From Pleurocapsa minor HA4230-MV1 (GTDB lineage Bacteria; Cyanobacteriota; Cyanobacteriia; Cyanobacteriales; Xenococcaceae), in assembly GCA_019359095.1 (NCBI GenBank), contig JAHHHZ010000005.1:1-55247 (forward strand): a stretch of DNA of 55,247 nucleotides, read 5' to 3'. Every line of letters begins with the position of its first letter. The first letter of the stretch is position 1. The notes under the pieces were generated by a model that did not search any database, was not told where the DNA came from, and saw nothing but the letters and a program-made list of their open reading frames with translations. Position numbers and translations under genes: made by a program. Positions 1-55,247 of this stretch are shown here, in pieces.

Positions 1-153
1 TTGATATAATTCAGGTAACATTATATGACGATAGGTTTGATGACTCACTCTTCAGCCTATCTTTTTTTGCCACTTGCCTCAAACTCCCTTCTTCTCTAAT
101 TTTCAGTCTAGATTGTCGCCCCCACAGTTTTCTATGTTTAAGTTGGGGAAGCT

Positions 154-582
154 TCATCTTGGTGTGTAATTGTTTTTTTTGGGTCGTCCGCCTTTTGCTC
201 CGTTGCCTCTCGATGCAGCCCTCTTTTTCTCCGAAGTAGATGAACCACCTTTGGCTGCGATCTGTTTCATCCACATATTGCTTCCAAAAATACCCAGTAG
301 CAACCCTTGAATGCTCAAATCTATATCTGGCTCGTTCCACCTTAACCCCTTTCCCGATGGAGTAAGTTCTACTGTTGCTAAAATCTTAGAGGGCTGTGTC
401 GCGATCGCTTCTACAGATTCGGCTAAAAATGAAAAAGATGCACCGTTAGTAAAGTGAAGCGTAAGTCTACCGTCATCAAATAGTACTTCTTTAGCCCTCG
501 GTTCGGTTGCATCGATCTTTTGTTGGCGGGCGATCGCCACATCGATTTGTGCTTTTATCTGTCGGTCGGTTAGCTGTGCCAT
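154..582 (-). CDS. DUF2442 family protein
   Basis: A 142-residue protein of the DUF2442 family, whose function is not known. The family pattern is visible: a short beta-rich domain (about residues 30-100) with LTLHFTNGASFSF, then VELTPSGKGLRW and the motif DIDLSIQGLLLGIFGSNMWM. It ends in a basic Gly/Lys/Arg tail (GNGAKGGRPKK) typical of the family. It lies 6 bases downstream of a 30-codon DUF4160-like remnant and follows the doc/AbrB pair on the same strand, so it is probably the last gene of that operon. DUF4160-DUF2442 pairs are common and are suspected toxin-antitoxin modules; here the DUF4160 partner is cut short. Family assignment is fairly sure; any role is inference. Confidence 0.8.
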   Translation of the reverse strand: MAQLTDRQIKAQIDVAIARQQKIDATEPRAKEVLFDDGRLTLHFTNGASFSFLAESVEAIATQPSKILATVELTPSGKGLRWNEPDIDLSIQGLLLGIFGSNMWMKQIAAKGGSSTSEKKRAASRGNGAKGGRPKKNNYTPR

Positions 583-588
583 CTCTAA

Positions 589-681
589 TTATGCTCCGTG
601 AATTTGAGTCCAAGCTTGGATTAACTTCTCTTGATTATCGGCAACAAGAGCGATCGCCCTGGCTACTTCCTTGCGCTTCAT
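589..681 (-). pseudogene. DUF4160-like C-terminal remnant
   Basis: A 30-codon reading frame, MKRKEVARAIALVADNQE then KLIQAWTQIHGA. It resembles the C-terminal helix of DUF4160 proteins, which usually run to about 80 residues and pair with DUF2442, the next gene. Its ATG overlaps the stop codon of doc in an ATGA, so it could still be translated by coupling. The N-terminal two thirds of a normal DUF4160 protein are absent. It is either a remnant left by recombination with the doc operon or a very short coupled peptide. The assignment rests on the short helix and the neighbour only. Confidence 0.4.
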
Positions 682-1067
682 GCTTTGACGATAAATTTTT
701 CAATCCACTTAGCTAGTTCTAATTCTGCTAAATCTCCAGCAGCCAAAGCTAGCACTGTCTCTACTGCTTCTACTGGCTCTACTTTTAATAAATAACCGTT
801 AATTGCCAAAAACATACCCATAGCCAAAAAAGCTGCACGTTTATTTCCATCATTAAAGGGATGATTTCGAGCAAGACCATAGGCATATGCCGCAGCTAAC
901 CTAGAAATGCTTGTCACTTCTTCATAAGCAAAAAGGTTTTGAGGACGAGCTAACGCAGACAAGAATAAGCCTTCGTTCCTCATTCCTGAAAGTCCACCGA
1001 ATTCCGCAAGACTTTCGCCATGCAATAAACGCAAAGCATTTGCATCGATCCAAATAGGTGGACTCAT
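678..1067 (-). CDS. doc: Fic/Doc family toxin (death-on-curing protein)
   Basis: A 129-residue Doc-type toxin. The Fic core motif is intact as HPFNDGNKRAAF (about residues 69-80), with the catalytic His, the acidic residue and the phosphate-binding loop. Length fits Doc toxins (about 125-130 residues) rather than larger Fic AMP-transferases. In studied systems Doc phosphorylates elongation factor Tu and halts translation. The start overlaps the stop of the upstream AbrB-type gene by 4 bases, the usual antitoxin-toxin coupling. It probably acts as a plasmid addiction module. The family is sure; the target here is inferred. Confidence 0.9.
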   Translation of the reverse strand: MSPPIWIDANALRLLHGESLAEFGGLSGMRNEGLFLSALARPQNLFAYEEVTSISRLAAAYAYGLARNHPFNDGNKRAAFLAMGMFLAINGYLLKVEPVEAVETVLALAAGDLAELELAKWIEKFIVKA

Positions 1068-1288
1068 TCCGCTAAGGCTTTAAATACTTCTCTGTTTTGC
1101 TTGATAAATGCACGACCTTGTTTTATTTGATCTTCTACGAATGGATTATATGGACTCACCACATATCCTTCAGGTGTCTCAACCGCGTACAGACAATCAC
1201 CTTTCTCTAACTTCATGCTTTTGAGCATTTCAACAGGAATTACTACTCCTGTTGATGAACCTACCGTTGTTAACTTCAGCGTATACAT
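1064..1288 (-). CDS. AbrB/MazE-type antitoxin
   Basis: A 74-residue AbrB/SpoVT-fold protein: the swapped-hairpin DNA-binding half is seen in LTTVGSSTGVVIPVEML followed by LEKGDCLYAVETPEG (residues 5-40). The C-terminal half (QIKQGRAFIKQNREVFKALAE) is helical and would bind and neutralise Doc. It is first in the operon and overlaps doc by 4 bases. Proteins of this kind usually repress their own promoter; the short AT-rich stretch just upstream (about 1300-1340, rich in TTATAA-like repeats) is the likely operator. Function is inferred from the fold and the position next to doc. Confidence 0.85.
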   Translation of the reverse strand: MYTLKLTTVGSSTGVVIPVEMLKSMKLEKGDCLYAVETPEGYVVSPYNPFVEDQIKQGRAFIKQNREVFKALAE

Positions 1289-1345
1289 AAAATCTACTAC
1301 ATTAACCTTGTTATAATAATTATTATAACAAAACTGTTTGATTTA

Positions 1346-2405
1346 TTACTGTCTACTATTTCGCTTGATTATCTTCTTGAGATATTCCAACGAGTATCCA
1401 CGGGCTACCGCATCCGCCCATTTTTCCCACGAGCCAGATAATTTAACCCACTGCTGCCCCTCTCTGATTTTCTGACCTAAGCAATAACCCAATTCCCTCG
1501 CCAAGTCATACCAATGACGGAATACAGTAGCCGTGTCTATTTCTCCCTCTGAGTTTAAGCTTTCCACAATCTGCTTGTCTGCCCATCCTTATTTTAGTGC
1601 TGCCACGAAATACCCAGAAGGATTAGGTATATACTGCTCTCTTTTTCTTGACCGAAAGAGCGCGATCGCTCCTCTGACTTGCTCAGGACTATACATCTTC
1701 AGCAGGTTAATCACTGTCTTATTTGTAGGTATTCCTGTACTATCTAATTCCTCTAACTGCTTCTGCCAATCTTTATTGACTATATAGTCAACTTCAGCAG
1801 GTGTTTTATCTTCATTAATGTTTGAGTGTACTTGTTCTGATTTGACTTTATTTGACCAGGAGAAACAGTCAAACTTGCTAAATGGGGATTACTCCCTTTT
1901 TGGTTTATATCTTCATCTTTAGCCGATTTAGGCGAGGCAGCAGCAAGAGGTGATTCTGTTTTTTGGCGATCGCCTCTCTGCTCTGTTGTTTCTTTTTTGG
2001 TAGTAATCTTTGGTTCTATATATGAGATGTTAAGATCTCTCACTTCAAGAGGAAGGTTTCTCTCATCTTGAAGTGGGGTATTGCACATCTCGACCATTTC
2101 AATGCTTCCAGCCATTTCTAGGTTGATAAATTCTGCCAAGCGATCGCGATCTAATGAGTAATAATTGGTCTGATTCCATTGTTTCGATTTGTACCTGATT
2201 ACCTTCACTATGGAAAGCGATTAGGCTCCGCCTAGCCTTCGGCATCGCAATAGATTCATTGACTTTCTGAATTGCCAGCTAGATAGCCATCTAAATTGTT
2301 GAGTTATCCAATCGACATAGGTGTTGTAAATATATTTAATGCCGTCTACTACTACTCCTACTTCCTTCTTCTCCATCCAGTAATGCAGTTGTTGGATGAC
2401 GATCG
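1346..2405 (-). pseudogene. Decayed duplicate of the replication-type winged-helix gene
   Basis: This stretch can be read piece by piece as a second copy of the gene at 3279-4409. From 2405 downward it encodes AIVIQQLHYWMEKKEVGVVV and the winged-helix region. A palindromic insert at about 2218-2247 then breaks the frame. The middle continues as KVIRYKSKQWNQTNYYSLD. A frameshift near 1825 and a stop near 1590 follow. The end is VFRHWYDLARELGYC to GYSLEYLKKIIKRN. The first about 20 codons of the gene are missing, replaced by another small gene fragment. The copy is clearly non-functional as one protein, although two open pieces (1346-1567 and 1780-2208) remain. It shows an old tandem duplication of about 1 kb. 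Confidence 0.85.
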
Positions 2406-2522
2406 CTCGTTATCTTCAAATACCTCTGGACAAGAACGATGCAGATTCTCCACAAATTGTTCTGTGGTCAACTCTTTAAAATGTTGGCGAATCAGTTTAG
2501 CTGCGGATTTAGGATTGACCAT
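2358..2522 (-). pseudogene. Small gene fragment fused to the decayed duplicate
   Basis: A 54-codon frame starting MVNPKSAAKLIRQHF and continuing KELTTEQFVENLHRSCPEVFED. The first about 38 residues look like the helical start of a small cyanobacterial hypothetical protein that I cannot name. From about residue 40 the DNA is that of the duplicated winged-helix gene read in another frame, so the C-terminus is junk. The join falls at GAGCGATCGTC, a HIP1-like core that the intact copy also has at this point, suggesting recombination at that short match. It is probably a broken gene, possibly still translated. Confidence 0.45.
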
Positions 2523-2594
2523 AAATTTTTCTCACTCTATCTCTAATACAATGACGAGATTTAAGATTTAATTGAAGTTGTCAAAGTTGTTAGA

Positions 2595-2936
2595 TTATAT
2601 ATTCTTTTCTTGTAAGATTGTTTCTACTTTTTCTTTGAGATTAGATAAATAACTATTCACTACTTCCCAAACTAAATCAAGCTCAATTCCACCTAAATAA
2701 TCATGCACTAAAATATTTCTAAATCCTGAAATACTTCGCCAATCAATATCTGAGTTTTGTTGTTTTAAATTATCAGAAAGACGCTGAGTTGATTCGGCTA
2801 GTGTATGTAATCTTCTCAAAATAGCATCTTGTACCATGAGATTATTTATAAATTCTTTTTTTCCTCCTTTACCGTAAGTTTCAATTAAGTTAATACACTC
2901 TAAAATATATTCTAGATAAATCCGATCTTCTTTCAT
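2595..2936 (-). CDS. hepT: HepT-type HEPN toxin
   Basis: A 113-residue all-helical HEPN protein of the HepT (DUF86) family. The ribonuclease-type motif RX4HXY is present as RNILVHDYLG (about residues 73-82). Length and the short C-terminal helix fit HepT. It overlaps mntA by 4 bases, downstream of it, which is the standard order of the MntA-HepT toxin-antitoxin system. In studied pairs MntA adds AMP to the tyrosine of the RX4HXY motif and so silences the toxin; that tyrosine is present. Assignment is strong. Confidence 0.9.
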   Translation of the reverse strand: MKEDRIYLEYILECINLIETYGKGGKKEFINNLMVQDAILRRLHTLAESTQRLSDNLKQQNSDIDWRSISGFRNILVHDYLGGIELDLVWEVVNSYLSNLKEKVETILQEKNI

Positions 2937-3226
2937 AATTTAATTGCTTCAGCTAAGATACGTTCGCGAATTAAACTATGCAATCCTTTTTCTGTTACTA
3001 TATCGACTTTACAGCCTAAGACATCTTCTAAATCAGCTAGTAATCCTCCAGGAAACCAAGGGGTAATTTTGGCTAAATCGTAATCTATTAAAAAATCAAT
3101 ATCGCTACTAGAGCTTTCTTCTCCTCTGGCTACACTACCAAAAATTCGCACATTATATGCACCATGTTTACTAGCAATTTCGAGAATTTCATTACGCTTT
3201 GTTTGGAGTATTTTTTGCAGCTTCAT
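2933..3226 (-). CDS. mntA: MntA-type nucleotidyltransferase antitoxin
   Basis: A 97-residue minimal nucleotidyltransferase. The active-site pattern GSVARGEESSSSDIDFLIDY (about residues 31-50) gives the GSxARG loop and the two metal-binding aspartates (DID). A third acidic residue occurs in CKVDIVTE. It is the first gene of the mntA-hepT pair with a 4-base overlap. The family transfers AMP to the partner toxin. No promoter can be called with confidence; the 50 bases upstream separate it from the end of the replication-type gene, so it may also be read through from there. Confidence 0.9.
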   Translation of the reverse strand: MKLQKILQTKRNEILEIASKHGAYNVRIFGSVARGEESSSSDIDFLIDYDLAKITPWFPGGLLADLEDVLGCKVDIVTEKGLHSLIRERILAEAIKL

Positions 3227-3278
3227 AGTTCTTTCTAAACTCCTGTTTTTATTTCAATTAATCTGACAATATTATCTT

Positions 3279-4409
3279 TCACTGTCTCAAATTCCTCTTC
3301 ATTATTTTCTTAAGATATTCCAAGCTATAACCCCGCTTGACCGCATCCTCCCATTTTTCCCATGAGCCAGACAAGACAACCCACTGTTCCCCTTCTCTAA
3401 CCTCTTGACCGCCACAGTAACCTAACTCTCTCGCCAAGTCATACCAATGACGGAATACAGCAGCCGTATCTATTTGTAAGTCGCGATCGCCAGTAGATTC
3501 GTTTTCAATTACAGTTTTACTTCCCCAATCGCCTTTGAGTGCTGCTACGAAATATCCAGAAGGGTTGGGAATATACTGCTCTTTTTTCCTTGACCGAAAG
3601 AGCGCGATCGCTCCTCTGACTTGCTCAGGACTATACATCTTCAGCAGATTAATCACTGTCTTGTTTATTAGTATTCCCGTACTATCTAGTTCCTCAATCT
3701 GCTTCTGCCAATCTTTGTTGACTATATAGTCAACCCCAGCAGGTGTTTTGTCAGAGCCAGTGTCTTCCTCAATCTGTTCTGATTTAACTTTATTCTGACG
3801 AGCAGAAGCAGTTAACCTTTCTTCTGGTGACTTCACTCTTTTGGAGATTTTTTCTTCTTTTGAAGTTGTTTTTGGTTGAGCAGCAGCAAAAGGCTGAGAT
3901 TTTGAATTATGGCGATCGCTTACTTGTTTTGTTGTTAGATCTCCTGTAGTAATCTTTGTTTCATATAATGACAGTTCACTATTCCTCATCTCAAGAGTAC
4001 AAGATCTTTCACCTTGAGGTGTGTTACTCTGCAACTCTGACATTTCAATACTTCCAGCCGATTGGGACTTGAGATATTCATTCAAGCGCTCGCCGTCTAA
4101 AGTGTAGTAGTTAGTCTGATTCCACTCTTTAGCTTTGTAACGAATTACTTTGACTATTTCAAGACTTCGCAACAAAGACATTGCTTGTCTTAACTGCCAT
4201 TGAGACAACCAGCTAAATTGTGTTTTTACCCAGTCTCGGTAGGTGTTGTAAATATATTTGATGCCGTCTACTACTACTCCTACTTCCTTCTTCTCCATCC
4301 AGTAATGCAGTTGTTGGATGACGATCGCTGCGTTAACGTTTCCCAAGGCAGCAGCTATTTGCATATCAAAGTGTCTTGTGCTGGTGGGGGAGGTACTTAA
4401 GATGCTCAT
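3279..4409 (-). CDS. Replication-type winged-helix protein (phage/plasmid replication organiser-like)
   Basis: A 376-residue protein when started at the ATG at 4409. That start overlaps the upstream stop in ATGA and has GGAGAG 4 bases before it; a longer frame to 4484 lacks such support. Residues 1-110 form a winged-helix domain of the kind found in phage and plasmid replication initiators or organisers (LGNVNAAIVIQQLHYWMEK, GIKYIYNTYRDW, WLSQWQLRQAMSLLRSLEIV). A low-complexity charged linker follows, then a C-terminal domain (YSPEQVRGAIALFRSRK, VFRHWYDLARELGYC, GYSLEYLKKIMKRN) also kept in the decayed copy at 1346-2405. It probably binds DNA and loads replication proteins; this is inference from the fold and setting. 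It is coupled to the gene at 4406-4939. Confidence 0.65.
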   Translation of the reverse strand: MSILSTSPTSTRHFDMQIAAALGNVNAAIVIQQLHYWMEKKEVGVVVDGIKYIYNTYRDWVKTQFSWLSQWQLRQAMSLLRSLEIVKVIRYKAKEWNQTNYYTLDGERLNEYLKSQSAGSIEMSELQSNTPQGERSCTLEMRNSELSLYETKITTGDLTTKQVSDRHNSKSQPFAAAQPKTTSKEEKISKRVKSPEERLTASARQNKVKSEQIEEDTGSDKTPAGVDYIVNKDWQKQIEELDSTGILINKTVINLLKMYSPEQVRGAIALFRSRKKEQYIPNPSGYFVAALKGDWGSKTVIENESTGDRDLQIDTAAVFRHWYDLARELGYCGGQEVREGEQWVVLSGSWEKWEDAVKRGYSLEYLKKIMKRNLRQ

Positions 4410-4939
4410 GACTCTCCTCTTGGCACCTTGTACCCTTGTGGTATTGTCTCTAGGTCTTGGGTGAAGAATTGCGATGCGCCACAACTAAATAACACTGCTG
4501 CTACTAACGCTCGTTTTTGCGCCATCTTGACTATGGTATTGGTCAGATCGAAGATTTTGTATTTCTGGGAATCGTATTTTTTCTCCTTAGAATTACAACT
4601 GCCATCACCCTGTCCTACCATCTCTCCCTGTCGTACTAGAGTACAGCGATAGTGATAGTGAAATAAGGGCTTATCGAAATCGGTGACGAAATGGATTAGC
4701 TCGTAGCTTGGGTGTAGGCTGAATAGTCTACACAGTTTTTCTGCCCCTGGCTTGAGTAATGTTGGTTTTTTTGTTCCTGGGATTACACCGTAGTCTACAT
4801 CTTTAACCATTTGGGTTTGTACAAATGCCACCATTGTTTGATAATGTTGAGCAGTATGAGCGATCGCCTTCTGGTACGTAGGGGCTATTTGGGATAAGCC
4901 AGCACTTATCATCTCTCCCTGATTTTGGGGTCTATTCAT
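4406..4939 (-). CDS. Phage/plasmid recombination-associated protein, function unproven
   Basis: A 177-residue protein of a family common in phages and plasmids. Recognisable blocks are MVKDVDYGVIPGTKKPTLLK, LLKPGAEKLCRLF, then EMVGQGDGSCNSKEKKY and the strongly conserved NTIVKMAQKRALVAAVLFSC with a FTQDLE end. Relatives often lie next to single-strand annealing or replication genes and have been compared with Rad52-like annealing proteins, but I know of no direct test. It is translationally coupled (ATGA) to the winged-helix replication gene, which supports a role in DNA replication or recombination of the replicon. The family resemblance is good; the function is inference. Confidence 0.6.
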   Translation of the reverse strand: MNRPQNQGEMISAGLSQIAPTYQKAIAHTAQHYQTMVAFVQTQMVKDVDYGVIPGTKKPTLLKPGAEKLCRLFSLHPSYELIHFVTDFDKPLFHYHYRCTLVRQGEMVGQGDGSCNSKEKKYDSQKYKIFDLTNTIVKMAQKRALVAAVLFSCGASQFFTQDLETIPQGYKVPRGES

Positions 4940-5044
4940 TTAGGTTCAACTCAGTAATTAGTTTCTGTAGCGTTCTTTTTGGCAAGCAGTACAGGTTATC
5001 TTGAGTACTACTTGCTAAAAGCTAAAAGTTAGGGCGATCGCCCA

Positions 5045-5293
5045 TTAGAATTCAGATGGTATTTCTACACCTAGTTTCTTCGCCCAATATTCTCGACAAC
5101 CCACTTGATAGCCCGCCCAATAACTATGTTGTTCTGGGTGAGACGGTTCACACCCTATATATCCCTCAAAATATCCTGCCGAATACAAGTCTGTATTTAG
5201 ACCCGCTTCCTCGTGGATTTGCCTCTTTGCTAAGATTAAATCGTTCTTTACTCTTTGCTGCTGCTCCTGTTGCAATGCTATATTCAGTGTCAT
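5045..5293 (-). CDS. Small hypothetical protein with aromatic-glycine repeats
   Basis: An 82-residue protein. The N-terminal third is a Gln/Lys-rich helix (LQQEQQQRVKNDLILAKRQI). The rest holds two related stretches, YSAGYFEGYIGC and YWAGYQVGCREYW. I do not recognise a named domain. It is on the same strand as the replication-type pair below and 105 bases upstream of it, so it may belong to that operon. The ATG is the only good start. A HIP1 site lies between its end and the next gene. Confidence 0.55.
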   Translation of the reverse strand: MTLNIALQQEQQQRVKNDLILAKRQIHEEAGLNTDLYSAGYFEGYIGCEPSHPEQHSYWAGYQVGCREYWAKKLGVEIPSEF

Positions 5294-5391
5294 AGTAAAT
5301 TTCCTTTTTCTGGGTTTTACTCAAAGGCGATCGCGGACTTTCGACGGAAAGCGATCGCTCTTTTAAGTCTTAATTTATAATATCACCTTAT

Positions 5392-5469
5392 TGCCATGTT
5401 CACACAGCAATAGACTATTAAATGGAGGATTTTAATCAAATATTTGTTTTTTACTATGCCATGTTCACA
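5392..5469. repeat. Two 13-bp direct repeats (TGCCATGTTCACA)
   Basis: The sequence TGCCATGTTCACA occurs at 5392-5404 and again at 5457-5469, 65 bases apart, in the AT-rich gap between the minus-strand gene ending the replication block and the plus-strand gene at 5518. Such direct repeats in a promoter gap can be operators or iterons. With only two copies neither is proven. Confidence 0.5.
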
Positions 5470-5517
5470 AGCTATATTATTAATAATCAGGTTTTCATAC
5501 GGTGACAGTTCTTTTCT

Positions 5518-5703
5518 ATGGCCAACAAGAATCCTAAAATAGACCAAATAAAGGCTTATACTTTTAAAACAGAAAGAAAGGAATCTTGTACTGCTCAATT
5601 AAACCTGAGAGTTCCGCCTTCTCTACTATCGGAAGTCAAGAGCCAAGATAACTGGCAGGAATTTGTTCGTCAGGCGATCGCTGAAAAACTTGAATCTGCT
5701 TAA
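5518..5703 (+). CDS. Small ribbon-helix-helix-like protein
   Basis: A 61-residue protein: a basic N-terminus (MANKNPKIDQIKAYTFKTER), then a beta-strand and two helices, AQLNLRVPPSLLSEVKSQ and WQEFVRQAIAEKLES. This order of strand, helix, helix is that of small ribbon-helix-helix proteins. It could be an antitoxin-like or plasmid copy-control regulator binding the 13-bp direct repeats just upstream, but that is only suggested by position. The next gene on the same strand starts 30 bases after its stop. Coding is supported by the conserved-looking strand and HIP1 use; no partner toxin is visible. Confidence 0.6.
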   Translation: MANKNPKIDQIKAYTFKTERKESCTAQLNLRVPPSLLSEVKSQDNWQEFVRQAIAEKLESA

Positions 5704-5733
5704 ATTTATTTTTCTTGAACTTGAAGGTGTACC

Positions 5734-6057
5734 GTGGGAGAAGCTAAACGCCGTCAAAAACTCGACCCTAACTATGGAAAGCCCAATGTTTTGAAGAATG
5801 CTTGCCAACATATTGATGAACTTTTGTTTCAGTTAGAACAAACTGACTCTGATGAGGTAACTGTTTTTTCTTTGTTTACCAATGATGAGCGTGGTTGTAG
5901 TGAAGATGAGATTGAGTTGCTGCAATCTACCATTCCCCTGTTCTATCACAACCAAAACTTTACCGTTTGGCTACTTCCGCAACAATATGCTTCTCTGCCT
6001 CCAGAAAAAGCGCTCGATTATTTTATCGTCCCTGCGGGACGAGGCTCTAGGCTCTAG
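5734..6057 (+). CDS. Small protein with MGEAKRRQKLDPNYGK start
   Basis: A 107-residue protein starting at GTG, with GAAGG about 7 bases upstream. The N-terminal signature MGEAKRRQKLDPNYGKP is widespread in small cyanobacterial and phage hypotheticals (DUF2839-like starts). The rest is a small alpha/beta region (TVFSLFTNDERGCSEDEIEL, IPLFYHNQNFTVWLLPQQYA). The last about 8 residues (PAGRGSRL) are encoded by the edge of a palindromic repeat (GTCCCTGCGGGAC and GGCTCTAG units), so the natural C-terminus was probably altered by repeat insertion. Function is not known. Confidence 0.6.
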   Translation: MGEAKRRQKLDPNYGKPNVLKNACQHIDELLFQLEQTDSDEVTVFSLFTNDERGCSEDEIELLQSTIPLFYHNQNFTVWLLPQQYASLPPEKALDYFIVPAGRGSRL

Positions 6058-6210
6058 GGCGTAGGCTCTAGGCAAGAGCCGAGTTACGCAGATAAGTGGG
6101 TATAAGACCCCTACATGCGGGCAAGCCCTTTGTTTTAAGAAGCCTGCATTTACTGGGGGTTCAATCCCCTTGTAAATGCTAGAGCCTAGAGCCTAGAGGC
6201 TAGAGCCTAT
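6043..6210. repeat. Long inverted-repeat element with a tRNA-arm-like hairpin
   Basis: A 15-bp perfect inverted repeat, GGCTCTAGGCTCTAG at 6043-6057 and its complement at 6179-6193, flanks about 120 bases. Each side has extra copies of GGCTCTAG or its complement out to 6210. Inside, 6146-6153 (GCATTTAC) pairs with 6172-6179 (GTAAATGC). Within that, GGGGG TTCAATC CCCTT makes a 5-bp arm with a 7-base loop like a tRNA T-arm. GCGGGCAAGCCC just upstream can form another hairpin. It looks like a structured small mobile repeat or a non-coding RNA. No complete tRNA can be folded: D-arm and anticodon arm are absent. Confidence 0.55.
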
Positions 6211-6470
6211 GAATCCTCTTTATGTGGGAGCAGGAGGTTAATGCCTATCTAATGCATTTTCTTGACTGTCTAAATTTCCCGATAAATACTGGTTACGTTT
6301 TTACTTTTTTGCCTTACTTTATTTCTTGAGGTCATCCTCTTCTATACTGAACTTTTATATTAATCTAGATATGCGTCTCATTAGTAGACGCATTCAACTT
6401 GTCCTTGGCAGATTTCTCGAATCTACGAACGAGCTGAATGATTCTCAGACTAAAAAAATCGCCTTCTTGA
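6211..6470. other. Gene-free gap with one hairpin
   Basis: No credible gene is seen. A strong ribosome-binding-like GGAGG precedes an ATG at 6241, but that frame stops after three codons, so it may be the start of a lost gene. An 8-bp stem, ATGCGTCT at 6371-6378 with AGACGCAT at 6386-6393, forms a hairpin downstream (in transcript terms) of the minus-strand partition pair. It has no clear T-run. Confidence 0.4.
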
Positions 6471-6514
6471 ACGGGTCGCTTGACCGGGCAGAGCCCGAGT
6501 CCGCGCCCGTCCGC
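6471..6514. repeat. GC-rich palindromic repeat
   Basis: A module starting ACGGGTCGCT, then a small hairpin (CGGGCAGAGCCCG), then CCGCGCCCGTCCGC. The same outer blocks with a different hairpin in the middle recur at 6779-6822 inside the neighbouring gene. It lies just after that gene's stop on the minus strand. Confidence 0.7.
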
Positions 6515-6522
6515 AATCTCTT

Positions 6523-7185
6523 TCAAGAAATATCTCGACCGAACTTTCGGTTCATAGTCTGTAATTTTTTTAGTTCGCCGATTCGTTTACGATTTTTATA
6601 TCTGTCTTTAGCTTCTACAATCGCCTTATTTAAGGTTTTCTGATTTTTGCTACAGGTCAAGATTGCTGCTTCAATCAAAGTTTCTCTGGTCACTCTGTTT
6701 TCTCGGCACAATGTATCCATCAATTTGTCTACTGCTGGATCTAGTCTAATCGTTCTACGCATCGGCTCTGTTTCTTGAACGGGTCGCTCATGGGGGAAAC
6801 CCCCAAGACCGCGCCCGTCCGCTTCTAAGCCTACTGATTGACGGCGCGTACAAGCTCCCGAATGCATTCGGGAGACAGCGCCTTGACTACTTTCAGTCAT
6901 TGAGTCATTTATCTCTGACTCATTTATTGATTGACTATCTTCAGTTATCGAGTCATTTATTTCTGATTCATTTATTGATTGACTATTTTCAGTTACAGAG
7001 CTATTACTGTTTAGTTGTTTGACTACTTGATTGTTTGCCGTCAAGCAGTTATCGTTGCTTGACTGATTTAATAACTGACTATCTTCAGCTATCGAGTCAT
7101 TTTTAGCTTGAGAATTTAGGGATGGATTTCTGGCGCTTACTTTTCTTTTTTGCCTATCTTTTAGGCGTTCTATCGCTTCTGTCAT
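6523..7185 (-). CDS. Ribbon-helix-helix-type partner of ParA with repeat-derived middle
   Basis: A 220-residue protein 27 bases downstream of parA, in the position of a ParB-like DNA-binding partner. Residues 1-110 are low complexity and carry repeats of SITEDSQSINESEINDS type. Residues about 111-148 (GAVSRMHSGACTRR to HERPVQE) are encoded by two palindromic DNA repeats, at 6843-6882 and 6779-6822, inserted in frame. The C-terminal part (MRRTIRLDPAVDKLMDTLC, then RVTRETLIEAAILTC) has the strand-helix-helix pattern of CopG-like proteins and ends in a basic helical tail. It probably binds the centromere or promoter; this is inference from context. Confidence 0.6.
   Translation of the reverse strand: MTEAIERLKDRQKRKVSARNPSLNSQAKNDSIAEDSQLLNQSSNDNCLTANNQVVKQLNSNSSVTENSQSINESEINDSITEDSQSINESEINDSMTESSQGAVSRMHSGACTRRQSVGLEADGRGLGGFPHERPVQETEPMRRTIRLDPAVDKLMDTLCRENRVTRETLIEAAILTCSKNQKTLNKAIVEAKDRYKNRKRIGELKKLQTMNRKFGRDIS
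6779..6882. repeat. Two GC-rich palindromic repeats inside a coding region
   Basis: 6779-6822 is the ACGGGTCGCT...CCGCGCCCGTCCGC module with TGGGGGAAACCCCCA in the centre. 6843-6882 is a second type whose core, CTCCCGAATGCATTCGGGAG (6855-6874), is a perfect 20-base palindrome bounded by GGCGC and GCGCC. Both keep the reading frame of the 6523-7185 gene. Confidence 0.75.
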
Positions 7186-7212
7186 TTTTCGTTTCTTTTA
7201 ATTATTTTTGAC

Positions 7213-8016
7213 TCACACTGTAGTTACTAAACTTGAGGATAATAATTTAGAGATTTGTTGGAAAGGATATTCTAAATCCTCGTGTCCTAGTTCCCCCAGT
7301 GTCTTTCCCGAATCCATCGCTTTTTTGAACTGTTCTGATTCTATTAGCGACGGTAGTATTTTTATTCTTTTTAATGCAGGTCTTGATTCCTCTTCTAAAA
7401 ATAGCCTAATCGTTTCTAGGCTTTCTTTACTTTTTCTAGTTTGACGGATTCCCACCCAGCGCTCTCTAAAGGGTAATATTCCCAAGATTTTTCCCGCAAA
7501 TGCTTCTATTTCTACCTGCTCGTCTACTAGGTCTAATGTGCGACAGATTGAATTTATCCCTTTGCTCGATACCTCTGCTGGTATTAGTAACCGATCTGTT
7601 GCTCCCAATACCGTCAAACTTATTTGTGAACGTTGAGGTGGTGAATCGATGATACAGAAGTCAAACATCTGGGATACTTCTGCTAGTCTTTTTTTCATTA
7701 CTACTGCTCCCATGCCGCTATTTGACAGGTATTCTTGTGCTTGATTGAGGGCATCATCTGAAGGAATTATCCATAAGTTTGAATATTTTGTTGCGTATAT
7801 TCCCTCTTCTACTTCGATCTGCTTTCTCAATATTTCTAGTAATGTTGGCTCGTCTGCCTCTACTCCGATGGAGAGATAAAACGTTAGGTTTGACTGAGGA
7901 TCGCTATCTACCATCAGTACTTTGTAGCCCAATTTACTTAAATGTAGACCTAAGAAAAAACTACAGGTGGTTTTTCCCATGCCTCCTGAGAGACTCAAAC
8001 AAGAGATTACTTGCAT
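7213..8016 (-). CDS. parA: ParA-family partition ATPase
   Basis: A 267-residue ParA/MinD-type ATPase for replicon segregation. The P-loop is LSGGMGKTT (residues 9-17). Switch I is MVDSDPQSNLTFYL (about 35-48) and the Walker B strand is FCIIDSPPQRSQ. The usual ParA P-loop begins KGG; here the first Lys is Ser, so the signature lysine of the deviant Walker A motif is missing while the second Lys remains. There is no N-terminal helix-turn-helix, as in small type Ib ParAs, which pair with ribbon-helix-helix partners like the next gene. The start has AAAAAATGC context and no strong ribosome site. Segregation is expected; whether the altered P-loop is fully active is open. Confidence 0.85.
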   Translation of the reverse strand: MQVISCLSLSGGMGKTTCSFFLGLHLSKLGYKVLMVDSDPQSNLTFYLSIGVEADEPTLLEILRKQIEVEEGIYATKYSNLWIIPSDDALNQAQEYLSNSGMGAVVMKKRLAEVSQMFDFCIIDSPPQRSQISLTVLGATDRLLIPAEVSSKGINSICRTLDLVDEQVEIEAFAGKILGILPFRERWVGIRQTRKSKESLETIRLFLEEESRPALKRIKILPSLIESEQFKKAMDSGKTLGELGHEDLEYPFQQISKLLSSSLVTTV

Positions 8017-8103
8017 TTTTTGGTTCTTCTGTATATTTTCTCGCCCAATCTAACTGCTTAATTCTCAGATGTGTAGTGACTGGCTGGAAATTTTTAGTTA
8101 TTT

Positions 8104-8223
8104 AACATTTGTATAATGTTTGAATAGCTGATTGACTGATTGACTAACTTATTGTTTGACTAAATTTTATTAATTCAAGCGACGGTATTTAGCTTGATTG
8201 AAGAAAACTAAATACTGTCGTTT
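8104..8223. promoter_or_regulatory. Gap upstream of parA with inverted and direct repeats
   Basis: The gap between parA and the giant gene holds AACATT-TGTAT-AATGTT (8104-8120). Next come repeated TGATTGACT-like units (about 8128-8160). Last is a near-perfect inverted repeat, CGACGGTATTTAG at 8180-8192 with CTAAATACTGTCG at 8208-8220, extendable to 8177-8223. No T-run follows the large hairpin on either strand. It may be the partition site or parA operator rather than a terminator. Confidence 0.4.
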
Positions 8224-8261
8224 GCTGAAGCAGACTACAAGTGCGATCGCTCCTTCTTTAT

Positions 8262-11200
8262 TTAACTGGGAGAAGAATTAGCGATGCCGATTACCGTGGC
8301 ACTACCATTAAAGGTAATATTGCCTTTAGCAGAAATAGAACCGTACAAATTAGAACTGCCATTGAAGAAAAAGTTCTTAGCACTAATCAACTCGCCACGA
8401 GTATTAGAGGCCCCATTGTAATTGAGATCGCCTGCGGAAATTACCCGTAAATGACTCGACTCATCGACGGTATTGGTTGCTCCGTTAAAGGTAATATTGC
8501 CATTGTTCGTGCCTGTGGTTAGTAATGTATTTCCAGCAAACCGAGCGCCACTACCCGTATTAATCGAGCCACTGGCGAAGAGGGATAAATCTTTGGAACT
8601 GACGCTAGCCAGATTGACATTACCATTATTAGTGAGGAGCATCACGTTATTGAGATTGTGTCCGCTACCGTTAAAATTAAGGTCTCCCGATTCCACTGTA
8701 ATGACATAATTACTGAGATTGACATTACTGGGAATATTCAAGCCCCCATCAGTCACTTTAACTACGGTGGGACGAGTTGGGGTGCCTGGGGCGGGGAAAC
8801 GAGATGTCCAATCGCTTAGGGTATTGAGGGGATTTTGAGCCGCATTGAAAGTCACCGTGGTCGTACCCGTAGGAATTCGTCTGCTTAATTCTTGAGTTGC
8901 TAGATTTCCATAGGCGGGAACAGTGACAGTTTGTGCTTCAATTACCTGGGGTGGAATCAAATTGGCATATTGATTTCTAGCAGCGTTGGCAGTACTACTT
9001 AAATAACCAGGTGCCACGGCGACAGCCCGATCTACCAAGACTGGTTTGCCATTACTAAGGATGGGATTACCCGCCTCGTCGAGTTTAACCGCCAGTGCCT
9101 GATTGCCATTGAAGGTAAATCCTTTGCCCGCATAAATCTTGACATCATCGTTGGGATTAATGGCAACTCCATCAAAATCACTGCTGCCATTGATAAATAC
9201 CTGCCCTTCCGCTTTGATACTATAGCTGTTGAGGTCGTTATCAGTAATCGTGCCAATCCCTTGAGTATCGGCAATAGTGGCATTTACTGGATTGGTCAGA
9301 TTGAGTAAGATGGTTTCGTTATTTTCGGTAATGCGATCGCCCGTGACGGGGATAACTACAGTTTGACTGGTTTGCCCTGGAGCAAAAGTCAGAGTTCCCG
9401 ACATAGCCGTATAGTCAACTCCAGCAGTCGCCGTACCGTTAGCCGTGCTGTAATTAACCTTCACGGTTTTACCACTGGCAGCAGAGAGATTGACATCAAA
9501 GACCAGGTTTTGATTGCCACTATCGCCTTCGGTGATGGTGGGGTCATTCAGACTGAGACTAGGAGCGGGGTCGTTATCGATAATCGTGCCAACGCCAGTA
9601 CCATCAGCAATAGTGGCATTAACTGGACTGATAAGATTGAGACTAAAATTCTCATCGATTTCATCTAAGCGATCGCCATTGATGGGAACAGTTATAGATT
9701 GACTGGTTTGTCCTGGAACAAAAGTGATGCTGCCTGTAGTAGCTGTGTAGTCAGCACCAGCAGTAGCCGTCCCGTTAGCCGTACTGTAATTTACCGCTAC
9801 GATTTTACCACTAGCCTCAGACAAGTTCACGGTAAAGGTAAGATTGCTCGTACCACTATCTCCTTCAGTAATAGTTGGATCGTTAATAGTTAGACTGGGA
9901 ACAGGATCGTTATCGATAATGGTTGCTATGCCTCGATCGTCGGCGATGGTGGCATTGACGGGGCTGGTAAGATTGAGACTCAAGTTCTCATCGATTTCGT
10001 CTAGGCGATCGCCATTGATGGCAATAGTTACAGATTGACTGGTTTGTCCTGGAGCAAAGGTGATACTGCCTGTGGTCGCCGTGTAGTCTACTCCAGCAAC
10101 AGCCGTACCGTTAGCCGTACTGTAATTAACCGCAACAGGACGGGTGCTAGCTTCATTGAGACTGACGGTAAATACCGCGTTAGCCGTGCCGTTATCCCCT
10201 TCCACAATACTAATGTCATTAACTGCTAAAGTTGGTAATTTCTTAACGGTTAGTTGTAAGGTATCGTTACTGCTGGCATTACTGTCATCCCTGACGCTGT
10301 AAGTAACGGTGTAAATCCCAGACTCCGTATAGGTGTGGGTAGGATTATTAATACCATTGGTATTAGTGTTATCCCCAAAATCCCAATTAGTGGTGTGGGT
10401 ATCGAGAGAACCCCGATCGCTAAATGAACCATTAAAGCTAACGCTTTCCCCTACATATACGGTTTGATTATTGCCAGCTTCGACGGTAGGAGGGAGATTA
10501 TTGACCGTAATTTGCCTGGTTTGGCTGGTAGATGCACCGTCTGAATCCGAGACAGTAAGGGTAGTATTGTATGTCCCATCTTGAACGTATTGATGGTCGG
10601 TGTTTTGACCTTTGATTGTTTCGCTGCCGTCGCCGAAGTTCCAAGTGTAGGTAAGTTCGTCGGCTCCTGGGTCAGTGGCAGCAGCGCTAAAGTTAGCACG
10701 ATCGCCTTCATTAATCTCAGTATCACCAGTAATAAATGTAATCGTCGGAGTTACATTGTTAACCGTAACCTTGAAGGTACTGGTAGTATTTGCTCCTTCA
10801 TCATCCGTGACAGTTAAACTGACATCATATTCGCCATTATCTGCGTAGACGTGAGTTGGAGTTAAGGTATCTCTAATAGTACTACCATCACCAAAGTCCC
10901 AAGCAATGGTGTGAGTATCTAGTAAACCAGGATCGCTAAAGCTGGCGTTAAATGCTACGGGACTACCTTCATCACCAGTTTTATCCTCGACCACATCAAC
11001 TATCGGGGCAACATTATTGACGGTGATGGTTACGGTTTGAGTCGCCGTTGCACCATCGTCATCGGTAACGGTCAGATTTAGATCGTATTTACCATCTTCA
11101 AAAAAGGTTTGAGTGACGGTGACGTTTTCTCCCTTCACTTGCGTGCCATCAGCTAAGTTCCAGGTGTAGATTAAGCTATCGTCACCTGGATCTGTAGTAG

Positions 11201-14200
11201 AAGCCGTCAAGCTAGTGGTATCCCCTTCATCGATAGTGCGCTCGCCTTCAATCTTGATAATCGTGGGGGCCACATTATTGACCTTGACATCAAGAGACTG
11301 AGTAGTACTAGCTCCATCGGAGTCAGTCACGGTGGTGGTAACAGTGTACTCGCCGTTATCGGTGAAGATATGACCGACATCTTGACCAATTACAGTCTCA
11401 CTGTCATCGCCAAAGTTCCAAGTGTATGTAAGTTCGTCATTCCCCGCATCAGATGCCGTAGCACTAAAGCTGGCGCGATCGCCTTCATTTATCTCTGTAT
11501 CTCCTGTAAGTTGGGTAATTGTGGGAGCAAGATTATTTACCGTAACTTCAAAAGTGCTGTTAGTGCTTGCGCCGTCTCCATCGGTGACGGTGGCGGTAAC
11601 AGTGTACTCGCCATTTTTAGCAAAAGTATGGGTAATCTGCGAATCTGTGCCAGCAGCAGTTTCACCATCGCCGAAGTCCCAAGTATAGGTAAGCTCGTCC
11701 GAGCCTGGATCTGTGGCAACGACGGAGAATTTCGCCCGTTCTCCTTCATTGATTTGAGTATTTCCTGTCAATGATGCGATCGCTGGGGCAACATTGTTAA
11801 CCGTAACTTTTAAAGTACTAGTAGTACTGGCTCCTTCATCATCGGTAACTGTCAGACTGACATCATATTCTCCATTATTGGTATAAATATGAGTGGGAGT
11901 TAAGGTATCTGTAGTTGTTTCACCATCACCAAAGTCCCAGGCAATGGTGTGAGTATCGGTTATACCAGGGTCGCTGAAACTAGCGTTAAATGTTACGGAA
12001 CTACCTTCATTACTCGTGCGGTCTTCTCCCGCCTCTACTATTGGTGCTACGTTATTGACCGTAATAGTTAACGTCTGAGTTGCTGACGCGCCCTCTTCAT
12101 CGGTAACGGTGAGATTAACATCATATTCACTATCTTCAACAAAGCGCTGGGAGATCGTGACATCAGTGCCAGAGATTTGAGTGCCATCCTCTAAATTCCA
12201 GGTATAGGTGAGAGTGTCGTTGCCAGGATCGGTGGCTGTAGCGCTAAAGGTAGCTGTATCCCCTTCGTCAATCGAGCTATCGCCAGTTAAATCAATAATG
12301 GTAGGAGCAACATTATTAACCTTCACCTCCAGAGTAGAAGAGGTGGCTGCGCCATCTGAGTCGGTTACTGTAGCCGTAACGGTATAAGTCCCATTTTGAG
12401 TATAGGTGTGGGAGATATCCGTACCCGTGGCAGTTTGACCATCACCCAAGTCCCAAGAGTAAGTCAATTCGTCCGAGCCTGGATCGGTGGCGGTGATGGC
12501 AAATTTAGCCGTATCTCCTTCATTAATGTTGGTATCTCCTGTCAATGATGCGATCGCTGGGGCAGCATTATTGACGGTGACAGTCATGGTATTGGTGGTG
12601 CTGGCTCCATCTGAGTCGGTAATGATGACACTGGCTGTATAAATACCATTATCAACATAAGCATGACTGACAGAAGTTTCATCGCCATTAGTAGTCAATG
12701 GTTTGGAGCCGTCGCCAAAGTCCCAAGTCAGAGTATGAGTATCCAAGCGACCTGCATCGCTGAAGTTGAGATTGAATTCTACAGTATCTCCTTCTGTGGC
12801 AGTTTCATCGAGCCACGGATCGGCAATCGGCGCGACGTTCTTGACAGTTATGCTCAGGCTTTGAGTTACGCTTGCACCATCGTCATCGGTGACGGTAACG
12901 CTGGCTTGATACAGACCATTATCGGCAAAGATATGTTCGGCGTTTTCGCCCATCACGATTTCACTACCGTCTCCGAAATCCCAAACGTAGGTAAGGTCGT
13001 CAGCTCCTGCATCAACAGCAGTTACTGATAACCTGGCTGCATCACCTTCGTTAATAGTTAGAGCGTCTGTAATATCGCTAATAACTGGATTCGTATTGTT
13101 TACAGTTATATCCAGACTACTGCTAGAGGTCGCACCACTAGAATCGGTAACGGTTAAGGTGACGATATAATCGCCATTGTCATTGTATATATGGGGTATA
13201 GGGGTTAGGGTGTCGGGTGTCGTGATGGCTTCGCTGCCATCGCCAAAGTTCCAACTGTAGGTTAAAGGATCGTTGCCAGCATCTGTGGCGATCGCACTAA
13301 AGCTGGCGGTATCCCCTTCGTTTATTTCTGTATCGCCAGTAATAGTTTCAATTACTGGAGGAGTGTTATTAATCGTGACATCAATGGTAGATTCGGTTAC
13401 TGCTCCATCGCTATCGGTAACGGTGACAGTGGCGGTGTATGTGCCATCTGCTGCGTAAACGTGAGACTGAGTTTCTGAATTGGGTGTGGATTCAGCAGGA
13501 TATTCTGTGGTTATGGAATCACTACCATCGCCAAAATCCCAAGTTACTGTTAAATCGTCATTACCAGTATCATCAAATGTAGCTTCAAAATCAACAGATG
13601 AACCTTCATCTCCAGTTTTAGCTGTATCTGTAGTTATTGTGGGGGCAACATTATTTACCGTAATGCTGAGGTTGGAAGTAGTAGCTGCACCATCATCATC
13701 TGATGCAGTGACAACAGCATCATAAACACCATTCTGAGAAAAGGTGTGACTGGCGTTTGCACCTTGGACTTCTGATGTCCCGTCGGCAAAGTTCCAGGTG
13801 TAGGTAAGTTCATCATCTCCTGGATCTGTAGCTGTGGCATTGTAGTCAACTGCTTCTCCTTCATTAACAGTAGTTTTACCATTGATTTGGGTAAAGGTAG
13901 GAGCGACATTCTCCACGGTGACTTCTAAGGTTTGGGCTGTTTCTCCGCCGTCTTCATCTGATGCAGTCAGAGTTACGTTATAGGTGCCATTATCGGTAAA
14001 AATATGGCTTGCTTCTGCACCCTCGACCGTTTCACTGCCATCGCCGAAGTCCCAAATATAGGTGATAGTGTCAGACCCTGGATCTGTGGCAGTGGCACTA
14101 AAGTTAACTGTCTCTCCTTCTTTGACTGAACTATCACCTGTAAGATTGGTAATAGTAGGAGCTACGTTGTTTACGGTAACTGTTAACTCATCGCTGCTGA

Positions 14201-17200
14201 CTGCGCCATCACTATCGGTAACGGTAAAGGTAGCGTTATAAGTTCCGTTATCAGCATAGGTATGATTTGCCTCATTCGTATCGGCGGTGCTGCCGTCCGC
14301 AAAGTCCCAAGCAACTGAATGGGTATCTAAGCTACCTGTATCGGTAAAGCTGCCAGCAAAATTAACCTTACTTCCTTCATCTACAGTCTGGTCTGCTCCA
14401 GCATCGACTACTGGGACGGCGTTATCCACCACAATCTCAAAGTCTTGGGTGTCGCTACCGCCATGAGGATCGGTGACGGTTAACGTACCTGTATAAGTTC
14501 CATTATCCGCGTAGGGGCGCTTGGTTGTTCGCCCATCTGCTGTAGTACCATCATCGAATTCCCAAGTGTAGGTAAGTTCATCATTGCCTGGATCTGATGC
14601 TGTGGCATTTAAGGTAACTTCATCTCCTTCGGTGATGTTATCGCTAATCTGAATTTCGCTAATCTCTGGCAGAGCATTTTCTACCGTCACCTCGACCTCA
14701 GCAGGTTCGGAGGATTGTCCGTCCGAATCTTGAACTGTGTAGGTAAAGCTATCTTCGCCAATAAAGCGATCGCTTGGAGTATAGGTAACAGTCCCGTCAT
14801 TATTAACGGTAACAGTACCTTTGGTAGGTTCGGTTTGGATTTGGACTGATTCGGGGGTAATTGTGCCATCATCATCGGTGTCGTTAGCCAGGATATCGAT
14901 AATGGCTGGTTGCCCTTGAGCAGTGCTGGCAGTGTCGTTTACTGCCGTAGGAGGTAGGAGATTTTGGTCTGATAGGCGTACATCGTCGATTACCACGCGA
15001 CTATCTACATCGCCAAAGCCTAGAAGCTCGAAGTAAAGGGTGGCTTCTGTACCAGGGGTGAGGTTTGAGATATCAATGGTAACAGTGCGTGATTTGTCGA
15101 GATTGATGAGTTCTCCTGATGTTGCCCCGCCAATTCTTACCTGGTCGCTAAAGTAAGCAGTGCCGTCGTTTTGGATGTTGAGTAGGGAATCTGTTTCGGT
15201 TAAATCGTTGTCGCTAACAAGGGATTCCTGGGTATTGGCATCGAGTAAAGCGACTTCAAAGGCATCGGGTGGTGCAAGTTCGCTTGCTCCTAATTCTGTT
15301 TCAATTAACTTAAACTGAATTGTTTTGGCAGATTCAGGGACGGTAAAGGTTTGGCTGAAGTTGCTTAAAAATGGCGAGTCTTCTGTCAGTACCGCCTGAC
15401 CTGTTTCTACTTTACTTGCACCGCGAGTATCCCAGGCAAAGCTATCGGTAGTGGTGTCGGTGATGCTGAAGTCGCCGTTGGTAATACCGAGTAAAGGATC
15501 TGAGGTTAGTTTGGCAAGTAATTCTTCACCCTCTGGCTTGTTGCCATTTCTCTCAAATTCAGTAGCAATTAGTGATTGTAGTATTTGTACATCCAACTGA
15601 GAGGGCAGTTTCCGCATTCCTGGTGCGAGGTGGGTGTTGAGCAAGTCATAGGGATGGGCTATTTTGTCTAGGTGTTCGCCATCTAAGGTGGCGGTGAAGC
15701 CATCACCGATGAATTTGGTAGTATCGTTTTTGGTTTCTATGTTGTCGCTATATCCTGCGTAACCGTCGATAAATCCATAGAGGTGCGAGAGTTCATGGAG
15801 AACTGTTGTAAGTAGATCGTATTTGCCCGAAGCTTCTGATTCGGCAGCAGCAAGTAGATAAGTTTCTTCCTTGTCTGCCTTGTCTCCCACTAACGAAAAT
15901 TCGCTGTTATCCAGAGGAGTCGAGTCAATGAACCAGCCGACACCGTTGGCATCGGAGTCGATCAGGATTGTTCCTGCTTTGGGTACTCCAGATGAGTCGA
16001 AGCCTGTGATGCTTGCTTCAGCTAGTTGTCCTGATGGCAGGTCGGTGATTTGGAACTCAATGTTTAGTGGTGTTTCTGATTTGAGTAAATCTGACCAGAT
16101 TTTGGTTGCGCTATTATTGAGTTCATTAATTATTTGAGGTGTCGAATTATGACTGCTGAGGAGTTGCTCGTTAGATATGCTGCTGGCGAACGAGATTTTA
16201 CTGGCGCCGATCTCAGTGGAGCTGATTTGATTGAGGCTCGACTGACTGGAATCAAACTGAGGGATGCTAAGTTGATCTGCACTGATTTGAGTGGGGCTAA
16301 CTTGCGAGATGCCAGTTTGAGTGGAGCCGATCTCAGTGGGGCTGACTTGAGTGGGGCTGACTTGACTGAAGCCGACTTGATGAACGCCATTTTGAGGAAT
16401 GTCGATCTGATTAAAACTATTTTGATTGGCATTGAGAGCTACGCTACCGATTTTAGCCAAGCCAATTTGACCGAAGCTATCTGTATTGGTGCCATTTTGA
16501 GAGGTGCTAGATTCAGAGATGCCAATCTCACTAGAGCCAATCTTAAGTGTGCTGTCATGGAGTGGGCTATCTTGGAAGGATGTAATCTCGAAGGGGCTAA
16601 CCTCTTCGAGGTCAATTTGACTCGTGCTAAGTTGATGGGGGTTAATCTTTTTGCTGCTAGAGTCGAACGGGCTAACTTCACCGAAGCTAACCTCACTGGA
16701 GCTAAATTCATCGACTACTTGTCCGATGTTTGCTACGTTACTTTCAATAACACCATCATGACTGATGGAATTCTTCAAGAAGGTTTGAATATCTGGGGAG
16801 CTTAAATCTGAAGCTAAATAAATTGAATTGCTCAACAAAGATGCAGATAAAGAAGGATCGTAATATCGAAAATCTTCATTTGCTTCAATACGATTTTCTA
16901 CTTCATCAGGTAAGTTAGATAGAAAATCATAATCTGTTTGTGATTCAATCCAATCGACTGATTTTTTCCAGTGTGTCCAATTTTCTGTTTCAAAATTTGG
17001 ATCTGTAGGATCGTTAGGAATATCAATAGCGAATAACTGATGAATACCGCCACCCTGTACATCACTTAGCGTATCCGAGGTTAAACCCTGCTTATCCAAA
17101 ACAATTGCAACCTTCCAGAAATGAGACGGAATGTTAATATCTGAGTTTCTAATAGGATCGTTAGCAAGTAAATCATCCCAAATTGGATCGTTATTAATGC

Positions 17201-19457
17201 TGCCTCTACCTCCTGTAATAACGTATACTTCTTTTCCTTGAGTAGTAAAATTCTTCAAATAGTCTTCAAAATCTGACCAAACACCCTCATTCATAGTTTT
17301 TAATTGAGGAAGTATGTTTGAAGTCAAGTAAGTTGAGTAATGTTCTTTATAACTTCTAGTTCTGGATTGAGCCTCAGTTAAATGACCTCTATTAAAATAT
17401 GTAGAGCCAGCATAATCACTATGCTGAGTTTTTGGAAATGATGATGGCAACAAAAACTCTTGTTGGAAAAAGGGGCTTGTTGTATTTCCACCAAGCCAAG
17501 AGCTATTCATCTGATAACTAGCCCAATTAGCACCTTTTAAGCTCTTATTATAAGAAATTGCATATTGTGGTCGTTCTATTAAATAATTATTCGCAAAAGC
17601 TTCAGGATTTTCAGGCGTATACCTTGCATTACTAGGATTATCCATCGCTAAATGCTGACTCTGAAAGAAAACATTATCCAAATAAACAGTGTTGCCATTA
17701 ACTTCAAAAGTAAGGGTTGCGACTTTCCCTCTGAGTGCATTAGGTACAGGTAAATTGAAGGTTTCAAAACCTGTTTGTCCGTAATCAACTTTAAGTCGAT
17801 CTTCAAAAATATCTTGTGGTGTATGTGGACCCGTTACGGAAGTAACCGCAGGAGTCAAACTAATCGAACCCAAGTCATGATTTTCAAACCCAGGAACATC
17901 AGACTGCATCGAAACATCAACCGTACCACCAGTAAGTTCGGGAACACGAAGATCGAACCTTAAAGTACCCCAATCAGGAACGACAAAAGGATTATGAGTA
18001 ATACTCTTCAAGCCATTACCCAACTCCAGCGCATAACTCTGATTACCAGCAACTCCAAATTTAAGATACTTTTGTAATTTCCCATTAGAATTTTCATTAT
18101 TCCAACCAGGAATGGGTTGAACATCTAACTTACTGTCAATTGCATCGAAATTACCATCATAAACAGTCGGAACAGCAAAATCACCCCGTTGTCTGGGTTT
18201 TGCCGTATTATCAAAACTGATAGGAGTGCGCTTAGTTAAATCTCCTTGAGGGCGTTTATAATAACCATTGCCTAACAGCGAATAATACCAACCAGTACCA
18301 TTACCCTCCCACTGAGAATATTTATACCGATCATCATCGATCACACCACCAGTAGCATGATCGACAACATACCAAGGAAAATCAGTGTTTTGAAACTCTG
18401 GCTGGGCAAAATCACCTCTGCGTCGATGAATCGGATATTTGTTGGAGAAACCTGCCCCCAGACCAACTCGATCCAAGTTGATATTGGTAGTTCCTTCGTA
18501 CCAGGCAATTGACCTTTCATTGGAGTCTTTGTTAATATTTCTGTTTTCTCCCGCATCACCAGTAAAACCAACCCGATTTTTAAAGACCTCTTCGTGATCA
18601 AAACCTCCTAAATCGATATTTACATCTGCACCAGCCAGTTGATAACTAAATGGCTCAGTCGCACTTTGATAGTAGTTATCGGCAAAAGTAACATTATCCC
18701 AAACCTCAATACTAGGCTCAGGGATTGCATCACTAGCTAGAGGACGATCTTTATTTACCTTATCGGCATCGATAGTGGTCATCTGCAAATCGGGGAAGGT
18801 ATCAGCGAATTGAGTATCATTACCCTGTTCATCTTTTTTCGGGAAGGCAGTACCAATACGCTGGATAATCTCGCTGTTAACCACCCCACCAGAACCAAAA
18901 CCAATAAAGTGGAAGGGAGAATTAAATAAGCTGCCTGGAGTATAAATTAAGTCGCCTTTTTGGTCATAGATTTTAGTTCCCTCACCGATTTCGCCTTTGC
19001 CCTCTAGTTTTTCATTGAGATCCAGTTTAATTAAAGAAGCAAATATTTTATCAGCGGTGGCTTCTGCTGTACCCGAGTTGTAATTAAGTTTGGTAGAATC
19101 TTCAAACCAATCTGCGATCAGAACCAATGGTTTAGTTAGATCGAATCGATCGCCATTAGAATTAGCAGATATCTTGACCCAATTACCAGTAGTTGATTCA
19201 TAACGCAGCACATTGCCTGTTCCTGTGAGGGATTCATCAACCTTAGAGGCTATGTTTAATCCCAAATCATGAGCTTTATTGAAAGAATAAAGATCGTTTT
19301 TAGCAGCATCAGGAGTAATTACGGTAACGCTGGGGAAAGCAGTAACATTCTCAGTCTCAACTAATTGCGGATACCAGTCAAAGGAAGATGGGTTCTGTTG
19401 GTTGACCTGCCCATTGGTACTCGTCCATAGTTGATAATGATATCTACCAGGAGTCAA
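8262..19457 (-). CDS. Giant extracellular-type protein, 5' end truncated by insertion sequences
   Basis: About 3,731 codons remain. Order from the N-terminus: a hydrolase-like region (1-300, with HFIGFGSGGVVNSEI near 182); a NUC1 non-specific nuclease domain (about 635-830, FNRGHLTEA and TYLTSNILPQ); a Ser/Gln-rich repeat linker (885-1103); a zinc metalloprotease (about 1104-1300, HELSHLYGF near 1219); a jelly-roll-like region; a cadherin-like module (1500-1592, AVNDTAS, ILANDTDDDG); 17 PKD repeats (1593-3075, WDFGDGS); 3 Calx-beta repeats (3076-3415); and a repetitive C-terminus (FNGSG, ITFNGSA). It is likely a surface or secreted calcium-binding degradative protein. The TTG at 19457 is internal: the frame stays open upstream (NARLNLTPGR) until IS DNA, so signal peptide and start are lost. 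It may be a pseudogene. Confidence 0.8.
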   Translation of the reverse strand: MTPGRYHYQLWTSTNGQVNQQNPSSFDWYPQLVETENVTAFPSVTVITPDAAKNDLYSFNKAHDLGLNIASKVDESLTGTGNVLRYESTTGNWVKISANSNGDRFDLTKPLVLIADWFEDSTKLNYNSGTAEATADKIFASLIKLDLNEKLEGKGEIGEGTKIYDQKGDLIYTPGSLFNSPFHFIGFGSGGVVNSEIIQRIGTAFPKKDEQGNDTQFADTFPDLQMTTIDADKVNKDRPLASDAIPEPSIEVWDNVTFADNYYQSATEPFSYQLAGADVNIDLGGFDHEEVFKNRVGFTGDAGENRNINKDSNERSIAWYEGTTNINLDRVGLGAGFSNKYPIHRRRGDFAQPEFQNTDFPWYVVDHATGGVIDDDRYKYSQWEGNGTGWYYSLLGNGYYKRPQGDLTKRTPISFDNTAKPRQRGDFAVPTVYDGNFDAIDSKLDVQPIPGWNNENSNGKLQKYLKFGVAGNQSYALELGNGLKSITHNPFVVPDWGTLRFDLRVPELTGGTVDVSMQSDVPGFENHDLGSISLTPAVTSVTGPHTPQDIFEDRLKVDYGQTGFETFNLPVPNALRGKVATLTFEVNGNTVYLDNVFFQSQHLAMDNPSNARYTPENPEAFANNYLIERPQYAISYNKSLKGANWASYQMNSSWLGGNTTSPFFQQEFLLPSSFPKTQHSDYAGSTYFNRGHLTEAQSRTRSYKEHYSTYLTSNILPQLKTMNEGVWSDFEDYLKNFTTQGKEVYVITGGRGSINNDPIWDDLLANDPIRNSDINIPSHFWKVAIVLDKQGLTSDTLSDVQGGGIHQLFAIDIPNDPTDPNFETENWTHWKKSVDWIESQTDYDFLSNLPDEVENRIEANEDFRYYDPSLSASLLSNSIYLASDLSSPDIQTFLKNSISHDGVIESNVANIGQVVDEFSSSEVSFGEVSPFDSSSKKINPHQLSTSQIDLEEVSPFEITSFQDSPLHDSTLKIGSSEIGISESSTSQNGTNTDSFGQIGLAKIGSVALNANQNSFNQIDIPQNGVHQVGFSQVSPTQVSPTEIGSTQTGISQVSPTQISADQLSIPQFDSSQSSLNQISSTEIGASKISFASSISNEQLLSSHNSTPQIINELNNSATKIWSDLLKSETPLNIEFQITDLPSGQLAEASITGFDSSGVPKAGTILIDSDANGVGWFIDSTPLDNSEFSLVGDKADKEETYLLAAAESEASGKYDLLTTVLHELSHLYGFIDGYAGYSDNIETKNDTTKFIGDGFTATLDGEHLDKIAHPYDLLNTHLAPGMRKLPSQLDVQILQSLIATEFERNGNKPEGEELLAKLTSDPLLGITNGDFSITDTTTDSFAWDTRGASKVETGQAVLTEDSPFLSNFSQTFTVPESAKTIQFKLIETELGASELAPPDAFEVALLDANTQESLVSDNDLTETDSLLNIQNDGTAYFSDQVRIGGATSGELINLDKSRTVTIDISNLTPGTEATLYFELLGFGDVDSRVVIDDVRLSDQNLLPPTAVNDTASTAQGQPAIIDILANDTDDDGTITPESVQIQTEPTKGTVTVNNDGTVTYTPSDRFIGEDSFTYTVQDSDGQSSEPAEVEVTVENALPEISEIQISDNITEGDEVTLNATASDPGNDELTYTWEFDDGTTADGRTTKRPYADNGTYTGTLTVTDPHGGSDTQDFEIVVDNAVPVVDAGADQTVDEGSKVNFAGSFTDTGSLDTHSVAWDFADGSTADTNEANHTYADNGTYNATFTVTDSDGAVSSDELTVTVNNVAPTITNLTGDSSVKEGETVNFSATATDPGSDTITYIWDFGDGSETVEGAEASHIFTDNGTYNVTLTASDEDGGETAQTLEVTVENVAPTFTQINGKTTVNEGEAVDYNATATDPGDDELTYTWNFADGTSEVQGANASHTFSQNGVYDAVVTASDDDGAATTSNLSITVNNVAPTITTDTAKTGDEGSSVDFEATFDDTGNDDLTVTWDFGDGSDSITTEYPAESTPNSETQSHVYAADGTYTATVTVTDSDGAVTESTIDVTINNTPPVIETITGDTEINEGDTASFSAIATDAGNDPLTYSWNFGDGSEAITTPDTLTPIPHIYNDNGDYIVTLTVTDSSGATSSSSLDITVNNTNPVISDITDALTINEGDAARLSVTAVDAGADDLTYVWDFGDGSEIVMGENAEHIFADNGLYQASVTVTDDDGASVTQSLSITVKNVAPIADPWLDETATEGDTVEFNLNFSDAGRLDTHTLTWDFGDGSKPLTTNGDETSVSHAYVDNGIYTASVIITDSDGASTTNTMTVTVNNAAPAIASLTGDTNINEGDTAKFAITATDPGSDELTYSWDLGDGQTATGTDISHTYTQNGTYTVTATVTDSDGAATSSTLEVKVNNVAPTIIDLTGDSSIDEGDTATFSATATDPGNDTLTYTWNLEDGTQISGTDVTISQRFVEDSEYDVNLTVTDEEGASATQTLTITVNNVAPIVEAGEDRTSNEGSSVTFNASFSDPGITDTHTIAWDFGDGETTTDTLTPTHIYTNNGEYDVSLTVTDDEGASTTSTLKVTVNNVAPAIASLTGNTQINEGERAKFSVVATDPGSDELTYTWDFGDGETAAGTDSQITHTFAKNGEYTVTATVTDGDGASTNSTFEVTVNNLAPTITQLTGDTEINEGDRASFSATASDAGNDELTYTWNFGDDSETVIGQDVGHIFTDNGEYTVTTTVTDSDGASTTQSLDVKVNNVAPTIIKIEGERTIDEGDTTSLTASTTDPGDDSLIYTWNLADGTQVKGENVTVTQTFFEDGKYDLNLTVTDDDGATATQTVTITVNNVAPIVDVVEDKTGDEGSPVAFNASFSDPGLLDTHTIAWDFGDGSTIRDTLTPTHVYADNGEYDVSLTVTDDEGANTTSTFKVTVNNVTPTITFITGDTEINEGDRANFSAAATDPGADELTYTWNFGDGSETIKGQNTDHQYVQDGTYNTTLTVSDSDGASTSQTRQITVNNLPPTVEAGNNQTVYVGESVSFNGSFSDRGSLDTHTTNWDFGDNTNTNGINNPTHTYTESGIYTVTYSVRDDSNASSNDTLQLTVKKLPTLAVNDISIVEGDNGTANAVFTVSLNEASTRPVAVNYSTANGTAVAGVDYTATTGSITFAPGQTSQSVTIAINGDRLDEIDENLSLNLTSPVNATIADDRGIATIIDNDPVPSLTINDPTITEGDSGTSNLTFTVNLSEASGKIVAVNYSTANGTATAGADYTATTGSITFVPGQTSQSITVPINGDRLDEIDENFSLNLISPVNATIADGTGVGTIIDNDPAPSLSLNDPTITEGDSGNQNLVFDVNLSAASGKTVKVNYSTANGTATAGVDYTAMSGTLTFAPGQTSQTVVIPVTGDRITENNETILLNLTNPVNATIADTQGIGTITDNDLNSYSIKAEGQVFINGSSDFDGVAINPNDDVKIYAGKGFTFNGNQALAVKLDEAGNPILSNGKPVLVDRAVAVAPGYLSSTANAARNQYANLIPPQVIEAQTVTVPAYGNLATQELSRRIPTGTTTVTFNAAQNPLNTLSDWTSRFPAPGTPTRPTVVKVTDGGLNIPSNVNLSNYVITVESGDLNFNGSGHNLNNVMLLTNNGNVNLASVSSKDLSLFASGSINTGSGARFAGNTLLTTGTNNGNITFNGATNTVDESSHLRVISAGDLNYNGASNTRGELISAKNFFFNGSSNLYGSISAKGNITFNGSATVIGIANSSPS
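16149..16805 (+). CDS. Pentapeptide-repeat protein, antisense within the giant gene
   Basis: A 218-residue protein starting at ATG 16149 with GAGG about 7 bases upstream; a TTG five codons earlier is less likely. The N-terminus MTAEELLVRYAAGERDFTGA is typical of cyanobacterial pentapeptide-repeat proteins. It is followed by about 35 A(D/N)LXX units (GADLSGADL, GANLRDASLSGADL) that would form a right-handed quadrilateral beta-helix, and ends FNNTIMTDGILQEG. Function of such proteins is mostly unknown. All of it lies opposite the giant gene, with codons exactly in register, and neither strand has a stop. Leucines here are TTG, CTG, CTC or CTT, never TTA or CTA, which would be stops opposite. 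The protein family is sure; expression is not known. Confidence 0.75.
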   Translation: MTAEELLVRYAAGERDFTGADLSGADLIEARLTGIKLRDAKLICTDLSGANLRDASLSGADLSGADLSGADLTEADLMNAILRNVDLIKTILIGIESYATDFSQANLTEAICIGAILRGARFRDANLTRANLKCAVMEWAILEGCNLEGANLFEVNLTRAKLMGVNLFAARVERANFTEANLTGAKFIDYLSDVCYVTFNNTIMTDGILQEGLNIWGA

Positions 19458-19465
19458 GTTAAGAC

Positions 19466-20346
19466 GGGCATTTCGCAGGTTGATGAAAAAAGGTAGGGTA
19501 TTAAAATGAAGAGTTTAAATGACCCATTGTGGAGATCCAAGTTAAAAATCTAGATCACTTAGGTATAGTAGCAGGAATTGTTGACCAAATAGGATTAGTT
19601 GAAGAAATAGATAGGCAAATAGAAAAACATCCGCAACAGATAATCAGTACAGGGCAAGTAGTCAAAGCCATGATTTTGAATGGATTGGGCTTTGTGAGCG
19701 CGCCTTTATACTTGTTTGGAGAGTTTTTCATTGGCAAAGCCACAGAACATTTGTTAGGAGAAGGAATTAAACCAGAACACTTGAATGATGATCGAATAGC
19801 CAGAGGATTAGATAGCCTGTGGAATCAAGGCTTAACTCCATTATTTACAAGCATTGCCATGTTAGCACAACAAAAATGCCAGCTTGATACCAAAAGTTTA
19901 CATCTCGACTCAAGTAGTTTTAGCCTCGAAGGAAGCTATGAAATAGAAGAGAAAGGGCAATCTAGAGAATCAATCGAAGAGGTACACATCACTTATGGCT
20001 ATTCAAGAGACCGTCGACCAGATCTCAAGCAATTTATGATGGATGTGATCTGCACAGGAGATGGAGACGTACCATTGTTTGTGCGAGTCGGTGACGGGAA
20101 TGAATCTGACCGTGCCATTTTTGCTCAATTGATGAAACAGTTTCAAAAACAATGGAATCTCGATAGCATTTATGTTGCTGACAGTGCCTTGTACAGTGCC
20201 GAAAATTTACAGCAATTGGGAGAATTGAGATGGATTACTCGTGTTCCTCAAAGCTTGAAAGCAGCCAAAGTTTTAGTAGAGTCTGTAGAGGATGAGCTAT
20301 TTTGTGAGAGTAAGATTTCTGGTTATCGTATAGCATCGTGTTGTAA
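19466..20346 (+). mobile_element. IS1634-family element, truncated
   Basis: The left end is taken as about 19466 (GGGCATTTCGCAGGTTGATG), where homology to the giant gene stops. The right part is missing: element sequence stops near 20346, where an IS6-type end begins. No terminal repeat pair can therefore be checked. Its insertion explains the lost 5' end of the giant gene. Confidence 0.6.
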
Positions 20347-20389
20347 GGTTGTGTCGCAAAAAATGAAACAGGCTGATGTAGTACAATAA
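19529..20389 (+). pseudogene. IS1634-family transposase (DUF4277), C-terminally truncated
   Basis: A GTG-started frame of 286 codons. The start MEIQVKNLDHLGIVAGIVDQ and the block VVKAMILNGLGFVSAPLYLF are the DUF4277 N-terminal region of IS1634-type transposases. The first catalytic Asp is in SLHLDSSSF, the second in YVADSALYS. The family usually runs to over 500 residues. Here homology ends at about residue 272 (KISGYRIASC), and the last residues (KVVSQKMKQADVVQ) are read from the next element. The glutamate of the DDE triad and the C-terminal half are absent, so it cannot transpose by itself. Confidence 0.85.
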
Positions 20390-20681
20390 TATTAAACGAT
20401 AACATTGATAAATTTAAATCTTTTTGATGAATTCCCAAGAACCTTTTAAGTGGCGACATTTCCAAACAGAAATTATTTTGCTTAACGTTCGTTGGTATTT
20501 AAAATATCCTTTGAGTTATCGTAATCTAGAAGAAATGATGTTAGAGAGAGGGTTGAAAGTCGATCACTCTACTATTGGTCGTTGGGTTTTAACTTATTCT
20601 CCTCAAATAGATGAAAGAACTCGTCGTCATTTGAAACTAACTAATGATTCATGGAAAGTAGATGAAACTTATATCAAGGTC
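20347..20681 (+). mobile_element. IS6-family element fragment
   Basis: The left end GGTTGTGTCGCAAAAAATG resembles IS6-type terminal repeats. The element is cut at 20681, where the IS4-type terminal repeat starts. Its other half is not found beyond that IS4 copy, so it was lost rather than simply split. Confidence 0.6.
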
Positions 20682-20705
20682 CTAAGTACAGGACAAAAGT
20701 TTTAA
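20424..20705 (+). pseudogene. IS6-family transposase, N-terminal 85 residues only
   Basis: The frame begins MNSQEPFKWRHFQTEIILLN. It shows the IS6/IS26 pattern RWYLKYPLSYRNLEEMMLER, then GLKVDHSTIGRWVLTYSPQI and the first catalytic Asp in WKVDETYIKV. IS6 transposases have about 230 residues; only the helix-turn-helix region and start of the catalytic core remain. The final codons (LSTGQKF) come from the IS4 end. It is non-functional. Confidence 0.9.
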
Positions 20706-21833
20706 AGATTGAAGAAACTCAGACTGTTTTAAGTCCAAATCGGTAAAGATTGAACGTAAATGATCGAGACCATAACGGAAAATACTTTTAGCTAATCTTC
20801 CATGCTTTTTAATTTTGAGTGGTCGATGTTGGTTTAGCCACTCACCCGTCTTGATTGACCAGCACAAAGCCAAAGCCATCAAAGCAATGAGCTTACTCAA
20901 TCGCTCTGAATCAGTAAAATGAGTAGACTCAAGGCAAAATCCTCTAGTTTTAAACATTCCAAATAAAGTCTCGATTCCCCATCGTTTTCCATAATCTGAA
21001 ATAGCTGTAGTAGTTGAATCAGAAGAGACAATTATCAATAGCTCACCGTCTTCTAAACGTAAAGCTGAAACATAAACGGAGCGTCCCCAAACCCATCGAC
21101 GACCAGACAGAATTCTAGTCTGACCTGGTTTTAGATGGGCAAAGATAATCGAAGCTCTGAGTTCTTTCTTGCCATCGAAAATACGATCGCTTTTTCTAAT
21201 TCTTAGTCGAAAAGAAATTGTAGGCTCAATCAACAGGTAAGTTAACCATAGTTTACCGACGAACTCTCGGTCGCCAGTTAAATAAGCAACCTCAGTATCG
21301 GGAAAGATTGAGTAGAATTGGTCGAGTAGATCCATTCGTTCATCGCCATTAGAATTACCTTTTTTGTTCAGCATCTTCCAAACCACAGGATATGCAACTC
21401 CATTGTGAACTACCCCTAGCATCAGAATATTGAATCTCGTTGTACCAAATGACCACTCAGTTCTATCGACGCTGAGAACCCAAGGTTGAGGGATATCCAT
21501 AATGCCAATAACTGCTCTGGCAATTGCCGTATAATCAAGGTCAAAACTGCGGAAAAATCGTTGTAAGCGCTTGTGATTAGAGTCTATTTTGACTCTACTG
21601 CGAAAACCTGTAGCTAGCTCGGTTAGATTGACTGTTTTTACTCTTAGCAAAGCAACCAGAAACAAGGCCAGAAAATTTAGCCTTGCTCCATGCCATCCCA
21701 GGTGAGGCTTCAAAGTTTGTCGAAGTAAGTTAATCTGATTCATAGGGTTTGTATGAAGTGTAGTTACTTTTAATCAAACCCTCTTCCTGTCTACTCTTGC
21801 AAGTTGTTTCTCTTTTTTTGTCCCGTACAGAGG
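20681..21833 (-). mobile_element. IS4-family insertion sequence, complete
   Basis: The ends are inverted repeats: CCTAAGTACAGGACAAAA at 20681-20698 and, reading inward from 21833, CCTCTGTACGGGACAAAA (15 of 18 match). The element is 1,153 bp with one transposase gene filling it. No target duplication is evident. A decayed second copy lies at about 46969-47992 with the same end. Confidence 0.8.
20682..21743 (-). CDS. IS4-family transposase
   Basis: A 353-residue DDE transposase that moves the surrounding element. Catalytic residues: Asp in LSVDRTEWSF, Asp in YLTGDREFVG, and Glu in the IS4 signature YGKRWGIETLFGMFK, which matches Y-(2)-R-(3)-E-(6)-K exactly. The N-terminus has the helical region LKPHLGWHGARLNFLALFLV. 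The stop codon lies inside the terminal repeat. Length and all motifs are intact, so it is likely active. It is 76% or so alike by eye to the broken copy at 46969-47901. Confidence 0.93.
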   Translation of the reverse strand: MNQINLLRQTLKPHLGWHGARLNFLALFLVALLRVKTVNLTELATGFRSRVKIDSNHKRLQRFFRSFDLDYTAIARAVIGIMDIPQPWVLSVDRTEWSFGTTRFNILMLGVVHNGVAYPVVWKMLNKKGNSNGDERMDLLDQFYSIFPDTEVAYLTGDREFVGKLWLTYLLIEPTISFRLRIRKSDRIFDGKKELRASIIFAHLKPGQTRILSGRRWVWGRSVYVSALRLEDGELLIIVSSDSTTTAISDYGKRWGIETLFGMFKTRGFCLESTHFTDSERLSKLIALMALALCWSIKTGEWLNQHRPLKIKKHGRLAKSIFRYGLDHLRSIFTDLDLKQSEFLQSLKLLSCT

Positions 21834-22017
21834 TATTTTATATAACTTTTGTTGAGGCAAAAATTAAAAGGAAGATGTATTCATGACAGATAAGCATCTA
21901 TAGTCAATACTTTAAATCTAAAGTATTCACCCTGACTGCCTGACACATTTATTTGAACAAAGCTAACTATTAGAACATTTCACTTCCGAAATTCGGGTGA
22001 ACCAAATAGCATCATAG

Positions 22018-22491
22018 TATTCTCGCCGACTTGGCTCAATACTTGTGGCTGGAGTGGATGGGAGTGGGGATTTTCCCATGCTTAGTTATGCCGATTCTTT
22101 TGTCTATCTATCAGTGGCTCAAGCGACAATTTATCAGTCAGATCCCGTTCACGGACTAAAGGAGTTGGCACCAACTCCAAAAACCATTATTAATGTGGGG
22201 TGGATTCCTGAAAATCGTCATGAAGGGGCTGCTGGTTTGGATAGGGTTCACGAGCAAATAGCAGGGCGATCGCTCTTAAAAGTTATCGAACAGTCGGATT
22301 ATCGACAGCTTAAAGCTCAAGAAACTAAAAAAAGTTTTACTCCCGAATCTTTACTTAAAGGATTAATTCGTTCCCATGCTAGTGATGTGGGCAATTTAGC
22401 AATTCAGTTAAGAACAACGGCAGAAATGAGTGCTGCGCTAAGTGCGATCGCTACCCGTCGCCAATATTCTATTTTTACTGGGGGGAGATGA
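22018..22491 (+). pseudogene. NurA-like nuclease fragment
   Basis: An open stretch starting just after a TAG at 22015-22017, with a possible GTG start at 22045. The sequence YSRRLGSILVAGVDGSGDFP then LSYADSFVYLSVAQATIYQ, ending TRRQYSIFTGGR, recalls NurA-type 5'-3' nucleases. There a DGS motif with metal-binding Asp follows a hydrophobic strand, and another strand reads like INVGWIPE. NurA normally works with the HerA helicase; no HerA is here. The upstream part is absent and the 3' end runs into palindromic repeats, so the gene is probably broken. The family call is tentative. Confidence 0.4.
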
Positions 22492-22499
22492 AAAAAACC

Positions 22500-22600
22500 C
22501 TAGGAAAAGTTCTAACATATGCGAAGCGGTGACGCGATATGCGGAGCGGTATCCTTTAGGACCAAGGAGCTAATCCTTTAGGAATCCTTTAGGACTTTAT
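22500..22600. repeat. Palindromic repeat cluster (CCTTTAGGA type)
   Basis: Tandem modules GCGAAGCGGTGACGCG, ATGCGGAGCGGTAT and three TCCTTTAGGA palindromes. The same words recur at 29620-29760, 46800-46960 and 50770-50910. The cluster sits directly after the NurA-like fragment. The block AACCCTAGGAAAA occurs on both sides, at about 22497 and 22660. Confidence 0.65.
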
Positions 22601-22745
22601 CCACTCTCGGCGATGAAAAACCTAAAACCAATGATGCAGTATTGGAAACCGATAAAAATAACCCTAGGAAAACTATAACCCCCAGTAAAAAGTGAAACGC
22701 GGCGGTCTTGTGGGGGTTTCCACCCAACTAAGCGGCGCAAGCCCC

Positions 22746-22994
22746 ATGAGCCATCGTTTCAAGAAGCGAAAAAAGGGTTATGGGACTGGATATATCGAAT
22801 GTAAACCTATGAAAAGGAGTGGGAAGGAGTATCAGCAGTATTGGTATCACTATGAAGAGTGGAGGGAGGGCGATCGCCTGAGCAAAAAGTCTCGTTATAT
22901 TCCCAGGCGATTGTTAGCACGGGTGGAGAAGTTGGAGGCGGAGAAAGTGTCAGTTAATAAGATCTTGAAAGTTTTGAAAGGTAGGAAAAAGTGA
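22746..22994 (+). CDS. Small basic hypothetical protein
   Basis: An 82-residue basic protein from the ATG at 22746: MSHRFKKRKKGYGTGYIECK, then SGKEYQQYWYHYEEWREGDR and KKSRYIPRRLLARVEKLEAE. The compact aromatic strand region (QYWYHYEEW) followed by a helix recalls small DNA-binding proteins next to integrase or replication genes in cyanobacteria, but no function is known. A longer frame from GTG 22692 exists, yet its first 18 codons are palindromic repeat DNA, so the internal ATG is preferred. Confidence 0.55.
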   Translation: MSHRFKKRKKGYGTGYIECKPMKRSGKEYQQYWYHYEEWREGDRLSKKSRYIPRRLLARVEKLEAEKVSVNKILKVLKGRKK

Positions 22995-23091
22995 CTGTGT
23001 TGGAAAAATAAGTTTTTAAAGGTGTTTAATCTAATAGTCTTTCGGCAACTGGTAATATTAGTGTTGGCAAAATACATTTTTTTCTAAGAAT

Positions 23092-23313
23092 ATGAGTTCA
23101 TCTTATAGCGACTCGGAAAGAGAAGAAATAATCTATCAATTTCTCTACAAACAGGCAGAAGAAAAAGGCAGACATTCTTGTTCTGTATGTGGAGGAAGTT
23201 ATTCTTTTGATAATATCTATATGTGTAGAAAATGCGGGAAGTTCTGGGGATATTGCTGCGTTCCCGAAGATCGCATTTGTAGTAAGGCGAACTGTCTTGG
23301 AACAATTCAATAG
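23092..23313 (+). CDS. Small zinc-ribbon protein
   Basis: A 73-residue protein: an N-terminal helix (SDSEREEIIYQFLYKQAEEK), then cysteine pairs CSVC and CRKC spaced 13 residues apart, then CC and C..C later (WGYCCVPEDRICSKANC). This arrangement should bind one or two zinc ions. No enzyme domain is seen; it may be a nucleic-acid or protein adaptor. It stands alone on the plus strand between minus-strand fragments. Confidence 0.6.
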   Translation: MSSSYSDSEREEIIYQFLYKQAEEKGRHSCSVCGGSYSFDNIYMCRKCGKFWGYCCVPEDRICSKANCLGTIQ

Positions 23314-23459
23314 AGGAAGAAAGCTAGTCAAAAAGAAATGGCTCTATTAATTAATTTCGATCTTTTAACCTCTCCCTCAATCTCGTATACCTCTGCTGCT
23401 GCTTGACTTCCTTTACTGCGATCGCATTAGATTTTCAAGGTAATATTTTTAATTGAAGT

Positions 23460-23744
23460 TTAAACTGGGTTGTAGCTGTAGATTCTGAACCCTACAAATC
23501 CAATCAATACGATCAAACCTAGCGTTCTGCGAAAATAATTAACGCCTTGAAATAATTCAAGCCACGCCCAAGTAAATAAAGAGCCAAAAGCTATCAAGTC
23601 TAACCCTACATTGGTCAAGCCAGTTGTAAAGATTAGTTTGAGCAAACTAACTACACCCCAGACGATAATAGGTGGGTTTGGTGGTTGAGCAATAACAATA
23701 TTACCATTGCTGTCACGGAAGAATTTAAAGAGGCAGGATAACAA
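23460..23744 (-). CDS. Small membrane protein
   Basis: A 94-residue protein with a short N-terminal cytoplasmic part ([20 protein letters not shown]) and two or three membrane helices ([52 protein letters not shown]). The segment [20 protein letters not shown] is a pattern I know from small inner-membrane hypotheticals in many bacteria. It is intact and probably real. Role not known. Its start overlaps the end of the RecD-like remnant by 20 bases on the same strand. Confidence 0.7.
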
Positions 23745-24075
23745 CGGGATATTCAGAACCCTGACTTTTATGAATACTTGTCGCCCAAGCTAAAGTAATT
23801 TCATTTAAATCGGCATAATCATAAACTACATCTCTGCCATCGAAATCGATAGTTACTTCCTTCTCCATATAGCCTGCACGATAGCGAAACTTTGACCAGG
23901 GCGACACTCCCACATTCACCGCAATCTTATCTGCTGTTAAAAAGCCAATACCAAAAATATCAATGGCTAGTTGATAGGGATTGGTTGTAACAGTGGCGAT
24001 CGCACTATCGCCATACTGCTTATAAATCTTGACGGCATAGGTAGTAGATACGCCATGTCCTGAAAGAAAGATCAT
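23725..24075 (-). pseudogene. RecD2-like helicase with large internal deletion
   Basis: A 116-codon frame joins two distant parts of a RecD2-type helicase. Residues 1-66 ([36 protein letters not shown]) are the helix-hairpin-helix region that precedes the P-loop in RecD2. Residues 70-116 are the end of the helicase core ([20 protein letters not shown], then [12 protein letters not shown]). The whole ATPase centre between them, about 400 residues, is missing with the frame kept. It cannot be a helicase. It is probably a deletion relic. Confidence 0.85.
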
Positions 24076-24150
24076 CTGTTTTGGTTAATAGTTTACCAAT
24101 GTTCCCCAATATTAAAAGATAAATAATATATAGCAATATGCGGTGATCGA

Positions 24151-24639
24151 ATGAATCAAACATGGCTGGGAATTGACCCTGGACTAGCGACAATTGGTTG
24201 GGCATTTTTAATAGAGAGTGAAGAGACAAAAGTACAATTACTACAATTTGGAACGATAGAAACTAGTAAACAGTTGACCACATCCGAAAGGCTGCTGGAA
24301 ATCGAGCAGGATATGGTTGAATTGATAGCTGAATTTCAACCCGCACACATAGCGATTGAGATGCCCTTTTTTGGTAGAAGCATCAAGGCAGCAGGGGGAG
24401 TGTTACAAGCTTTTGGCGTGATTAATTTAGTCTGTTACCGAGAGCTGGGGATTCAACCTATATATCTACATCAATCAAGTTGGAAATGTCATCTCGGTTA
24501 TGGCAAAGCCGATAAGAATGAAGTAGCAGGAATGGTAAGGGTTTTATTCGATTTAGAAACTTTGCCAATTGATGATAGCGTTGATGCCATTGGTATTGGT
24601 TATGCGGGTTTGTGTGGCTTGAGGAATAATATTGGTTGA
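24151..24639 (+). CDS. ruvC: RuvC-type Holliday junction resolvase
   Basis: A 162-residue RuvC. First catalytic Asp in LGIDPGLATIGWAF (residue 9), Glu in HIAIEMPFFGRS, and the C-terminal Asp pair in IDDSVDAIGIGYAG. These make the RNase H-like metal site that cuts four-way junctions as a dimer. The segment YLHQSSWKCHLGYGKADKNE corresponds to the DNA-contacting region. No ruvA or ruvB is nearby. It may be a plasmid-borne resolvase or a second chromosomal copy. It is divergent from the RecD remnant. Confidence 0.88.
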   Translation: MNQTWLGIDPGLATIGWAFLIESEETKVQLLQFGTIETSKQLTTSERLLEIEQDMVELIAEFQPAHIAIEMPFFGRSIKAAGGVLQAFGVINLVCYRELGIQPIYLHQSSWKCHLGYGKADKNEVAGMVRVLFDLETLPIDDSVDAIGIGYAGLCGLRNNIG

Positions 24640-24687
24640 AGAATTTAGGCAAAAATGTCTATTGTTTTTTAAACTTTTAAATAGGGT

Positions 24688-25665
24688 CTATTCTTGTTTG
24701 GGAGAATGATTGAGTTGGGAAAGCATTTTAGTAGGTCCGAGGTCGTTTAATTCATAACCATCGGGATAGCTTCTCAACTTACTGTCAGTGAAAAAATCAG
24801 GTTTTCTTCTCGGTAAAAGCCATCTAGAAACACGACCGCGTAACTTAAGACTATTTTCTCCTAAATTACGTAACTTAGCAGGAGGATTTGAGTAGCCAAA
24901 AGCGGTAAGGGTTAACTCATCAAACATCCCATGAACACATGGTCTAAGAAGAGGACGACACCAAGCAGGAAACCAACTGAGAAATAAATTGATAGTTGAT
25001 TCGACCACACGATGATTGCTGTGTGAATAAATAAAGTATTGCTGTTCGTAATCCTGATTATATTGGGCGAATTTGTCATAGGTAGAAGGAATGTCGTAAA
25101 TGTCCATCTTGTTACCAATTGCTTGCCAAAAGTAATAGATAGCTAGTTTTTCAGTTTCACCAAACAACCGCCAGCCAAAACGCTCGTTCCAGCGAATTGG
25201 CTCGTAGATAAACGTAGAAAGAACGTAGAGAAAATCTTCATTACTAATTGGGTAATGACCGTGAATGGCGTTCATCCTCCGAATAGACTCTCGACCACGC
25301 TCGCTGTCGTAGCCCCATTTAAGAATTTCAGCTACCAGTAAGCCCGTATCATCGTAGCGTTTTTGGGTATGATGATGGAATTCGCCAGTTCGGTCGAGTA
25401 GTTGGGAAATGCTAGGGATGCAATAAGTTTTGAGCATGGCTAGTTCTAGAGAACGGGTGATATCCCAAGGAAATTCATAGCCAGCTAATAAATGGCAAAT
25501 CTGGCAATGGTCGGTAACTGGGTCTAGTTGTTGAATCTGCTGTTGACGAGCGTAACGTAGATCGAGCCAGGACATAAGACGATTCGTAGATTGAGAATTA
25601 CTATCAACATTATGATAGTGAACGGCGATTTTTATAAAGTCGCGATCGCGCCTACCAAAATTCAA
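24688..25665 (-). CDS. MpaB/Lcp-like oxygenase family protein (DUF2236)
   Basis: A 325-residue protein of the haem-containing oxygenase family related to MpaB and latex-clearing protein. Recognisable blocks are YEFPWDITRSLELAMLKTYC, LLDRTGEFHHHTQKRYDDTG, WGYDSERGRESIRRMNAIHG, YPISNEDFLYVLSTFIYEPI and RFGWRLFGETEKLAIYYFW. Conserved His and Arg residues in these blocks bind haem in studied relatives. The substrate is not known. It is mostly helical with no signal peptide. The gene is intact and convergent with ruvC, with only about 50 bases between. Confidence 0.82.
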   Translation of the reverse strand: MNFGRRDRDFIKIAVHYHNVDSNSQSTNRLMSWLDLRYARQQQIQQLDPVTDHCQICHLLAGYEFPWDITRSLELAMLKTYCIPSISQLLDRTGEFHHHTQKRYDDTGLLVAEILKWGYDSERGRESIRRMNAIHGHYPISNEDFLYVLSTFIYEPIRWNERFGWRLFGETEKLAIYYFWQAIGNKMDIYDIPSTYDKFAQYNQDYEQQYFIYSHSNHRVVESTINLFLSWFPAWCRPLLRPCVHGMFDELTLTAFGYSNPPAKLRNLGENSLKLRGRVSRWLLPRRKPDFFTDSKLRSYPDGYELNDLGPTKMLSQLNHSPKQE

Positions 25666-25698
25666 ACTGGTAAAAAGTAACCCTACTCTTTACCGCCC

Positions 25699-25857
25699 AT
25701 GATGTTGATCTACCAAAGTTTAAGGCGAGAAGCGGTTGAAGAAGCCTTAAGCTACGTAGCTCCTGTGGGCGAAGAACAAAGCCTCGCTGAGCGTGCCTTT
25801 GCAGTGATAGAAGCCAGTGTTAATACTTCAAATTCTAACCAGTTGACAAATGCGTAA
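25699..25857 (+). CDS. Small helical reading frame, uncertain
   Basis: A 52-codon frame, MMLIYQSLRREAVEEALSYV then GEEQSLAERAFAVIEASVN. It is predicted helical. The middle (TACGTAGCTCC, GCCTCGCTGAGCGTGCC) resembles the dispersed palindromic repeats, so part of the frame may be repeat DNA. It is divergent from the oxygenase gene. It could be a short real gene or the start of a broken one. Confidence 0.3.
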   Translation: MMLIYQSLRREAVEEALSYVAPVGEEQSLAERAFAVIEASVNTSNSNQLTNA

Positions 25858-26002
25858 CAAGTGTACTACGCTCGACTTTTGAGAGATCCTAGTGCATTGC
25901 CGAAGTTGTCAGCCGCTGCTGAATGCAATCGTTAACAATTTCTTCATTTCGAGCGATCGCGCTTCTCCCGAACTCAGATTACACCCAAAACACGCCTTAG
26001 CC

Positions 26003-26042
26003 GAGCGTCGCGATTGCTTCGCAGTGCGCGGAGCGCAATCGC
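26003..26042. repeat. Palindromic repeat fused to a gene fragment
   Basis: GCGTCGCGATTGC and TTCGCAGTGCGCGGAGCGC form a hairpin-prone GC-rich module of the dispersed family. It directly abuts the HlyD-like coding fragment that begins at about 26044 and supplies that frame's only upstream start. Confidence 0.5.
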
Positions 26043-26043
26043 C

Positions 26044-26307
26044 TCCCTTGATGAAGCTAAACTCAACTATCGTCGTCAGCAGTACGAACACAGTCTTAAA
26101 GTATCTGACTATCAAACTCTGATCTCTAAGCAGCAGGAGCAAGTTAACTCACTTCAGTCTCAACTAGATACAGTTGATGATGAATTAGACAAGCTGACAT
26201 CGGTTTATTCGCCTTATCGGGGAAAGATAAGAAGAGTGAAGATACTCGGACAGAACGAGCGGAGTATTACTGCTGAAGTGACTTTGGATATTCGGGGTGA
26301 GAAGTAG
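26044..26307 (+). pseudogene. HlyD-like membrane fusion protein, C-terminal fragment
   Basis: An open stretch of 87 codons: a coiled coil (LDEAKLNYRRQQYEHSLKVS, ISKQQEQVNSLQSQLDTVDD) followed by a beta region (SPYRGKIRRVKILGQNERSI, TAEVTLDIRG). This is the order of HlyD/RND-type periplasmic adaptor proteins, coiled-coil hairpin then lipoyl and barrel strands. The N-terminal membrane anchor and the rest of the barrel are missing, and the upstream edge is palindromic repeat DNA. It is most likely a remnant. Confidence 0.5.
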
Positions 26308-26390
26308 GGCGATCGCTTTCATCCTCTACTGTTCAATCAAGCGATCGCTGTTTATTACAAATTGTCGATATCGATATCAAAGAAAATAAA

Positions 26391-26828
26391 TTAAAACCCT
26401 GTTCCTTTTAAATTTGTTATTTCATCCTGATGAATATGTAATTCAATTTTTTTCTTGTTAACTTTATCTTCCCAGACTAACTTTCCGTTCTTTGAGTAAG
26501 GTTCAAAGCCAATAATCACTTTGGCTTCGTAGTATGTAAGAGAATGTTTATTCTTGGTTTCTTTCAATCTTGCCCCGTTTTGGCTGAGAAGGTTTTGCCA
26601 GATAGTTTTGTTTAAAGTACCGTAACTAGTGTTTTCTAAATGTTCGCAAGCAATTCCATCATTATCTGAATCTAAAATGTCTGTATCAGATGGATTCGAT
26701 CTTAAATGATTCTGCGCCTCATATTGATTATTGAAATCATCACAATCCTTATTTTTAGCTTGAACTTCAATTGGAAGTGTTGATAAACATAAAACGCTTA
26801 CTAGAAGCGAATAAATAATCTTTTCCAT
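26391..26828 (-). CDS. Secreted Excalibur-domain calcium-binding protein
   Basis: A 145-residue exported protein from the ATG at 26828. The signal peptide is MEKIIYSLLVSVLCLSTLPI with a cut expected after EVQA. The longer frame to 26855 adds nine residues before it and is less likely. Mature residues 25-62 are an Excalibur domain: CDDFNNQYEAQNHL, then DSDNDGIACE, a DxDxDG calcium loop with two cysteines. The C-terminal 80 residues (YEAKVIIGFEPYSKNGKLVW, KKKIELHIHQDEITNL) form a small beta domain I cannot name. It is probably periplasmic. Excalibur domains often accompany extracellular nucleases; none is fused here. Confidence 0.75.
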   Translation of the reverse strand: MEKIIYSLLVSVLCLSTLPIEVQAKNKDCDDFNNQYEAQNHLRSNPSDTDILDSDNDGIACEHLENTSYGTLNKTIWQNLLSQNGARLKETKNKHSLTYYEAKVIIGFEPYSKNGKLVWEDKVNKKKIELHIHQDEITNLKGTGF

Positions 26829-27055
26829 TTGTATTACTATATATAGTTCTCTCAAGAATAAAGAGGGACTACATAGATAGCTGCGATCGAGATCGTTTCT
26901 GTCAACAAATGAAGCTGAGTCAGGAGTTTCTACAGTAAATTCAGTTATTTTAGCTTCGACCTAATTTAGACTATTGCCATAAAAGTATCACTAAAGTATG
27001 ATTGAAGTACGAATTAAATATTAAATACTTTATAGATACTTATGAGATTAAAAAT

Positions 27056-27514
27056 ATGGCAGATACAATTATTACCTTTACCAGAAATCAGCTACAAGAG
27101 ATTAAAGCAAAGGGATGCGATTATAGTTGGGTTCTGAATAAACAAAGAGCAGAAAAATGTAAGTATTTAGTTTGTTGTCATTCGGAAGGTGCTAAAAGAC
27201 GAGATGCGTTTTTGCTAGCTTTGATTAGTGGAATTCGCCAGGTAGATGATGATGCCAACGGAAAGAAACGCTGGGATATTGAGATCTTTGAGTATGCCAA
27301 TATCGATCTTCCTAATGTTTGGAAAGGCTGGCAAAATCCAGTTCACTACACTTCTTTAGGAGAACTAGGAATCGATTCATCTACTATTAAGTTTAAAAAA
27401 CTGCCTGAAAGTGACAACTATATCTATTCATTAACCATAGAACAAGCAAGGCAGGGACTAGCAAAGTCTTTTGCTGTAAATCCAGAACAGATTGAGATTC
27501 TGATTAAGGGTTAA
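27056..27514 (+). CDS. Hypothetical protein
   Basis: A 152-residue protein from the ATG at 27056 (MADTIITFTRNQLQEIKAKG). An upstream TTG at 27002 would add 18 residues with no ribosome site. It has a mixed alpha/beta pattern (KYLVCCHSEGAKRRDAFLLA, RWDIEIFEYANIDLPNVWKG) and no cofactor motif that I recognise. It is first in a plus-strand run with the genes at 27575 and 27982, spaced 60-75 bases apart. They may form one accessory unit. The function is unknown. Confidence 0.55.
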   Translation: MADTIITFTRNQLQEIKAKGCDYSWVLNKQRAEKCKYLVCCHSEGAKRRDAFLLALISGIRQVDDDANGKKRWDIEIFEYANIDLPNVWKGWQNPVHYTSLGELGIDSSTIKFKKLPESDNYIYSLTIEQARQGLAKSFAVNPEQIEILIKG

Positions 27515-27574
27515 TCGGTTTTTCTTGGTCGAGAAAAGCAATTTATTAAATTAATTAATTTAGGAAAAATTATT

Positions 27575-27907
27575 ATGGCTTTAGAATTACACAACTTTAT
27601 TTGGTCAGAAGAACGCTTAGTACAAGTAGAAACTCAACCACATCACATTACAGGTGTACTGGCTGAAGTGCGCGATCTGCTCTTTAATTCAGATTGTGAT
27701 TGGGATGATATTTATTCTGCTTACTATGAATGCGAAGAAGATGGCACGATTACTTTTTACGAAGCTGAAAGTGCAGAAGCTGGTAATCCTGGCATTTGGA
27801 CATATATGGTTTATAACTGTGCTGCTGGCGAAGAAAAAGTAGTAACTAATGTGAATATTAATACTTATGAACCAGCTTTACAGTTACAGAAATTAGGAGG
27901 TTTTTGA
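27575..27907 (+). CDS. Hypothetical acidic protein
   Basis: A 110-residue acidic protein: MALELHNFIWSEERLVQVET, then LAEVRDLLFNSDCDWDDIYS, AYYECEEDGTITFYEAESAE and a C-terminal strand. The alternating strand-helix pattern suggests a small alpha/beta fold. There is no recognisable domain. AGGAAAAATT lies just before the ATG as a weak ribosome site. It sits between the hypothetical at 27056 and the PD-(D/E)XK nuclease at 27982. A role as partner or immunity factor to the nuclease is possible but not shown. Confidence 0.55.
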   Translation: MALELHNFIWSEERLVQVETQPHHITGVLAEVRDLLFNSDCDWDDIYSAYYECEEDGTITFYEAESAEAGNPGIWTYMVYNCAAGEEKVVTNVNINTYEPALQLQKLGGF

Positions 27908-27981
27908 GGTGCGAAAGAGAAAAACCTGATTTTGATTGGTTATAGTTGGGTTATTTGATAACAATAATGCTGTGATAAACA

Positions 27982-28881
27982 ATGCAACTGTACAAACACT
28001 TCACTGTTAATAACATTCAGTTTGAACCTTTTCCATTTAGGAGAGAACTATCGATGGAGTCATATTTGATAGAAAATGAAGGTGTTTTGGCTCTCGATCA
28101 TAATTTGTTTACTGATGTAGAAATAATTGAAGCCGAGTTGACTCTTAAAGAAGGTAGAAAAAGTAAAGAAACAGATGGCAGGATTGATATTTTAGCCAGC
28201 TATTCTCAAGAGTATCTTGCTGTAGTCGAACTAAAATTAGGGCAATTAGAAGAAATGCATTTATCACAGCTTGAAGATTATTTGCAAAGCAGAGAAACTT
28301 TGGTTGAGAAATACAAAGACTTAATAAAAGATAGTTTTAGCGATCGCCCTAAATGGTTAGGAGTATTAGTTGGTGCATCTATTAACCCTAAATTAGCGGA
28401 AAAAATTAATAATGGCTACCAAGCAAATGGTAATATACCAATCGCTGCTCTAACAATTCAAAGGTATAGAGGTAATGATGGTCAGATATACGTTGTTACT
28501 GAACCGCTTTTCAATAGTAATCAATCAAAGAAAGATACTCAAAAATATATATTCAACGAACTTGAATTCGGCAAATCTAGATTAGTTTTAGAAGTTATTA
28601 AATCTTATGTAGCTAATCATCCAGAAATAACTTTTAATCAGTTAGCTTCTCAGTTTTCGCCAAATATTCAAGGTAAATCGGGTACGTTTACGACTATAGA
28701 AAAAGCTAACGAGATTTATACTAAAACAGGTCATAAAAGGCACTACATCAAGCCTGAAGAACAGTTAAAACTATTTGATTGTACAATAGCAGTTAGCAAT
28801 CAATGGGGTATCGGTAATATTAATGGTTTTATCAATAATGCTCGAAAATTAGGCTATAAAATAAAACTGGTAAATAGTTGA
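27982..28881 (+). CDS. PD-(D/E)XK superfamily nuclease
   Basis: A 299-residue protein. The nuclease core is in residues 25-130: an early Glu (MESYLIENEG), then DGRIDILASYSQEYLAVVEL followed by KLG, which gives D-(n)-ExK, then a helix (LSQLEDYLQSRETLVEKYKD). This is the layout of NucS- and restriction-type PD-(D/E)XK enzymes. The C-terminal 130 residues (YVANHPEITFNQLASQFSPN, GKSGTFTTIEKANEIYTKTG) look like a helical DNA- or substrate-recognition domain. It could be a defence endonuclease or a repair enzyme. No methyltransferase is nearby, which argues against a classic restriction pair. Confidence 0.7.
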   Translation: MQLYKHFTVNNIQFEPFPFRRELSMESYLIENEGVLALDHNLFTDVEIIEAELTLKEGRKSKETDGRIDILASYSQEYLAVVELKLGQLEEMHLSQLEDYLQSRETLVEKYKDLIKDSFSDRPKWLGVLVGASINPKLAEKINNGYQANGNIPIAALTIQRYRGNDGQIYVVTEPLFNSNQSKKDTQKYIFNELEFGKSRLVLEVIKSYVANHPEITFNQLASQFSPNIQGKSGTFTTIEKANEIYTKTGHKRHYIKPEEQLKLFDCTIAVSNQWGIGNINGFINNARKLGYKIKLVNS

Positions 28882-28910
28882 CACAATTGTCTTAATATGC
28901 GCCCCACCAA

Positions 28911-29424
28911 AACCATCTAAAAATCTATAAACTGACTACTACCAGCATTACTGTGATATATACAGATATTTCTCAATAGACTCAACTAGATAACGGGGGG
29001 ATAAGTAAGAGCGATCGCTTAATTAAAAGATTAGTTGATGCGGAGATTGAGAAGGATGAAACAGTGGGAGAATTATTACAAGCAAACGATGAATAAGATT
29101 TAATTATGAATCTCATGCATGATTGTCCTGAATGTGATGGGACTGGAGTTGATGACAATTACGCAGACAATAAGTGTGATTGGTGTAATGGACTCGGAAG
29201 ATTATCTGAAAATGAATTGTGGAATTACTACGATGTTGGTTCAGATAAAAAAGATGCGGAAGCTTTAGCATGGGCTGAATCTCAAGAAGGTTCTGGAACT
29301 TGGAACATAGACTCTTAGAGGAAAAGTAAAAACCTCGGTGCGATCGCCCTACCCAAACCAAACCATCTAAAACTCAATAAACTGACTAATACCAGCATTA
29401 CTGTGATATATGCAGATACCTCTC
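28911..29424. repeat. Pair of 64-bp direct repeats flanking a zinc-ribbon gene
   Basis: The copy at 28911-28974 and the copy at 29361-29424 start AACCATCTAAAA, share ATAAACTGACTA, ACCAGCATTACTGTGATATAT and CAGATA, and end TCTC, with about nine mismatches. They bracket the gene at 29106-29318 and a short open fragment ending at about 29095 (KRLVDAEIEKDETVGELLQA). The second copy is next to a tyrosine-recombinase remnant. They could be attachment sites of a small integrated element or a tandem duplication. Confidence 0.6.
29106..29318 (+). CDS. Small DnaJ-type zinc-finger protein
   Basis: A 70-residue protein with two CxxCxGxG motifs, CPECDGTGV and CDWCNGLGR, that together make one DnaJ-like zinc centre. 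An acidic tail follows (DVGSDKKDAEALAWAESQEG). There is no J-domain. It lies between two 64-bp direct repeats. Small proteins like this are common on cyanobacterial plasmids and phages, without known role. Coding is supported by the intact motif spacing. Confidence 0.6.
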   Translation: MNLMHDCPECDGTGVDDNYADNKCDWCNGLGRLSENELWNYYDVGSDKKDAEALAWAESQEGSGTWNIDS

Positions 29425-29468
29425 GGTAGTAGTCACACTCGCATGATCCAAACTCTGCTGCAACAACC

Positions 29469-29615
29469 TTAAATTATAATTATTCTGGTTTTACTTCCCT
29501 TACCAAAGACAGTACACTTACCCTCGCCTTTGTGATGGGGTTTTAAATCGTTCCAAGTTAGCCCCACAACTTCCGACACTCTCAACCCACAGCCGTACAT
29601 TAATAACAGCATCAA
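29469..29615 (-). pseudogene. Tyrosine recombinase fragment
   Basis: Reading the minus strand down to a TAA at 29469 gives LMLLLMYGCGLRVSEVVGLT, WNDLKPHHKGEGKCTVFG and KGSKTRIIII. This is the box I region of XerC/D-type integrases: the catalytic Arg in CGLRVSEV and the beta-hairpin Lys in GKGSKTR. The rest, including box II and the nucleophilic Tyr, is missing. The upstream edge is palindromic repeat DNA at about 29620. It is a clear remnant, too small to appear as a normal gene. Confidence 0.8.
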
Positions 29616-29619
29616 GCGA

Positions 29620-29763
29620 TCCGTAGGGTACCCTAAAGGACTCCCTAAAGGGTTAGCTTCGCGTCAGCTCGCAAGCTCGTCTTAGAGGATATGCGAAGCG
29701 GTATGGTTTACCATTAGCTGGCGCGTCCGTCCTTCGCGTCGCGCGGAGCGTAATCGCGCTCAT
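29620..29763. repeat. Palindromic repeat cluster
   Basis: It holds CCTAAAGGACTCCCTAAAGG, then CAGCTCGCAAGCTCG, ATGCGAAGCGGTATGG and GTCCTTCGCGTCGCGCGG. These are the same words as in the clusters at 22500, 46800 and 50770. It separates the recombinase remnant from an unrelated open fragment. Confidence 0.65.
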
Positions 29764-30039
29764 TTACTTACCGTTCTTGACCTACAGCTAGGACTACACA
29801 AGAGCGAGGGCAAGTCTCCTTATCTTTATTCAGCTACAAGACTCACACCTGACCAAAGTGCTACGTTAACTTGCCGTGAGCGTTCTGTTGAACTACTTCA
29901 CTCTTCAATAGGAGAGATGATTATAGCCAAAGAGTCAAGTGAAGGGAAGACTATCCTGTCTTGGTGGCAGCAGCACCAAGACTTTGCACATAAATATCAA
30001 GATGACACTGCTGAATCGGTTGATGAGCCTCCTTTCTAG
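29764..30039 (+). pseudogene. C-terminal fragment of an unidentified gene
   Basis: An open frame of 91 codons without a good start: LLTVLDLQLGLHKSEGKSPY, LYSATRLTPDQSATLTCRER, SVELLHSSIGEMIIAKESSE, GKTILSWWQQHQDFAHKYQD, then a TAG. The composition looks like true protein, but I recognise no family. It begins at the edge of a palindromic repeat cluster, so it is probably what is left of a longer gene. Confidence 0.4.
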
Positions 30040-30139
30040 TTGAGATGACAAAATCAGGTAGTGTTGCCAAAAATTAGTCAACCACTATAGATGGTAATAC
30101 TACATAAAAGTTACGATACTGCCAATAGCGTTTTGAGTC

Positions 30140-30214
30140 GAACTCCAGCTTGCAAGCCGACGCAGTTTCCCCGTCGCCATGTTGCGGGAGCAAGAAGGCG
30201 GGGCTTGCGCTTGA
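30140..30214. repeat. Palindromic repeat region
   Basis: It contains the perfect palindrome GCTTGCAAGC, then CGACGCAGTTTCCCCGTCG and GCGGGAGCAAGAAGGCGGGG, GC-rich hairpin modules of the dispersed kind. Only repeat DNA is seen here. Confidence 0.5.
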
Positions 30215-30397
30215 CCTCCTTTCGCGGTCAATCAGGGCGAACTAATTCGAGCTTATAGCGAAGGTCATTACATTGCTAAATCAGTTTGTCCTGACATCGA
30301 ACCCAAATTTGTCATCGACTGCATCAAATCGGCTGCCGAAGTAACTCAAAATTTTCTCGAAGATCTCAAACCCCTATTCATCACCTTTAATACATGA
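30215..30397 (+). pseudogene. Short C-terminal coding fragment
   Basis: Sixty open codons before a TGA: NQGELIRAYSEGHYIAKSVC, PDIEPKFVIDCIKSAAEVTQ, NFLEDLKPLFITFNT. It has HIP1-poor but protein-like composition and no start codon of its own after the repeat at 30140-30214. I do not recognise the family. It ends 31 bases before the protelomerase-like gene and was perhaps its upstream neighbour before decay. Confidence 0.35.
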
Positions 30398-30428
30398 CAC
30401 AAAAGTCAAGCATAGGGTAAAATTAGGT

Positions 30429-32408
30429 ATGAAAGATAACAAGATCATTCAACAACTCGATTGTTCATGGCGGGGAAACCCCGCCGACCCTCTCGTTCAA
30501 GCTGCTGCTAATAAGGGGAGAACTGTCTGGCTACAAAACTGTCTGATTGAGCTTTTGCCACAGTTAAACCAGCCCTCAACCGATTATCAGACTTGGTTTG
30601 ATTCGATCAAATCAGTCATGAAGCAACGAGGATTAACTCAACCCACTCAACAAAAAGATTATCTGTCTGATATCCGTAACGCCATTAAAGTCATCGACCC
30701 CCATCACCCTGCTTTACAAGTTGTCGATTTCGACACCTCTACCTGGGTTCAAATCAATAACCGAGCAGGCGATCGCCTTGGAGAAAGAAAGACCAAGTTT
30801 ATCGATAATCCTGATGCCATCGTCAAACTAGCTACTACTCTTTTGGGTAGCTATCAATGGTCGGAAATTGCTGCGGGCTTGGCTGTAGTAACTGGCAGAC
30901 GCTCTACTGAAGTTATTAAAACAGCGAGGTTTCAATACAAAACTAAATACAGCGTTATCTTTACTGGCGCACTTAAAAGAGGAAATGAACCTGTCGAATG
31001 TGTCTTTGAAATTCCTACTCTTTGTGAAGCCCAGTTGGTAATCAAGGCGATCGCTAATCTTAGATCTCAGCTTGGACAAGAGATTCAAGATTTGACCAAA
31101 AGACAAGTTAGTAGTCGTTATGGTCGCGCTGTCGCGAAAAAGTGCGATCGCTATTTTGATGAGTTAGTCCCACCCAGAGAAGATCAGGATAACCTGTACA
31201 CTCATCTTTTTCGCGCTGTCTACGCCACGATCGCTAGCTACTGGTATTGCCCCCCTACTGTTCCCGAAATCGAGTTTCGGGCTGCTATTCAAGGTCACTA
31301 TCAGATTATTGACGAACTTGACCCTAAATTACGACGAAGTATTGCTGCGGGTAGAAATTACTTTGATTACAGGATCTCTGATGGTCAGGGCAACATTGAC
31401 GGTCGATTAGGAATCAAGTTAAGTTTGCCCGATGTTGAAATACTCGAACAGTTTCAGCCCGCAGTTTTCCAAGCTGACAAACCCCCAACTAATCTTATAG
31501 CCTACACTAATACTACACTAGCTCAAACTCAACCAAACAAGCCCCAGATTATGAATCAATCTTCTAATTCTGCTAATTCTGCTCACGCTAATTCCATGGT
31601 CATCCCCTCTTTTTTTCAATCGAGGTTATCAACTATTGCTCAAAAGTTGGGAATTACTCCCGACCAAGCTATTCAGGCATTGTTTACCTGGACGGAAATG
31701 GGTCTATCTTTGGCGGAGCAATTATCAATAGAAGACCTTACTCCTCAAGCTATCTTTGAGTCCGTCGAACAGCTAAAAGCAACAGCAGACAACAATTCAG
31801 ACTCAGTTGAGTTCGATTCGTCTCAGTCGGCTAAGTTAAATAGCCATAGCCTCAATCAACTTTCTATCTCGATCAGACTCTTAAGTGAAGCTTTGTACAA
31901 TAAGCAGAACTCTCAAGGCGATAAGTCTACTCCACAAAATCCCACTACAGTTATCGAGCAAAAGCTACTAGACACTGCCGAGCATAATAATTCGCCAAGC
32001 CACAACAATTCCTCGGCTAAACTCCAACCAAATCTTTCTTTGCCTGTCGAGAAAGAACCTGCCGAACCAACTAAAAATAGCCAACCAACTTCTTCTAAAT
32101 CATCGAAGGGAGAAAGTTCACCCCGTAAGATCTCTAAAAAAAGTCTTGAGGCCGAACAGGAGATCGATCGCGCTATCGATGCCATTATTCAATTCAATAA
32201 CCAAGAAGATGTCTCTCATCAGGATAAATGGCATATCGGTGTCAGCGCCCTGAGAAAGTTAACCGAAAGAGGTGATTCGGTTATTCAGCGCGTCTTACAA
32301 CCTAGAAAGACTGAAATCGAACAGCACCATGCTGTTCATCAAATCGGTCCCCGCCATAACTCCAAAGGTAAAACTTACCCTTCTATCGACGAAATTATTT
32401 CTCTGTGA
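30429..32408 (+). CDS. Protelomerase (telomere resolvase)-family protein
   Basis: A 659-residue protein related to TelA/TelK/ResT-type telomere resolvases, which cut and rejoin palindromic sites into hairpin ends. The catalytic set of tyrosine recombinases can be traced: Arg in LAVVTGRRSTEVIKTA (R157/R158), Lys in FTGALKRGNE (K183), HxxR in YTHLFRAVYATIA (H259, R262), GH at 289-290, and Tyr at 311 or 314 (RNYFDYRI). The N-terminal 120 residues are helical, as in resolvase N-cores. Residues 365-570 are low complexity with one helical block (STIAQKLGITPDQAIQALFT). A C-terminal helical domain follows (578-659). A perfect hairpin at 30469-30485 is inserted in frame at codons 14-19. Family is fairly sure; telomere resolution is inferred. 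Confidence 0.72.
   Translation: MKDNKIIQQLDCSWRGNPADPLVQAAANKGRTVWLQNCLIELLPQLNQPSTDYQTWFDSIKSVMKQRGLTQPTQQKDYLSDIRNAIKVIDPHHPALQVVDFDTSTWVQINNRAGDRLGERKTKFIDNPDAIVKLATTLLGSYQWSEIAAGLAVVTGRRSTEVIKTARFQYKTKYSVIFTGALKRGNEPVECVFEIPTLCEAQLVIKAIANLRSQLGQEIQDLTKRQVSSRYGRAVAKKCDRYFDELVPPREDQDNLYTHLFRAVYATIASYWYCPPTVPEIEFRAAIQGHYQIIDELDPKLRRSIAAGRNYFDYRISDGQGNIDGRLGIKLSLPDVEILEQFQPAVFQADKPPTNLIAYTNTTLAQTQPNKPQIMNQSSNSANSAHANSMVIPSFFQSRLSTIAQKLGITPDQAIQALFTWTEMGLSLAEQLSIEDLTPQAIFESVEQLKATADNNSDSVEFDSSQSAKLNSHSLNQLSISIRLLSEALYNKQNSQGDKSTPQNPTTVIEQKLLDTAEHNNSPSHNNSSAKLQPNLSLPVEKEPAEPTKNSQPTSSKSSKGESSPRKISKKSLEAEQEIDRAIDAIIQFNNQEDVSHQDKWHIGVSALRKLTERGDSVIQRVLQPRKTEIEQHHAVHQIGPRHNSKGKTYPSIDEIISL
30469..30485. 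repeat. Perfect GC hairpin inside the protelomerase-like gene
   Basis: GGCGGGG-AAA-CCCCGCC, a 7-bp perfect stem near the 5' end of the coding region. It encodes WRGNPAD without breaking the frame. In mRNA it would be a strong hairpin 40 bases after the start codon and could dampen translation. Confidence 0.7.
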
Positions 32409-32550
32409 CTTCTCGCAAATTCAGTTAAATGGGGTTCAGCACGACCGCGATGCTACTCTTTAATTTGGCGAAGGTATTGCATTGATGTATTACTGTAAAT
32501 TATTGTTATTGCTGGCGGTAAAGGTAGTGTAATAAAGATGTTGAAACAAG

Positions 32551-32955
32551 TTAGATTTCTCTACCAAATTCATATCTATTAATATAAAGCCCAATTACTA
32601 AATCGTGCATAAGAGCTATCTTTGAGAAACAAATAGTTTTGCGCTGCAATCTTTTAATTCTTGTTCTCAAAGTTAAATGCTTTCTCTCAATCTTCTGCAT
32701 TTTATATTTGCTGATAGTTCTTTCTTCTTTAGAAAGATGACGCTCGTAAGTTTTTAATTTGTCAGTGTAAAATTTAGTAATTCCGAATGGTTTGAGTAGT
32801 CTTTTGAGCTTGAGAAACATTCGGTCTTGTCTTCTTCCTAAGACAAAAGCTAAAATCGTTCCTGTTTTATGGTCAATTGCGTGCCACCACCATCTTTGAT
32901 AGCCTTTCTTTCCTACGTAGCTTTCCATCTCATCTACTTCAACCTTCTGAATCAC
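32551..32955 (-). CDS. IS1-family transposase, catalytic part (InsB-like)
   Basis: A 134-residue frame carrying the IS1 catalytic domain: Asp in KVEVDEMESYVGKKGYQRWW, Asp in ITKFYTDKLKTYERH, and the basic C-terminal region KYKMQKIERKHLTLRTRIKR. It lies in the -1 frame relative to the upstream InsA-like frame. The run of nine A residues at 33022-33030 (minus strand) near the end of that frame is the likely slippage site that gives the fused InsAB' transposase, as in classical IS1. By itself it has no DNA-binding part. Confidence 0.85.
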   Translation of the reverse strand: MIQKVEVDEMESYVGKKGYQRWWWHAIDHKTGTILAFVLGRRQDRMFLKLKRLLKPFGITKFYTDKLKTYERHLSKEERTISKYKMQKIERKHLTLRTRIKRLQRKTICFSKIALMHDLVIGLYINRYEFGREI

Positions 32956-33011
32956 TACTTTTAAATCTTGACGGCTTCTTTCTTTCAGCCATTTGTAATT
33001 GATTTGTTCGA

Positions 33012-33290
33012 TTAATGATTCTTTTTTTTTAGTTCTGACATTACCGTAGAAGCACTAATCTTTAAAACTCTAGCTGTATCTCTAATTCCACTTCCATTTA
33101 TTGTCATTTCGCCAATTTTTTCTTTGACTTCTGGTTTATAGCCACAATTTGTATAATCTAAAATGAAACTAGAACGGAAACATTCAGTATTACGGCAGCG
33201 ATAGCGTTGTTTTCCTTGTTTCGATTTACCATTTTTGACTACATTTGTTGATTGGCAATAAGGACATTCTACTGCGATCCAAACCGTCAT
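33012..33290 (-). CDS. IS1-family InsA-like DNA-binding protein
   Basis: A 92-residue protein: an N-terminal zinc finger (ECPYCQSTNVVKNGKSKQGK, with CRNTEC as the second pair) followed by a helix-turn-helix (GSGIRDTARVLKISASTVMS). It ends in KKKNH inside the A-run used for frameshifting. In IS1, InsA alone represses transposition and the frameshift product is the transposase. Intact. Confidence 0.85.
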   Translation of the reverse strand: MTVWIAVECPYCQSTNVVKNGKSKQGKQRYRCRNTECFRSSFILDYTNCGYKPEVKEKIGEMTINGSGIRDTARVLKISASTVMSELKKKNH

Positions 33291-33360
33291 TGTAATATTT
33301 TATCCGCCAGCTTTTTAAATTTTTACATATTATATTATACACTCTTTCATTACACCACCG

Positions 33361-33407
33361 GATTAATCTAATTTTTTCTGCGAACCTCAGCAAAAATTAG
33401 ATTAATC
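33361..33407. terminator. Perfect 16-bp inverted repeat at the end of the CRISPR effector operon
   Basis: GATTAATCTAATTTTT (33361-33376) pairs with AAAAATTAGATTAATC (33392-33407) around a 15-base loop, TCTGCGAACCTCAGC. It overlaps the stop codon of the CARF/HEPN gene and would give a hairpin with U-rich arm on the minus-strand transcript, so a terminator is likely. The loop matches a stretch of the CRISPR leader. Confidence 0.6.
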
Positions 33408-34692
33408 ATTGAACGTCTAGTAATCTCTCAATTTTTTGCTTGATCGTATCAAAAGGATTGGGTTTAATTGCTATATTAAGCGATTTTAGGATTTGCTTCA
33501 GATCAAATAAAATTTGATCTGCTTCCAAATGATCTATACCTTTAAGTTGATGAATATAATCATTTCTTTTTTGACAATAAGCATTCAAATTTTGTAATAA
33601 TTGGCATATTTCAGTATTCTTATCGTAGAAGTAATCCACAATAGCTATCATTGTAATACGATTATAGTTAGTAGCAAAAAATAGTTTTTGACCATTTTTA
33701 AGACGATATTCATTTAGATATTTTTGAAGTTTACCATCATCAAAATCCTTGATATTTTTATTCAATTTATCAATTAGTTTTTCATTCATCACTGAATTAA
33801 TATCTTGTTCAGGTATTAATTCTTGTTTCAAGAGATAGAATAAAACACTTTCTTGAAAAACAAATATTTTTACTAGTAATTCAGAATATTCTTGATTCTT
33901 GGCTTTAATTTCTGCTTGAAAATAGATTTCTTTGATAATTTCTCGGTGTTGTCTAGCTGCTAATTGCTTACTTTGTTGGTGAAATTCTTGTCCACAAAAC
34001 TGAGCGTGATTTCGTATTTGCTCAAAGCTAGTTTCAAATGCTGAACTTAAACGATAAGAGGCACATTTTAGTAAAGTACTGACTCCATTATCTAAAAGAT
34101 TATTATTTTTGAAAGTTACTAATGCGCCATAATAATTATGACAAGCTACCTGTTCTTTAATAATTTTAATATCGATTGTTTTTTTAAGAACGGTAATATT
34201 AGATTCAAATACTCGTTCCTGATCGGACAGCATCAGATTAGGATTTCTCACCTGCCAAAGATGGCTATTAGTTGCTAATCCCGATGCTTGTAATATGCTC
34301 CAGGCGGCTTTCATTGCAGGAGTACCCGAAGAAGAGTTTAATTCCAAGCGATCGCCTGATTTTAATTGCAATTGGGCTTTGGCGATCGCTTTTTTGGCTT
34401 CTTGGGTAGCTAATAACAGATCGATAGGATCTTTTGACAATCGATCATCCACTGCAATTAATTCAATCTGTTCTGGAGCAATAGACAGTTGTTTTATTTC
34501 GCTAGATAGTAACCATTCTTTAGTAAAATGAGCAGCATCTTCTGTAGCAGAGGTGTAGAGTAAAATTGCTCCCTTGATTTTTCGTTCTTGTTCTAATAAA
34601 TGGCAAATTAAAGTGACAATTGAACCTTCGCGATCGTTTTTATCCGAACCTGGATCTTGATTGCCGACAAAAGATAAGAGAATACTAGACAT
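33406..34692 (-). CDS. CARF-HEPN ribonuclease (Csm6/Csx1-like)
   Basis: A 428-residue ancillary effector of type III CRISPR. Residues 1-150 are a CARF domain: LLSFVGNQDPGS, EGSIVTLICHLLEQ, a strand AILLYTSAT and the ligand-loop-like SSSGTPAMKAAW. The C-terminal half is helical and ends in a HEPN domain with RxxxxH as RNDYIHQL (about residues 380-387). In this class cyclic oligoadenylate made by Cas10 binds CARF and switches on HEPN RNA cleavage. It is the last gene of the cmr operon, 3 bases after the RAMP fusion gene. The exact subfamily is not fixed. Confidence 0.85.
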   Translation of the reverse strand: MSSILLSFVGNQDPGSDKNDREGSIVTLICHLLEQERKIKGAILLYTSATEDAAHFTKEWLLSSEIKQLSIAPEQIELIAVDDRLSKDPIDLLLATQEAKKAIAKAQLQLKSGDRLELNSSSGTPAMKAAWSILQASGLATNSHLWQVRNPNLMLSDQERVFESNITVLKKTIDIKIIKEQVACHNYYGALVTFKNNNLLDNGVSTLLKCASYRLSSAFETSFEQIRNHAQFCGQEFHQQSKQLAARQHREIIKEIYFQAEIKAKNQEYSELLVKIFVFQESVLFYLLKQELIPEQDINSVMNEKLIDKLNKNIKDFDDGKLQKYLNEYRLKNGQKLFFATNYNRITMIAIVDYFYDKNTEICQLLQNLNAYCQKRNDYIHQLKGIDHLEADQILFDLKQILKSLNIAIKPNPFDTIKQKIERLLDVQ

Positions 34693-34695
34693 ATT

Positions 34696-36669
34696 TTAAT
34701 TAAAAGGAAAGATTTGATAATATTGGTCTGATTCTTGTTTTAGTTTTTGGAGATATTTAGATCGAGGTGCGACTGTTGCACCAAAAACAGTAACCACTTG
34801 ATAATCTTCTAAATCTGCTATCCAAACAGGAGAAGGTTTTACAGGTCTATTAGTTTGTCCGCAAAGATTACCGTCATAATCTAGTTGGCCTCTCGAGTTA
34901 TTAATTTTTAAATCTTGACTGTGTAAAACTGCTAAAGCATGAGGCTTTTCGTATTGTTCTTCGCCTGAACAAACTACAATACGACAATGTTGATCGACTG
35001 CATCAGACCAATTTTTGTCGCTTGGTTGATTAAAAGATAGGGGTGAATTAATATTTTGGCTTATATTGCTATTAAGAATTAACTGTTCTAAAGCGGAATA
35101 GAAAGCTTTGAGTTTAGTTTTGAATAATTTTTGAAACTCTTTAGCTGAACCTGGATCGAACCAATAGTCTTCTAAATTTGGATTATCTTCTTCATCAAGA
35201 ATAAAAGTAGAACCACGAAACCACGGTGCATTTTGTCTATTTCGTCGAGAATAGCAAGGTCTTCTTGCACCCTGTCCGATGCCACCAAGGTTAAACATCA
35301 TCCAAGTTAAATTTTTCAACAGTGATGAAATTACTTGGGTCTTATCTTGAGGCGTAGCGACAGAGTAGGATAGAGTCAAAATACCTTCTTGTTCCCCACA
35401 ATCATCGTTTTTATTTTTTGCTTCTCGTTGAGTTACTGTTCCTGAGAAAATATTAACTTTTACCCAACCCAACTGCTGTTTGGGAGTAATCGCACCAAAA
35501 ATTTGACCCTCCCAATTTATTACTTGTTCGGTAGATAAAACACCTAACGCAAAAGCCCGAAACCAATAGCGCAGAATTGATTTAAAAGCAGTAGGACGAA
35601 CTTCAGAAACAGCAGAAGTTGCAGGTTTTAGATTTCCATTTCTATCAGTTTTTAAATTGTCATCTCGTTCTGTCTGAAACGGTTGTTTGACATTATTAAA
35701 CTTTTGATGACCATGAATTAGCTGCCCTTCTATGGCAAACTTAACGCGGAAAAATTCACTGCTAGATTTATCTTGATTGCCTAAAATTAACTGTCCATAG
35801 CCTGTATTAATTTGTGAACCAACGCCAGCTTGTAAACCTACAATTAACCATTGTTTGACTTTGTTTAAAATTTCATTATCCTGGCAATTACTAACCAAAC
35901 GTAAGCCAATTAAAAAGCTAGATTCTTGTAGAGAAAGAAAAACGTTGGGGTTAGAATCATATTTGGGTTGCTGATTTTCATCCCATTTCCAAATATTATT
36001 TGCCATATCTATACTCAAACCACCAGTTTGACTGGGTAAAGGATAAGCATCGAGAAAAACTACTTTCCCCGCAGAATCTTTAAGATTTGCTGTTTCAATC
36101 GAACCAAAGTAAGGGGCTACTTTTTGTTCTGCATCTTTCCATTTAATCTTTTCCGCAGCAACTATTTCTCGAATAGCTTGAGTTCTTGCAACACCCCGCA
36201 GAGTACTAGCTGGAATATAGGGCATTCCCAACGCATCAAAAGCTGGTAATAAGATACTTTCGGGGCCACGATGACCACCGATACGAATGCGCCAAGGGCA
36301 TTTGACAGTAAAGGTGTTGTTTTTACCTACAATTAGTTCTGTACGTTGATTTAACTGCTTTAGGCGATCGCCATAATTATTGGCATTTTCCTGAGCTATT
36401 TGTAGGATCTGTAATTTAGTCGCATCTTTATATTCTCGTTCTGGTTCGCGCATCCAACGCAAGTATTCGACAAAACTAGCTGTAGAGTTTGGCTGAGGTG
36501 GATTATCAGAGTTTAACCAGGGCGATGGAGGTTGATTATTTGGTCTATTTTCATTACCGCGATTATTACTTCCATTATTGCGCTTGGGCGGTTGTGATTG
36601 ATTATTGACTTGCGATCGAGGTTTAGGTGGATTTGGTCTTTGAGGATGTTGAAGAGGTTGTGGAGACAT
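34696..36669 (-). CDS. Cmr6-Cmr1 fusion (two RAMP domains)
   Basis: A 657-residue fusion. Residues 1-65 are a Pro/Asn/Gln-rich disordered head. Residues 90-310 are Cmr6-like: MPYIPASTLRGVARTQAIRE and the glycine-rich GVGSQINTGYGQLIL. Residues 325-657 are Cmr1-like: VRPTAFKSILRYWFRAFALG, GQIFGAIT and MMFNLGGIGQGARRP. Cmr6 and Cmr1 sit together at one end of the type III-B complex and help read target RNA, so the fusion joins neighbours in the structure. Most III-B loci have two separate genes. It is in the operon between cmr5 and the CARF/HEPN gene. Confidence 0.85.
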   Translation of the reverse strand: MSPQPLQHPQRPNPPKPRSQVNNQSQPPKRNNGSNNRGNENRPNNQPPSPWLNSDNPPQPNSTASFVEYLRWMREPEREYKDATKLQILQIAQENANNYGDRLKQLNQRTELIVGKNNTFTVKCPWRIRIGGHRGPESILLPAFDALGMPYIPASTLRGVARTQAIREIVAAEKIKWKDAEQKVAPYFGSIETANLKDSAGKVVFLDAYPLPSQTGGLSIDMANNIWKWDENQQPKYDSNPNVFLSLQESSFLIGLRLVSNCQDNEILNKVKQWLIVGLQAGVGSQINTGYGQLILGNQDKSSSEFFRVKFAIEGQLIHGHQKFNNVKQPFQTERDDNLKTDRNGNLKPATSAVSEVRPTAFKSILRYWFRAFALGVLSTEQVINWEGQIFGAITPKQQLGWVKVNIFSGTVTQREAKNKNDDCGEQEGILTLSYSVATPQDKTQVISSLLKNLTWMMFNLGGIGQGARRPCYSRRNRQNAPWFRGSTFILDEEDNPNLEDYWFDPGSAKEFQKLFKTKLKAFYSALEQLILNSNISQNINSPLSFNQPSDKNWSDAVDQHCRIVVCSGEEQYEKPHALAVLHSQDLKINNSRGQLDYDGNLCGQTNRPVKPSPVWIADLEDYQVVTVFGATVAPRSKYLQKLKQESDQYYQIFPFN

Positions 36670-36743
36670 TTTATCTAGTAGTAATAAATAATCGGCAATC
36701 GTAGGGGCGAAGGTAGGTTCGCCCTGATAAAGATAGATTTGTT

Positions 36744-37139
36744 CTAAGCATCGCCTTTGACGTCGTTATAGATAGCGTTTGCCCAAAAACTAAATTCCTG
36801 TGCCAGGTTTAGTCCCAATCCAGTTAAACCTAAATAATCATCGGCTTTGAGTTGCTTGAGGGTATCTAAACCCTTATTGCCAGCCAAATCTTTAACTGAA
36901 GCAAGAAGTTGCAGACATTCAAAGTATTTTTTGACAACATCTTGTTTGCCTTTTTGACTTAATGCTTGTTCTTCAGCTTTGAGACGCATCATGCCCCAAG
37001 TAGCAAGATAGGTATATAGTTCTACCGCTTGGCTTTTTTGCTCTTTAAGACGGGAATTATCGTTATTATTGTTAGTTCGTAATTCTTGTAAAGCTCCGTA
37101 GACAGGAGTACTAAGGGTACGAGGGTCGAAAGTTTGCAT
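36744..37139 (-). CDS. cmr5: Type III-B small subunit Cmr5
   Basis: A 131-residue helical protein in the cmr5 position. Visible are QKSQAVELYTYLATWGMMRL, QDVVKKYFECLQLLASVKDL and LGLTGLGLNLAQEFSFWANA, a pattern of the Cas11-type small subunit. It lines the filament opposite the crRNA backbone. It starts 12 bases after cmr4 with GGAGAAATT just before the ATG. A 74-base gap separates it from the downstream fusion gene. Length is normal. Confidence 0.88.
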   Translation of the reverse strand: MQTFDPRTLSTPVYGALQELRTNNNNDNSRLKEQKSQAVELYTYLATWGMMRLKAEEQALSQKGKQDVVKKYFECLQLLASVKDLAGNKGLDTLKQLKADDYLGLTGLGLNLAQEFSFWANAIYNDVKGDA

Positions 37140-37151
37140 GATAATTTCTCC

Positions 37152-37952
37152 TTATTTATTTACTGATGCTGGCCACTGTTGAACAAAACCTCTGCCTAAG
37201 CTTTCTTGTCCGCCAATTTGTAAAATTTCTCGATTGGCTAATAATTGACTAAATTCTTGATGTATTTCAGATGACTTCCCATTAGCAGCAGAGGTAGTTC
37301 CCCAGGTAAAATACATCAGGGTATCGGGAGGAATGGCTTCTTCATAGCGAAAACCACCATCAACAGTTTTATTTTCATCAAGTTTGATTTTGACTTGTCG
37401 CCACAAACTCATTTGAATTAAAGTCCCGCAGTGTCTATCTGGCAAGACGATCGCTCTTTCAATGGTGTTAGTTTGAACATTTTGTGGCATAAAATCTTGC
37501 CAATCTTGCCACTGTTTTAATTCTTCTGCTTTGAGAATCGCATCTTTGAGATAAACAGCGGAATTACCATTGACAAAGTTGCAGCTATATTCCACAGGAA
37601 TTCGATCCAACTTACCTGTAAACCTCGCCCAACGTTTTAGTAACATCGGACAACTAACCCAAACCACTCCATGACTCAGGGAAGGTACAGGAAGCCAAAG
37701 TAAAGCACCATCACCAATCCAAATATTTCCCTGTTCTAACTGGCTGGCATTTTCTAAATCTGTACCAAAAAGTTTAAATTTTTGGTTTTTGTCTTCCACA
37801 CTAGCCCTCAGTCTACCGCGAATACTGCTAGAGGGAATATAGGGAAAGTTAGTATGAGATTCGCGGGCAATTCCCAATAAGTTTCCTTCTTGAGTTGTTC
37901 CTCCTGTATGTAAAGGAGAAAGTAGATAAAGATATGTGTAATTAATCGTCAT
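37152..37952 (-). CDS. cmr4: Type III-B backbone subunit Cmr4, without the cleavage Asp
   Basis: A 266-residue RAMP (Cas7-type) subunit. The start YLYLLSPLHTGGTTQEGNLL and the block ARESHTNFPYIPSSSIRGRL are the conserved thumb and palm. The end IGGQESLGRGFVQQW is the glycine-rich loop. Cmr4 multimers hold the crRNA and cut target RNA every six bases. In Pyrococcus Cmr4 the cutting residue is Asp26 in VVDQPIQRE; the aligned stretch here is GNLLGIARE and has no Asp from the start to residue 53. RNA cleavage by this subunit is therefore probably lost, although assembly should be kept. Confidence 0.88.
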   Translation of the reverse strand: MTINYTYLYLLSPLHTGGTTQEGNLLGIARESHTNFPYIPSSSIRGRLRASVEDKNQKFKLFGTDLENASQLEQGNIWIGDGALLWLPVPSLSHGVVWVSCPMLLKRWARFTGKLDRIPVEYSCNFVNGNSAVYLKDAILKAEELKQWQDWQDFMPQNVQTNTIERAIVLPDRHCGTLIQMSLWRQVKIKLDENKTVDGGFRYEEAIPPDTLMYFTWGTTSAANGKSSEIHQEFSQLLANREILQIGGQESLGRGFVQQWPASVNK

Positions 37953-37962
37953 AATAGTTGCT

Positions 37963-42173
<4,211 letters not shown>

Positions 42174-42384
42174 TAACCTGAATCACTATGGATTGAGTTT
42201 CTCTTCAACTCTAGCCGAGTGATTATAAATGGTCTAGCAAGTAATAATACTGAAAATTACTTTTGTAATAGCTTTAAAAGACTATCGGATATAGTTTTGA
42301 CAATCGCGTTTGCCTTTGTTTTCAATATTTTCTTTTAGTGGGATTGCTTCAAAAAACTTAATAGATTGAGAGAAAAAGAAGATT
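42174..42384. promoter_or_regulatory. Divergent promoter gap between cmr2 and cas2
   Basis: A 211-base AT-rich gap between the minus-strand effector operon and plus-strand cas2. It must hold the promoters for both directions. TTGACA occurs on the plus strand at 42297-42302 (gttttgacaatcg), but no convincing -10 can be fixed. No hairpins are seen. Confidence 0.4.
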
Positions 42385-42663
42385 TTGTTTTACGTAATTG
42401 TCTATGATATTTCTTGTGATAAACGACGCAAAAAAGTGGCGGACTTATTAGAAGGTTACGGTGCCAGAGTTCAATATAGTGTTTTTGAATGTGTTCTCGA
42501 TCGCGCTCAATATCGGCAGCTTGGCGATCGCTTGAAAAAGAGAATTAAACTAGATGAGGATAGTATTAGGATTTATCCCATAACTCGAAATACTTTGCAG
42601 CAAGTAGAAACTTGGGGTGTAGGAAATAATCTGACTCAACCACCTAGTTCGACAATTATCTAA
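42385..42663 (+). CDS. cas2: CRISPR adaptation nuclease Cas2
   Basis: A 92-residue Cas2. The N-terminal strand YVIVYDISCDKRRKKVADLL has the conserved Asp of the ferredoxin-like fold, and GARVQYSVFECVL continues it. The start is a TTG at 42385 with AGAAAAAGAAGA upstream; no ATG fits. Cas2 dimers bridge two Cas1 dimers to insert new spacers. It lies just before the leader and array, while cas1 is on the far side on the other strand, an unusual split of the adaptation pair. Confidence 0.92.
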   Translation: MFYVIVYDISCDKRRKKVADLLEGYGARVQYSVFECVLDRAQYRQLGDRLKKRIKLDEDSIRIYPITRNTLQQVETWGVGNNLTQPPSSTII

Positions 42664-42890
42664 AGGCGATCGTATTTATTGAGTAATTTATTTTTATTAT
42701 TTGATAAATCTTGCGAACCTTAGCCAAAATCGCTGTAATCCTAATGATCTCGTTGTGAGCCTCGACTTATCGCTGTGTATATCTTTTACGGATTTTCTCT
42801 TGTTTTTTAACAGCCTATCTTGCTTTATTTTCTCTGAGCCTCGCAAACTGCCTCTAGACATCAGGCTCTATCTGGGTTTTAATTGAGGGA
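42664..42890 (+). promoter_or_regulatory. CRISPR leader
   Basis: A 227-base AT-rich stretch between cas2 and the first repeat. It contains TTGCGAACCTTAGCCAAAAT (42710-42729) and later GAGCCTCGCAAACTGCCTC. The repeat's GGAAAC end points away from it and the array ends at a terminator, so transcription and new spacers most likely start here. One 20-base block is echoed in the terminator loop at 33377-33397. Confidence 0.7.
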
Positions 42891-44000
42891 CTCTCTAATT
42901 ACTAGAGAAACTAATTGAATGGAAACTGAATAGGAAGCAATTCGTGCTTCGTCAACGGTTAATTTGTCTCTCTAATTACTAGAGAAACTAATTGAATGGA
43001 AACTTCAACTTCTAATGTCACTCCATATTTCATATTATCTACTCTCTCTAATTACTAGAGAAACTAATTGAATGGAAACCTTGTTCTCACTACTACAACT
43101 AGACACATCTGCACCGGAACCTCTCTAATTACTAGAGAAACTAATTGAATGGAAACGTCTCAACAAGTAATTCTTGAGGATCGCTGTCAGTGTAAACATC
43201 TAACACCTCTCTAATTACTAGAGAAACTAATTGAATGGAAACGACGATCCCAACTATTGCGATAGCTGTGGGGGTTAGCTCTCTAATTACTAGAGAAACT
43301 AATTGAATGGAAACGATATGAAAAATCTCCATTGATATGGAATCCAATCCATGTCTCTCTAATTACTAGAGAAACTAATTGAATGGAAACTATATTCGAT
43401 TAATTTATACATGGCAATATATCTCTTTGCTCTCTAATTACTAGAGAAACTAATTGAATGGAAACCTAATAGTTTCAAAGGTGTTTTCTACATGAGCGAT
43501 CGCACCACTCTCTAATTACTAGAGAAACTAATTGAATGGAAACCATAATTGTTAGATTTACATCTAACACAGAACCTTCTTGTCTCTCTAATTACTAGAG
43601 AAACTAATTGAATGGAAACTGAAAACCAATGAATGCAATCATGAACTTGGAAGAATGGACTCTCTAATTACTAGAGAAACTAATTGAATGGAAACTATAC
43701 ATTAGTTTCTTTATTAATTCTTTCAGCTGATTCATAACTCTCTAATTACTAGAGAAACTAATTGAATGGAAACAGAAGAGGTGTAAGAAACAGAAACTGC
43801 TTTTTCAGCTCTCTAATTACTAGAGAAACTAATTGAATGGAAACATAAATGAATTAACTTTCTAAATTCTTCATATTAATATTCTCTCTAATTACTAGAG
43901 AAACTAATTGAATGGAAACTACAATGACTTGGTTCTAGTTCGTAAAGCTTTTCAATTGCTACTTCTCTCTAATTACTAGAGAAACTAATTGAATGGAAAC
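42891..44000 (+). CRISPR. CRISPR array, 15 repeats and 14 spacers
   Basis: Fifteen identical 36-bp repeats that begin CTCTCTAATTAC and end TTGAATGGAAAC. The first part can form a hairpin (TCTCTA, loop, TAGAGA), and the last 8 bases resemble the usual crRNA 5' handle ending GAAAC. Repeat starts: 42891, 42968, 43044, 43121, 43207, 43279, 43355, 43430, 43508, 43584, 43660, 43738, 43809, 43884, 43965. Spacers are 35-50 bases; the fourth is longest (50) and the twelfth shortest (35). No spacer match was noticed in this window. The eighth spacer contains a HIP1 octamer. Confidence 0.98.
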
Positions 44001-44046
44001 TAAAAAAGCGATCGCCCAAGTAACTTATAGAGCGATCGCTTTTTTA
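44001..44046. terminator. Bidirectional terminator between array and cas1
   Basis: A perfect 15-bp inverted repeat: TAAAAAAGCGATCGC at 44001-44015 with its complement at 44032-44046, built around HIP1 cores and with A/T runs on the outer sides. It directly follows the last repeat and precedes the end of cas1, which converges, so it can stop both transcripts. Confidence 0.75.
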
Positions 44047-44095
44047 TAGTAAGCAATATAAGAAAATATGAGAATACTCCCTATTCCCCAAATAA

Positions 44096-45085
44096 CTACC
44101 GAATCAAATAAGGTTGATAGAGTTGAGCTGGTTGATAGACAAATTGCTTATATAACTTAACCTGCTGCAAGAGTAAATCCCATCGAGGTTGATTACCTAG
44201 ATCGGTTTTGATTTCTTCTTCCATTCGTTGCAGAAATGCTTGTAAGTAATTCTTTCTTCCCGCATCATTAAGAAAACAACCGCCATTTCGATAGACAAAA
44301 TCTGTTTCCGAGTTGATCATTCGCCGATTAATCAAATATAAAACTAAAGAATCAACAATAGGAGCGCGAAATTCTTCGATTAAATCAGAAGCCAAAGCTG
44401 CATGACGATAATTTCCCTGGTGCAAACAAGCTTGATAAGGATCGAGTTGCTGTAGTTCAATTAAAGCTAAAAGATGATTCCACAAGATCTGATAACCAAA
44501 ACTCAGCATAGCATTGACAGGGTTCCCTGGAGGGCGACGGCTACGAGCCACAAATACAAAATCTAGATTAGTAATCACTTCACCATAAGCAGAAAAATAG
44601 CTAGCTGCACCTGCACCTTCTAAACCGATTAATTGCTCCATGTCTTGAACTTGTTCTACTTTAGTCAGTAAATAATTTAAATTCAGCAGAGTTTGAGCTA
44701 ATATTGGTGTCTGTTGTTTTCGCTGCTGCCGTTGTAATAAAACGCGACTGTTTTTTAGTTTGGCAAGAGTAATTTCTCTGGCTACGGCTAGTTTTTCTCC
44801 ACGAGATAATTGCTGTTGATAGCGCGAAAGCTGACGATAGCCTCTTTCTAGAGGCAAAACTCGACCATAACAATAACCCATGCGCGAAAGATAGACAATG
44901 GGAATATTTTGCCAGATACAAGCTCTAATTGCTTGAGTGGTAATTTGCGACTTACCAAAAATTAAAATCTGTTCGAGCAGCGGTATTTTAACGCGATTAA
45001 CAATGTCTTCTCGATAACGAACGATTAAAGTTTCTTTACTTAAGGATATATTGCAGCCCTGTTGGGATACATAAAGACTTTTCAT
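44096..45085 (-). CDS. cas1: CRISPR adaptation integrase Cas1
   Basis: A 329-residue Cas1 with intact metal site: Glu in IGLEGAGAASYFSAYG (about 155), His in CLHQGNYRHAALASDLIEEF (about 222) and the Asp/Glu of the same block. The N-terminal beta domain (LYVSQQGCNISLSKETLIVR) is present. It integrates spacers with Cas2. Its ATG overlaps the stop of the small membrane protein upstream (ATGA), so the two are co-translated. It ends 50 bases from the shared terminator. Confidence 0.95.
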   Translation of the reverse strand: MKSLYVSQQGCNISLSKETLIVRYREDIVNRVKIPLLEQILIFGKSQITTQAIRACIWQNIPIVYLSRMGYCYGRVLPLERGYRQLSRYQQQLSRGEKLAVAREITLAKLKNSRVLLQRQQRKQQTPILAQTLLNLNYLLTKVEQVQDMEQLIGLEGAGAASYFSAYGEVITNLDFVFVARSRRPPGNPVNAMLSFGYQILWNHLLALIELQQLDPYQACLHQGNYRHAALASDLIEEFRAPIVDSLVLYLINRRMINSETDFVYRNGGCFLNDAGRKNYLQAFLQRMEEEIKTDLGNQPRWDLLLQQVKLYKQFVYQPAQLYQPYLIR

Positions 45086-45372
45086 AGTCTATTTTTCTCT
45101 ATAGCCGACGCTCTTTGATTTTTAAGCTGCAATTCTTTTTCAGTATTTAAGGAGGCAAATTTATTTTGCCTAATACTAGAAAGAGCTAGCCAATCAACAA
45201 CCAGATCCGCAAAAGTACCGACAAAAAAGCTGGAGACAGTCACTAAAAAGGTATTACCGATTACAGCTGCCAAGCCCAAAGGAGCGATTAATAATAAAGC
45301 TAAGGTAATTGCACCATTAGCTATAGCGGTACTAAAATTTCTGATTACTGCTGTCCGAGTTGATAAATACAT
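45082..45372 (-). CDS. Csx18-like small membrane protein
   Basis: A 96-residue protein with two membrane helices (NGAITLALLLIAPLGLAAVI, TFLVTVSSFFVGTFADLVVD) and a basic cytoplasmic tail. It is coupled to cas1 by an ATGA overlap. Small membrane proteins called Csx18 occur next to cas1 in cyanobacterial type III loci; size, start (TRTAVIRNFSTAIANGAITL) and position fit that group. The role is not known. It might tether adaptation or a signalling effector to the membrane. Confidence 0.65.
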   Translation of the reverse strand: MYLSTRTAVIRNFSTAIANGAITLALLLIAPLGLAAVIGNTFLVTVSSFFVGTFADLVVDWLALSSIRQNKFASLNTEKELQLKNQRASAIEKNRL

Positions 45373-45584
45373 TAAATATTTTTGTAATATTAAAGTTACT
45401 TCATGAAACTATAATTTACCTAATACATCTCAACTAATTCTCTAATTTCCCAATATTTACTGAATTACAAACTGGCAAGTAAAAATTAAACTAAAAAAGA
45501 GAATCGAGTAACAAGGAGATCGCCCTTAAATATTTTCTTTTTTTTGACATTAATGATTCTTTATTCCCTGCTCCCATAATATCC
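45373..45584. promoter_or_regulatory. Divergent promoter gap between csx18-like/cas1 and the WYL regulator
   Basis: A 212-base gap with a starts-apart arrangement, so promoters for both operons lie here. It is strongly AT-rich. WYL regulators often bind such gaps. I see no clear inverted repeat. Confidence 0.4.
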
Positions 45585-46769
45585 ATGAATCAGTCTTCAA
45601 AAATAAACCGTTATACTAATATCCAAGCTTTAGAAAGATTATTATTATTAATTGCCATATTAATCAAATATCCAGGAGTTGGATGTCCTAATGAATTAGA
45701 AAAATCTGATGATAAGCATCATAATGCTTTGAAATTAGTGCAAATTAAACTACAAGAATTAGCTTTATCACTAGGCATTGACTTACCAGAACAATATCCA
45801 GCTACAGCTACTTTGAGGAAAGATTTAGAATTATTGAGAGACTATCAAATTTTAGACCATAGAATGTATCGCTGGGGTTATTATCTCGGTACAGGAGTGA
45901 TGAGTAAACAAGAACTTAAAGCAGCATTTAATGCTTTAGAATCTCAGGCAATATATCAGGGAGATCCTCAATTAAGAAATATCTACTATTCACTTAAAAA
46001 ACGCTTGCGCGGATTTGAATTTGAGGAACAACAAGATTTCTTTTATCCTGTCCGCCAACATCTTAATCGTGCTATTAATTATACCGATCCTCAAGAAATG
46101 ATGAATCAAGGTGAATATCGTCATACTTTATATCATCAAATTGAATTATTAGAGGAAGCTATTATTACAGGTCAGGCAATTGAACTTTCTCGTAATGTCG
46201 ATCCCTATGGTGAAAACAAACTTGGTTTGATTACTTTATATCCTTTACAACTAATTTATTTTGATATCGCCTGGTATTTAATTTATGAAAATGCTCAAGA
46301 TGGTACTTTATCTACTGGTAGAATTAATCGTTTTAAAGATTATCTAAAAGTTGTGACAAGCACAAAAGCGAGAAAGATAGCAGAGCAACAAAAAAGCCTG
46401 AATAATGCTCACCAATTAATCCGCAATGGCTGGGGTTTAAAATTAGGAACGTTTGAAGAACAGCAATTGGAATTAGCAGGTAAACTGGCGCTTATTTCCG
46501 CCAAAGTCCGTTTTTTTCCGCCCGTAAGTGCTTTTATTGCTGAGGGAGAACGAAGACATCCCCGACAGATAATCGAAAAACATCCAGATTATTTAGATTA
46601 TTCCCTTAAGCTACCACTGCGATCGCTGGCTGAATTTGGATTTTGGATAAATCGATATTCAGACAACGTTATAGTTTTATCCCCACCCGAATTAAAGCTT
46701 AAACATCGTCAAGCCGCAATGTCTTTGATGCAAAAGTATCAAGAACGAGAAGCGACTGAAATGTCATAA
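45585..46769 (+). CDS. WYL-domain transcription regulator, CRISPR-linked
   Basis: A 394-residue protein. An N-terminal winged-helix region (ALERLLLLIAILIKYPGVG to TLRKDLELLRDYQILDH), a middle helical region, then a WYL domain (about residues 185-270, LITLYPLQLIYFDIAWYLIY). The C-terminal WCX-like part is FGFWINRYSDNVIVLSPPEL. WYL proteins sense nucleotides or nucleic acids. One in Synechocystis (Sll7009) represses crRNA of another array. Position next to cas1 suggests it controls this locus, possibly from the gap just upstream. Confidence 0.8.
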   Translation: MNQSSKINRYTNIQALERLLLLIAILIKYPGVGCPNELEKSDDKHHNALKLVQIKLQELALSLGIDLPEQYPATATLRKDLELLRDYQILDHRMYRWGYYLGTGVMSKQELKAAFNALESQAIYQGDPQLRNIYYSLKKRLRGFEFEEQQDFFYPVRQHLNRAINYTDPQEMMNQGEYRHTLYHQIELLEEAIITGQAIELSRNVDPYGENKLGLITLYPLQLIYFDIAWYLIYENAQDGTLSTGRINRFKDYLKVVTSTKARKIAEQQKSLNNAHQLIRNGWGLKLGTFEEQQLELAGKLALISAKVRFFPPVSAFIAEGERRHPRQIIEKHPDYLDYSLKLPLRSLAEFGFWINRYSDNVIVLSPPELKLKHRQAAMSLMQKYQEREATEMS

Positions 46770-46799
46770 TTTTTACCTAATCTGCGCGAAGTCCTACAC

Positions 46800-46960
46800 T
46801 GTATCGCAGCGCTTTCACGGTCAAGCCGCCCTAAAAAATGTTATACCCTTATGGTACTAGCCCTAAAGGACTTGTCTCGCTTAGTTGGAGATTAGCTCCT
46901 ACGTCGCGTCCTTCGCCTCGCACTAGCGACCTAACGTCTTTTAAAGACGCTAGGTCGCTG
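46800..46960. repeat. Palindromic repeat cluster
   Basis: It contains CCCTAAAGGACTTGTC, GATTAGCTCCTACGTCGCG, TCCTTCGCCTCGC and a large hairpin, AGCGACCTAACGTCTTT (46925-46941) with its near-perfect complement to 46959. It abuts the truncated end of the decayed IS4 copy, whose own terminal repeat is missing on this side. Confidence 0.65.
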
Positions 46961-46968
46961 CTCAATCT

Positions 46969-47901
46969 TTAATTCAGCGTTGGGAGGGAATGTAGCCATT
47001 GTCCCATTTTCATCGCCCAACACATGGCTAAACTCATTAAAGCTAATAACTTACTTAATCGTTGGGCATCAGTAAAATGAGTGGATTCAAGGCAAAACCC
47101 CCTAGTTTTAAACATTCCAAATAAAGTTTCGATTCCCCAACGCTTGGCATAGTCAGAAATAGCTGTTTGAGGAGAATCATCCGAGATAACTACTAATAAC
47201 TCTCCATCTTCGAGGCGTAAAGCAGAAATGTAGACCAATCGACCCCAGACCCAACGACGACCTGACAAAATTTCTCTTTGACCAGGTTGAAGATGAGCGA
47301 AAATAATCGAAGCAGCAAGCCTTTTTTGACCATCGCTAATTTGGTCGGTTTCTCGGATTCTGATTCGGAAAGGAATCGTTGGCTCAATCAGCAGATAAGT
47401 TAACCACTCCCGACCAACAAATTCCCGATCTCCGCAGATCTAAGCAACTTCTGCATCAGGGAAAACTTCTCGAAAGCGATCGAGTAAATCCATACGTTCA
47501 TTACTGTGGGAGTTGCCTTTCTTGTCGAGCATTTCCCATAACAATGGATAAGCTACTCCTTCATGTACTACTCCTAACATCAGTATATTAAAGCGAGTAT
47601 TCCCAAATGACCATTCCGTTCTATCCTTACTAAGCACCCAAGGCTGAGGAATTTCCATTAAGGTGACAATAATTTTGGCGATCGCGACATAATCTAAATT
47701 AAAATCCTTAAAAAATCTCTGTAGGCGTTTGTAATTAGAATCTGTCTTAACTTGAGTCCTAAACCCAGTCGCTAATTCCACTAAATTGATAGTTTTGACT
47801 CTGAGTAAAGCAATTAAAAATAGCGCCAGAAAGCTTAGGCGTGCGCCATGCCATCCTAAAAGTGGTTTCAGGGTTTGTCGCAATAAGTTAATCTGATTCA
47901 T
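46969..47901 (-). pseudogene. IS4-family transposase with amber stop and lost C-terminus
   Basis: It is collinear with the intact transposase at 20682-21743 from MNQINLLRQTLKPLLGWHGA to KTRGFCLESTHFTD. A TAG at about 47440-47442 replaces the Tyr of the EVAYLTGDREF block (now EVA-stop-ICGDREF). After it the same frame continues through SGRRWVWGRLVYISALRLED and KRWGIETLFGMFK. The C-terminus ends GQWLHSLPTLN, about 45 residues short. It cannot be active. Confidence 0.92.
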
Positions 47902-47992
47902 AGGGTTCGATTTGAGTGTGGTTACTTTAAATCAAACCCTTTTCCTGTAGTCTTTTGCAAGCTTCTGGTTTATTTTTTGTCCTGTACTTAGA
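46969..47992 (-). mobile_element. Decayed second copy of the IS4-family element
   Basis: The right end keeps the terminal repeat: CTAAGTACAGGACAAAA read inward from about 47991, identical to the left end of the copy at 20681. The other end is lost: the last about 45 codons of the transposase and the terminal repeat are replaced by palindromic repeats. Confidence 0.8.
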
Positions 47993-48067
47993 GCATTTTT
48001 ACCTTCCCCATTTAAAATGTACATAACTACTTTAGGGATTTGGTCAATCAAGGCGATCGCCTTGGAA

Positions 48068-48093
48068 GCATCCCACTTTTAGCGTGGTGATGC
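48068..48093. repeat. Hairpin in the gap before 48166
   Basis: GCATC-CCAC with GTGG-T-GATGC around TTTTAGC, a 9-bp stem with one bulge. It lies just after a 14-base perfect palindrome, AAGGCGATCGCCTT (about 48052-48065). It is downstream of the minus-strand gene ending at 48166 and might act as its terminator. There is no T-run. Confidence 0.4.
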
Positions 48094-48165
48094 TTAATTT
48101 ACCTTGTGGTTGGGAGAACGAAAGTGAGCGTCTATACAAGTTAACTTGATGAACAGTCAGATTGT

Positions 48166-48348
48166 CTACCAAGACATTGCCATAATCGCTGCCATACCTT
48201 CAGCTCTGGCAGCAGCCACCGCATAAAATATTGACTCAAACTGGTGGACTCTGCCCTCTTCATCAATTACCAAAAATTGATAACATTTGCTGGGCGAATA
48301 ATAGACCATCAACAAATATCCATCAACTCCTACCACTTCTTCAATCAT
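48166..48348 (-). CDS. Small hypothetical protein
   Basis: A 60-residue protein: MIEEVVGVDGYLLMVYYSPS, KCYQFLVIDEEGRVHQFESI, then a helix FYAVAAARAEGMAAIMAMSW. Two beta-strand segments and one helix are expected. It starts 11 bases after the end of the 48360-49418 gene and is probably in the same operon. No family is recognised. Coding is supported by tight spacing and composition. Confidence 0.5.
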   Translation of the reverse strand: MIEEVVGVDGYLLMVYYSPSKCYQFLVIDEEGRVHQFESIFYAVAAARAEGMAAIMAMSW

Positions 48349-48359
48349 TATCTTTCCAT

Positions 48360-49418
48360 TTAAGCTTTTAAGTAGCGAGGAGCTTGTGTTCTAGCCTGTT
48401 CTAGTTCTTCCATCACTATGAATTTCTGCAACTCAGGTTCAAATTTAACTTTTGTCTGCACAAATAAACGTGGCATTTGCCCTTTTTGCTCCAAGTTGGG
48501 ATCGTATTTAAACGGCTTTGGTGACGAATCGAGCCATTCTACTGGTAGATGATTGGGTCGCAACCACCTACTTGCTTTTTGCCGACCTAATTTCTTGGCT
48601 TGCTTGGCTAAACTCTCACTGTAGTTTCTCATCACTGTTATACCAGGATTATCACAAAGCTTTACATACTGCCAATATCCTGATATTTGGAATTCTCCTA
48701 CCGCCAAATCCCCAAATATTCCTGCTGTTTTCTGCTTCTCTTGGAGGGAAGGTTTTTCTACTGATACTAAATAAAAGTTTATTTCGTAGGTAAAATTATT
48801 CCCTTCTTTTTTTAACCGCGAAATGCGGTCAGGCGCAAGCCCTGGCTTTAAAAGCCAGGGAACGCCTGACCTGTAGTTGACTTGAGGATAAACCGATATT
48901 TTCTGGATTTTACTGCCTTGGCTGGATATTTCTTCGAGCAATTTAGCGTAATCTCGTTTTCTCGATTTAGCCGTATAACCCAAGCGATATTTTTGATTAC
49001 CTAAAGTGATTGTTAGCTGCGACTTCTCGGTCAAGGAGATTATTCCCTCAATCACTCCAATTGCTTGAAATATTGCCGCATTTGCCTCTGCCTCTAAAGA
49101 TGCCACCTTCTTTTCCAGTGGCAGTTCTTTGGTTACAGTCTCTATAGATGATTTGTCTTGTTCCACTGTTGACTTTGGTATTTTCAACCCAGGGGCGACT
49201 ATTTCTTCTGCTGCTACAAATGCTTTCTGGCTTTTTTGAGACGTACTGTGACCTTTTTTTGCTACCTTGGTTGCAGTTTCACTATTCTTCACTTCGGCTA
49301 TTTGTTGTTCTGCTTTGTGCAGTAAGCTTTCGTACATGGCTTTTTCTCTCGGACTCAAAGCACTCTCTACTAGTCCTTTAATTTTTTCTAAATCTTTTTC
49401 TGTTGCTTTATTCACCAT
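48360..49418 (-). CDS. Plasmid-type hypothetical protein
   Basis: A 352-residue protein from the ATG at 49418 (MVNKATEKDLEKIKGLVESA). The frame is open to 49526 but that part is encoded by a palindromic repeat (ACTGGGG...CCCCAGT). Residues 1-110 are charged and coiled-coil-like (SPREKAMYESLLHKAEQQIA). The C-terminal 220 residues are beta-rich (KSQLTITLGNQKYRLGYTAK, FGDLAVGEFQISGYWQYVKL). A second palindromic repeat is inserted in frame at codons for SGVPWLLKPGLAPDRISR. I do not recognise the family. Similar proteins seem to occur on cyanobacterial plasmids, but this is from memory. Confidence 0.55.
   Translation of the reverse strand: MVNKATEKDLEKIKGLVESALSPREKAMYESLLHKAEQQIAEVKNSETATKVAKKGHSTSQKSQKAFVAAEEIVAPGLKIPKSTVEQDKSSIETVTKELPLEKKVASLEAEANAAIFQAIGVIEGIISLTEKSQLTITLGNQKYRLGYTAKSRKRDYAKLLEEISSQGSKIQKISVYPQVNYRSGVPWLLKPGLAPDRISRLKKEGNNFTYEINFYLVSVEKPSLQEKQKTAGIFGDLAVGEFQISGYWQYVKLCDNPGITVMRNYSESLAKQAKKLGRQKASRWLRPNHLPVEWLDSSPKPFKYDPNLEQKGQMPRLFVQTKVKFEPELQKFIVMEELEQARTQAPRYLKA
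48826..48876. repeat. Palindromic repeat inside a coding region
   Basis: The core CCTGGCTTTTAAAAGCCAGG (48841-48860) is a perfect palindrome, and GGTCAGGCG and CGCCTGACC form an outer stem. The module keeps the reading frame of the 48360-49418 gene. Confidence 0.75.
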
Positions 49419-49692
49419 GCTCTTAATGTTCTTAAAGTTTGACCTGCTAGACGAATATACTGGGGCGATTACCCCCAGTAAAGGCGGAGCTTCACTGAAA
49501 CGGCAAATCGATCGGCTACTACTCAACTAATTTACTGTGTGGCAAATCTGAGAACGTTTACGTCCATTAAAATATAGATCTTCAATAGCGGTTAACGATG
49601 AGAAATTCGTTTCTTATTTTTGACATTTTTCTAAGCCGCTAATTTTAATCAACTCGTCTATTATTTTCAATGCTACCAAATTGAATTGGCAA

Positions 49693-50169
49693 TTAAAGAC
49701 CTTTAAAGATGCGAGCGCTGTAAATAGGTTCAATAACTTGAGTTAATTTGATATGTCTCAGGTCAGGATGGTGAGGATTAATGACTATAATATATTCTAA
49801 ATTACCTGGGGTGGCAGCACTTGGCACAAATAAACACGATTCTTGCCCAAATTTTAACCAAGCACTACCAATCTCTTTGGTACTTCTTGGATGGGGGTAA
49901 TCTTGCCAATTTTCGGGTAAATCTCTTAACAAAATAGTTTTAATCTCAACTGGGTCGGGTATTTCATATTCCCCCATGACATAGTTTTTAGGTACGAGGT
50001 CGGGACTTGGAAAATAATTTGCTAATTCTAAAGCAGCTACGGATGGATTAGGAGCAAAATAAAGAACAGGATGAAGAGGAAAATTCCATCTTGCTCCTTT
50101 ACGGTAGGAGTTTCCCATGCCATCATAGCTTTCTAAGTAATCCCGTTTAACACCACGGTAGATGAGCAT
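49693..50169 (-). CDS. RES-domain toxin (NAD+ phosphorylase family)
   Basis: A 158-residue RES-domain protein. Family residues are visible: the Arg in MLIYRGVKRDYLE, the Tyr and Glu regions in GARWNFPLHPVLYFAPNPSV with AALELANYF, and the Ser in SCLFVPSAATPGNLEYIIVI. RES toxins degrade NAD+ by phosphorolysis. The gene overlaps its antitoxin by one base in the order antitoxin-toxin. Intact. It is a probable maintenance or defence module of the replicon. Confidence 0.9.
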   Translation of the reverse strand: MLIYRGVKRDYLESYDGMGNSYRKGARWNFPLHPVLYFAPNPSVAALELANYFPSPDLVPKNYVMGEYEIPDPVEIKTILLRDLPENWQDYPHPRSTKEIGSAWLKFGQESCLFVPSAATPGNLEYIIVINPHHPDLRHIKLTQVIEPIYSARIFKGL

Positions 50170-50600
50170 TACGTAAAATCACCATCTTCCATGACCATCA
50201 AGCAATCTTTAACTAATTCTCTGCCCTTAAAAGTATCTAACAAATCTATTGGGACTTGTCCTGATAAGGCAGGAATCTGAGTGTGAAACCACTTCAAAGC
50301 GGTTTTAGCATCTTGCTCGTAGACAGAAAAAGCCAATTTAAACACTTTTAAAGTATCTAAAATAGCTTCACTAACGCTCGGAGATAAATGTTCTTGATGA
50401 TAAAACTTGCTGAGGTTGGTTTTATCAGTATTTAAAAGACTAATAATGAGATTTCGCACCCCCAAAACCTTGATTGTCGGCTGTAATATCGCTCCTGAAA
50501 TCCCCAATCTTGAAGCTTGAATAAAAGCACCATCTTCCTCTAAAACTTCTGGTGGTATCCGTGACTCAGTTAATATGCTTTCTAAATTTATAGTTTTCAT
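50169..50600 (-). CDS. Xre/MbcA/ParS-type antitoxin of the RES toxin
   Basis: A 143-residue antitoxin. The C-terminal toxin-binding domain is clear: ALKWFHTQIPALSGQVPIDL, then LDTFKGRELVKDCLMVME. The N-terminal half is helical and should bind DNA (ASRLGISGAILQPTIKVLGV, SEAILDTLKVFKLAFSV). It is the first gene of the pair, one base overlap with the RES toxin. It is expected to repress its own promoter in the short gap up to about 50640. Confidence 0.88.
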   Translation of the reverse strand: MKTINLESILTESRIPPEVLEEDGAFIQASRLGISGAILQPTIKVLGVRNLIISLLNTDKTNLSKFYHQEHLSPSVSEAILDTLKVFKLAFSVYEQDAKTALKWFHTQIPALSGQVPIDLLDTFKGRELVKDCLMVMEDGDFT

Positions 50601-50919
50601 GACCTTTATCAGCTTTATCGTAAAGTTAACTACATTGTAGCGTAATATTTACGATAGCTGTCTTCATTTGGACTTTGATTGTCGCTTTGCCTCTGATTGA
50701 GGTACTTACAGCGCTTTGCCTCTTAATAGGGGACAATAAGATATTTAATGGCGGACGAGATAGCTCCATTTCCTTCTTACGAAGTTTGCTTATGCTTGCG
50801 GCTTGCACTTATCGCATTGAGTGTATCCCTTCGGGACAACGGAGGAAACCCCGCGATGCGAAGCGAGTACCACAAGGGTATAACATCCTTTAGGGCAAAG
50901 GCTCTTCGCGCTTCTAGCT
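50601..50919. repeat. Gene-free gap with palindromic repeats
   Basis: It carries the presumed promoter of the antitoxin-toxin pair on the antitoxin side. From about 50770 to 50910 lie repeat modules: CCCTTCGGGACAACGG, GCGATGCGAAGCGAGTACC, ACAAGGGTATAACATCC, TTTAGGGCAAAGGC and TCTTCGCGCTTC. No credible gene is seen. Confidence 0.55.
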
Positions 50920-53814
50920 TCACCCATTAATTACAGACAACCTCTCTATTTCTACTAACTCACTGACCATCTCTAGTTTAACCATCTCACCCTCTATCCC
51001 CTCTACGGTGAAAGGTGAAAAAGAAGTCCAATGCCCTGGACAATCCTCTATTTCTACGCGCTCTCCTACTGTGATGGCAGATTGATTATCTGTAGCAGCT
51101 TGTTCTGTTTGAGTTAAAGCTTTTTTTTGTGATGCATATGATGGCATTTTCAAAAACTCGTTATTTATTTCCTTTCTCTCTAAATCTCCCTTATTTATCG
51201 TATTACACTTAGTTTCATTTTCTACTTTATTTTGACTATCTGAGGATTTTTCATTTTTGCCGTCACATCGGTCACATTCACTACTGTCAAGCGTTTCATC
51301 CATCACCGTTACTATAACATCCGTCACCTTATCCATTATCATTGCCCACAATTTACTTATTACATTTGTGTTCTCTAGTCGAGGACTAATATTTATTTCT
51401 ATTGCTGTATTTCCCGTAATCAGTGGCGGCGAAGTGTCGCTCTCATCTCGAATCTTTAGCCCCACAAAATATGATCCATGACGATCGCGTTCTCGAATAA
51501 TATCTAAACCCAACTGGTTTTTACCCAAATCAGAAAGTAAGGTGACAAATCGACGTAGACTGACTGGGCGAGTACCACTGTTATGGCAGTATTCGGCATA
51601 ATTAGGATAAAGCCATCTATCGGTGTCTAAATACCAATGAGGTGAATTACTATCTTTATCTCTTTTTGCCACCCCAATATTGGTTCTGGCTTCAGCCTCG
51701 TACACCACAAAATTATCTAACCAGTCGGCAATGGGATTTGTCTCCACCAGCGTTCTTGCCTTCATTGCCAACAGTGAAGGTACACTCAGTTCATAGTTCT
51801 TCACAATTGAAGTAGCTTCTGTTTCATCCATCGCTAGCACCCAGTTAAGTAGTCCTGGTATATATGGCAGAAAATCACCCCTCATTTGACCATTTTTATG
51901 TTCAATTAAATTCTTTTGGCGATCGCCCTTTATTTGGTTGAACATGGGTATAGATATTCTTCTTCTTGCCAACCCTGATGTATAGTCACAACTTTGGATT
52001 ACTTCGTTAGTCGAAACTATCACCAGGGCATCAGGTGTGAACCCACCTTTGCTCTGCTTAAATTTGACTTCGTAAGGCAAACTATCTTGTCCTGTCAGAT
52101 TTTTAAGCTTCCCGACTTCACCTGCATACCTCTCTGAATCGTTGATTAGTACCAACCTTTTTCCTGCAATCGAAGCAGTTTCAAACTTTTCTTTCTCTAG
52201 TTTTTTCAGTGTTGTCGTGTGAACGTTTTCTTGCCCTACTAAAGCCGTGGCTAATCGAGTGAGGGTACTTTTTCCTGTGCCTCCTGGTCCAATTAATTCT
52301 AAATACTTTTGCCAGTCAGTCCTACCTGTCACTATGCCCAATAAATAGCCTCTCATCAATTGAACTAGATCGCGATCGCCATTACACATCAAGAGCAGCC
52401 ATTCCTGGATTGGTTCACAAGTTGCCAGAATGTTGTAGTTATAAGGCAAGCACCAGGTTAATCGGTTTTGGGGGCTATGAGGTAGCAGCTTCCTGGTTTC
52501 AAGGTCTAGAACACCATTAAGCAAAGGCAGTAATCCTGTCGATTGATTCCACTTTCTAATCGCCAACTTTATTTTTAACAGAGCGCTCGCACCATTGATC
52601 ATGCTAATAGTGTAAGTTGGCTTCTTCTTATTTTTACTGGTTTGAGCAATTAATTCGGCTAGTGCTTCTATTTCTGAGTTAACTAACTGTCCAATAAACT
52701 CAACAGGCTCTATACTCCATATTCCTTTGGTAATGGGGCTATAGCGATACCATTCCTGTAAATCTGTATTCCAAGCTAATTTTCCTCGGTATTTTTCAGC
52801 TAGCCAACAGGCTATATCTGATTGTGACCAGTTTGGTAAGTTGTCTAGTAATTCTTCTTCTTCTTGTTTTTGTTCTTCTTGCTCACTTCTCTGTACTGCA
52901 AGAGCGATCGCTCTGTTTAATCTTTCAATTAATTCGTCTGTACTAAGCTGAGGATGCGCTTTTACAAAGTCAGTGATATCTCCTTTATCGGGCATATCAG
53001 TCCAAACATCCGTCGGGGAGATGATTAAACATGGCAAGTTAACAAGCTGACAAGCTGACTCGATCAACTCGGCTTTCTTTGCTCCCGCTTCGTCATGGTC
53101 GGGAAAATAGACTATTCCTGCTACTCCACCCTCAATAAGCTTTGTTAAGTCAGAGGTTATAGCTTTCTCCTGCCAATTCGACCCCTGCCATGTTATTGCA
53201 CACAAAGCGATCGCACGGGCTGTTTCTACACAACCCTCTCCTTCTAAACCTAAGACCCATTTTCCCCGACAATGTTTAACTGCTTCTCCTAGTCGATAGG
53301 CTCTCCAGTCTTTTGCGCCTTTGCTCCATTGAATTAACCCATTCGATTTGATGTGACCCTGGCGGATTGTTTTTTCTTTAATGCCTTCGCTATTTTGCCA
53401 CTCAAATCTGCTTACCCATTGAGTTTTTGAGTACCAATAACGAGTTTCGGTAGCTGAAACAGGTACTCCTTGTTTAACTAGCCATTCGGGAATAACTTTT
53501 GACTCTGGTGAAGGCGAATCTGTGGGGAGTGAAGTAAGTCGAGCTAGTTTTAAGCTTTCATGCGCTCTTTGTCTCCCCTGCTCCCCTGCTCCCTGTCTCC
53601 TTGTCACCTCAGACCAAGGACTCACTGCCTCCCGAATATCCTTAACTTCACAGCCACACTTGAACGCTTGGTACGAACCTTTTTTCTTGTTGATCTTGAA
53701 CCCACCATCTCCACAGACAGGACAAGTACAATGGTATTCATTTGAAGTTTCTTTGACTACGTTTAAGCGCTCTAAGTAATCTAAAATCTGGAATGGCGAG
53801 ATAAATCCTATCAC
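50920..53814 (-). CDS. Primase-helicase (phage/plasmid D5-type)
   Basis: A 964-residue replication protein. The N-terminal zinc finger is CTCPVCGDGGFKINKKKG with C-x-C further on (residues 28-56). The TOPRIM primase core is at about 185-240: LGLEGEGCVETARAI and IVYFPDHDEAGAKKAE. The helicase superfamily 3 part starts near 440; the P-loop GPGGTGKSTLTRL is at about 507, the Walker B-like KRLVLINDSE and motif C ALVIVSTNE follow. A D5-type C-terminal winged helix comes next (PNYAEYCHNSGTRPVSLRRF), then a long hydrophilic tail. It opens and primes DNA at the plasmid origin. It shows no frameshift. Confidence 0.88.
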   Translation of the reverse strand: MIGFISPFQILDYLERLNVVKETSNEYHCTCPVCGDGGFKINKKKGSYQAFKCGCEVKDIREAVSPWSEVTRRQGAGEQGRQRAHESLKLARLTSLPTDSPSPESKVIPEWLVKQGVPVSATETRYWYSKTQWVSRFEWQNSEGIKEKTIRQGHIKSNGLIQWSKGAKDWRAYRLGEAVKHCRGKWVLGLEGEGCVETARAIALCAITWQGSNWQEKAITSDLTKLIEGGVAGIVYFPDHDEAGAKKAELIESACQLVNLPCLIISPTDVWTDMPDKGDITDFVKAHPQLSTDELIERLNRAIALAVQRSEQEEQKQEEEELLDNLPNWSQSDIACWLAEKYRGKLAWNTDLQEWYRYSPITKGIWSIEPVEFIGQLVNSEIEALAELIAQTSKNKKKPTYTISMINGASALLKIKLAIRKWNQSTGLLPLLNGVLDLETRKLLPHSPQNRLTWCLPYNYNILATCEPIQEWLLLMCNGDRDLVQLMRGYLLGIVTGRTDWQKYLELIGPGGTGKSTLTRLATALVGQENVHTTTLKKLEKEKFETASIAGKRLVLINDSERYAGEVGKLKNLTGQDSLPYEVKFKQSKGGFTPDALVIVSTNEVIQSCDYTSGLARRRISIPMFNQIKGDRQKNLIEHKNGQMRGDFLPYIPGLLNWVLAMDETEATSIVKNYELSVPSLLAMKARTLVETNPIADWLDNFVVYEAEARTNIGVAKRDKDSNSPHWYLDTDRWLYPNYAEYCHNSGTRPVSLRRFVTLLSDLGKNQLGLDIIRERDRHGSYFVGLKIRDESDTSPPLITGNTAIEINISPRLENTNVISKLWAMIMDKVTDVIVTVMDETLDSSECDRCDGKNEKSSDSQNKVENETKCNTINKGDLERKEINNEFLKMPSYASQKKALTQTEQAATDNQSAITVGERVEIEDCPGHWTSFSPFTVEGIEGEMVKLEMVSELVEIERLSVING

Positions 53815-54065
53815 ATCGCACCTCCCAACTGCTTTGAGCGATTTGATAATACTTGTGCTGAAACGTGAGTGCAGTTTTTACCTACTGCACTTAAAATGTA
53901 AGTAATCATTTTTTCCCTCCTAACGGGATTTGTGTAATTAAAGCGATCGCGATTCTTTGGTCGGAAGGCGGTCGCTTTTGCATTTGAATTTTCTGCTGAT
54001 TTTAATTTAAGTCTTCTATTTAATTTACGTGCCTAAAAATCATTTTGACCTCCAGCTTTTAATGA

Positions 54066-54419
54066 TTAGGCTGAATTAGACATTAAATTAACCGCTAGCA
54101 AAGAATTTAGTTGACTCGTCTGAGACGACTTTTCTGATTTCAAACTGATTTTCTCGACTGAATCTGAATTTAGTCTAAGAAGCATCTGCTCAATAAGAGC
54201 ATTTTCTCGATCTGGATCGTCCACTTTGATTAATAAATCCCCAGGCTGACAATCAAGAGCTTCACAAAGCCTATCTAATGTTTCTAAAGGAATTGATTTT
54301 GCATCTCCATATTCGATTCTTTGTATATTTTGAAGACTCATCGTCATAATCTGAGCAAGCTTATTTTGAGACAAGCCACGTTTTTCTCTTATTTGTTTCA
54401 ACAGTACTTTCACAGTCAT
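54066..54419 (-). CDS. XRE-family transcription regulator
   Basis: A 117-residue protein with a Cro/C1-type helix-turn-helix at 1-65: LLKQIREKRGLSQNKLAQIM, TMSLQNIQRIEYGDAKSIPL, ETLDRLCEALDCQPGDLL. The C-terminal 50 residues are Ser/Leu-rich and unlike any domain I know. It lies 250 bases upstream of the primase-helicase on the same strand. The long inverted repeat at 54456-54520 is just upstream of its start and may be its own operator. It could control replication genes. Confidence 0.85.
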   Translation of the reverse strand: MTVKVLLKQIREKRGLSQNKLAQIMTMSLQNIQRIEYGDAKSIPLETLDRLCEALDCQPGDLLIKVDDPDRENALIEQMLLRLNSDSVEKISLKSEKSSQTSQLNSLLAVNLMSNSA

Positions 54420-54455
54420 GCTCCTAGCTTATCAGCTACAATCTATCATATCTAT

Positions 54456-54520
54456 CCAATTGTTGCTTGGTCAAGTATTAATTGTCTAATTAATACTTGA
54501 CTTTACCAAGTGATAGTTGG
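54456..54520. repeat. Long imperfect inverted repeat upstream of the XRE gene
   Basis: The inner part is a perfect 14-bp inverted repeat: GTCAAGTATTAATT at 54470-54483, GTCT at the centre, AATTAATACTTGAC at 54488-54501. An outer pair, CCAATTGTTGCTTGG (54456-54470) and CCAAGTGATAGTTGG (54506-54520), matches at 11 of 15 positions as inverted repeats. The whole is about 65 bp. It may be an operator, an origin element or a resolvase site. Confidence 0.7.
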
Positions 54521-54689
54521 TAATATTTAAATATAGGTTATAGAAAAAAGAGACTTCCTTTATTTAATAAGTAATAAAGACTCTCAACATTTCAAGTAAC
54601 AATTTTCAGCCAATTTAAAAGGGGAGCAGCTACTTTGCACGGTTACTACTCCCCTCTACCTCAAAACTCAAATCAAGGCATTTACAATA

Positions 54690-55247
54690 ATGACATACAT
54701 TACAGAGAAATCGTCAGTATCATTGGCGAATAAGGAACGACAGTTAATCACCATCGAGTTCGCCCCCAAGATTCATCCTAACGAAACCGAGTACAGTTAC
54801 TCTCAACCGAACTTCGTGTTTGGCGAACAAGTTACTCGCGTCACTGGCACTTCCTCTAGACCATCGACTGTTTGTGGCATGGAGTTAGTTGAATCGAAAA
54901 CTCCTTCTGGACAATTAATTAATCAGCCCTACTGGAAATATCTCATCAACGACGGACAACAAAAAACTTGGTTCTCTGAATCGGCTTTAACCCGTTTATC
55001 TACCTGCTCTCAATGCAAACACTTTAATAATTACTCAGATCGAGATCGCGGTTGGTGTCGCCTTTTTGAACAGGCTGCTAGAACTCATCATCAAAGAACC
55101 AAAGACTGCGATTTGTTTGCCGATCAAGATCCCCTCGATGTCCCTCATGCTCGTTTTGCTCTTGATAGTAAAGTGAAAGTCATTGACCCTATTGAACACC
55201 ACAGTGAATGGGCGACTTTCACAGTTATCGGTCGTCAATACAATCAC
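54690..55247 (+). CDS. Hypothetical plasmid protein with Cys-rich knuckle, runs off the window
   Basis: An open frame of 186 codons from ATG 54690 without a stop before the end: MTYITEKSSVSLANKERQLI. The middle has QPYWKYLINDGQQKTWFSES and a zinc-knuckle-like CSQCKHF...GWCRLF...KDC block (about residues 105-145). A beta domain with WATFTVIGRQYN lies at the edge. Small cyanobacterial plasmid proteins with this order exist as I recall, but the function is not known. It is divergent from the XRE gene. The 3' end is outside the window. Confidence 0.6.
   Translation, partial: MTYITEKSSVSLANKERQLITIEFAPKIHPNETEYSYSQPNFVFGEQVTRVTGTSSRPSTVCGMELVESKTPSGQLINQPYWKYLINDGQQKTWFSESALTRLSTCSQCKHFNNYSDRDRGWCRLFEQAARTHHQRTKDCDLFADQDPLDVPHARFALDSKVKVIDPIEHHSEWATFTVIGRQYNH

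What the first reader, a model, noticed from the sequence alone, without database searches (positions are those of the whole stretch)
16149..16805. A complete pentapeptide-repeat gene lies antisense and codon-in-register inside the giant secreted-protein gene
The plus strand encodes a textbook pentapeptide protein (start MTAEELLVRYAAGERDFTGA, then A(D/N)LXX units). The minus strand stays open for all 219 codons and reads as a Ser/Gln/Thr-rich repeat linker (SQVSPTQIS-like) between the nuclease and protease domains. Codons on the two strands occupy the same triplets, so AxLxx on one strand gives a five-residue repeat on the other. Leucine codons that would be stops opposite (TTA, CTA) are absent from the plus frame. 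Either a pentapeptide gene inserted and its antisense became a linker, or both strands code. This is a rare possible case of overprinting.
Basis: partly seen in the sequence, partly recalled or inferred. Interest (0 to 1): 0.78.

Follow-up and report, generated by a model that had tools for sequence, protein, structure and literature searches.

The report
Antidote gene hidden inside toxin gene
In cyanobacteria, a pentapeptide-repeat gene that looks like the antidote to a secreted DNA-cutting toxin lies backwards, codon on codon, inside the toxin's own gene, and both readings of the same DNA show signs of selection.

Summary
The plus ORF (16149-16805) is a genuine HetL-like pentapeptide-repeat protein (PPR); the giant minus ORF runs through it codon on codon.

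I collected 25 embedded PPRs in six family groups plus two named genomes. They use no TTA/CTA (0 of 570 Leu codons); the giant frame beside them uses 537 of 1,091. Absence of stops is part of how embedded cases are recognised, but they also avoid codons read backwards as Cys (GCA 7/466 against 131/854 in non-overlapping relatives), Tyr and Trp, and not those read as Ser, Phe or Leu. So the giant frame is selected for composition. In 28 of 28 pairs compared, substitutions follow the PPR frame: PPR is the conserved product.

PPR goes with the nuclease domain just before it, not the protease after it. All 35 displayed nuclease ORFs of 500 aa or more have a PPR gene (15 embedded, 20 adjacent); of 31 shorter ones, 2.

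Best reading: the PPR is the immunity protein of a Tox-NucA-like toxin, nested antisense in the toxin gene. The antidote role is inferred, not shown. In this window the toxin gene appears 5'-truncated beside a transposase gene.

The parts
16149..16805 (+). Pentapeptide-repeat gene (218 aa), HetL-like N-terminal cap MTAEELLVRYAAGERDF; proposed immunity protein
16135..16141 (+). Shine-Dalgarno-like TGAGGTG upstream of the PPR ATG
   Evidence: by a simple motif check SD-like sites at 18 of 23 embedded, 15 of 31 orphan and 7 of 22 standalone PPRs
16149..16802 (-). Antisense reading of the PPR: Ser/Thr/Gln/Glu/Ile/Val-rich linker of the giant protein, no Cys, no Trp
   Evidence: no secondary structure in most of this stretch of a low-confidence model
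16905..17594 (-). Endonuclease_NS (NucA-like) domain with NRGH motif; proposed toxin domain
   Evidence: Pfam PF01223 E 2e-39; motif alignment; related PDB nuclease chains
15600..16118 (-). Zinc-metalloprotease-like domain (HELSH) directly after the linker
8262..19457 (-). Giant multidomain ORF (3,731 aa): pre-toxin region, nuclease, linker, protease-like, PKD/Ig array, Calx-beta
17651..19457 (-). Region before the nuclease, shared by embedded and non-overlapping toxin loci
   Evidence: tblastn
10500..14954 (-). Bacterial Ig and PKD domain array of the giant protein (approximate borders)
19529..20389 (+). DUF4277/DDE transposase ORF where the 5' part of the giant gene is missing

Best explanation
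The locus is a polymorphic-toxin-like gene with its antidote nested inside it. The giant minus-strand protein displays a NucA-type nuclease (Endonuclease_NS). The plus-strand PPR is the cognate immunity protein: cytoplasmic, acidic, and perhaps a DNA mimic that blocks the nuclease in the producer. It is transcribed towards the nuclease from a promoter inside the protease-coding part. The antisense of the PPR gene is read as a flexible Ser/Thr/Gln-rich spacer between nuclease and protease. Nesting keeps toxin and antidote on one piece of DNA, so recombination cannot separate them. Shown by sequence: the recurring architecture, constraint on the PPR frame, compositional selection on the giant frame, and the tie of PPR to nuclease. 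Inferred: expression of both products, inhibition of the nuclease by PPR, and the promoter. In this window the toxin gene appears to have lost its 5' part beside a transposase gene, so here the pair may be decaying.
For: Recurrence: 25 embedded PPRs in frames of 533 to 10,783 aa, in family codes f1, f8, f15, f17, f31, f33 and in Calothrix and Nostoc records. Giant-frame selection: 0 antisense stops in 4,617 codons, against 576 in 7,043 for 22 standalone and 360 in 7,966 for 38 nuclease-adjacent non-overlapping PPRs; the zero is partly by definition of the embedded set, the following is not. Depleted in embedded against non-overlapping PPRs are codons read backwards as Cys (GCA 7/466 v 131/854; ACA 7/282 v 80/398), Tyr (ATA 21/265 v 84/372; GTA 12/194 v 45/307), Trp (CCA 7/66 v 34/106), and some read as Arg or His (GCG, ACG, GTG); codons read as Ser, Phe or Leu (GGA, AGA, CGA, GAA, AAA, CAA) are not depleted. 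In the same loci the giant frame uses GCA in 223/645 Ala codons, the PPR in 7/466. PPR constraint: window v G019, PPR positions 1/2/3 differ at .096/.073/.252, like the giant frame in the nuclease flank (.087/.060/.244); PPR identity exceeds antisense identity in 28 of 28 pairs. PPR tied to nuclease: 35 of 35 displayed ORFs of 500 aa or more (15 embedded, 20 adjacent) against 2 of 31 shorter ones. Co-divergence: nuclease-PPR rho .43, p .002, protease-PPR rho -.03, p .56 (n = 16; nuclease-PPR with all 18: rho .39, p .005). G019 carries the window's nuclease-PPR pair before another domain. Catalytic His kept in 18 of 18 aligned PPR-bearing nucleases; the one long-ORF nuclease domain without a PPR has Gln there. 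Embedded PPRs: median pI 4.6 v 5.5 for standalone.
Against: No expression, binding or killing data. The nuclease module is itself acidic (pI 4.4-5.7), so charge attraction is no argument. Adjacency could reflect another partnership (chaperone, regulator). 31 orphan PPRs without a giant gene were collected; 22 of them still have no antisense stop, so openness can outlast the giant gene. Short nucleases do without a PPR (29 of 31). Many protease homologues lack a PPR: 15 of the 40 regions, mostly distant or cut ones. The window's toxin gene appears 5'-truncated. Giant-frame residues are not conserved beyond composition (70% against 87% identity, window v G019). Only one long-ORF nuclease without PPR was seen, so the catalytic-loss point is anecdotal. 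Embedded and non-overlapping sets come from partly different genomes, and milder codon shifts (against Ala and Lys read backwards) also occur.
Confidence: 0.62

Rival explanations
1. Both strands code, but the PPR is not an antidote: it is a chaperone, secretion helper or regulator of the giant protein, or its antisense RNA limits giant mRNA.
For: The overlap alone says nothing about function; any cognate partner would co-vary with the nuclease.
Against: PPR follows the nuclease rather than the giant backbone: the same nuclease-PPR pair stands before different downstream domains, and 29 of 31 short nuclease loci have no PPR. Regulation by antisense RNA would not need non-overlapping pairs (20 of 35).
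Confidence: 0.2
2. Only the PPR is functional; the giant ORF is open through it because PPR codon choice happens to avoid antisense stops, and the giant protein ends at the nuclease or is dead.
For: Substitutions follow the PPR frame. The window's giant gene appears to have lost its 5' end. 22 of 31 orphans are open antisense without a giant gene.
Against: Non-overlapping PPRs of the same family use TTA/CTA in 327 of 1,090 Leu codons, embedded ones in 0 of 570; avoidance extends to antisense Cys/Tyr/Trp codons. The protease domain after the PPR is conserved in the giant frame.
Confidence: 0.1
3. Only the giant protein is functional; the PPR ORF is the antisense shadow of a five-residue linker repeat.
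For: A five-residue repeat on one strand imposes one on the other; the giant frame is open across many domains.
Against: Position 3 of the PPR frame changes fastest in 28 of 28 pairs. The PPR has a HetL-type cap, often a PDGS-like end, and a confident beta-helix model (mean pLDDT 84.5). SD-like sites persist where the downstream giant domain differs (L047, L052). Non-overlapping homologues exist.
Confidence: 0.03
4. The nested state is transient: tail-to-tail pairs become nested by chance read-through and revert, without selection for nesting itself (this concerns the origin and can hold beside the antidote reading).
For: Embedded and non-overlapping states are mixed on the nuclease tree (11 changes). 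Some non-overlapping PPRs next to embedded relatives keep few TTA/CTA (L269 4/20 v 28/53 in its nuclease; L275 3/21 v 14/59).
Against: Entry from a pair with several antisense stops needs them purged first: none of the 38 non-overlapping PPRs is free of them.
Confidence: 0.3

Closest known systems
Polymorphic toxin systems with Tox-NucA (Zhang et al. 2012, PMC3482391; passages read)
   Same: NucA-type nuclease in a very large multidomain protein; cognate gene next to it; alternating cassette arrays and orphan partners
   Different: Its tables list Imm36, Imm-SUKH and Imm-NTF2 for Tox-NucA, no cyanobacteria for it, and 'pentapeptide' does not occur in the part held (300,000 of 357,715 characters); its methods counted same-strand genes as operons and looked at head-to-head pairs. 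Here the partner is a PPR, mostly tail to tail or inside the toxin ORF.
Ionophoric (pore-forming) colicins
   Same: Immunity gene on the strand opposite the toxin operon with its own promoter (review PMC9517006, passage read)
   Different: There the immunity gene is a membrane protein beside the toxin gene (recalled); here it is a PPR and is overlapped along its whole length.
HetL and cyanobacterial PPRs (PDB 3du1, 2j8k, 6omx)
   Same: N-terminal cap and right-handed beta-helix; HetL is linked to self-immunity against the PatS inhibitor (PMC7476756, listing and start of abstract only)
   Different: Not known to me as nuclease partners or as nested genes (recalled)
MfpA/Qnr/AlbG
   Same: PPRs that act on a DNA enzyme, gyrase (recalled; folds matched)
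   Different: Topoisomerase targets; genes not nested in a toxin gene (recalled)
pop antisense to ompA, E. coli (PMC7103648, abstract and outline read)
   Same: 603-bp ORF fully antisense inside a coding gene
   Different: A single novel gene in that report; here both genes belong to broad families, appear functionally linked, and the overlap recurs across families

Membership tests
Pentapeptide-repeat protein | Pfam PF00805 above its cut-off; tandem A(D/N)LXX | tested here: met
   163.5 bits v 20.2
Pentapeptide-repeat protein | Quadrilateral beta-helix fold | tested here: met
   AF2 mean pLDDT 84.5; best Foldseek hits are PPR solenoids and HetL; a prediction, not a solved structure
Polymorphic toxin/immunity system | Toxin domain in a large modular protein | tested here: met
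   Endonuclease_NS with catalytic motif among PKD/Ig/Calx-beta domains; RHS ORFs next to two related loci
Polymorphic toxin/immunity system | Cognate immunity gene adjacent to the toxin domain | tested here: inconclusive
   PPR adjacent or embedded in 35 of 35 displayed long ORFs, but its immunity function is untested
Polymorphic toxin/immunity system | Cassette exchange and orphan modules | tested here: met
   Same nuclease-PPR pair before different domains in window and G019; nuclease/PPR arrays (L263, L264); 31 orphan PPRs
Polymorphic toxin/immunity system | Secretion signal and delivery route | not tested
   The window gene appears 5'-truncated
Polymorphic toxin/immunity system | Toxicity and neutralisation by the partner | not testable with these tools
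   bench test needed
Overlapping (overprinted) genes | Selection visible in both frames | tested here: met
   PPR frame: substitution pattern. Giant frame: codon avoidance; no formal overlapping-gene dN/dS model was run
Overlapping (overprinted) genes | Both products expressed | not testable with these tools
   needs ribosome profiling and proteomics
NucA/NuiA pair | NuiA-type inhibitor | tested here: not met
   The partner is a PPR; Pfam returns only pentapeptide/decapeptide families for it

The most novel reading that the evidence does not exclude
A bacterial toxin gene whose sense strand encodes the killer and whose antisense strand, codon on codon inside it, encodes its own antidote: a self-contained, inseparable toxin/antidote gene found in this form in several families of one cyanobacterial order. 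It would add pentapeptide-repeat proteins as a class of nuclease antidotes, and be a long same-register antisense overlap of two functionally linked genes.
Probability: 0.5. Interest if true: 0.92.

Novelty: new variant of a known kind. Interest (0 to 1): 0.86.

Why it matters
Long antisense gene overlaps in bacteria are disputed because selection is hard to show in both frames. Here 25 embedded genes, 38 non-overlapping homologues and an amino-acid-specific codon signature make dual coding testable by comparison. If the antidote reading holds, it adds pentapeptide-repeat proteins as nuclease immunity proteins, shows immunity genes that same-strand operon searches would miss, and gives a simple solution to keeping toxin and antidote together.

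Tried and rejected
Shadow ORF (PPR frame spurious): rejected by substitution pattern, homologues and model. Chance openness: rejected. PPR tied to the protease: rejected by co-divergence and by L047, L052 and L271, where other domains follow. Charge attraction: the nuclease is acidic too, so dropped. The structure model of nuclease-linker-protease was poor (mean pLDDT 34); its lack of structure in the linker is weak support at most. One literature search for pentapeptide repeat, antisense, overlapping genes and cyanobacteria together found no paper. Searches listed papers but showed no report of this arrangement in what I saw of them (listings; passages of five papers; abstract and outline of one); most subscription papers are not held.

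Known weaknesses of counts. Embedded PPRs are recognised by lying in a long open frame, so their zero stops (and zero TTA, CTA, TCA) are partly by definition; the Cys/Tyr/Trp codon avoidance is not. The 25 include L195 and L198, whose giant frame is nearly closed on the nuclease side, L052 (533-aa frame), L201 (short contig) and L118 (PPR cut by a contig end). In one search the L263 nuclease count spans two ORFs and what lies between; without L263 the totals are 314/1,010 (nuclease) and 306/1,010 (PPR), the same conclusion. The standalone set (22) holds 21 own-genome genes and one of G011. PPR detection is a home-made repeat score with thresholds from 14 to 22. The 31 short-nuclease controls were those fetched, not random. 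One search displayed only part of its matches. Of 40 regions fetched around protease matches held a PPR and 15 did not: L200, L202, L205 (37-47% identical), L197 (contig end too near to tell), and 11 more distant ones; a 62% fragment in a Nostoc record (L160) had none either. Of the regions, L122-L127, L129, L131 and L132 held no embedded PPR. Orphans were found mostly through remnants of protease or linker similarity, so they lean towards recent decay. The nuclease tree is the quick kind (SH-aLRT only).

Full report
Observation. The plus strand holds a complete pentapeptide-repeat (PPR) gene, ATG at 16149 and TAA ending at 16805, with a Shine-Dalgarno-like TGAGGTG at 16135-16141. The minus strand is one open frame from 19514 to 8262 and passes through the PPR in register. 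Pfam gives PF00805 for the plus product. For the minus product it gives Endonuclease_NS, 17 PKD stretches and 3 Calx-beta stretches. The 173 residues after the linker carry HELSH and are conserved in homologues; NCBIfam metallo_LGF matches weakly, below its cut-off.

It recurs. In the own genome a second PPR (63% identical) lies antisense in an ORF with the same kind of linker, and a third lies in a 3,781-aa frame. Relatives repeat it: G019 has two in one 8,564-aa frame, and G015, G025 and G011 have them in frames of 6,632, 10,641 and 4,251 aa. In the order, giant ORFs with the protease domain in family codes f8, f15, f17, f31 and f33, and in named records of Calothrix brevissima NIES-22 and Nostoc mirabile, also carry a PPR antisense and in register just before the protease. 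The PPRs differ greatly in length and sequence but most share the cap EELLRRYAAGERDF, and many end in a PDGS-like motif. It is not universal: 25 of 40 regions fetched around protease matches held a PPR and 15 did not. Three of the latter are fairly close homologues (37-47% identical: L200, L202, L205), one (L197) is cut by a contig end, and eleven are more distant.

Is the giant frame selected? Yes, for composition. The 25 embedded PPRs have 0 antisense stops in 4,617 codons. The standalone set (22, of which 21 own-genome) has 576 in 7,043, the non-overlapping nuclease-adjacent set (38) 360 in 7,966, and the orphans (31) 11 in 5,138. Zero stops is partly how embedded cases are recognised; the following is not. 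Codons read backwards as Cys, Tyr and Trp are depleted, and some read as Arg or His, while codons read backwards as Ser, Phe or Leu are not; there are milder shifts against Ala and Lys. In the same loci the giant frame on the nuclease side uses GCA in 223 of 645 Ala codons and TTA/CTA in 537 of 1,091 Leu codons, the PPR in 7 of 466 and 0 of 570. In non-overlapping pairs nuclease and PPR use TTA/CTA alike (362 of 1,130 and 327 of 1,090; 314 and 306 of 1,010 each without L263, whose nuclease count was sloppy). A general dislike of A-ending codons would not do this.

Is the PPR frame selected? Yes, as a sequence. Between window and G019, PPR positions 1/2/3 differ at .096/.073/.252, almost the same as the giant frame in the adjacent nuclease (.087/.060/.244). 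PPR identity is 87% against 70% for the antisense reading. In all 28 pairs compared (orphans included) position 3 changes most, position 2 least, and PPR identity exceeds antisense identity. SD-like sites are present at 18 of 23 embedded, 15 of 31 orphan and 7 of 22 standalone PPRs by a simple motif check, also where another giant domain follows (L047, L052). The model of the window PPR is a confident beta-helix (mean pLDDT 84.5); its best Foldseek matches are designed PPR solenoids and HetL. So constraint switches strand at the PPR borders, and the giant linker is free in sequence but not in composition.

What the PPR goes with. An alignment of the nuclease domains was searched in 388 genomes. 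All 35 displayed rows with an open frame of at least 500 aa have a PPR: 15 embedded and 20 adjacent without overlap. Of the 20, 17 have the nearest PPR tail to tail with the nuclease ORF (14 of 17 within 210 bp, one 1.2 kb away) and 3 (L259, one in L263, L274) have it on the same strand; in L274 the PPR start lies about 25 bp after the nuclease stop. One of the 35 (L278) has a stop inside its nuclease. L264 and L263 alternate nucleases and PPRs like toxin/immunity cassettes. Among 31 distinct loci with shorter frames, 2 have a PPR nearby (L253; L286, cut by a contig end). PPR similarity tracks nuclease similarity (rho .43, p .002, n = 16; rho .39, p .005 with all 18) and not protease similarity (rho -.03, p .56, n = 16). 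In G019 the window's nuclease-PPR pair stands before Ig-like domains instead of the protease. Of 18 aligned PPR-bearing nucleases all keep the His of xGH and 17 the Asn of N..P (L118 has Ser); the one long-ORF nuclease domain found without a PPR has PGQ. This is the pattern of a toxin and its immunity protein.

Evolution. Embedded and non-overlapping states need 11 changes on the nuclease tree, and starred branches force at least 8 gains or losses of each label. Some non-overlapping PPRs beside embedded relatives have few TTA/CTA codons (L269, L275), as expected after loss of the downstream part of a giant gene; entry into nesting would need antisense stops purged first. Orphan PPRs, many still carrying remnants of the protease start, look like decayed giants. 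The window's own giant gene appears 5'-truncated: homologues align from about residue 17 of the frame onwards and go on further upstream, and a transposase gene starts at 19529.

Mechanism. Shown: dual selection, recurrence, tie to the nuclease. Inferred: the PPR neutralises the nuclease in the producer, perhaps as a DNA mimic, as recalled for MfpA and Qnr on gyrase; the linker is a flexible spacer that the protease may cut; nesting prevents loss of the antidote. Charge gives no help, because the nuclease module is acidic too.

What is known. Zhang et al. 2012 (PMC3482391, passages) list other immunity families for Tox-NucA and no cyanobacteria for it, and do not mention pentapeptide in the part held; they counted same-strand neighbours as operons and looked at head-to-head pairs. 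Ionophoric colicins have the immunity gene on the opposite strand (PMC9517006, passage). pop/ompA (PMC7103648, abstract and outline) is a comparable overlap. Searches showed no report of a nested antisense immunity gene or of a PPR as nuclease immunity protein in what I saw of them; the library lacks most subscription papers.

Noticed in passing
window 19529-21743: Two transposase genes (DUF4277/DDE and a second DDE on the other strand) sit where homologues of the giant gene continue upstream, so the window's toxin gene appears to lack its 5' part.
   Followed up: partly
L058 (own genome contig 11), L128 (contig 19) and L130 (contig 11): Orphan PPRs of the same family without a giant gene, most with linker or protease remnants on the opposite strand.
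   Followed up: partly
L144 (own genome contig 33), 117-2126: A 658-aa PPR ORF whose in-register antisense (274 aa) also scores as pentapeptide-like; PPR on both strands.
   Followed up: no
L263 and L264: Arrays of alternating nuclease ORFs and PPR genes.
   Followed up: partly
L262 1-3102 (minus) and L266 3026-5164 (plus): RHS-repeat/DUF6531 ORFs just beyond the nuclease/PPR pair, on the toxin strand.
   Followed up: partly
L283 3380-4048: Both strands open in register with a weak pentapeptide score on one; origin unclear.
   Followed up: no
L274 174-5799 (minus): Nuclease ORF and PPR ORF on the same strand, followed by another ORF with a partial Endonuclease_NS domain.
   Followed up: partly
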